A stretch of DNA of 64,000 nucleotides from Mesostigma viride (lineage: Eukaryota > Streptophyta > Mesostigmatophyceae > Mesostigmatales > Mesostigmataceae), in NCBI GenBank assembly GCA_009746045.1, contig RPFO01000090.1:1760689-1824688 (forward strand), written 5' to 3'. The notes beneath the pieces were generated by a model that ran no database searches, was not told where the DNA came from, and worked only from the letters and a program-made list of their open reading frames with translations. This document shows, piece by piece, positions 1 through 64,000 of the stretch. A program made the position numbers and the translations under genes. The stretch's first letter is position 1. Each line of letters begins with the position of its first letter.

Positions 1-978
1 GCCAGCCAGGTGTAGAATAAAACCATGATGCTTTATATATTTGGAAAGCAACCAAACCATTCACATTTAATTTCAAAAGACATCGACAAGAATACAAGTG
101 TTGTCTAGTCGTATAATGTCGTACTTGTGCGTCACTGTCCAAATAAGGCTAAGCGGTTCTTGATAACCTAGCAGGCCTCGGGTGACGCCACACTGCTCCG
201 CTTGGCTTACGGCTGGCAGTGTCCTTTAGCGCCCCCTATCCTGTCTACCTATCCCGCTTACCCCAGCTATGGCTCACTGGCCAACGACGACCGGGTTCCT
301 TCCCGAGTCTCGCCCACAATACACACATCATCTTGACGAAACCAAACAGTTATCACTTCCGTCAACCAATCTCATGACAATTACTCATTGCAACCACTCT
401 CGGGGGCTGCTCCGGATTGTTCCACTATTAAACCCCTTGACGACAACACCAAGTTGTGAGGGAGAGTAACGAGCGAACAACGACCACCATGGCCGCTGCT
501 GTGCTCCTAAATACCTCCAAAAATCCCGGCATCCATGCGCTGTCGCATTTGCCAGCAAGCCGCCTGACGTGCAGTTAGACTGCCAGCAAAATGCAGAGCA
601 AGTCTGTTCGACAGCCACGTGCGAGCCAGCACACCGCACACTACGATCTGCGTATCTAGCTTTGTCAGATGGACTGAACATCATTCCGTCTGGACAATAC
701 AAAAGATTCATAACTGCCAAATGTCACGCACCGGAATATTGCGCAAGCCACCAAGGCTTTGCGCCCCAAAGTCTTGCGCCCGAACCTAAGTCAGGTCACC
801 TAAGACTGTCACACTAGAAATTCAGGTCTTTCCGGCGCGGCGCTCCACACCGGCCCAAGGAACAAAGCCTGCGGCCTATACTGAATCGGAACCAACCAAA
901 CGTCGGACGTAACGATTCCGATTACGGCAATCGCGTAACTTCTTGAGTGCACGGACGTAAATGATCACGGACGTGACA
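1..978. repeat. Left copy of a long direct repeat (at least 978 bp)
   Basis: This stretch recurs at 1482-2459 with an offset of 1481 bases. I noticed one T/C difference near position 36, so the copies are nearly identical and recent. The left copy may extend beyond the window. The shared part ends in GTGACA in both copies, and the sequences then diverge. No protein family is recognisable in the small open frames inside it. It could be the long terminal repeat of a small non-autonomous LTR element, or half of a tandem duplication. No primer-binding site or polypurine tract was seen where an LTR element would need them. Confidence 0.9.
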
Positions 979-1481
979 GCTGTCGCGTTTGCGTGCCATT
1001 ATATCCTGGACTGATCATTACCGCTACTTGAATGCATCCACTATCAGCAGTAATCATGTGTGTGATATGCCACCTCCCCCCCCACTATTTAGCTCACAAC
1101 AACGTGAGAGCAAAAAGTGAAAGAAAGGCATCTCACACTAAAGAAGGAAGCCCAAAGAGGGCGTCATTCCAGGCAGCAGCAAAAAAAAAAAATCCAGCTG
1201 CTCAAAGATGCTTTTCCAGGATCAGCAACAACCTTAACATGCATGCTTTTAAAGGCTTAGCAATAACCCCTTCGATGGCTTTTTACCGGGAAAAGCCTAA
1301 CCTCTTCAGATGCTTTTGAAGGCTAAGCAATAACCTTTTCCTTGTGCTTCCCTGGGTGAAGCAGGAGGAACATCCAGGCTGGCCGGACTGAACCCATCAT
1401 GGGTTGTTCGCTCGTTAAAATCCAGTGTGATGCAGGTCACGGACATACTTGGCCGCCGACCTCATGACAGGCAATTCCGTA
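979..1481. other. Spacer between the two long direct repeats
   Basis: This 503-bp single-copy stretch lies between the direct repeats. It contains a short A-run near 1181 and two similar segments around 1240-1265 and 1305-1330 (a GCTTTT...AAGGCT-AGCAATAACC theme). No coding family is recognised. If the flanking repeats are LTRs this is the whole interior of the element, far too small to encode gag or pol. Confidence 0.6.
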
Positions 1482-2459
1482 GCCAGCCAGGTGTAGAATA
1501 AAACCATGATGCTTTACATATTTGGAAAGCAACCAAACCATTCACATTTAATTTCAAAAGACATCGACAAGAATACAAGTGTTGTCTAGTCGTATAATGT
1601 CGTACTTGTGCGTCACTGTCCAAATAAGGCTAAGCGGTTCTTGATAACCTAGCAGGCCTCGGGTGACGCCACACTGCTCCGCTTGGCTTACGGCTGGCAG
1701 TGTCCTTTAGCGCCCCCTATCCTGTCTACCTATCCCGCTTACCCCAGCTATGGCTCACTGGCCAACGACGACCGGGTTCCTTCCCGAGTCTCGCCCACAA
1801 TACACACATCATCTTGACGAAACCAAACAGTTATCACTTCCGTCAACCAATCTCATGACAATTACTCATTGCAACCACTCTCGGGGGCTGCTCCGGATTG
1901 TTCCACTATTAAACCCCTTGACGACAACACCAAGTTGTGAGGGAGAGTAACGAGCGAACAACGACCACCATGGCCGCTGCTGTGCTCCTAAATACCTCCA
2001 AAAATCCCGGCATCCATGCGCTGTCGCATTTGCCAGCAAGCCGCCTGACGTGCAGTTAGACTGCCAGCAAAATGCAGAGCAAGTCTGTTCGACAGCCACG
2101 TGCGAGCCAGCACACCGCACACTACGATCTGCGTATCTAGCTTTGTCAGATGGACTGAACATCATTCCGTCTGGACAATACAAAAGATTCATAACTGCCA
2201 AATGTCACGCACCGGAATATTGCGCAAGCCACCAAGGCTTTGCGCCCCAAAGTCTTGCGCCCGAACCTAAGTCAGGTCACCTAAGACTGTCACACTAGAA
2301 ATTCAGGTCTTTCCGGCGCGGCGCTCCACACCGGCCCAAGGAACAAAGCCTGCGGCCTATACTGAATCGGAACCAACCAAACGTCGGACGTAACGATTCC
2401 GATTACGGCAATCGCGTAACTTCTTGAGTGCACGGACGTAAATGATCACGGACGTGACA
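1482..2459. repeat. Right copy of the long direct repeat
   Basis: Nearly identical to 1-978. It ends in GTGACA at 2459 and is followed directly by the 3' end of a LINE-B fragment, so the repeat pair probably inserted next to or into that older LINE. The three small open frames of the left copy recur unchanged, which reflects sequence identity and not evidence of coding. Confidence 0.9.
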
Positions 2460-2640
2460 AGGCTTCTCAAGGGTTATGTGCTACAGATACTCCCAACGGA
2501 GTTATGTTCCTAAATGAATTAATCCATTCCATCCCATGTTCCCCTCCCACTGAGGACTTATGCTCACGTGACGCAGTCACGTGTCTATTAATTAATTAAG
2601 TAATTTTCTAGTCTAGAAAGTTTAATTATCTAGTCTAGAA
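2460..2640 (+). repeat. Two adjacent LINE 3' ends (LINE-B then LINE-A type)
   Basis: 2470-2515 carries the ATGTGCTAC...ACTCCCAACGGAGT hairpin that ends LINE-B copies elsewhere (16693-16722, 56211-56240). About 2515-2583 matches the last part of the LINE-A 3' UTR (compare 14470-14520 reversed). It ends in the palindrome CACGTGAC-GCA-GTCACGTG at 2565-2583 and a short TTAATTAA tail. Both are severely 5'-truncated. After the tail comes a small duplication of a TCTAGTCTAGAAA motif (2608-2641). Confidence 0.7.
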
Positions 2641-2985
2641 AATCCCAACTACACTACTCAGCAAAACGTACGCCCCTTCCGCTTGGGGGGAGGGGCCGGC
2701 TTGCCCACACCGGGGCTGGCGTGTGAGCCAGGACAATCTTCTGCCACCTCTTCTTGTTCTGCATAGCAGTCCAACGAAGAGAGCCTGAGGGATCGAGTGA
2801 ATGCGGTATTCAAAAGTGAGCTGGGACCACTAGGTCGGCCAGCAACATCTGGATGTAGTTCATGGCATGCAGGTTTACCCAGCTTTCTAATGTTCTTGGG
2901 GCCAGCTAGCCAGGTCAGGATGTGCTGCCCTGGTTGGCCAAGCCGCTGGGGGCTGGCCAGACCAATAAATTAATTAAATGATTAG
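2641..2985. other. No recognised feature
   Basis: Roughly 345 bases of moderately GC-rich sequence. I see no long open frame, no known repeat end and no RNA gene. It lies between LINE fragments and is probably old transposon-derived DNA. Confidence 0.4.
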
Positions 2986-3192
2986 GAACATAACTCCGTC
3001 GACCGGGAGTATATGCAGCACATATCCCTGAGACGGGGCATATGGCCTATAATACACTCGGGGCTACTTCCTGCAGGTGGGGGAATGTAAACTGCCACCT
3101 ATACTCTGGGTGCATGCACAAAGGGCACCTGCACCACCGTTATCTATCAGAGCCCAATGATCCCAAAGGGGGCCCGTCATGGGGTGGAAGAT
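2986..3192 (-). mobile_element. LINE-B 3' fragment, left part (split by LINE-A insertion)
   Basis: On the minus strand this is the 3' end of a LINE-B copy: the hairpin near 2988-3015 followed (reading upward) by sequence also found at 16720-16880 and, inverted, at 56050-56200. It stops at 3192 after GGGGTGGAAGAT. The same twelve bases recur at 13317-13328, where the LINE-B sequence resumes. LINE-A therefore interrupted this copy and left a 12-bp target-site duplication. Confidence 0.75.
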
Positions 3193-3774
3193 TAATTAAT
3201 TAATTAACTAATAGACACGTGACTGCGTCACGTGAGCATAAGTCCTCAGTGGGAGCCGCGAGGAACATGGCGGGGATCTGGAATGGATGGCCGGTGTAAG
3301 CTATGTAGGTCCTAGTTACAGGGACTTGTGGGCACTGCGGCCCGAATCTCTATCTATGAATGCCATACGCGGTCACACGTGGAGCCCCCACAGACTTGGG
3401 GGTGGTCTCCTTCATCACTACTTGCCATCTATCCTTGCGTACCATCTGCCTCCATATTACAGATAAACCATGCAGGAGGCTGCCCGGGTGTGAGCCCGTC
3501 ACATCTAGCTAGTGTACTGTAGCACATGTCCATGCCGAGTCTATCACGAAAAGTCCACGGGTGGCGGCCCTGCCGCGCGCGGCCTGGGGCACGCCAGGTG
3601 AGGACACATCGCCCAGGCTGGGCGGGCTTGGTGCAAGCTATTCTATCTGAATCTGTGTCTATACCTGATCTGTGCGGGCCATGCAGGTGCGTGCCCGGCT
3701 AGGCCCAGGCGCCTACAGGTGCCTAATAATGTGGGAAACATAGGGCAAATCAGCGTACAAACCCTCATAACTAA

Positions 3775-4942
3775 CTAATGTGCAAACCAAAGGGGCCGCA
3801 TCGATGTTAAGGGCGCCTTGCGCAGCATCTTGGTGACGTTGCCGTTGAGTCGTTGCTCCAGCTCCTGCGTCAGTGTCCAGATCTCGGCGCCGTAAGTCAG
3901 GATCTTCAGAAGTGACGACGCCACCTTGAAGAGGTCATGCTTGACCATCCGGGGTAGGGCGGGGTTGCATGCTCGACCACCAGCGGCGGTGGTCATGGAG
4001 GAGTTGCGCCCACGCCAATGATGCCGATCCGTGTGGTCAGGTCGTCCGATCGCAGGATCGGGAAGCCAACTGCCAAGCAGCTTGAAGCGGCCTGAAGTAG
4101 GGTAGTTAATCTCGGTGTTGTCTAAGAGGCGGAGTGCATGTGGGTCGGGGCGCTGCCATGCCGAGGGCCAGGGCCTACGTTTTGGGGCTGATTTCTACGG
4201 ACCAACCGCCCGCGAGCCGCGAGCGCCATGCAGGCAGTCCAGCCAAAGTTGGGCAGACTCCGGCTAATCTCGATGAGCGTGATGTCGTCGGCATAAATGA
4301 GGTCAGCTAGCAAATTCTGCTTTTTAGTCGGCCCCCCTTCCCCAGGCTCGTTCGTGATCGCTACTAGGCCAGGGGCACGGCCTGCAATGCTAGCAAAGCG
4401 AGCACGTGCCTGGCCGGCGTGCATAACATAATCCACCACAATAATAAACACTGAGGTACGGCGACAGGACGCAACCCTGCCAGACGCCGGACTGTGCACA
4501 GTGGGCATCATGGCGGGGTAACTGAGCCGTGTTGAGTGCGCACCGAAGTGGTCGACCCCTCATCATACAGCGTGCGGATGACGGTTATCAGGGGAGTGGG
4601 GACCCGAGCGCGCGAGCAAGTACAGCCCATAGAGCGTCCCAGAGGACAGAATCAAAAGCCTTGATGCTGAAGTCGACGAAGATCAGGATGACGGGAAACT
4701 CACCAGGTTGCAGGAGAGCGATTTCCTCGAATCTTGAGGCGACGCGCGACAGAGATGGCCATGATGGTGCTGCGCCCAGGACGAAAGCCCATTTGACTTT
4801 CCCCTAGGTAACGATTGAGAGCAGAACGAAGGCGGTTGAGGATCATGCGCATGAACAACTTGGGACCGTGCGGCGCTCTGGATGCAGACTCCTTGGTAGT
4901 TGCAGCGTGGTCGTCAGGGGAACCTTGGTTTTTGTACAACAT
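3775..4942 (-). pseudogene. LINE-A reverse transcriptase, C-terminal part
   Basis: Frame fragments on the minus strand together give the middle and end of a LINE reverse transcriptase. 4700-4942 has the GFRPGRST block, 4270-4300 has the catalytic block LIYADDITLI, and 3830-3960 has the LLKILTYGAEIWTL segment typical of LINE proteins after the polymerase core. They lie in different frames, so at least two frameshifts separate them. The two aspartates of the YADD box are intact. Enzymes of this group copy their own RNA into the nicked target. The N-terminal half is found at 12541-13210 beyond the inserted YR element. Confidence 0.8.
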
Positions 4943-5575
4943 AATAAGTAGAGCACATCGGGAAGTGGCCCTCAACTGGCCATCCTTACCCATGGGAACA
5001 CTTTATGTCCAAAAAGGCTAGCCTTACCCCCAAACAGGCAACACACAGGGAGGGCGGGTGGGAAAACAAAAGAGACCGCCATGAGCTAGGTGAGCAAGCT
5101 TTTATCGTGTTTCAAGGCCAACGGCTCTCTACCAACGGCCAGATCCGGCAACGGCCTCTAAACAGTTTTAGCCGTCAAGTTTTACTTCAGATATTGCTTG
5201 TTGCAAACCCGTCCGCAATCACAGATCTGCTAGAAGAACCTAGACGCAGAAATCCGTCGTCAAGGTACTCAGCACACCGTCAAGGTATGGGCCGCAACAA
5301 TTAGGCCATATCATCCGTAATACTCGTACACTAGAAGCCTAATCAACCTTATTACGATCACATCACCCAGCTCTATTTCACCTAGCATCAGCGGCTCCCC
5401 TTCCGTATCACTATAAAGAAACTATGTTCAGAGAACCCCGATTCTATTAACCGTGGAACTCCAGGGTAACCAGACTCTTTATTAAAACAATAAGTAGAGC
5501 ACATCGGGAAGTGGCCCTCAACTGGCCATCCTTACCCATGGGAACACTTTATGTCCAAAAAGGCTAGCCTTACCC
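4943..5575 (-). repeat. 3' split direct repeats B1-A2-B2 of the YR retrotransposon
   Basis: B2 is 4943-5029, A2 is 5063-5441 and B1 is 5489-5575. B1 equals B2 over 87 bases. A2 equals A1 (12162-12540) over 379 bases, with one difference noticed (codon-like GAA versus GGA near 5232/12331). A 47-bp spacer lies between A2 and B1 and a 33-bp spacer between A2 and B2. The open frames here only mirror the terminal repeat and are not genes. Confidence 0.88.
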
Positions 5576-5651
5576 TTACATCCCTCCCTGGCGACCCAAG
5601 CCAGGGGCAAAACAAAAACCGGTGGACGCATAAGACAAGAATGAAGGGAAC

Positions 5652-7913
5652 TTAAGGGGTCCGGACACACCGGAATTATTTCGCGCCAAAAAAATCGCGC
5701 CGGTACCCGGCACGTGAAATTGTGGTGCACGATGCGCGTAACCCTTGCGCCAAGTTGGCCATGGCGACGTGCGTTAGGTAATAAATGCAGTAATATGGCA
5801 ATAAGACCGCAGAAAATTATGCAGATGCGTCAAATCAAAGTTTCATCATGATCTTGCGTAGCCGAAGATGCATTATTGACGAGATCGATGCCATTTTTCA
5901 TCCGCGTTTGCGAGGGGGTCTGGCCCGGAAATCTTGCCGCAACGAATAAGCAGCAATACATGCCTACAGCGATAATTACAAAGGTTCTTAGTCCCTAGCG
6001 ATGCAGAAAGCAACGTTCATTAACGGGGAGATTGAAAATGTTAAAGAACCTTTTATTTTATTACTTTTCCTCGTCATTTTCGGAAAGAAAACGCCAGGTC
6101 CTGCTTTATGCGCTGTCAACCCGTCCATGGGTGGCTGGCATTTCTTGCGCGCCTTGTCAGGAAAGATAGCATGCCATTGTACGTCTATTATCCAGTGGTT
6201 ACCCCCGAAGTCTATTGCGTTTAGAAATCCCTTTATTCTAAGCTTTCAGCACGGTTTCCTGGAAGGGTGCGTTGTTTTGTTCGCCGCTTGCTGCATGCAC
6301 GTCTCTAGTTTTCCGGCAGCTTTCAACCGATTCGCTTACGTTATGCGTGGCAAGCTCTGAAATCCTGTCTAGGATTGGGTAATATCAAGGTAAGCTGCTA
6401 CGTTAATGTAATGATATATGGAAGGATTTGGATGGCAGAGTGCTTATATTGCATATTCAACACGTACCCCGGCATGCCTCGAGGGCGGCATGCAACAAGC
6501 TGGCGAGCATATGAACCGTGCGTCTCAACGTGCTGGGAAACAAGGTGGCTATACTTCTCTTGCTGGCCATGCTTTGTATATGTGTAAGCTATGCTTACGT
6601 GTGTGTCCTCTTTAGATTTGTGGATCACAGCCACTATGCTTCACAATCAATGTGCTCTCAAGGATGCTAGCCATGCTTATGAGGATGGCTGCAAGCCATT
6701 TCTCTTATGGCTTTGCTGTATTTTGTGTTTGCGCTTACAGTTCTGTTTTGTTGGTTGGTTTTTGAACGGGGTGATGTGAACCTGCAGGGTTAGAACATTG
6801 TGTTATTATTGCTGGTTGATTGAGGCATCATCCTCTACTCTAAGTCAGCATAGCACGTGTAGATGAGCATGCTGTTTATGCACCTTATTGTTGAGCATGG
6901 TTTACAACCATGGTGAGGTGTGGGGTGTGGCTAGCATGTACGAGTCACCCATCTAATCCCACATGTTTCTGTTGCTATTGAACGTTGCTTGGGCCTCTAA
7001 ACATTTCTGTTATTACCAATGAAGATTGCCAACTATGCTACCATAGTGTGGTGCTGCATGCTATGAATGACCTCTCTAGTACTCAAGGCTCATGCTCAGC
7101 TTGATCCTGCATTTGGTGGCTGTTTGTATAACTCAATTGGCAGCCGTCTATGTTAGGATTCTGATGATTTGTGGTGGGCAGGTGATGAAAAGGGTTATGT
7201 TTGAGCTCATGCCAGTCTATACTAGGGTTGAGGGGTGGCAGTTGAGGACACTAGTTTATGCCATCAGTCTAGCTCAGAATGACCTGAATTTTGATTCCAA
7301 GATAGTTTGCATGATAAATAACTTGCTGGCACCTTGTTTGCCCCACTTGGTGGTGGGCAAGGTTGTGATTGGTGCAGCCATTTGGAATAAAACCGTATTT
7401 TCGTGCATTTTTTTTTTTCATACAAAAGAACATAACTGTTCACATACGTGGTCAGAATGAGCTGAAAATTGGTCCCATTGATATTCCCACCCTGTGGAAG
7501 TTATTTTTGACTCCCTGGGCCCAACCCATGCGTATTTGATTTGATATTTTTTTTTTAGTCACAAAAAAGACGTATTTTTCGGTAAACTGCATAAGTATGC
7601 CCAGACGTGCGATTTTGGTGCTGCAAATTAGCTCCATTCTTTGGTCTGGGTGGGGATTTGACAAAAATGTGGTGTTTGGTCCACAAGTGTGGGGGGGTTG
7701 TCCTAGGCAATCCGTGCTGTTAGGGGGTGTGCGCGCTAAAAATAGCTCCGTGCACATGTATGGTGATGGACCTTGAACTCAAAAAGTAGCCAGATGCATG
7801 CCCAAGGGTCATATTTATGGCCCCCCATCATAATTTGCATTGCCAGAATGGGTATTGAGTGCAAAACATGTGTATTCAATTTGGGGGGGTTCAGGTGTGT
7901 CCGGACCCCTTAA
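5652..7913. mobile_element. TTAA-flanked DNA transposon, copy 1 (non-autonomous)
   Basis: The left end reads TTAAGGGGTCCGGACACACC and the right end is its exact reverse complement, giving 16-bp inverted repeats flanked by TTAA. Just inside the left end lies a subterminal block with TTTCGCGCC and GCGCCGGTACC, shared with two related elements (20671-22563 and 58304-60581). TTAA target duplication is the hallmark of piggyBac-type transposons, but no transposase is recognisable. The 119-aa frame at 6001-6360 has no family I know. It is inserted exactly at the stop codon of the YR recombinase. Confidence 0.8.
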
Positions 7914-10900
7914 GAGGAAGGCAGAGAAAAGACGCTCCGCCAAATGCGCGGGGGGCAGGCGGCGATAGCCCGAACCAGGGCGTCAGGAAGGGTGAGGGCC
8001 AAGCTCCGGTGCAATCCCACATAGTGGGCGACAGTTTTGCTGCTGCGCCAGCGACCCCGATGCTGAATATCAGCCATGCTGCGCTGCCGCAAAAAATCAT
8101 AGGTAGCCCCCCCATGCCGCAGCCCGTGAATGGTAAACACCGTGTCGACCCCCAAAGCTTGCGTGGCCTGATGCCAAACCCGGCTGAACTGGGCATAATC
8201 GTAAGGGAACACCCGCTCCCAGGCCGCCTTGCCACGCATACAAGCCCGCAAGAGGGTCTCAGTCATGACATCCTCGATCACCACAGACTGCACCTCCCCC
8301 TTAGCCGTCTTAGCTGACATCAACAACAAGGCGCCCCGCTGCGAACCCCGCAACCGAACATCAGGCTGCAAGCGCACATGGCCGACCAACAGGTTGAGCG
8401 CCTCCGATACCCGCAGGTATTGTTGGAAAATAACGATGACCATCATAGCCGCACGAGGCTGCCGCTGGAGCACCATAGTACAAGCAAGCGCAAACGCAGC
8501 CTCCCATGGAATGGGGGGGGGGCACGAGGGGGTGCCAACGTGCGCCAGCCAGCCAAAACACTTCGTGCCAAGGCCCAATCCCGCACCTCCCGGGGAAGTA
8601 CAAATTCAGGCCCATAAGCGCATTGACACACAACTGGCGGCTGTAACACCGTGAGTGCGCCCAAGCGACATACTCGCAATAGTATTCCTCTATCGTCAAG
8701 CCGCGCAACAAGCTGCCAACCCGACCCCGCCGGCTCGCCCACCATGCGAAAAAGGACCTAAGACCCCGATGGTAAACCATCAAAGTAGCCGGCTTCACCT
8801 TGCCCTCAAGAAGGGTCAAGTAGCTAGCGCCAAGCCGAGGCCCGGGATTGGGATGAACACCCTCGCGAGTCAAATCGCGGACCCACCCGGCCACCGAGGC
8901 AGCCATGGAAAGCCCCCGCGAAGGCCCATCCGCAGGCTGAAGCTCACTTGGCGTCCAGACCCATTGTGAGCGGCTGCCGGTGACCAACGTAAGAGCGCAC
9001 AACCGGCGGCATTGCTTGTTTAACCGGTAAGAAGAGGAACGCCCTTTAGCCAAGCAGCCCAAAGCGGCAGTGGAGTCCACTAACCTCACCACCCGCTTAC
9101 CCCATGTTCCGAGGTTCCGGGCCGAGCGCTCCACCCCCTTCACAGCGGCCCGCACTTCCTTCTCGTTGATGTGCATGGTCGAATCGCGCCAGCGACTCTT
9201 GATCCCGACGCGCCATCGCCCGTGGATGATGGCTTTTTCCGCGGCCTTGGTCAAGGGTCTAGGCCCGGCATACATGGCCTCACCTGGGGTGAGGAGGGTT
9301 GGGTAACCCCGCACCTCCCGGGCCCGAGCTAATTCCGTCACCTCAGCTGGGGCCATCTCAGCGTAGACAACCCCCTGCCCAAAACTAGACGCATCCGAGG
9401 CCACCACCACCGGAGCCAGGGCAGCCCCCCGGTCCACACGGAGCATGGGGGCCAACGCCATGGCACACTCGAGCTCATCGCGCACACCTTGCCACAAAGG
9501 TCGCGTTCGCTGGCCCCACCCCTTGAGGTTGATGAACTTAAAACTCTGCTGCCATATGGACAAGCAAGTGCGGCTGAGCATCTGCAGCCACACCCACCGG
9601 CCCACGACGGCCGCCAGCGCCTCAGCGGTAGCGCGTCCCCTCTCGAGGAGTACACGAGTGTGCGCAACCACAAGGGTGAGCTGCTTAGCTGTCGGCTCCA
9701 ACACCCCATCCCGCCGGTGAACAACACCCAGAGCTTCTAGCTCGTCCTCCCCCTCCGGGCTAGCCATGATCGTCTTGTCCTTGGAGGGCACAAGGTTGTT
9801 AGGCGCGTACCCGTCTTCAATAGCACTCGCGATTAAGCGATTCACCGCCTCGCACGTGCGCCCATTGCTGACCACCAGGTCATCAATAGTGATGGATACC
9901 ATAGGGGCAGGGGGGTCCTCAAGGTCGATTTGCATCTCCCTCGTGCTCTCCTCCTTGTACTCGATGGCTAGGGCGGTTGGGTTACCCCATGCATTCCGAA
10001 GCACGGTCAGCTCCCCTACACTTGTGAGGCGGTTCACCTGCCGTCTAGGATCCAAAGCGCCCGTGGCATAGAGGACCATCTCATGGATGGCTTCCCCTAG
10101 CGCTACAGCGTGGGAGTGCCCCATGGCCAGCACTTTCAGCACTGGCCACACCCTCCTCCGCCGCCCCGGCAGCCCGACATCGGTGGACCACACATCAGGT
10201 AGCCCTTGATAATCCCACCACCACTCCGGCACTTGGATGGTATAGTAATACGAGACCAGATCGCTCTTGGCCGTGTAGCACCGACCCTTGATATAGACCT
10301 CCGAGTATATGCCCAGGTGGGGTAACACCGTCTTAGGGGGGTCCACCCACAGTGCGTTCCCCAACTTCTTATTCACAATGAGCCTTAACTCCCCCACTCC
10401 TTTGGCCACCCCAAAACATCCGTCTACCCACTTTGGCCGCGTCTCTCGGAACTCCACCATCCCCACGTCCGCTGCCCTCCCCATCAACTTGCCCCACTCC
10501 GCCATGGTGCACCCTCGGCTGGGGGCAGGTACATTCCAATACCTCGCACTGGCAGCCACCTCCGGCTTGATGCAGTTGGCTTCGCTCGCGTACACCTCTC
10601 GCCAACTAGGTCGTAGCGCCAGCAAATCCAGCAGCTTCGCCTTTCCTGCCACCTCGCGCTTCGGCAGACTCACCCGCTCCGCCACAAGTTGTTCATACTT
10701 ATTACATTTCCCATAGATTAGATCACTTCCTTCTGCGGGGCCTGTCGCAACGCCGGTTACGCGGCGACTGTACCACTCGCAGTGCTTCTTGACCCTTTTC
10801 AGGGCCTCCGCCGTTCCTCTGGAGCACGCGCCTCCAGATTTAGGCGGAGGGTCTGCCCCCCCGTGCCATAGCCAATTCAACCACGTAATCACCTTGTGTT

Positions 10901-10985
10901 GTAGAGTGAAGGTCCGGCGGCGGCGAGTTGCACGCTGGCGTCTGCGTGCTGACCTCACTCTCCCCCACGTAGTGCTTAGAGGCAT
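7910..10985 (-). CDS. YR retrotransposon pol: reverse transcriptase, RNase H, tyrosine recombinase (one frameshift)
   Basis: The start chosen is the ATG at 10985-10983, 48 bases after the gag-like ORF stop; the open frame continues upstream but there only shadows gag. The reverse transcriptase carries a SITIDDLVVS catalytic box (IDD instead of YxDD). RNase H follows with VASDAS, HINEKE, RLVDSTAALG and PADGPSRG, supplying the acidic residues. Next comes EGVHPNPGP, a 2A-like motif at 8838-8864, and then the recombinase: LRVSEAL (first Arg), HGLRHGG (HxxR), HRGRW and VAHYV (tyrosine nucleophile). A run of ten G on the plus strand (8513-8522) shifts the frame between the start of the recombinase and its catalytic core. 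Without it, pol would be about 1025 aa. The stop is the TAA at 7912-7910, inside a TTAA duplication. Confidence 0.87.
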
Positions 10986-11032
10986 TGTAGGAAGAGGCAG
11001 TGGGAAGGGGGAGCGGTTTACCCTTTCGGTGT

Positions 11033-12181
11033 TTACTTGGTTTGCTGGGCCTTGCCCAGCTTCTCCATCATCGTGGCGCTTTGCAGGGCCATCTTCATGG
11101 CCGGGTTGCTCACCAAGGAGGCATCTTCCTTGAGAGCAAGGAGGTGGCCAGCCACCTTCCACCCTCCTGACCCCTGGCTCTCCACTAGGAGCATGGCTGC
11201 CACCACCCTCATGAGATACTCTACCCCAGCCAACTCCCCGGCTGCCGGCCCCAACTCCTTGAAGAGTGTGTCCATGGCCAGGGCGATGTTCATGACCACC
11301 TTCCTGCTTTCCTGGTTCCTCCACCCCCCTTGGCGAGTAGCCATGATCCAACTCTTTATCCCCCCTCCATTGTCGTTGGCATCCTCGAGCACCTCGGGGA
11401 GCACTCTCTCTTGCACCCTCCAATTCACCACTTGTGCTCGAGTGGGCAGCGTCACCCCTTTGGTCTTTTTCGGCTTCCTGGAAGCCCCATCTGCCCCGGC
11501 CAGCGCATCCTTCAATTTCGTCAGGAAATCCTCTTCCTCGGACTCCTCCTCCTCCTCCTCTTCTTTGCCCGCCTGCCCCTGCTTGCCAATAATAGCCGCC
11601 AGCTCCAAGAGCTGCTCCCTCACATCCCCCGCGGCCTTTCCCTTGCTCGGGGCTGGGCTTCCGACTTTTTTCGTCCCCTTTTTCGCCCCTTTCGTGGGCC
11701 GGCGTGGTGGCTGCATCTCCTCTTCGTCCGAGTCCGCCAAGTCCCGGGCGCTTTGGAGGGCTGCCACTAGCGCTTCGTTTGGGTCCGCTGCTGCCAGAAT
11801 TTCAGGCCCGTCCACGTGGTCGACCAGCAGTCCAACGACGGACTCCAGCTGGGCCGCAGACCACCGGCTGACAGTAGTTACCCAGTCGGTCCCGAGGACC
11901 GCCTCAAAGGCAGCGCACACTTCAGGCAGGCCCGAGCAAGTGGAGAGCTCCTGATGGAGCCTTTTCTTCTGCGTCGGCCAGCCTAGTCGGCCCTTTCCCG
12001 TCTGTTTAGTAGCTGTCGGCACCTCGGGATTAGCTTTCGGTAATTGCTTCCCAGCACCTGTCGAACCTGGCTTCCGCCCGGGCTTCGGCATCCCAGCCGC
12101 TTTGCAGAAAGGAATTCGGGCGTCAGCTACGCTGCCCCTGACCCCTGTCGCCGCCTTCGTTAAAACAAAAGAGACCGCCAT
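11033..12181 (-). CDS. Gag-like ORF1 of the YR retrotransposon
   Basis: Intact 382-aa frame. Its ATG (12181-12179) lies inside terminal repeat A1, and its stop is just before pol. The protein begins with a basic Pro/Lys-rich stretch, has an acidic run of Glu/Asp near residues 205-220 (EEEEEEESEEED), and ends in a helical region rich in Ala, Leu and Met. I see no zinc knuckle. Position directly upstream of pol, its length and the Lys/Glu-rich composition fit the structural (gag-like) protein of YR retrotransposons. The assignment is by context, since no conserved gag motif is visible. Confidence 0.65.
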   Translation of the reverse strand: MAVSFVLTKAATGVRGSVADARIPFCKAAGMPKPGRKPGSTGAGKQLPKANPEVPTATKQTGKGRLGWPTQKKRLHQELSTCSGLPEVCAAFEAVLGTDWVTTVSRWSAAQLESVVGLLVDHVDGPEILAAADPNEALVAALQSARDLADSDEEEMQPPRRPTKGAKKGTKKVGSPAPSKGKAAGDVREQLLELAAIIGKQGQAGKEEEEEEESEEEDFLTKLKDALAGADGASRKPKKTKGVTLPTRAQVVNWRVQERVLPEVLEDANDNGGGIKSWIMATRQGGWRNQESRKVVMNIALAMDTLFKELGPAAGELAGVEYLMRVVAAMLLVESQGSGGWKVAGHLLALKEDASLVSNPAMKMALQSATMMEKLGKAQQTK

Positions 12182-12540
12182 GAGCTAGGTGAGCAAGCTT
12201 TTATCGTGTTTCAAGGCCAACGGCTCTCTACCAACGGCCAGATCCGGCAACGGCCTCTAAACAGTTTTAGCCGTCAAGTTTTACTTCAGATATTGCTTGT
12301 TGCAAACCCGTCCGCAATCACAGATCTGCTAGGAGAACCTAGACGCAGAAATCCGTCGTCAAGGTACTCAGCACACCGTCAAGGTATGGGCCGCAACAAT
12401 TAGGCCATATCATCCGTAATACTCGTACACTAGAAGCCTAATCAACCTTATTACGATCACATCACCCAGCTCTATTTCACCTAGCATCAGCGGCTCCCCT
12501 TCCGTATCACTATAAAGAAACTATGTTCAGAGAACCCCGA
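12162..12540 (-). repeat. 5' terminal repeat A1 of the YR retrotransposon
   Basis: This 379-bp block is repeated at 5063-5441 (A2). It forms the 5' end of the element on the minus strand and contains the gag start codon. Its outer edge at 12540 breaks a LINE-A reverse-transcriptase frame. Confidence 0.88.
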
Positions 12541-13210
12541 ACGTACGGTAGCTGTGCTGCCAGTGACTCAGGAATCGGCGGCACGTCAGCAGGATCCGGT
12601 TGCAGACGTCAAGCAGGAACCCCGTGAGCGCCGTCAGCTTAATCACCGGGCCGGCGGGGAGCTGGTCAGGCCCAACGGCGGCGTAGTAGCTGAGTTGCTT
12701 GGCGGCGGTGCTCAGCTCGAGCTCGGTGAACGGCGGTAGCTCGTTGGGGTCGCGGCCAGGGTTTCCGTCAGGGCCGGGTACGTGACTAGTCCTGCTCAGC
12801 GGCAGGCGGCGTGGGCGGCGCAGGGACGTCCGCAGGCGCCACTGGCCCACTGCCAGGCGCGCGGCCGCCAGAGGTCAGGGCCAAGCGGCGGAGGCGGCGG
12901 GGGGGCGCCGAGCAGCCGGGACTGGGAGGAATACCACTCCGGGCAAGCTGCTGCTGTGGTGAGCCAGAGATCGAGCGTCCGCGGCGCCGGCTGCGCGCCG
13001 CCGGCGGGCCGTTGGGCGTGACGCAGGCGGGTCCAGGCGTACTTGCCGTGCTGGTCCTGGAGGTGGGCCACTTCTTGTGGACATGGAGGTCCTCCTGCTC
13101 CCTGGTCGCCTCAGTGCCGGATGGCCGAGTGGTAATGGGCTTTGAGGCGGGCGTAGCGGGCGGGGACCGTCGCGGTTGTCGCGCAGGGCTTGCCGGGCCT
13201 AGCTGCATGG
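12541..13210 (-). pseudogene. LINE-A linker and start of reverse transcriptase
   Basis: On the minus strand about 13071-12950 encodes a linker with QHGKYAWTRLRHAQRP, matching KHDGKGAWFWYKRLGHP in LINE-A copy 3 (about 57790-57850). 12740-12541 encodes the RT entry region (PPFTELELSTAAKQLSYYAAVGPDQLPAG, given here only as its span 12700-12640; key residues GPDQLPAGP). The frame is cut at 12540 by the YR element and continues at 4942. Frames shift between the linker and the RT. No endonuclease catalytic motif was found, so the copy is 5'-truncated. Confidence 0.7.
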
Positions 13211-13316
13211 ATGACGGCGGGGAGCCGGTGCAGGCTCAGTGGTGAAGCGGGGCGGGCGGCGGGGGGGCAGCAGGGCCCCGGCCACGGGCAGATTGCCAGC
13301 GAGGTTAATTGCCAGC

Positions 13317-13715
13317 GGGGTGGAAGATCATCATGGCTATACCAAGGCTAGGGCATGGCTTCTCGTCAGAGAGTGACTCTCTGTATAGGCAGGGCTGAGC
13401 TAAATTCTTAATGCATCATCCACGGGGGTCCCATTATAGGCAGGGCGTGGCTTTCTCAATGGGTTAATGCATCGAATCCATGGCCTATGGTTATAGGGTT
13501 ATCGGGGCGCACATGCGCGGGGGCCGCGTACGTGGTAGGCTAAGCCCTTACTAATCTACACTACTGCTATATTCCCTAGCTAGACTGGGGGTGCCTCAGT
13601 GCCAGGGCTTGTGGTTGACGTGGATGACGCCCCCCCTCCAGTATACCGGTTTCCCCCCAGGCTCAGTGCGCTGTGCCGGAGCTGGAGGTAGGTCGGCCAT
13701 AGCGCTCGCGTCCCC
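13317..13715 (-). mobile_element. LINE-B fragment, right part, with end of ORF1
   Basis: Resumes the LINE-B sequence interrupted at 3192. 13317-13560 matches 16880-17090 (3' UTR). 13590-13715 matches 17160-17280, the C-terminal codons of the LINE ORF1 protein on the minus strand. The ORF1 part is frameshifted here. Confidence 0.7.
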
Positions 13716-13819
13716 GTATGTTGGCCAGACCAAGGGCGGTATCTACCTGACTGGTGCGAGCAAGATGTCCTACAAATGCTACCCTACGCTGCCTAATCTC
13801 GTCCGAAATGCGAGGCATT

Positions 13820-13970
13820 AATTACTAATTAATTACTAATTTAATTAAGTAAGTACTTGCGCCGGTGTCATGCGCAAAGGCATGCCACGAAGTACTATGC
13901 TAATCTCATTGAAAAAATAATTACATAAAAGTTTAAACAAATATCGTCTGCATCATTCCTCAACCCACTA
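13820..13970. repeat. Dispersed repeat with TTAATTAA-type tail
   Basis: The block running from AAGTACTTGCGC to TCGTCTGCATCAT recurs at 55615-55715 with high similarity, and a diverged part at 51365-51430. It abuts a TTAATTAA microsatellite at 13822-13850. It is probably another retrotransposon end, with no coding content. Confidence 0.65.
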
Positions 13971-14406
13971 GATGGGGATGTAATCCTCATCCGAGCTCAG
14001 TGTCCTCTACTGTAATGGCAGACGAGGTGGTTAAGTGTAGCGGCTTTCCTCGATCACTGAGGGCCAATAACCTCCCGACCTGCGGACTTCTACCCTGGCT
14101 AGCAACGGGCCCGCCGACGGGGCCCGTGGGGAGAAACAGGAGCATACCCCTCAGGAAGGTGCTTATATCGCAGATGGCAGCCCATTTCTCGACTTGTCAA
14201 TCATGCGGGCGCGGAGTACGGATAGTCCCAGAAGCCTTGCATCTTCAAGCAGTTGTGTCACATAGGTCCGGGTCGCGCCGCGCCGGTGCCGGGCGCGCGC
14301 AAGTTTGCCAGTGGATCGCGATGGGACAAGGGGACCCTGCCATAGGGGGACTACATCAGGTGTCTACCTGGTTGGCCCATCTTAAGCCCCCCGGCAGGGC
14401 CCACAT
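13971..14406. other. No recognised feature
   Basis: About 430 bases with a 137-aa open frame (14000-14413) that resembles no family I know. It lies between repeats and is probably transposon-derived. Confidence 0.4.
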
Positions 14407-16674
14407 TAATTAATTCATTAATTAATTAATTAATTAATTAATTAATAGACACGTGACTGCGTCACGTGAGCATAAGAAGTCCTCAGTGGGAGGGGAACAT
14501 GGGATGGAATTGATGGTGTAAGCTAATAATCTAGGTCCTAGTTACAGGGTTGCGGGCACCACGGCCCGAATCGCTATGAATGCCATACGCGGTCACACGC
14601 GAAGCCCCCGCAGACTTGACTTGGGGGTGGTCTCCTTCATCACTACTTGCCATCCATCCGTGCGTACCATCTGCCCTCCATTAATTAATTAATTAATTAA
14701 TTAATTAATTAATTAATAGACACGTGACTTGCGTCCATATTATAGACAAACCAGCTAGGAGGCTGCCCGGGTGTGAGCTCGTCACGTCTATAGTGTAGCA
14801 CATGTCCATGTCGAGTCTATTACGAAAAGTCCACGGGTCACTGGCAGCCCTGCCGCGCGCGGCCTCAGTGGGGCACGCCATGCAGGTGAGGACATATCGC
14901 CTAGGGGCTGGGCGGGCTTGGTGCCAGCTAGTCTATCTTATGTGTCTACCTGATCTGTGCGGGCCAGGTGCCCGGCTAGGCCCAGGCGCCTACAGGTGCC
15001 TAACTAGTAATGTGGGAAACATATAGGGCAAACAGCGTACAAATCCTCATTACTAACTAATGTGCAAACCAAAGGGGATGGCCTTGCGCAGCATCTTGGT
15101 GACGTCAGTTGCCGTCGAGTCGTTGCTCCAGCTCCTGCGTCAGTGTCCAGCCTGGTCTCGGCGCTGTAGGTCAGGATCGTCAGAACGACGACCTTGAATC
15201 TAGGTCACGCTTGACCATCCGGGGTAGCTAGGGCGGGGTTGCTCCACCATGCAGCGGCGGTGGCCGGTCAGGGAGTTGCGCCCACGCCATGCCGATCCGT
15301 GTTGTCCTGAAGGTCGTCCTCGCAGTCGGGAAGCCAACTGCTCGAGCAGCTTGATCGATGCGGCCTGAAGTAGGGTAGTTGACCTCGGTGTCGTCTAAGA
15401 GGCGGAGTGTGGGTGGGGGCCCTGCCATGCCGATCGAGGGCCAGGGCCCCCACCCTGATTCAGTGCGAGGCATACCCTGATTCAAAGACTCTAATGACCT
15501 ATGCTTGGAAAACCCTATATATGCGCTACATGATCTCCAAACGGAGTCATGCTATAATTTAATTTAATGTAATGTTATTTAGGAAAACCCTGCAATGATT
15601 CAGGACCTGTCGGAGCATCCCGTGTAAACCGTGCGCCGTCTAGCTTGGCGGCCAGCGTGTCCGTGAGTGTCTATGCCTCGATCGGTGCCATACGTAAGCA
15701 CAGTGAGGACGAGGACCTTGTTGAAGAGCATGCGCTTGCGGTGCTCGCCCAGGCCCTTGGAGCGCCAGTAGGTGTCGAGCGAGCGAAGCCTAGTTAGCCC
15801 AGGCCAGGCCGATGCGCCGGGATGTCCACATCGTCGGCGGTGTCGGGGAGCACATGTGCTCCCCAGCAGTTTGAAGCGATCACGGAACGGGACCTCCGTC
15901 CTGTCTAGCAGCCGTGGCAGCGGCGGGCGACTGGAAGCCCCAATCACCATCGCCTCAGTTTTGACACTAATCGGCCAACCCCACCGCCCGCGCCTCCAAG
16001 CCCAGACAGTCCAGCCAGGTCTGAATGACTGTGCTCGGGGCGCGCGATGAGGGTGGTGTCATCAGCATAGATCAGGTCGGACAGGCGGTAGCCAGGGCCA
16101 CTGCCGCAGTGTTTGGCTAGCTCGTTAAGGATGTCCAAGCCGGGCTCGAAGCCCCGCTTAAGAGCAGTAAAGCATCATGCACGCACATGGCCCGGCGCAC
16201 ATGTGACATGATCCACGACAATGATTAATGAACAGATATGGGGACAGGAAACAACCTTGTCACACCGGCCCCGTGGTGAACTGGGGAATGGTGGGGTGGT
16301 GCCTTCCCGCAGTCCGCACTACTGCCTGTGAGCCCTCATACAGTCGACGAATGGCAGCAATAAACGCTGGTGGTACCCGATCCAGAGCTAGGATGGCCCA
16401 ATTCATTAACCTTCGGGACCCCGGAGCTAGGATGGCCCAAAGAGCCTCCCAGAGGACCGACGGTGTCAAAAGCCTTGATATATAGTCAACAAAAATGAAG
16501 ACCAGCGGCAAACCGTCAGGGCAAAGGCGACGCACCTCCTCCATCAACCGGCGCGCGACAAATACAGCCATGACAGTGTTACGACCGGCCACGATGGAAA
16601 CCCATCTGAGACTCACCCAGGTGTGGGTCCAGCGCGGCGCGGAGTGAGCTGAGCAGCATCGACGTAACCATCGA
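14407..16674 (-). mobile_element. LINE-A copy 2, 3' half
   Basis: On the minus strand this has RT segments (16674-16260 with a GRNTVMAVFVARRL block, 16080-16040 with LIYADDTTLI, 15800-15650 with the post-RT region), then a 3' UTR matching copy 1 (3240-4140), a CACGTGAC-TGC-GTCACGTG hairpin at 14450-14468 and a TTAATTAA tail at 14407-14447. Frames are broken repeatedly. Its RT is cut at 16674 by an ORF1-only LINE whose tail lies at 16675-16690. A small additional LINE end is inserted in its 3' UTR at about 14682-14733. Confidence 0.8.
14682..14733 (-). mobile_element. Short LINE-A end (tail plus half hairpin) inside copy 2
   Basis: Comparison with copy 1 (around 3445-3460) shows that a block of TTAATTAA repeats followed by AATAGACACGTGACTTGCG interrupts the 3' UTR. 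TCCAT stands on both sides and may be a short target duplication. Only the tail and part of the hairpin are present. Confidence 0.6.
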
Positions 16675-17770
16675 ATTGAATTGAATTGTAACATAACTCC
16701 GTTGGGAGTATATGTAGCACATAGCCCAGAGAAGGGGCATATGGCCTATCATACTACATTCTAAGCTACTTCCTGCAAGGGTGGAAATGTAAACAACACT
16801 TGCTCTAGGTGCACTAGGGCACCTGCACCACCCAGAGCTTCAGGCAACACCCAGCTAAGGCGGGAGCCTGTCACAGGTGGGGAAGATCAGCACAGCTATA
16901 CAAGAGCTAGGGCATCAGGCTTCTCAGCAGGGAGTGACCCCCTGCATGGGCACTGCATAATTAAATAAAGATAGGCATCATCTGGAGGGTGGCTCATCAT
17001 AGGCACACATGTACATTCATGACTGAAAAGGCTAGGCCTCAGTTGGTATAGTGCCTGTAGTAGGCGGGCATGTACAAGGCCACTGTCTAACTATTCTACA
17101 CTACTGCTGCTGTATTCCCCTAGGCTGGGGCTGCTGGAGTCGCTGGGGCCGCGGTGGTCCCTGGAGGGGGTCGCGTGCCAGGGCTTGTGGCCGACGTAGA
17201 TGGCCGCCCCCTTCAAGTACACCGGCTGGCCCGCCTTGGTCTGCCGGAGCTGGAGGTAGGTCGGCCATAGCTCCCGTCGCCGTTGTTGCTGCGCCAGGGT
17301 CAAGTCGTCGTCCACGGTGAAGGGAGTGTTCTCGAGCCGCTTGCGGCGTCTGAGAAACGAAATCTTGTCCGCTGGGCTGTCAAAGATGAGAAGAAGCGGA
17401 GGCGCCCCTGCCTTACCCCGCGCGCGGGGGAGGCGGTGGGCGGTCAGCTTAATCTCACCAAGGAGGCCCATGCGTGCAAGGATTTTGCTCTCAAACGCAC
17501 GTGCAAGCTTCTCGGAATTCTCACCTTCCACCATGTCGAAGTTCTTGAGTATGGCGTTGAGGCTGCGCTTGGCGAGCTCGGCCTCCTCGCGGAGGTCAAG
17601 CGTCTGCCGTTGGAGCTGGGCTGCGACGGCGGAGGTGGTCGGAGGTGGTATGTTGCTTAAGCATGTCCGCCCAGGTCGTGATGGGAGGAGCATCGCCGGC
17701 CAGGCCAGCCGGGGCTGGCTTGGCGGCAATGTCCTTCACTGCCTGGACGTAACCATGCATCTGGCTAACC
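16675..17770 (-). mobile_element. LINE-B copy with ORF1 but no ORF2
   Basis: The minus-strand order is ORF1 (about 17760-17091), a 370-base 3' UTR, the ACTCCCAACGGAGT hairpin (16693-16722) and a short AATTC-type tail (16675-16690). No reverse transcriptase lies between ORF1 and the 3' end. It sits inside the RT of LINE-A copy 2. Confidence 0.7.
17091..17729 (-). CDS. LINE ORF1 protein (L1 ORF1p-like, RNA-binding)
   Basis: A 212-aa frame resembling the L1-type ORF1 protein, which coats the retrotransposon RNA. The visible pattern is a heptad-rich helix (LREEAELAKRSLNAILKNFD), an RNA-recognition-like segment (PPLLLIFDSPADKISFLRRR), then a C-terminal domain with FTVDDDLTLAQQQRRRELWP, like the D-LT-Q-R-R signature of ORF1p C-terminal domains. 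A diverged copy lies at 40172-40913 and a fragment at 13590-13715. The true N-terminus is probably upstream in another frame (residues TTWADMLKQ near 17660-17690), so a one-base shift near 17650 breaks it. Assignment is by motif pattern. Confidence 0.7.
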   Translation of the reverse strand: MPPSQPRLAWPAMLLPSRPGRTCLSNIPPPTTSAVAAQLQRQTLDLREEAELAKRSLNAILKNFDMVEGENSEKLARAFESKILARMGLLGEIKLTAHRLPRARGKAGAPPLLLIFDSPADKISFLRRRKRLENTPFTVDDDLTLAQQQRRRELWPTYLQLRQTKAGQPVYLKGAAIYVGHKPWHATPSRDHRGPSDSSSPSLGEYSSSSVE

Positions 17771-18193
17771 AGTAGCCAACAGACATCCGCCAGCCTGGCT
17801 ATGCGTCTCGCCTAGTGTTGCCTGTTTGCTCACGTCTTCATAGCAATGTAATGCCCGCACGGGTCATGTTGCACCCACAGGGGATGCCGGATTGTTTCGA
17901 CGGGTCCGATTGTGCACCCTGTGGCATGCATGAGGGAAGGGGGGGGTCTGTGCCCCCCTTCCCACTGTGCACACTCTGGTGCTCCGTGACTCCCCAACGG
18001 GACCACGTGATTAATTAATGAATTAATAGATCGATCGGTCGGAACGGTCTCATACCTACGGCTTCGCAAGGCAACCCCTTTCAGGGTTGGATTAGGAAAA
18101 AGTTGACTGACCGAGATCAGAATGATGGCATTGAAGAAGAGACTTCATGCGTCGACAGAATACAGATGGCAACTGAATTTATCGTGCAAAAAT
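17771..18193 (+). other. Intergenic, with a LINE 3' end of the C-hairpin type
   Basis: 17975-18005 contains GTGCTCCGTGACTCCCCAACGGG followed by an ATTAATTAATGAATTAAT tail, the same end as at 52858-52885 and (inverted) 54452-54487. The rest of the stretch has no recognised gene. Confidence 0.5.
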
Positions 18194-18203
18194 TGATGCC
18201 CAT

Positions 18204-18284
18204 TAATTAATTAATTAATTAACTAATTAATTAATTAATAGACACGTGACTGCGTCACGTGAGCATAAATCCTCAGTGGATTTA
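18204..18284 (-). mobile_element. 81-bp minimal LINE-A insertion with 10-bp target duplication
   Basis: TGATGCCCAT stands at 18194-18203 and again at 18285-18294. Between them, on the minus strand, are about 25 bases of LINE-A 3' UTR, the CACGTGAC-TGC-GTCACGTG hairpin (18243-18261) and a TTAATTAA tail. This is an extreme 5' truncation, typical of target-primed reverse transcription. Confidence 0.82.
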
Positions 18285-18294
18285 TGATGCCCAT

Positions 18295-18998
18295 GCCCAA
18301 TTCACAAGACCAGGTTTTATACACACCCTGCTCTTTCTGACTGCTGTACAAGCAATCCGCACCCAGTCTCTGTACAGCACAGAGGCAAACTGTGCCAGCT
18401 AGCTATGCCCTCCTAATTGTTTCCAAAGCTCCTCCTCATTGTTCCACCAGGCCAAGTCTTTTTGCCTTGGTTTGGCTTCAGAACTATGCAAAACCGTGGG
18501 CCCTTAAAATATTTACAGGTTGACCATCCATGTCCGCACCCGAAACGCTGGCGCCCGGCCCACCATCATGACATGCAGAGATGCAGCGATGCAGCGATGC
18601 AGCGATGCAGAGATGGATGATCAACCTGCATGCAGCTCAACATACTGGCTCTCAGTTGAAACCAGAGCTTCTATCAGGTAAACTTCCACCAATTCCACAC
18701 CCCTAGACTCGTCCCAACTTCTCCAATAGGTCCATCAGCATTTCCATGAGACAACCAGCGCAGGGCAGGAATCTGGAGAATCTGGACCATGGCCAGCACA
18801 TGCTTGCTACTGTCTCCGCTAGATGCCTGGGCACTCGCCATTCAGCCGCCTTTCCTAAGCTATAAAAGACCATGGCATTCATAAAAGACACCTGTCATAC
18901 TTTTTCCCTGTCAACGGGGTGCACACACGGCCAGTTTCGACAGTGGCTGCCTCGTTTAGGTCTTGAAACTGGCCTCGAACGACTCCCAGTTGTTTCCC
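18295..18998. other. Downstream flank of the synaptotagmin gene
   Basis: No gene is recognised. It probably holds the 3' UTR of the minus-strand synaptotagmin gene. A short ATGCAGCG-type repeat lies at 18573-18613, and a segment near 18745-18800 resembles the dispersed repeat found at 54812-54960. On the minus strand a TGTAA lies near 18510. Confidence 0.45.
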
Positions 18999-29933
<10,935 letters not shown>

Positions 29934-30925
29934 GACGACCGACGGGAATGAACAACTCCCAATTTATTCCGATACCTACTGTTAACTGAAACACCCCGTA
30001 TAAAACTGCAGACTGACCATTTATGGTAACAGGGAGCACGGAACTTTCTCCCTCCTGTGACCTGTCGCAGTCAAGGCACCGTGGCCAATGCACAAAAGGA
30101 AAACTTTCACGTCTCGCCAAGGTCTCGCCAAAAAATCGCTGTGACAACTGCACGACATGAGTGACATCGTTCCAGGTCAAACCCCTCGTTGCACCGGCGA
30201 TGCCCTGTCAGCACGTGGATACTAGCAAGCCTGATGCAACTCGAACTTCTGACAAGTCATTTTGTCGACAAGGCCCTCCAACCGTGCGGAGAAAGTTTTC
30301 AGTCAACAGCCGTAGCCAAGAACAGCCTTTGAACACATACCTCTCGCCTTCTTTACATACGGAAAGATTAATTGTCCGTTCACCGACTTCACATGGGAAT
30401 AAACTGACTAGCTCTGACTAGCAACATGCGGAAAGGGAGAGTACCTTGGATATTTATTTCGCAGATTCTCCCACGTCCTATTGCACGCCACGTGTCGATG
30501 GCTACGGTGAACGCACTGCTTATACTGTACAAGCAAGACGAAAGTTCACATTATTTTGCTTACTCATGGCGGTTTCCCAGTCCGTTCATTGCGTAGGTGC
30601 CCACATTTCGTAGAGAAGACATGTAATAAGGATGTATACGACTATTGCGACCACCTGTCTGCCTCAATCTGGCTTCACCCGTAGCAAAATGGCCAGCTCA
30701 TTGTCCAGCCATTTGAAGGTGTCCAATTTGAAGGTGGAATGAGAAACGGCATTCGTCGTTTCCATTACAAGTTACAGTAAATCGTCTGCTTCCAAAATCT
30801 TCCTGAGGCCACTGCGACTATCTTGCCTGGGAAATACTTAATGCCTGACGTATCTAGCCTGCTGCTGTCCGGCGGCTTCGCGGCATCTAATCTGGGAGTT
30901 GACTAGTAACAGGAATACGCTGACT
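29934..30925. promoter_or_regulatory. Divergent promoter region between synaptotagmin and DCD2-like genes
   Basis: The two genes point away from each other with 992 bases between start codons, so both promoters must lie here or in unseen 5' exons. I see no clear TATA box at a credible distance and assign no specific element. Confidence 0.5.
30841..30906 (+). other. Possible upstream ORF of the DCD2-like gene
   Basis: A 22-codon frame (ATG at 30841, TAG at 30904-30906) ends 19 bases before the chosen start at 30926, in another frame. If transcribed it would be the first ATG met by scanning ribosomes and could reduce translation of the enzyme. Whether the transcript includes it is unknown. Confidence 0.35.
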
Positions 30926-33900
30926 ATGATCGCAATTGGCGGGTTATGCATCTCATCGCCTGCCATATCGCCTACATCATTAAAATCCTCCCGGCTGCTG
31001 GGAATCGCATCATGGTCGCGCCGTAAATTAGTTGCAAAGTTACTCCCTTCCTTCAGCTTCTCCGCGAAATGCTCGACAGAATCCGCGTCCTCGGCATTGC
31101 GGCTGACTCGACGCGAATGGCTCATGCCCAAGCCGGACACCCGCATCGACGTCATTAACATCCGTACCGCCGAGGCTGCCTCCGGAGCAGGAAGTGGCCC
31201 GAGTGCGGACGCCTGCGGCGGCTCGACCGCTAGCATTTATGTCATACGAGACGATTTGCTGCACCCGCTCCTTGGCGGGAACAAGCTGCGCAAGCTCGAT
31301 TGCCTCGTCCCCCAGCTTGAAGCGCTCGGCGTGACGGAAGTGGTGAGTCATGCTTAATTAACACCCACCTGTTATCAAGCCTTTGCCAAACGGCTTACAG
31401 GAAGTGTGCATCCATTGGCCTCGCTGTAACACGTGCCTTCGATTTAACACGCTCGTCACAGTCCACATAGGTTGTAATTGTCCCCCTAGGTGTTGTTATC
31501 GTTCATGTGCGATAAACTCAACCATGGATGGAGCCGTCCCGGCTGCTTAGGCCTAACCGCGGGGTTCATGACAGTCGACACATATGCTGAACTCCAACTC
31601 TCCTTTGGCAGTTTGGCATGGTGTCTACAGGCCTCCGAGAAGCCAGATTATACTGCTAGAGAGCGGTGATCCTAGTCTAAAGGGGTTAAAATAGTTCTGG
31701 GCTGGTGGGTATATCACAGGAACGTGCTTGGTCGCTACCATGGCTGCATCGATGACACGGCCACACACTCATAGATGGTCATCATTTCCTGTGGACCTGT
31801 GCACCCTTCCATTGGCGCACCTCGCAGTTGTGTGACCCTGATAGCTGCATGCTGGCATCCAAGACATGCAGTGGTTGCATGCTCGCGTCCAACACATGCA
31901 GTGGTTGCATGCTCGCGTCCAACACACGCACTAGAGTGGTTGCATGCTCGCGTCCAACACACGTCATATCTTATGCTGGCACGCCCAGTCTGGGGACCGG
32001 AGGGCGGGAGGGACCCGATGGGACGTAGCACTTGATGGCCAGCGGCAGGTGGTGGGGGGGGAGAAACATGCAGCCTCCCTCGCGGTGACATGCGGTCTGT
32101 CCTATTGCTAGGCAAGGCAAGTTGAAAGGCAAGATGTTTGCTCCCTTGCCTCCTTTTGCTACCCTACGCGTGGCCTGCCCTCATCCAACTGCTTAACTGC
32201 ATCGAACCATGGCAAAACCAAGCTAGCCATATCTGCTGCGCTGGTTGTCTCCTTGATATCATAAGCACAGCTGTTTTCTTTCCTCCTTCGTACGCTGGCG
32301 GTTCTCTGCTGCCCCACGCCCCCCACACCCCACCACCACCACCACCACCCAGGTGACCTGCGGCGGATGCCAGAGCGCGCACACGGCGGCCGTGGGTAAG
32401 TTCTGACCCTGCTGTCATCCGTACACGCCGCGGACATGGGTAAGTTCTGACCCTGCTGTCATCCGCACACACCGCGGACATTGGTGCATGGGATGTTCGC
32501 GGCTGTCAAGGCACACCACACTGTGGGTAGGTGGGTTCGCGGCTGTCATCTCCACACAAATATTCAGTGGCGTTGATCCATCCTGCAGGGCCCGGATGGG
32601 GCATAGTTGGCGACTCTGCTGAGGCAGTGGGTAGGTGGGTCGTCGCAATCTCATGCCGAGGCAGCATCTGGTGAAAGCGAAGTTTCAAATGACGAAGCTT
32701 TTCGTGCCCTCTTACTGGCTTTCCCATTATGGCCCCGCGTACCCCCCCCACCTTCCGTTCCCATCTGCACCCTGCTGTGCTGCCCGCACCGCCCCGTTCC
32801 GTTGCCCCCCTTGTCTAACATCCTCTTCTTCCGCCCCCCCCCTGTCCACGCATGCTCCTGGCATACACCCTTGTCCTTCCCCGTTCCCCTTCCCCTTCTC
32901 CTCTCCTGCACGCTACAAATTCACAACATCAAGGCAGCATTTCCTACCTTTCCGCCCACTTCCCTGCCCCACTTTGCCACCCCCAACCCTGGCCCTTGAT
33001 CGTCCTTGCCTTGCCCCCCTGCCTTACCCCCCCCCCCCCACCAACCAGCCGCGGTGTGTGCCGAGCGCCCATCCGCCATGCGCTGCCACTTGTTACTGCG
33101 AGGGGAGCGGCCCCAGGTGCCCACAGGGTACAACCTGGTGGCCGGCATGTTTGCCCATCGAGTGCGTTACGTCACCAGAAGCGTGTACGCGGACCGAGAC
33201 GCCATGTTCGCGGCATATGTCAGGGATCTGGTTGGCCAGGGGGGAGGGGGTGGGGGTGCTCGTGAGGGCAGCCGCAGTATCGGTGATGTCAGCGGCCATG
33301 TCACAAGCAGCGGCAACCGCGGCAGCAAGGACCATGAGAGCAGCCGTAACAGCAGCAGTGGCAAATGTCAGGTAAAGCTCCTTTGGATGGTCTCGTTACT
33401 CTTCTACTGCGGACTTGGTCGGCAAGGGGGAGTCTGTGGTTGTAATGGCAGCGGCAGCGGTGGCCGTGGGAAGCATCAGCGGCAGCAGCAGTGACGAATG
33501 TTCGATCCATGGCATATGTAGTGGACATAGCATCTGTGCGGCCTTTGAACGACTTCGTGGAGCGACTTCTACGGCACTCACAAGTGCACGGTGGATGGCA
33601 CGATCTGGAGGACGCCAGTATGTATACGGGGGCCTGTCCAAACCTTTGGAGGAGCCGGGAAAGCGAGGGTGAGCGACACGCTCTGAAGTGGGCTAGTTTT
33701 AGAGCACTCTTTTGTGATTACTTTTTTATGGCTGTCAATGGCATCTGCTGCCTCAACCCTCAGCCTTTGCTTGTGCTGCAGCAAGGCATCAAGAGAAGAA
33801 GAAGAAAGAATAAAGCATGAATCAAGCGCTGTTCCTGGGACGGGTGCCCATCGCTCGCTCAACCATCCGACTAACGGGTATTGGGATGGCTTGTTTCAAA

Positions 33901-36900
33901 ACCATGGACGCCACCCACCAGGTTAATGAGTCTTCGTGATGATCAGTTTGGTGGGTGGCGTCCATGGTTTTGAAACAAACCATCCCAGTCCCGAGTTAGT
34001 CGGATGGTTGAGTGAGCCATGGGCACCCACCAGAGACATCCATGGAATAATGCCTGTATAGTTACAACCCACCGCCAGGCAAGTAGCAAAGTAGCAAATA
34101 TACGAATTCGTTGGGCGCATTGGGAGTGCTTGTATTTGATCCGTCGTGGCTGACTGTCGTTGGGATAAGGATCAACGATGCTGCACTTTGCAGCTGGATG
34201 CGTCAAAACTTCCCACGAACGAGCTCGGCACGCTGCAAGTGCACTCCAGCGCGGATGGCAGCATTAGAGCGGCGGTGGTACCAGAGGGTGCAGGCACGGC
34301 AGCCGCACTGCTGGGTAAGTGTGTGCGAATGGAAGACAAAGAGAGTGGAGACCAGACCCCCAAACCCCTTGTGGGACTGTTCCTGCTTTATGGCATTAAA
34401 TAACCGGTATATTTCTTAGGTACTAGGAAGTTGCGCTAGTTATCTCCCCCTGTGACTCAGAATTCATGCTATTGGTGCCTCCTAGTTATTCATATGGTCA
34501 TGTCCCATTCGCTTTTCCTGGCTCTTGCGGAGTGCAGGCTAGGATGTCAAAGAGACAACCAACGCAGGCCAGAAATGTGGAAGAATCCAGACCTTGGTAG
34601 CTCGAGCCTGCTGTTATCTTATCTGCGTTTGTCGAGTCATTCAGGAGGATGGAAATGAATGGAGGTGGATACGTGTAGCCGTGGACATTAAAAATTACGG
34701 CTGGCTAACGTTCATGGAGACCTAGGCGGTTGAGCTAGAAACAACCTCGTGTGATCAGGGCAGGTGTTCCTAGCTGCAAGGAGTGACCAGCGGTAAGCAC
34801 CACTGCTGCGATCGCTCTCCCGCCATTTAACACAAGGAATCACCCTCGATGGAGCTACCATCAATAGGTCATGTCAGTCATTACGCCAGCCAGGCCATGC
34901 TTCCAACTGTCCAAGAAAAGCTGAACACATTGCAAAGACAGTTACAGGATGTCGCATCACGGTGCAACGGTTGGCAGGAGCTAGCAGCCCCCGGTCCAGA
35001 CAGTGCTGCCGGAAAAGATGCCACATGGCGGTGACTGGAAAAAAATTGGCGCACATGATGTGGAGAATGGCCAAAGGTGAGCAGGCCCCAGTGGTTTAGA
35101 TGCGCATAGAGACGACACGAGGATGTGCTTTATTTCTCTTCAATGCCAGTTTCTTCTTCTTCTTTTTTTTTTTTGGGTGTGTGTGTGTGTGTTTTAGCAG
35201 CGTGTGGAGGACTGGTTCATACTGGGCGCACGCACATACGAATGCCTTCCCACTCACATGCACTCACACACGCACACACATGTCTTCCCACTCACATGCA
35301 CTCTCGCAAACGCATGCACGCCCTCACACAAACATGCACACATCACTTCCATCGTTCCACAACTCCCATTTGCTGGCGACCTGTGCGTCGCTCGCCTCTG
35401 CCTCTCCACTGCATCCATCCATGTGGGTCCTGTGGCCACGGTAGCGCAGGAATGATTCGGCTTGTTGATTTTCTGGCGCACGACACCCGCCGCGGCCTGC
35501 CCCGCACGAGGGAACTGCGCTACCGCGTCGTCATCGACAGCGGCACCGGCACCACGGCCGTAGGCTTTGCGCTGGGCGTCCACTTGTTCAGGCACGTGGG
35601 TCTTGCGCTTCCTTATCTTTCTGGCTCTTTCTTGCTCCTTCTGGCGCTTTCTGGCTCTTATTTTTCTGTCTCTTTCTGGCAGCTTGTTTCGGACTTGTTC
35701 TCAATCTCGCCTCCTTAAGGGGTTGACCTGTTACAGTGCCCGGCTATGGCGGGGGCATCAAACGCCCTTATGCGCAACGTGAACCTGTATGGCAGCGGGC
35801 GCCCTCACGAGGCCTCACCTGGCTGCGTGCATGTGGGTGCGTGCTTCTCGGTCTTTCTGGGCATCGAGCGGGTTATATTGTTCGGACGCGCACATATGTA
35901 CTGGTCTGCTTGGTTGCTTGCTCGCTTTCCCGTTAATGGGGTACCACGATCGCCCTGCTGGGCGACAAGCCTGGTTAGCATGCTGCATGCTGACTCTGTA
36001 CATATTTGAGTGGACATCCCTCCACCTTCCCCCCATCTTCCCACACCTGACCCCCCAACAATCCACGATGGACTGCCACCCCCCAAATGTTCCATAATCC
36101 AACCGCCCTCCCAACCCCCAGGCTACCCTGGACCGTGGTCGGCGTCATGCTGGCGGGCACGGAGGAGTATTACCTGCGCCAGCAGCGCGAGCTGGTGGCC
36201 GAGTGGCGTCGCTGTTATGCTAGCGACCGCATGACCGACCCCTTGGAGGCGGAACGCAGTGACGGGGATGCCAGCCGCGCGCATGCGGCCAATGCGATAA
36301 CCACCCACAGTGATGAACCGTACATACCAGGCACGCATGATCATTTCCACATTGATGATGCCGGCGCAAAGCACATGGATAGGCACGCGGTGGCAGGCAA
36401 TGCCAGCAGCAGCGGGGGTGAGGCATGCCGGGGGGGAGAGGATGCGCTGCCCTTGGAGTGGGTGCCACGCCGAAGACCGCGCCGGTATGTTCTCCCACTG
36501 TGTTTGTCTCCCTACAACGACAGTATTATGCGATAATAACCCAGTCAGCCATGCCGTTTGCTTGCCTGAGTCCTGACCCACACCAAAGCCCGCCCAAGAG
36601 TCCTAGGGGGCATCACTACGGAGTGAACTTAATCAAGTGCTTGCTCCATTTACTGATCCTCCCGAAACTTCCTCTCTCCTGACACGGCCGGACCCATGCC
36701 CACCCATACTTCACACTAGAGGTAGTGCATGTGATGTAGTACATGTCTTCCCACCAGCTTGCGACAGACAGCCAACCACAAGGCAGACCCCACGTACACC
36801 AAGAGGTCCCTGTGAAGTACGGGCGATGACATCCCAAGATCCCACCAGGGCATTCTGCCAGCTGTGTCTAGGTCTGTTCACAGCCACGGCCTTGTGATTT

Positions 36901-39396
36901 TTAGCTATGTTTGTGGGATGTAGGTCTGGCGCCCCCCCTCATGTAGCCCCAGGAAAAGAAGCCTACACGGCCCGGCAGAGAAGCCTTCCTGGAGAGGTCC
37001 TGCAAGGCTCCTTGCTTTGCTGCTGAATTTTTATCACCTTTCTCCAATAGATGAATTTCTTCTTTCGGTTGGATCTCTCGTGTTTGGGATAACTCCCTCT
37101 CGGTGATGGCGCACCCTGGGCTCTCCCTAGGCCTCCAAGCAGGCCTGCTCTTCCCTTGGGATGCGCATCCGATCGGATTCTTGTTTGCCTATACTGCGAA
37201 CCTCCGGCAAAGGCCTACGCGCTGCCTAGCCCTTATGCGCAACAGGCTTGATCCCTGCCTGCCTGTGCACTCCGCAGGTTCGGCAAGGTGCTACCAGGCG
37301 AGGTGGCCGCGTGCGCGCGTGTGGCGCAGGCAACGGGCGTCCTGCTCGACCCCATATACACCCTGGCAGGTGGGTGGCACACTAATACCTTATGAGGGTA
37401 CGAGACTGGGGTGGCCAACCGCCAGGATTTCCTGGAGGGCTCTGTTGCGTCAGGGACCTATCTAGCTGCCACGTCGATGATTGAATTAGATGCTGGGTCA
37501 TTTCCTCGGATGTGTAGAATGAACCCTTGTATAGCCTACCTCGTGTTTACATCATCTGTGTAGATCATCATGTGTGTATTCATCATCTGTGTAGAATAAA
37601 CCCTTGTATAGCCTACCTCGTGTTTACATCATCTGTGTAGATCATCATGTGTGTATTCATCATCTGTGTAGAATAAACCCTTGTATAGCCTACCTCGTGT
37701 TTACATCATGTGTGTATTCATCATCTGTGTAGAATAAACCCTTGTATAGCCTACCTCGTGTTTACATCATCTGTGAAGATCATCATCTGTGTAGAATAAA
37801 CCCTTGTATAGCCTACCTCGTGTTTACATCATCTGTGAAGATCATCATCTGTGTAGACGTCATCTGTGTAGATCATTGTACAGCGTGGTCTATTGTCATC
37901 CGAATAGATCCTGGTATAGTGTATAGTGTATAGTGTATAGTGTATAGTGTATAGTGTATAGTGTATAGTGTATAGTGTATAGTGTATAGTGTATAGTGTA
38001 TAGTGTATAGTGTATAGTGTATAGTGTATAGTGTATAGTGTATAGTGTATAGTGTATAGTGTATAGTGTATAGTGTATAGTGTATAGTGTATAGTGTATA
38101 GTGTACAGTGTATAGTGTATAGTGTATAGTGTGTAGTGTATAGTGCATAGACCATCAAATCAAATCACTGTTTAGTGTAATGCATATGTCATTTGAGAGG
38201 CCATGCCCTAGTTAATTAATACATCATTTGTCGAAACCATCATCTCGGATGCAACGCAGCACAGGGCGTATCTGAAGGCAGCGAATTGCACCAGGGTCGG
38301 TCACATTCCACCCCGGACACAACGCATCCGCCTGTTCTGGTTGGAGCCTGGGAGGGCAGGAGTGGAGGGTGGACTGTGGTAACTTCATCCCTTTGGGACC
38401 ATTTGGCTGCCGTTGCTCTGTAAACCGAAATGCAGGGCTTATTGGTGCTGGCTGGGCACCTTTGGGACAGCATTAGCTTCTTGGACTTGACCTACTTTAT
38501 GCACGTCCTACCCGATCCATGCAAACAAACAACTGGGGTTGTATGACCGCACAGATCAGTGCAACAACGTGGGCATTACTGTGGCATTCCATGCTACGGT
38601 TCACCGCATGTTCATGGCACTTGACCGCGAGCAGCAACTCTGTCTAATAATGGCCTGGCCCATCTGGTCCCATGAGGCCATGGTGCAGTGCACTCAAAAC
38701 TACTGGCACTGTGGCCATGAGTAGCCAGGATCTCATCAATGATGATTGCTGATCTGGTTATCTTACCACCAGTGCTCCGGGTCTAAGTCTCACAGCTCAC
38801 CGGCCAGTACCACCTCACCAATGTCGCACATGCCATAGGAAGCGGCTGGTTCTTTGCGAATCCAATGCCTTGGACAAGAGTGGTTGGATTCCAAAATTTC
38901 AAATTTTAACAAACCCAAAGGCTCCCATCTGGGTAACCATATCGGGAAATGAAGTCATCAACCCGATGTGCATGCAAAGAGCAAGAGGCGGGAAGCCCTT
39001 GATTGCAGAGGGCGCCGTGTCGGCATTATACTAAATCTTCTTGGTATTCTTGATCACTCTCCTTGTGTTTGCGCCTGAAATGACGGATCCGGCGTGCGTT
39101 TGCTGATATGACGTTGGCGTGCGTTTCCAGGCTTTGAGGTTGCAGCAGAAATGGCTATTGGGGGGCTGGTAACAGCAGGTACCGATGTCGGCGGCGGTTC
39201 AGAGACCACAAGTTTGGATGCTCTGCAGTTCAGCATTTCTCCTGACATCAGCGAACAAAGCCTTGTGGTTGACTCGGGGAAGGTGCAAAATCGTAGCAAT
39301 GCTGCTGACTGCCAGGCTAGGCCTGTTGTCATGCTGCACACGGGAGGGACTCTTGGCTTGTTTGGGCTTGCCCAGCGGTTTCCAGAGTGGTTTTAG
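30926..39396 (+). CDS. DCD2: D-cysteine desulfhydrase 2-like PLP enzyme, nine exons
   Basis: The 599-aa protein matches the plant D-cysteine desulfhydrase 2 family (fold type II PLP enzymes related to ACC deaminase), which break D-cysteine down to pyruvate, H2S and ammonia. Exons: 30926-31342, 32353-32395, 33049-33371, 33585-33617, 34194-34314, 35450-35591, 36122-36484, 37278-37369, 39131-39396; all phases join. Landmarks are GGNKLRKLD with the PLP lysine at about K120, [44 protein letters not shown], the phosphate loop [20 protein letters not shown] and [14 protein letters not shown] near the end. The first 60 residues, Ser/Arg/Leu-rich, could be a mitochondrial or plastid targeting sequence. 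It is longer than the plant enzyme because of Gly/Ser-rich inserts in exons 3 and 7. Exon 4 (33 bp) is the least certain. Exon 6 ends in a GC donor. Confidence 0.9.
31855..31970. repeat. Tandem repeat in DCD2-like intron 1
   Basis: About four units of GCATGCTCGCGTCCAACACA plus a variable TGCAGTGGTT segment; unit length about 30-37 bases. Confidence 0.8.
32395..32482. repeat. Tandem duplication containing the 5' splice site of DCD2-like exon 2
   Basis: A unit of about 44 bases starting GGGTAAGTTCTGACC and ending CCGCGGACAT occurs at about 32394-32437 and again at 32438-32482. The first copy supplies the exon 2 donor; the second repeats the same GGGTAAGT context downstream. Confidence 0.8.
33842..34028. 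repeat. Large inverted repeat (hairpin) in DCD2-like intron 4
   Basis: Left arm 33842-33921 and right arm 33950-34028 are nearly perfect reverse complements over about 80 bases, with a 28-base loop. A few mismatches lie in the arms (for example near 33877/33990). This could be a small foldback transposon or a hairpin-RNA locus. There are no clear terminal motifs. Confidence 0.85.
34547..35040 (+). repeat. Dispersed repeat family beginning AGACAACCA(A/G)CGCAGGCC
   Basis: Lies in DCD2-like intron 5. The same series of blocks (AGCTCGAGCCTGC, GTTATCTT, ATCGCTCTCCC, CAGTCATTACG) occurs in the same order at 54812-55240, with partial copies at 52893-52960, 54655-54780 and 56144-56180. It is probably part of a retrotransposon; no protein is recognised. 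Confidence 0.7.
37517..37865. repeat. 62-77 bp tandem repeat in DCD2-like intron 8
   Basis: Units start with GAATAAACCCTTGTATAGCC at 37517 (variant), 37594, 37671, 37732 and 37794, so spacing is 77, 77, 61 and 62 bases. Units differ by whole ATCATC/TGTGTA sub-blocks. Confidence 0.9.
37913..38150. repeat. TATAGTG heptamer array
   Basis: About 34 head-to-tail copies of a 7-base unit, nearly perfect, in DCD2-like intron 8. It is not the TTTAGGG telomere sequence. Confidence 0.95.
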
Positions 39397-40171
39397 GGAT
39401 CCATGCCGGCATGAACATTCATGCATTGCTTGGCAGTCGATCAGAAGATAAAGTGTTCTGGGGTGCGTGTATGAGTGCACTGGGTCAGAATGCCAAGTGG
39501 TGACAGGCACCTTAGCGGCGCATGCGCAGCTGTGTTCTGACAGCGCTTTATATTCGCACAAGCACAAACAGACAATATATTGCAAAATTAATTAATCGAA
39601 AATATGTGAGATTGGCAACCATCATGTGCATTGTTTTAGCCCAGCTGTCCGCTGTATCCTTGCTTATCCATCAAAATGGTATGTACATGCATTATCTGTC
39701 TTATTGAATGAGGGAGCGCGCCATATTCTGCATAAAATGTGACTAGACGTCTAGACGTACCCTAGGGGTTTGCAGTGGGTGAACCCTGGGTATGCATGCC
39801 CCTAGAAACCCTCAGGCTCCGGGAGAAGCCTTTATATTCTCCTGGGCTATCGGGGGTTAGCATGCAGCCTACCCCCACACCCGTCATCGATCATGCATGG
39901 CCAAGCGTACAGTCGTCTTGGATAGTCCAGATGACGCGGAGTTGCTAGCTGCGTCTCAAACCTGGGCGAGTGACTCGCGCCACTTGCCTTCGCGGGTGAA
40001 GCATCCGCGTAGAAAAGTACCTCGTCGGGTGCTCCGTGGCATGCCTTCAGTGCATGCATGTTCACGCACTTATACTTACTTAGACGTACCCTACTTTTAA
40101 CTGCAACTACATGTGTCTGTCAGCATGTGTATGATGTCACACATGCATGCAGATTGACCTCTGCCACTGTG
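39397..40171. other. Flank between the DCD2-like gene and an ORF1-only LINE
   Basis: The first few hundred bases probably contain the 3' UTR of the DCD2-like gene. 39740-40100 may belong to the LINE that follows (an open frame at 39897-40100 has no recognised domain). Nothing else is supported. Confidence 0.4.
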
Positions 40172-40913
40172 ACCTCCTGCCTTAACAGGTGGAAGGACGA
40201 GTCGGCCAAGGCACCGTGAAACTTGAGGCAGTTGCTACCAAGGTAGACGCCATGGCTACGCATGCGCAGGTCCCCGAAATCGCCGAGCGAACGGCCACCA
40301 TCACCGCCCAACCTTCTGGTAGGGCCAGCGGGCATCGATGACCCCTCAACTCGCGCCTCCCAGGTGGGCTGACGTACCTGCTCAAGAGCCAGGCAACCTC
40401 TTCCACCACCGCCATCACCACCAAGCTCCAGGAGCTAGCTGGAAGACAGCCGCCGCGAGGCCGCTGACCGTGACCGTCGCCGCTGCCGGGTCATCCTCAG
40501 GCGCTTCGACATGCAGCCGGAGGAGACCCCGGCCAGACTCTCTTCTCAACGAGCTGAAGAAATTACAACTCTTGGCGTGCATGGAGCTGCCAGGTGGGAC
40601 ACTGCAGGGCGCCTACCGCCTGCCCCATCCACGGGACAAGGCTGGGCCCCCTCCAGTGGTTCTCACCTTCAGCGACATCGCAGCCCGAGCTCGGTTCCTC
40701 TCTCGCCGCCAGAAGCTGGTGAACACCTCCTGGTCGCTTTCAAGACGACGACCTGCAACGCCTGCCCAGCAGCAGCCACGCCGCGATCAGTGGCCCGACT
40801 ACATCCGCGCCACAAGACCAACTCCGAGAAGCCCCAAGTGTACTGGCGGTGCGCGGACCTTTATATATGTCAACCAGAAACTGTGGAGGCCCCCCCCGGC
40901 TCCCCCGGGATAG
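40172..40913 (+). pseudogene. LINE ORF1 protein remnant
   Basis: This matches the ORF1 protein at 17091-17729 in order and spacing. Shared blocks are DKAGPPPVVLTFSDIAARARFLSRR (seen here at about 40635-40710; key residues GPPP and FLSRR), then AQQQPRRDQWPDYI, then FIYVNQKLWRPPP. The helical segment upstream (RRCRVILRRFDMQP) is in a different frame, so the copy has at least two frameshifts and is not functional. Confidence 0.7.
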
Positions 40914-41345
40914 AGCACTCAAGCTAGTTGTCTACATGGGGGCAATCAATTATGGGATAGCTTAGACAGCACTTGAAATGATTATATCAAGGAGACAACC
41001 AGATGATGATTATTTGCGCACAGCGTTATAGTACCTTCAATCAGCTATGGCAGGCCTTGTGGCCATCAGCTTGCGCCTTATAGCCGACTCTTGAGCCCAC
41101 CTCCCCTTAGTAGCATAAGCTATGCGTCTTTACCTATGGTATTGCATTGGTTGTATTGCACCCACAGTTTTGCGCCCCGGCACCCAGCTGTGGAGAGAGC
41201 GCTCTGTGGCGGCCTGCCCACTTGCGGAAGTGAGAGAAGCTAGGGAGCCCTCCCTCCTTCTCGTTGTGTATGTAGGGTTGAAGGTTCCTTTTCTCTGTAT
41301 TGGCACCCACATGACGCAGTCATGTGCTTATTAATTATTAAATAA
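40172..41345 (+). mobile_element. Second ORF1-only LINE copy with 3' hairpin and tail
   Basis: ORF1 remnant, then about 390 bases of 3' UTR, then CACATGAC-GCA-GTCATGTG (41308-41326) and a TTATTAATTATTAAATAAT tail. No reverse transcriptase is present, the same organisation as 16675-17770. The 5' limit is uncertain. Confidence 0.6.
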
Positions 41346-41712
41346 TGCAGATTGACTGCTATTACATGACACAATGTTGGGCGTTCTAGTAAAGCCTCTT
41401 ATGGACTTCGTAGTACAATAACAGAATGAGTCAGATCCATATTCCTGCTTCGTGACCAATAACTCAAAGGTGCTTTGTGTTATTTATACATTACTGCACT
41501 TGTTGTCCACGGGTACTCACAGATGTAACAAGCGATATCTAGTCACAAGCATAGGCCAGGTAGACCACAAAATAAATAAGTAGAAATGAAAATGGGTGGG
41601 TCATGCAGAAAGCTTTGCGCAGCAAACTGCTATCACTTTCTGGCGAACTTAATCTTTGACAGGATGGTGGCAATAGCATCCGCCCATGTTTCCTCTGCCA
41701 CCAGCAGCTCTG
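41346..41712. other. Downstream flank of the Tex-like gene
   Basis: No gene is recognised. It probably includes the 3' UTR of the minus-strand Tex-like gene; a minus-strand TGTAA lies near 41363. Confidence 0.4.
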
Positions 41713-44700
41713 CTAGCTGTCCAACAGAGACAGCCCGATCCGGCTGCGCGCGACATCCACACTCACCACCTTTACCCGCACGCTCTGTCCTGCGCACACC
41801 ACCTCATGGGGGTCTACGGGCTTCCCCCGACTTCCCCCCCGACCATTGCCCCCCTCTCCTTCCCTGCTCCTGCCCACCCCGACATAATCTTGCCCCCCAC
41901 CCCCCCCATCTCGGACACGTGGACCAGCCCGTCCTGCCCCACGCCCACGTCGACAAACGCTCCGAACGTGACCACGTTGCGCACTGTTCCCGCCAACTCC
42001 ATGCCCACCCGTAGGTCACCCATGTTCATGACATCTGAACGCAGCGCCGCGGGCGCAGACGACTCCCGCACGTCCCTCCCAGGGGCCGCCAGAGCCTCGA
42101 TCACGTCGGCCAGCGTCTGCTCGCCCACGCCAAACTCGGCCGCAAGTGAGGACAGCTGGGGCCGGAGAGACGCCACCTTGGGAGCAGCCGCCTTGAGGTC
42201 CTCCAAGGACAGGATTCTAGAAACCAGGCCTACCCCTGCCGCCTTCCCTTTTGTCTCCTTCCCTTTGGCCACTTTCCCTGCTTTCCCCGCTTTGCCTGCC
42301 TTCCCCTTTTGCGCTCCCATGTCAGTCGTTCCAACCGCCGTGCCTTTCAGTCGAGACACTCCCATGACCTCGGTATCATGTGCAATCCCGGGGATATTGG
42401 CCTCATCATCATCCACCCCCGCCCCGGCCCCGGCCCCGCACGTCAAGCCAGTGTCCCCACTGCCCATCGAACCCCCAACAGACAGCGCGCGGGCGAGAAG
42501 CTTGCGGGCGACCCCGTAGCTCTCCGGGTGGATGGGCGTCGCGTCCAACGGGTCGTCGCCACCTGTCACGCGAAGGAACCCCGCGCACTGCTCGAACCGC
42601 TTCTTGCCGATGCCTTTCACCTCCAGCAGCTGCTCGATGGAGCGGAAACCGTGGTTGCCGCTGCCACCAACGCTTCTACCACTGCTGCTGCCGTCATATG
42701 TGCTGCCGGCGCAATGAGTGCTACCAGTGCTTCCCATGATTCCACCCAACGGGGCGTCGGCGTCCACCCAACAGCCCTTTCTCTCCCCCATCACATCGCC
42801 CTTTCCCTCCCCTTGCCCCCCAACCCTGCGCTTCCTGGCCCCTTTTTTCTCAACCCCTCTCTCCCCCTCACCAGCCTCTTCCTCCCCTACCCCATCGCGA
42901 TGCCCAGAAATGCCGTCCCGGTGCCTCACGATCGCCTCTGCTAGCGCCGCGTTCAGCCCCGCCACGCGCCGCAGCAACGCCGCCGACGCCGTGTTGACCG
43001 ACACGCCCACCTCGCTGACCGCAGACTCCACCGCATCGTCCAGCGCCTCCCGTAGCGCCTTGCTGCTCATGTCGTGCTGGTACAGCCCAACGCCCAGGTG
43101 CATAGGGTCCACTTTCACTAATTCTGACATCGGGTCCTGCCGCCGCCGCGCGATGCACACCGCGCCCCGCAGCGATACGTCCAGGTGGGGCAGCTCGGCG
43201 CGCGCGAGCGGGCTCGCCGAGTACACGCTGGCGCCTGCCTCGCTCACGATGCTCCAGGTGACCCTGGCAGGGTGACGGGCGCCGGCGCCCTCGCCACAGT
43301 ACATGCGAGCGCCCTCGCGCTGGCCTTTCCGGTCGGCGCCGTCATTGACGTCGCCACCGCCCAACAATGCCATCCCGCAGACCTCCGCCGAGGGCTCGGT
43401 GACGGCCAGGTCCAGACGCCCAGTGGGGGACGAGGTTTTCCTGGTCGAGGGGAGCGCCGGCGGTGATGCCAGCGGGAGGCCGGTGGCCGACGCTGGCAGC
43501 GAACGGCCAGCTGCGGCAACCTCTGCCCTCCCCATCCCGATCGACGGTAAAGGTCCCCTGGACGATGGCAGTGGTCGCCCGGTAACGGATGCTAGAGGTG
43601 GAAGCGAGCGCAGCGCGTCGGCGATAAACAGCTCCGCCTCCCGAGACGCGACGCCGTTCCCTATCGCAACATGGCCCACCCCATACTCCCCCACAATCCT
43701 CCTCACCGCCTCCCTGGCCGCATCGACCTGTTCCTTACCCGCGGGGGGCGTCGCGTACACCGTGTCTGCGTGCAGTACCGCGCCCGTGGGCCCCACCACC
43801 GCCAGCTTGCACCCTGTGCGGTACGCGGGGTCGACGCCGAGAACAGTGGCGGCCGGCAGAAGCGGGGGCTGGAGGAGGAGCGAGCGGACATTGGCCGCGA
43901 ACGTCTTGATGGCTCTCTCCTCGGCGGCTGCGGTCAGCTCGTGACGGATGTCGCGCTCGACGCGGGGACCCAGCAGCCGGTGGAGGCCGTCCTTGACCGC
44001 CCCCGCCACGAGCTGCTCGTACAGGCCATAGGAGCCGTTGAAGTCATGGGAACAGGATGACAGGGGCGGGGGAATGCAACTGGTGCGATGGCTGTAGACT
44101 GGAGGATGAGTCGGGTTTGAACTGGGCAGGGGAGCAGAGCCTTGGGGCGCTGCCAAAGAACGCGGGCGCATCGCCGAAAGCGCGGCCTGTTGCGCCGAAA
44201 GGGCGGCTCGCTGGGCGGGCAACGTGGCCGGCGGGAAGGAGGATGGAGCCGGGGCGATATGCGCACGGAGTGGGAGCGGGAGGAGCACCCCGCCACCCGG
44301 CGCAGGTACGGCCGCCTTGCCGTCGATGACAGGAATACCGCCGGGGGTGGTCGCGGGGATGCGGCCTACATGTTTGTTCAAGGGAGTAGTGTAGATGCAG
44401 GGAACATGTGCCGTGCTGTACGAGGAAGCGATACCGTGGGTCCCTGGGAATGCCGCCTTGCCATCGATGACAGGGATGTTCTCATCCCCCCCAGGCAAGC
44501 TAACGCTACGGGGGTTGGCATGCAATAGTGTGAGGTTATGGTTGGTGCCACGATCCGCGCTTGCTGCCGCATCCGTCACTGCCCCCCCCACGACCTCGCC
44601 CCAGGTCTCGCGCAGCAGCCGCGTCGCGAGCGGCGCCAGCTGGCCCACATCCCAATCGAGGGATATTTTCAGAACGCCCTCGCCCTCCCCCCGGTTGAGC

Positions 44701-45716
44701 GCGAGCACCTGGTGGGGGGCGAGGCGGGCGATACTGCTGGCGAACGCGGCGTAAAGAGCATACGTGTCTGCCCCGCCTTGACCGCTAGCGCCCGCTACGC
44801 CCATGGCGGCCAACTTTGCGCCGCCGCTGGTTTCATCGGATCCCGCCCCTTCCTCTTTCACGGATGAGAAACCATGCTTTCCCTTTCTCATGCCATCCGT
44901 GGCACCCCCTGCTTCCCCCCCGGTCGCTCCACTCCCTGTCTTGGCGGCTTTCAAGGACGATGGTTTCGAGGCCGACTTTGTGCTGGCAGACGCGCCGCAT
45001 CGTTTGGACGCGAGCGTGCCGCGCGCCCGCAGCAACTCCCGCGCCGCCTCGCGGATCCCTGGGTTCTCGGCCGCTCGCTCCGCCAGGATGTCGCACGCTC
45101 CCTGGAGGGCGTCCCTGGCGCACGCGAACGGTGTCCCCGGCCTCGCAAACGGCGCTGCCGCGTCGACGGGCGCAAGCTTGGGGTGGGTCGGGTGGAGGAG
45201 GAGGGACGCGAGCGCGGTCAGTCCGGCATCGCGTGCGGCACTGCCCCGAGTCGACCGTTTGGTCTTGTACGGGAGGTACAGATCGTCCACCTCTTGCGGC
45301 GTCTTGGCGTGCGCGAGCGCGGACGCTAGGTCCGGCCGCAGCTTGCCGAGCTTGCGGATGGCGTCGGCGGCCTTGATTTTCTTTTCCTGGAGCGCCGACA
45401 GGGACTTGAAGCGCGACCAGATCGTCCGAAGCTGCTCCTCGTCCAAGGAGCACGTGGCCTCCTTGCGGTAGCGCGCCACGAAGGGGATGGTGTTGTCGTT
45501 CTCGAGCAGGCTTATGGCGGCCGCGATCTGGGCTGGTTCGACGCCCGTCTCCGCCGCGATGGAGCCCAGCAGCTGGGACTGGCTGAGAGGAATGGTGGCA
45601 TTCGATGAATACAATTCGATTTCTTCCCATTTCGGTTTCTTCGGCATGTGCGGCTCCTCTGAGGGCAAGTCAGCCTTCTGCTTCCCCAAGACGGACCCCA
45701 GTTTGCGAGTTCCCAT
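41713..45716 (-). CDS. Tex/SRBD1-type S1 RNA-binding protein, two exons
   Basis: Homologue of bacterial Tex (YhgF) and eukaryotic SRBD1, nucleic-acid-binding proteins linked to transcription. Exon 1 is 41901-45716; exon 2, inferred, is 41713-41820 and completes the S1 domain (ending ARSRIGLSLLDS). In order: Tex N-terminal helices (about residues 40-140, NDNTIPFVARYRKEA), the YqgF/RNase H-like fold near residue 620 (VLGVDPAYRTGCKLAVV), helix-hairpin-helix regions near 850-900 (VDPMHLGVGLYQHDM) and 1040 (LLEVKGIGKKRFEQC), and S1 from about 1230 (GTVRNVVTFGAFVDVGVGQD). At 1307 aa it is far longer than E. coli Tex (about 770 aa). The excess is low-complexity insertions, one with a repeated PVIDGKAA motif (about 44290-44490) that might be an unrecognised in-frame intron. 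The first ATG of the frame is used; a 5' exon with a targeting peptide is possible. Confidence 0.88.
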
Positions 45717-46479
45717 CTCTGGGGAATTTACCTGACGAGGATTGATTTGGCAATCCGAGCTAGAGCGGGAGCCTATGGCTATAGGTAAATCGCGGGAACA
45801 CGTGTCCACGAGGTTAAGCAAGGTGGCTCATACAAACTGCATGCGCGGCAGCCACCCGTGCTTCCGCCCTTGATCACCGTCGTGCTCAGGTTCTGCCCGT
45901 AACACCATTCGCCCCTGCAGCATGGCAGCTTTCGATCACGCTGATTTCAAATGGTTGAATATTCAACGATACAAGGTTTAAAAACATGCAATACGATAAA
46001 TTTTCGTCTTGAAAACATCGCACACATGCGCGGCGGCTGAGGATGACCATATTTCCGCCATTGATGACGGGCCATGGCAGAAATGATTTGGCAGTGGCAT
46101 GCCAGCCATGACGTGATTGCCATATTTTCCCAACTGCGAGCTTTTCAAAAGAAACGGCCCCAGCGATTCAAGTATGTTAATTCGTGCATCCCAGTACAGG
46201 CTAACCGTAGCTTCAGCCGTCCGTCTGAGACAGCCTTTCTTTGCAGCTTCTCGAAAGCGCGCGGGGTACGGCAGCCGTACGGAAATGCTTCACGCGCCGC
46301 GCCTCCCCTGTCGCCCACTTTCCAGCACGGGGGCTCCGAAGAGCCGACGAAGGTCCGAGAGCCCCTGCCATCACCGGTGACGCTCCTTTCCCTTTTTGAG
46401 GCACTTGCAGCCCCTTCGCGTTTCTCACTTCGGATAACAAAACAGCTGCGGTACATTTTGCCGGACTGCTTATTTCACA
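45717..46479. promoter_or_regulatory. Divergent promoter region between Tex-like and CPN20 genes
   Basis: 763 bases separate the two start codons of this head-to-head pair. No convincing core-promoter element is visible. An open frame at 46074-46514 overlaps the CPN20 start in another frame and has no recognised domain. Confidence 0.5.
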
Positions 46480-53198
<6,719 letters not shown>

Positions 53199-53532
53199 TT
53201 GAAGCCAGAGTTTTGTAGCCATTCTGCGGGCCTGGAATGGAGATCCCAGTATTTCCATGTCCTTATTGTGGGTCCTGCCCTAGGATGCGGGATGTATAGC
53301 ACAATAGGGGCCGTAGTGGTTGGGTGCTTTATCTTTCTCAATAAACTGCGGGCCATAGAAGTGAGCAGCAGATTGTGCAGACAAGGTCTGCGCACATGGT
53401 TCACACATGTGCGGCCAATGAGCTCATGGATCCTTGCTGATCAGTTCTGGATCTGTGCTTCGTATGAAGTGAGACAACTATGGTGTATGCTATTGTATTA
53501 TCTTGACAGTGATGTAATGCAAATACAACGTT

Positions 53533-53537
53533 TGTAA
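53533..53537 (+). terminator. Candidate polyadenylation signal TGTAA of CPN20
   Basis: TGTAA, the usual signal in chlorophyte green algae, lies 335 bases after the stop codon. It is short and may be chance. Confidence 0.35.
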
Positions 53538-53780
53538 CATTTTTATGCTGGAGCTAGCAAGCATGTCCACTTCGGTAGCTACCCGTACACTTAAAACTAG
53601 CGTTGTCTACGCGTGCCTTTGGCACATGGTTCAGAATACTAGCTATAGATGTCGATCTGGCCAGTGGCCATGCAGCGCGCTTTCGATCCATCCACGGGGT
53701 ATACTGGCATGGCATGGAGTGGGTTTCTAGATAGAGTTAGGATAGTTCGGTCACGCGGCTTCCTCCACCCCATCCATCAT
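53538..53780. other. No recognised feature downstream of CPN20
   Basis: Short intergenic stretch with no open frame of note and no repeat recognised. Confidence 0.4.
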
Positions 53781-54093
53781 GGAATATGTGCTACATGACC
53801 TCCCCACGGAGGCATGTTATAATTTAATTTAATTTAATTTAATTTAATTTAATTTAATTTAATTTAATTTAATTTAATTTAATTTAATTTAATTTAATTT
53901 AATTTAATTTAATTTAATTTAATTTAATTTAATTTAATTTAATTTAATTTAATTTAATTTAATTTAATTTAATTTAATTTATTTTAATTTAATTTAATTT
54001 AATTTAATTTAATTTAATTTAATTTAATTTAATTTAATTTAATTTAATTTAATTTAATTTAATTTAATTTAATTTAATTTAATTTAATTTAAT
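53781..54093 (+). repeat. LINE 3' end with an approximately 270-bp AATTT tail
   Basis: The hairpin ACATGACCTCCCCACGGAGG plus CATGT (53795-53820) is followed by about 54 units of AATTT (53820-54093) with one interruption near 53981. The same end with a short tail occurs at 15519-15563. Confidence 0.8.
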
Positions 54094-54650
54094 GGAGTGG
54101 GTCGGGCCCACTATATATTATATATAAATTGGCTCCGGGAGGACCGGCTGGACCTGGAGGGCCAGCGGGCCCCATGGTCGGCGCGGACCTGGACGTCATA
54201 TTGGCGTCAGCGCTTGTCGGTGGCGCTGACTCGGGCCATGGCTGCCATCATGCTCCGCCGTACGCGGGCTGATTTTGCGGTGCAGCAGGGCTATTAGGTT
54301 CCTCCCGTTAGGAGTTTCCATTGGTCTTATCGTAGTATAGAGCTTTGACATGGCTCTGTATAGAGGTTTATAGCTGGGCGTTTGCTTTGGTTTGAGTGAT
54401 TTCACTCTGCTGTAAGTAATTATATTTTTAAAATATATATAAATTAATTAGACTCGTGCTCGATCCCGTTGGGGAGTCACGGAGCATTTAACCCCAATGG
54501 ATGGATGGATGCAAACAGTCCTACCGATCTAATCTAGCTACAACGTACACGATCTATCAGAATCTATCTACAACATCTATCTACAACGTACATCAAAAGC
54601 CAACTAGTCTAAGCTCGCTACCCTAGGGGACCTGCCTGGCGTGCTTCCCG
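54094..54650. other. Repeat-derived stretch with an inverted C-hairpin LINE end
   Basis: 54452-54487 is the minus-strand version of the GTGCTC...GGGGAGTCACGGAGC end, with its tail at 54425-54450. 54490-54600 has irregular CTATCTACAA motifs. No gene is recognised. Confidence 0.5.
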
Positions 54651-54654
54651 TATG

Positions 54655-55260
54655 AAGGAGACAACCAGGTAGCGCAGGCCAGAAATCGGGAGAACCCGGA
54701 CCATGGTAGCTCGAGCCTGCCGTTATCTTGTCCGCGTTTTCGAGTCGTTCAGGATGATGAATATGAATGGAGATGGAAATGTGTACGAGCCTTGTGCATT
54801 GAAGTTATCAAGGAGACAACCAGCGCAGGCCAGAAATCGGGAGAATCCGGACCATGGTAGCTCGAGCCTGCCGTTATCTTGTCCGCGTGTTCGAGTTGTT
54901 CAGATATGATGAATATGAATGGTGATGGAAATGTGTAGCCTTGTGCATGCATTGAAATTATGGCTGGCTTACGGGCCGAGCGACTAGATGACCTAGACGG
55001 TGGGGCCGGAAACAGCTTGCTTGATCAGGGCTTGGGTTTCGAGCCACTAGCTGGCCGCGGGAGTGTCTAGGGGTAAGCACCATTGCTGTGATCGCTCTCC
55101 CACCATTTACGAGGAAATACCCGCAAATGGGAAACCACTGAAAAGGTCTAGCTAGTCAGTCATTACGTTAGCCATGCCATGATATTCCAAACGTCCAAGA
55201 ACTGCACACGGTGCAAAGGCAAAAATCCGGAGGACAGCACTTTCAAATTGTGCGACGGGA
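54655..55260 (+). repeat. Two copies of the AGACAACCA dispersed repeat in tandem
   Basis: A first partial copy (54655-54800) and a second longer one (54812-55260) follow each other and share AGCTCGAGCCTGCCGTTATC and the GATGAATATGAATGG segment. The longer copy parallels 34547-35040 block by block. Confidence 0.75.
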
Positions 55261-55607
55261 ACCAAAAGCCTGCGTATGCCAGAAACCATCGTGTTGCCGT
55301 GCAGCGACGCGACGATGTGGACAACGAATCCAGTGCCAAGCTCCCGTATGTTTGCACACGCGGGCGCTTCCCCACGGGAGGCCCGGGTTCGTTGTCCTCT
55401 ATGACCTGGGCCCACTTGGCCTTGTCCATCATCTTGTTCCAAATCACGGATCGAGAGACCTAGCCCCCCAATGTCCTCGACTAGCAATTCTTTGAAGGTG
55501 CGGGCCTTGCGGCGGCGAGCATGGCTGGGCCCGGCCCACGTAAGGAGGCGCCGGCCAGCCTGAGCTGGGCGCAGCCCCGCGGGCCGGGGGGCCACGCGTG
55601 AGGTGTA

Positions 55608-55715
55608 AGTTAGTAAGTAAGTACTTGCGCAAAGGCATGCCATGGAGTACTATACTAATCTCATTGAAAAAATAATTACACAAAAGGTTAAACAAATATC
55701 GTCTGCATCATCCCC
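55608..55715. repeat. Copy of the 13820-13970 dispersed repeat
   Basis: AAGTACTTGCGC... to TCGTCTGCATCAT matches 13850-13960, but lacks about ten bases near its start. Confidence 0.7.
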
Positions 55716-55859
55716 CTTCGCTGGGCATAGCTTGAACAAGTCTCGCGTGCAGACACGTGTGTAGTACTCCTACACACAGATCTCGAGTGATTTATCTAGT
55801 ACCAAATCCGAAAGGCTTGCATCACTCCCCGGACAGGAGAACTTTTGCGGATGACTGTA

Positions 55860-55990
55860 GGTGTAAGTTGGCGATGCCATGGTATCCGGAGACGTCCGTC
55901 CTATAGTCAGCAAAATTGGTGCGAGAGGTCCCCAGTTCGATTCCGGTCGGATTCATTTGCAGATCGCGTTTTCCGCGTTTTCCGCGGCCT
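55860..55990 (+). repeat. Possible tRNA-derived SINE fragment
   Basis: CCCCAGTTCGATTCCGG at about 55929-55945 resembles the B box/T-arm of a tRNA gene. No acceptor stem can be folded, so it is not a functional tRNA. A similar B-box-like sequence lies at 63850-63866. Confidence 0.3.
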
Positions 55991-56044
55991 GGCACTGAAC
56001 GCAAAGGTTTTCACCTTTGCGGAGTGTCTGATCAGAATAGCTTG

Positions 56045-56268
56045 AAGATCATGGGGATGCAAGTGCCCTGGTGCACCTAGAGCAAGGGTCCTTTACATCC
56101 CCACCCTTGCAGGAAGTAGCTTAGGATGTATGATAGGCCATATCAAGGAGACAACCAGCGCAGGCCAGAAATCGGGAAAATCAGCAGGCCATATGCCCCC
56201 TCTCAAGGGCTATGTGCTACATATACTCCCAACGGAGTTATGTTACAATTCAATTCAATTCAATTCAT
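56045..56268 (+). repeat. LINE-B 3' end with AATTC tail
   Basis: 56050-56140 is the reverse complement of the 16720-16850 region of the ORF1-only LINE. The ATGTGCTAC...ACTCCCAACGGAGT hairpin is at 56213-56242 and an AATTC tail (about four units) at 56247-56268. A stretch near 56144-56190 of the AGACAACCA repeat interrupts it. Confidence 0.65.
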
Positions 56269-58125
56269 TCCCCAACCATTAAGCACTAGATGGGGTAGAC
56301 GTGAGGTGACTACCTCGGGTTGGTGCGAGCTAAGTGCCCTACTAGCTGCAGGCGCCGCTGCTTTAATGGTGCTGGTGATATATGGCATGCCGAGGTACAA
56401 GTCCTCCTTGCGGACATGAGCAGCGTATCCCACACGCAAAATGGATCGCAGCATGTTGCATGACCGCGCCGTCCAGCTTTCGGGCCAGGTCGGCGGTGAG
56501 GGTCCACGTCTCGGCCCCGTACGTAAGAACAGGGAGGACGAGGACCAGGTCCTGTTTCTCAATCTTGCCCAGGGGCTTGCGCCACAGGGCCCGGTATCGG
56601 CGTAAAGTGTGCCAGGCGAGGGAGATGCGGTGGTCCACATCGGCCTCGCAGCTGGGGAGGACCGAGGAGGCTGCCCAGCCGGATCGATCTCCGTGTCCGC
56701 CCCGCCATGCCAGAAACGGTTGGCTACCTGCACCCGTGGTTCCCTACCCACAATGCGGGCAAACCGCTTGCGCGCCTGAATCATTACGTATTCGACCACA
56801 ATAATGAACAGGTAGCGCGACTGCACGCAGCCCTGCCACACCCCCTTCTCGGTATTAAAGGGCATGGTGGCGTGGTCCCGTAGGAAGTGCGCACCGAAGT
56901 GGTGCACCCTTCATACAGGTTGCGGATGACAGCAATAAGGGGCCGGGCCGCCGGGGGATCCGGAACAGAGCGAGGATGTCCCACAGCGCAGGCCAGAAAA
57001 CAGAATCGAAGGCTTTGATGAAGTCCACCAGCACAAGGTGCCAAGGAAGGGCTCACCAGGCTGAAGGCGGTGCAGTTCTTCCACAAGGCGGCAAGTAGCA
57101 AAGAGCGCCTATACTGTGTTGCGACCTAAACGGAAGCCGTCCTGAGTCTCGCTGAGGTGGCCGTACGTCCAGGGCCGTGCGCATGCGGTTCAGGATGAGC
57201 CGCTCAGTGAGAAGCTTGAGGGGGGCACTTTGGATGCACACCGGCCCCTCTGTAGTTACCGGGGTCGGCTGGCGACCGCTTGTGCTTGTACAGCATCGTG
57301 CGAAAACTGTGTTGCCAGGCCGCTGGGGGCGGTTGCGACGACAGCAGAATGCAGTTGCAGCTCGATATCCCGGAAGAGCAGCATGACCGACCAGTGTCCT
57401 CGAACTCGGCTGCAAGTTTTAATTACGACCGCGGCCGAAATCTCGTCGGAGCCGGTGGCGGCGGCGTAACGCAGACGCTGGACCGCCTCTGTGACCTCGC
57501 GGGAGGTGAAAGGAGGCATGTTCTGACGGGTCGCCAAGCGGGCCGATCAGCGGGGGAACTAGGTAGGGCCGCCGCTGACCTGGGCGGGGCTGGGGGCCCA
57601 GCTGGGCCGCCGGCAATGCAGGGCGGCGCCAGGCGGGCGGCGGCGGCTGGTAGCAGGGGTGGGGGCGGCGCAGCTATCCCGTGGGCCACGACCTCGATCG
57701 GCAGTGGCCGCGGCCCAGGTACGAAGCCGCTTGGCCGGTGCGCCGGGAACATCGTGGCGGTGGGGCCGGCCGAGGCCGTTCGGGTGCCCGAGGCGCTTGT
57801 ACCAGAACCAGGCCCCCTTGCCGTCGTGCTTCTGCATGCTGGCAGCTGCGCAGGTCCTTGACCATCTGTCTTCTCGGCCTGCTCGTAGGCGACCCGCAGA
57901 GCCGCTTGCAACCCAGGTTTGGCGGTCGGGTCCCTGTTGCGGCGGAGCATCTGCCGGGCCCATGCAGCCAGGTTAGACACCGCAAGGCCTGCACCTTCAA
58001 AGAGCAGCTCGTAGAGGACATGGGGGGCCTAGGCCTCTTCGTGATTTGGAAAAAGATGATGGACAAGGCCAAGTGGGCCCAGGTCATAGAGGACAACAAC
58101 CCCCCTGCAGCGGGGCATTAATTAA
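56269..58125 (-). mobile_element. LINE-A copy 3, linker and reverse transcriptase, degenerate
   Basis: On the minus strand: linker with KHDGKGAWFWYKRLGHP (about 57830), RT entry region (about 57530-57400, AAATGSDEISAAVV), RT core pieces (GVWQGCVQSRYLFIIVVEYVM at 56840-56780; key residues QGC), and the post-RT segment with PVLTYGAETWTL (about 56540). The YADD block expected between the last two is absent, so an internal deletion removed the catalytic aspartates. Many frameshifts; a TTAATTAA tail-like run lies at 58118-58140. Confidence 0.75.
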
Positions 58126-58303
58126 TTAATTAATTAATTAGACTGCAGCGGGGAAGCAGCGTGTTTGCAAACGCGGGAAGCATGCTAGACAAGACCCCTA
58201 GGGTCGCGGGCACCTTAGATATAGAGTAGTTTTGTTTTTGTAGATTGCTAAGCCGGAAATTCAGTGCTCCGTTGCCGGTCCCCAAACGGGTACACGGGAC
58301 TGA
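58126..58303. other. Flank with truncated LINE end
   Basis: TTAATTAA repeats at 58118-58140 and a GTGCTCCGTTGCCGG...AAACGGG motif at 58264-58290 that resembles a C-type LINE hairpin. The latter is directly followed by the TTAA element. Confidence 0.4.
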
Positions 58304-60581
58304 TTAAGGGGAGGTGGCACCCCAAAACCCTTAAAAATTGACCTATGCTAATATCACTTGAAATTCATTTGCACAACGCTAAGTTATGATTGGGGGCACT
58401 AAATAACATCTCTAGTGAGTTGTCCATGCACTTGTTGGGGGTACTACCCCCATATATACACCAATAATGCGCTATAAATAGCAAAAGACGCTAATTAGGG
58501 CTGGGTATGCCCCAGCCAATGCACACATTTATTTGCAAAACTGCCTGCAGCGTTTTTAGTTCCCTGAGTTTGTAGCTTGCTGAGCTATTTACATCATGGA
58601 AAGGGCAAAACCTCGAACACTTATTAATTTCCCCGCAAAACGACCCTTTTTTTACCGGACATTGGGAATAACTTTTTATAAACACGTCAAAAAAATACTT
58701 TTTTCTGCAGCGAAAATCCGTCTAACAGGGGGACAACTGTCTTCCAAGTCCCAGGTCATTCCGACAAGTCTAGCTCAAGTTATAAAGTTAAACGTGCTAA
58801 AACCTGAACATAAGCTAAAGGAGGTTTTTCTTTGTACAAGGCCAGTTAGGCATGATGTTTTCCATCCAAAAAGCCTGAAAGCATGCCCTACTCGATCACA
58901 ATACATAAGCAAACAGCTAGGCACCTCATCTGCCCTCACCTGCCCTCGGCATGGCCAACCTTGCCAGCCCAAGCGTAGCAACACGATCGTTAGGCATACA
59001 TGCCAAGAGAGCATACACATTAGTCAACCCAAGGTTACCTTGTAAACTTCATGATTAGAACTCAGCAAATCTATGACCAAAAGCACATATAAATAACTCT
59101 TGCACACTGATGACGACACATGCTCAAGGTTTGGGGTCACTGTGACGACACGCACTGATGGGTTTCCTAGACGACCACCTGACAGGCGCTAAGGACCACT
59201 CAGTAACCAAGTTAACACAATTACACTTTACATGCCATCCAACATGCATCAAATACATGCTGAATATGTTATGAAGTACAAAGGGGTGGCCACACACCTC
59301 ATACACCTTCACCGTCCCTCGAGCATGGCCAGACATATAAGCATGTGAATAGCAATAATGATGATGGCACTAAAATGCCTAACCAGCATTTTCTATGTTT
59401 CTCCCAGGTTAGAGTGTAAGGTTTATGCCAACCAAGCTAATCAACACAGCAACAACTCCTTCACTGCCCTACCTGAGATGGGCAACAAACTGGAACTATG
59501 GAGGGCAAGGAACCAAGGAGATCATGGCATACAAAGCTTGCATGCAGTCAACCATGTCAACCATGGTTGGCTCAGCACATTGCAGTCTTTTCACATCATC
59601 ATATCAAGGGAAAGCTCAAATAAACCAATGGTGGCAGCTATCTACATGCAGTCACACAAATGCAATATCTCCAACATGATCGTCAATAAAACACTTCCTC
59701 CCCTGCACGATAAAATGGAAAGAAACCATTGGCGGCCCTCCAGCGCATGAGCGCTGTGATGCCGCTGCGAAGAGAGGGTGCGTCACTCTAACACAACAAG
59801 AAGCGTCCATACGCACACCATCCTTGCCAGAACACGTTTTATGAAATGCCTTAAACCTTCCCGAGAAGCTATAGGCTTCGACTGAAGCGGCCCTAACCAC
59901 GACATCAACGAAAACAATCTAAAGCTGCCAGGTATTCGGCAAGCAACAGCGAGCTAGCTGGCGGAAACGGCCCAAACAGAACGCAAAAACTTCGAACGAT
60001 GAGCTCATAGAAGAAAGAACTGATAGCACATAACATTCGCGACAAATACCTATACCTTGCCCTCGCAGATCCCTCGCTCAGGCGCGCAACAACGGCCGTT
60101 CTTCCATGGAAGGTTCCGACATGCACTGCGCAGGCCTGAAGAATTACTTACCGACAATGGCCGAAAATGTAGCAAAAAGCACCAGTTCGGTTTGGAATTC
60201 AATGCTACCGATATTAATGCATCCTTGACGGTCAAAAAGGCCCCCAAAACTGCGAATTTACTGCCGCTATCACGAATTCTATAAATTATTCCGCGCGACC
60301 AAAAAATGCAGTTTAACCCCCATGCCGATGGCAGTAAAAGAAAGCAGCGATATTGTAAACCAGCTACTTGCCGCCACAACCCAACATCATGAAATCATCT
60401 TCTTCAACATTCGAGCATTTTTTGGGCATTTCTGTAGCCCTACATGGCTAGTTTCGCCTAAACGCAGTCGCCATGACCACTTCCGCAAGGGGTGCGCGCA
60501 CGGTGCACCCACTTTTCACGGTACGGCTGGTACCGCGAATTTTTTCGCGCGGAAAATATTCGGCGCGCCACGTCCCCTTAA
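58304..60581. mobile_element. TTAA-flanked DNA transposon, copy 3
   Basis: Begins TTAAGGGGAGGTGGCACC and ends GGCGCGCCACGTCCCCTTAA, with TTAA at 58304-58307 and 60578-60581. Relative to 20671-22563 it is inverted and somewhat longer (2278 versus 1893 bp). The subterminal CGCGCGAAAAAATTCGCGG block (seen reversed at 60535-60553) is shared with the other two copies. No transposase is recognised. Confidence 0.75.
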
Positions 60582-62520
60582 TTAGATAATTTAATGTCTC
60601 ATTATTACTTGCAAAGCTTAAGTTACTCGGAATCCTTAAAAAAAAAAAAATAATTGTCGGTGGAAAACCAACGGACATGAACAGGATTGTTTATTAGAAT
60701 AAACATGTACAATCACCCCCATGGCTGAGCTGGCGTCACGATAACGCACCAGCCCAGGAGAGCATCACCCCAGCACAGCGGGGCAACTTGTCAAGGTTGG
60801 CAGAGTCAGGTCTACGTAAGTCTATGTACAAATATAACAACTTGCTGACGAAAAAGCAGTCGGCCGAAGCTCATATCAGTGAGGTGATCAATTAGCTACG
60901 CAAGTATTTTCCAGAAATTTGGGGAAAATACAGCAGCCAGTCAAGGCAGACATGGCAGAGGCACAGCCATCTAAGGACACCTTAGACATGGGGGTCTCAC
61001 ACCACGCTGCTGCTTCAAAATGGGTCTTCGAACATCAGGACTAGATTCCTGGTTGAAGACACTAGCACTGGCAGTGGTACACCGCAAGGCGAAGAGAAAA
61101 TTAACAAGCCGGCCGCGGGTATACGGCGTAAGCCTGCTTGTCGTTGCCATTGACGAGGGCACGGGGGTGAAAAAAAAGCACGCGCGCCCTCCTTCCCCTC
61201 GTCTTCATTAATCCTGCAAAAATTTATGAGTCACGCAGCCAGGCAGAAAGCAAAATCATTAGCGAACGACTAAAGAGAGTTGCGTAAACACCGCCGCCCC
61301 TCTACGTTAGCCCTTAAAGCCGACGGCAGCCGGCAACGGCAGTTGCAACCAACGTGCAGGCGATAAGATTCTTCTAACACGCAATTGGACGAAAAAGGAT
61401 GATCCGTTTAACCGCAGACCGTGCAAGCACGGTCGATCTGGTTTGGGCGCATTACCTCCTCCTCTTGGTACGCTGAAGGTGGCTGTTCAACGAGGACTCC
61501 CCACCCCCCTTTGCCTGCTCCACCTTTCTTGGGCATTCCCCGCTCCCCAGACCCTGAGGATAAATTAAGCAAAGTCGGCAGAAGAAAAATCGCAGGAAGA
61601 TCAGCAATTGGCGTGCCCCGTCAACGAGGCACAAATTGGAGAAATGCGACAAAAACAGTTGTCTCCTAAGGAACGCTTCCCATGCAAATCGTGGGAGCTA
61701 GGTCATAGCTCCGGCTTACCAGGTTGTCGCTCATTGCGAAGCTCTCCCCTCTTTACGGCCTTGTCATGCTCGATCTTTTCCTTCTTGGTAATTTTCTGCA
61801 TTGCTTATCGAATATGTTAAACGTTACCACACAGGGAGCTTAGGTTTGCTCGTGTAAAGACACGAGTTCAACGCGATGGTTTTCGTTCGGGATTCGGAGT
61901 CCAATTTCCGACAGTCACGCTTTTTATACGCAACCTTGCAGCCTGCACCGGGTGACCGGACGCATAGACGCTAGGCTAACGTCGCGCGTCAACCAAGGGC
62001 GATCTTTTGCGTCATCCGCACGCTGCCGAGTCAGCAATAAATTGCTGCTGCCGTTGAAGGGGCTGCTGATAAGGGGCTGCTGATACTCATAATGATCACT
62101 TGGCATCTACTGTAGCACTTCTGCACTTGTCTAGCAAGGTATGCTGTAGTAGAAAACTAGATATTGCCAGTAGCGATATTTTGGGATTGACATGATCAGC
62201 AGTCAGCAGACGATATATCTACAGTACACTGGCTACCTTGGTCGCACGGCGCGCCTTATTAATGCGGGCACCCCAATTTAGGCACAACTAGGCATTTCAG
62301 GCTATTTTTGGCATACCTGGGTCACCTTAACTGTTATATGGAAATAAACTAACACCCATTTCACCGGAAAAAAATCAGCAGTCAGCAGCAGACACACTCC
62401 GTTTCCGCGTTGCCTTCCGCGGTTTTCCGATCCGAGGTCCACCCTCTCGCTCTAACACGGTCTAACCTCGTCCAACGCATGCGCGCATGCGCAGTACAGT
62501 ACCGTTTCTCGCGCAGAGCC
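60582..62520. other. No recognised gene
   Basis: About 1.9 kb without a protein family or known repeat I can identify. Small features: an A-run at 60638-60650, and a GGGGCTGCTGATA direct repeat at 62058-62083. Short open frames look random. Confidence 0.45.
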
Positions 62521-62524
62521 TCTT

Positions 62525-62632
62525 CTGGAAACTGGAAACTGGACGCCGCCACGCTGTACACTGGAAACTGCGTGGGCAACAACAACAACAACAACAACAA
62601 GTCAACAACAACAACAACAACAACAACCTGGA

Positions 62633-62664
<32 letters not shown>

Positions 62665-62695
62665 GAACAGGGAAACTGGAAACAGGAAACCTGCT
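62525..62695. repeat. GGAAACT and AAC microsatellites
   Basis: GGAAACT units (62526-62575 scattered, and 62630-62665 in tandem) flank two AAC arrays (62577-62602 and 62603-62628). Confidence 0.9.
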
Positions 62696-62912
62696 GGGAC
62701 GGGGTGCGCAGTGGATCCTGCGAACTGTACAGTAGAAGGTTCCGTCTGCACTGGGCTGTCTGCACGTCAGCGTCAGCACTTTCCTGTACTGGAGTCACTT
62801 TTCTGGCTTTGGATTTCTGCGCCCACAAACAAGATGGTGCACAATGCTCGCAGCTAGAAGGCCAACTGATGGAACACGTGACCCAAGTGATCGAGTCCAA
62901 ACAGATCATTCA

Positions 62913-63564
62913 TAGGGCTGGCACATCCGGGTATTTTCTCGACCCGGACACGAACACGAACACCTGGGGAGAGTACCCGAACCCGAACCCGAACATGTTC
63001 GGTACATTCCCAGGTGACCCGAACACGAACACGAACATGTACTGTTAGGATTAAGTGACCCGAACCCGAACCCGAACATACCCGAACATTTTACCGAACA
63101 CGAACAATTCACTAAATAAATTAAAATAAGTGAGAAACTAGACATAGTTTGTTGTCACTTTTCATAATACGCAATAAATTAATAATGATTACGTAATCAT
63201 TACCTAAACTAGTCCGGTCGTGCTTAGACAATTCTACTACCGTACAACAGCTTTGCTCTTGCCAGCGTGTCGGCGGACTAATCTAGGCCGCTTTTTCATC
63301 AGAGAAGCGTTGCCTAGTCGGATCACTGGATGGTACTACAGGGATTCCGCCAGAAAATGTTCGGTACCGGGTCAGAGGCGAACATGTTCGCCCGGTTCCC
63401 AGGGTGACCCGAATACGGACACGAACATGTTCTGAAGTTTCCAGGTGACCCGAACCCGAACAGCACATGTTCGGCCGAACATTTTTGCCGACCCGAACAC
63501 CGCACATGTTCGGTATTCGCCCGAACATGTCCGTGTTCGGTATGCGGCGGATGTGCCAGCCCTA
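62913..63564. mobile_element. hAT-like non-autonomous DNA transposon with GAACA-rich interior
   Basis: Terminal inverted repeats TAGGGCTGGCACATCCG (left) and its reverse complement (right), flanked by the perfect 8-bp duplication ATCATTCA (62905-62912 and 63565-63572). TAGGG-type termini and 8-bp duplications are hallmarks of hAT elements. At 652 bp it has no transposase. The interior holds many CCCGAACA/CGAACACGAACA units near both ends, with GAACATGTTC palindromes, while the middle (63060-63350) is unrelated sequence. Confidence 0.87.
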
Positions 63565-63572
63565 ATCATTCA

Positions 63573-64000
63573 TGCAGGTTCAGGTTCATGCCGCACGGTC
63601 CCGGACTTGATCCTCTGGAGACTCCGACCACAAAAAGGCGGCCTTGGAGGGATGTAAGATGAGGATTGCAGTCATAACTCATAATTAACCAGTGGGTGAT
63701 GATGGTGTAGTTTGAAATCCTGCTGAGCTAGTACTAGTACATGATGTATGGCTTGATCATGAACTGATGTTGACGAGTCCTTCCAAATTAAATCTGTTCT
63801 TGTCGATAAATTTGATATGGGCCAGGTAAGCACAAAGTCTGCTAGAGGTCCTGCGTTCGAATTCTGTTAGCGTACTACCTTCAACGAGAAAACTTCAGAT
63901 CCCAGACTGCGAGTGGATTGTGAAACTTTGCCCTAGGAGGTTGCAGGCAACACTTGATCATGACACGCGGCTGCGCAGATGATCTACTGATGCGATTATT
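63573..64000. other. No recognised gene; possible tRNA-like B box
   Basis: CCTGCGTTCGAATTCTG at about 63850-63866 is similar to a tRNA B box, but no cloverleaf can be drawn. Nothing else is supported. Confidence 0.35.

Follow-up and report, generated by a model that had tools for sequence, protein, structure and literature searches.

How many mobile elements lie inside one another at this locus of Mesostigma viride, and in what order did they arrive? We analyzed a stretch of 64,000 nucleotides (the window) in which a preliminary description had recognized a four-level nest. Its four levels are real. The outermost host, LINE-C, had been missed; LINE-B itself lies inside LINE-C, and the nest is therefore five levels deep. 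Comparison with other copies confirmed that the main nest consists of five mobile elements, each inside the next, with every border and the order backed by those copies. The insertion order LINE-C, LINE-B, LINE-A, YR, TTAA follows from the borders, the duplications and the uninterrupted copies of each host element, all of which can be shown. To a series of independent insertions as the explanation we assign a probability of about 95%.

We compared pieces of the window with other copies in the genome (440 Mb, 2243 contigs), searching with each piece apart. The copies compared are the most similar ones, and the copy numbers are lower bounds because the best 40 candidates were scored in each DNA search. 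A host was called continuous if the distance between its two pieces differed from the expected one by no more than 60 bases. The host-continuity counts take in loci holding both pieces; loci with one piece are uninformative.

Table. Features of the nest and of its surroundings in LINE-C (window positions)
Feature	Coordinates	Strand	Details
LINE-C, first piece (3' side)	2627..2965	-	Ends in duplication TGGCCAGACCAA, 2954-2965
LINE-B, first piece (TTAA-rich 3' tail)	2966..3192	-	Duplication GGGGTGGAAGAT at 3181-3192
LINE-A, first piece (3' side, TTAATTAA tail at 3193)	3193..4942	-	Continuity in other copies
YR element, left part	4943..5651	-	A1 4943-5029, B1 5063-5441, spacer 5442-5488, A2 5489-5575
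TTAA element with flanking TTAA	5652..7913	.	16-bp inverted repeat; longest reading 126 aa
YR element, right part	7914..12540	-	Ends with B2, 12162-12540
Tyrosine recombinase frame of YR element	7910..8605	-	PF00589, E 6e-07; motifs
Long ORF, 1146 aa	8361..11801	-	RT and RNase H motifs by eye
ORF of 383 aa in gag position	11033..12184	-	No family match under 0.001
LINE-A, second piece (5' side, truncated)	12541..13316	-	Homology 12544-13305
LINE-B, second piece (5'-truncated)	13317..13721	-	Starts with GGGGTGGAAGAT, 13317-13328
LINE-C, second piece	13722..13818	-	Starts with TGGCCAGACCAA, 13722-13733
Sibling insert in LINE-C	13819..15463	-	Duplication TGCGAGGCAT, 13809-13818 and 15464-15473
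LINE-C, third piece	15464..15516	-	Continuity in other copies
Short LINE 3'-end fragment in LINE-C	15517..15581	+	Exact 10-bp duplication GGAAAACCCT, 15507 and 15582
LINE-C, fourth piece	15582..16671	-	Homology to 16660

LINE-B interrupts LINE-C with borders at 2965/2966 and 13721/13722. LINE-C 2627-2965 runs on into 13722-13818 in 23 of the 24 loci with both pieces, and 22 of the 24 alignments overlap by 12 bases, the length of the exact duplication TGGCCAGACCAA, whose sole two places in the window are 2954 and 13722. In the one locus that fails, L041, a separate LINE-B occupies this site of LINE-C, with a different truncation point and a duplication of its own; that LINE-B is cut by a LINE-A of opposite orientation. 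Six further loci hold the left LINE-C piece only, and three of them (L040, L043, L045) bear LINE-B right there. Since in six other loci (L040-L045) LINE-B also comes after LINE-C at this point or close to it, part of the nest could have formed elsewhere and been copied or moved in as a block, so that not all steps were local; a shared origin is possible for L040, L043 and L045, which were seen on one side only. For this outer level, however, block copying is made unlikely by the different truncation point and separate duplication in L041 and by L174-L177, where other elements occupy the same LINE-C site. For the inner levels it is ruled out by the YR/TTAA left junction and the LINE-A/YR junction, each of which has one genome match at ≤ 3 mismatches. 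We regard a block origin as very improbable overall and prefer a series of independent insertions.

The border between LINE-B and LINE-A had been described as flanked by a repeat on both sides. This repeat is the 12-bp duplication GGGGTGGAAGAT at 3181 and 13317, its only two places within the 64-kb window. The preliminary description had named LINE-A or LINE-B copies that fail to continue over the junctions as the observation that would speak against it. We looked for such copies. Of 29 loci holding both LINE-B pieces, 28 (all but L098) are continuous over the LINE-A site, and LINE-A is continuous over the YR site in 30/30; three further loci hold the left LINE-B piece only. The left LINE-B piece was present in 19 of the 20 stretches taken for the continuity test (absent in L096). 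LINE-A is 5'-truncated in the window: compared against L022, 28 other loci all extend 0.2 to 1.3 kb further 5'. The 12-bp target duplications and 5' truncation are features of the LINE class. Within the window, pieces of both LINE-A and LINE-C gave RT-like matches, and the LINE-A reading of L022 contains RVT_1 (E 5.6e-25). Pfam matched no LINE endonuclease domain with E values allowed up to 5; by eye we read what we take to be an endonuclease-like motif in the LINE.

Two observations concern LINE-B elsewhere in the window. Another copy of the LINE-B family lies at 16672-17745, between two exact copies of the 11-bp duplication GACGTAACCAT at 16661 and 17746. Near the start of the window, two units of ~1481 bp stand in tandem (1-300 = 1482-1781, 320-978 = 1801-2459) and are not letter-identical throughout; this tandem unit (1-2459; L173 2827-3001) seems to break up a plus-strand copy of LINE-B that lies just upstream.

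The YR element (4943-12540) interrupts the LINE-A reading near residue 738, and a claim that the RT reading resumes across the gap is borne out: when the LINE-A protein of another copy is matched to the window, its residues 667-740 reach as far as 12539, and residues 739-1227 take up the match at 4945. Three loci in addition to the 30 continuous ones hold the left LINE-A piece only. The bases matching 4942 and 12544 have 2 bases between them in 28 of the 29 loci L010-L038; in the exception, L037, ~16 bases are missing at the site. A fixed TT target for YR was suggested by the first ten copies and rejected when 20 more showed different right flanks.

All borders claimed for the nest exist in the sequence, and one of them, the YR left border at 4943, is not the usual end of the family but lies 47 nt inside it. 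Among 30 other YR copies, 27 start with TTCTAT, 47 nt before AATAAG (L151 among them, with further internal loss), whereas the window and the remaining three (L077, L139, L152; L077 perhaps 4 nt earlier) start at AATAAG. One copy with the short left end (L152; L172) has the 7-bp sequence ATCGGTA on both flanks, which is unexpected because recombinase integration should not give a flank duplication. The short left end may be either an alternative terminus or the result of later loss. With such an atypical end, either the insertion itself or what followed it departed from the standard course.

The innermost insertion is resolved to the base. The YR pieces 4943-5650 and 7914-8700 were searched apart, and the 23 other copies common to both sets of best 40 candidates all bear out that the TTAA element cut the YR element: the gap between the pieces is 5 bases in 23/23, versus 2263 in the window. 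The uninterrupted site consists of one C and one TTAA. The element proper (5656-7909, 2254 bp) lies between TTAA at 5652-5655 and at 7910-7913 and has GGGGTCCGGACACACC as its 16-bp terminal inverted repeat. It went into the TAA that ends the recombinase frame, and this stop codon is preserved by the TTAA duplication.

All parts of the nest are high-copy repeats and the locus was read from the assembly alone, which would allow repeat copies to have been joined artificially. Against such an assembly artefact, exact target duplications sit at the predicted borders and the uninterrupted sites in other copies are base-precise, neither of which chance joins would give. We consider an artefact scarcely credible and retain the insertion series.

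The TTAA element matches the piggyBac superfamily in its TTAA target duplication, which is present on both sides in the window and in 8 of 12 other copies whose ends were read. Two of the 12 have TTAA on one side and two on neither; these 4/12 count against the insertion history proposed here. No transposase (DDE_Tnp_1_7) was found inside the element, whose longest stop-to-stop reading is 126 aa, so it is at most a non-autonomous piggyBac relative. At least 116 piggyBac transposase matches occur elsewhere in the genome. The TTAA duplication, the terminal inverted repeat and the lack of a long reading frame are shared with piggyBac-type non-autonomous elements; the superfamily differs in holding a transposase gene. 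Positions 1242-1258, in the tandem unit, hold CATGCTTTTAAAGGCTT, which looks like the empty target of a different TTAA-element copy (L121/L122).

We examined the build of the YR element. A1 equals A2 over all 87 bp, and B1 and B2 show 1 difference in 379. The repeat order is A-pol-B-A-B, or B2', ORFs, A2', B1', A1' on the coding strand. The PF00589 match of the recombinase is above the curated cut-off, and its frame differs from that of the long ORF. Where the two frames overlap, the 40 copies listed in the 7914-8700 search, one of them the window, show 100% identity; the frame change thus belongs to at least those copies. Within this overlap lies a run of 10 G (8513-8522), likewise identical in the 40 copies listed. 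This points to overlapping ORFs or a programmed frameshift, and away from damage to this one copy. The putative RT in the long ORF had no match in Pfam, NCBIfam, PADLOC or PDB scans, and a single-sequence fold of its region was unsuccessful, with a mean pLDDT of 33.3. No methyltransferase, a domain that marks PAT and is missing from Ngaro, was matched in the long ORF by Pfam at E up to 5, in a scan that also misses the RT. A 22-residue stretch ending in HPNPGP (8835-8900, minus strand; residues 968-989 of ORF 8361-11801) lies between the RNase H-like motifs and the recombinase and matches the viral polyprotein chain 9thi_A (E 8.6e-05). We take it to be what is called a 2A-like (StopGo) sequence, which could release the recombinase from a polyprotein.

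Judged from repeat order and recombinase, the YR element appears Ngaro-like. Passages of two papers give the Ngaro build as A-ORFs-B-A-B repeats (PMC8547959, PMC3783388), and the element shares this order and reads its recombinase in a frame different from that of the long ORF. It differs in that RT and RNase H were recognized by eye alone and in that this copy falls 47 nt short at its left end. Filing it as PAT (DIRS order) is a possible alternative: split direct repeats, which are also seen here, are a PAT feature in the passage cited, which sets the Ngaro build against PAT (PMC4157794). Among the paper titles listed by a literature search, none was on Ngaro in a green alga.

LINE-C carries at least two more inserts besides the main nest. 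Of the 19 loci that hold both flanking pieces, 18 have LINE-C continuous over 13819-15463 (L068 is the exception), and the duplication there is an exact one of 10 bp; over 15517-15581 it is continuous in 17/18 (all but L060). The larger insert contains a second LINE-A copy from about 14405, which is interrupted by a tiny LINE-A 3'-tail insert at 14682-14729.

Does LINE-C attract such insertions? We see an even chance that it has hot spots hit at the same nucleotide by several TTAATTAA-tailed families, in which case nesting would be preferential and the layering partly targeted rather than random. The candidate nucleotides are GGCCAGACC^AA at 2965 and GGCCAGGCC^AA at 15813. The pattern GGCCAGACCAATTAATTAA occurs at 13 genome places at ≤ 1 mismatch, and its reversed control at 0. 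In nine of these places, the window included, LINE-C is cut at the base matching 2965, and in three the cut falls on the counterpart of 15813; the one remaining place, L179, is unrelated. The nine inserts at 2965 comprise five of LINE-B, three of LINE-A type and one other TTAATTAA-tailed element, and LINE-C was seen to resume past the insert in 5/9 (window, L041, L175, L176, L177). When a gap of 0-30 bases was allowed, 13 rows collapsed to 11 places, two of which share an identical matched sequence, and the tail directly followed GGCCAGACCAA in four of them (probability 0.0003 under an even spread over 31 positions). We note that several of the hot-spot copies were found because the query spanned the junction, and that the pattern looks on one side only. 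Strict site specificity of LINE-B was rejected: LINE-C ends at that base in none of 20 stretches beside LINE-B copies, which were chosen by a match to 13329-13830 and of which 10 had a recognized 3'-end motif. A true hot spot would help to explain why LINEs here pile into each other, as is reported for algal Zepp.

Similarity to the other copies listed was 98-100% for the TTAA element, 99-100% for the YR part, 87-89% for LINE-A, 75-83% for LINE-B and 86-94% for the LINE-C pieces. LINE-C is closer to its own copies than LINE-B, and similarity alone therefore cannot order the outer levels. Because similarity mixes family age with insertion age, the order rests on nesting. The near-identity of the YR and TTAA elements to other copies suggests that these two families moved recently.

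The history that we propose is one of independent insertions in series, with an old LINE-C copy as the outermost host. LINE-C would have received a 5'-truncated LINE-B, and LINE-B a 5'-truncated LINE-A, each with a 12-bp duplication. LINE-A would then have received a YR retrotransposon of Ngaro-like build, and this element a non-coding TTAA transposon with its TTAA duplication. From the known biology of each class, the LINEs would have entered by target-primed insertion, the YR element by recombinase-mediated integration of a circular copy, and the TTAA element through a piggyBac-type transposase acting in trans.

Nested insertion is a known and ordinary process, and this nest is an ordinary case because such nests are common; the general lesson is modest. 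Its documentation is unusually complete, and five elements from three classes, all in one genome, can be placed in relative order here with base precision. Interruption of one element by another serves as evidence for nested transposons in the part of the literature cited here (PMC2517846), where it is treated by genome-wide statistics in mammals, whereas ours is one locus. Zepp inserts nest into existing Zepp copies, according to the passage cited (PMC8226300). The LINE clusters of Zepp (Coccomyxa) and ZeppL (Chlamydomonas) resemble this locus in having 5'-truncated LINEs inserted into each other. The window also holds an apparent gene, a Tex-like ORF of 1337 aa with Tex-family domains (41814-45827, minus strand). 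In contrast to Zepp and ZeppL, this locus combines several LINE families with elements of other classes, beside apparent genes.
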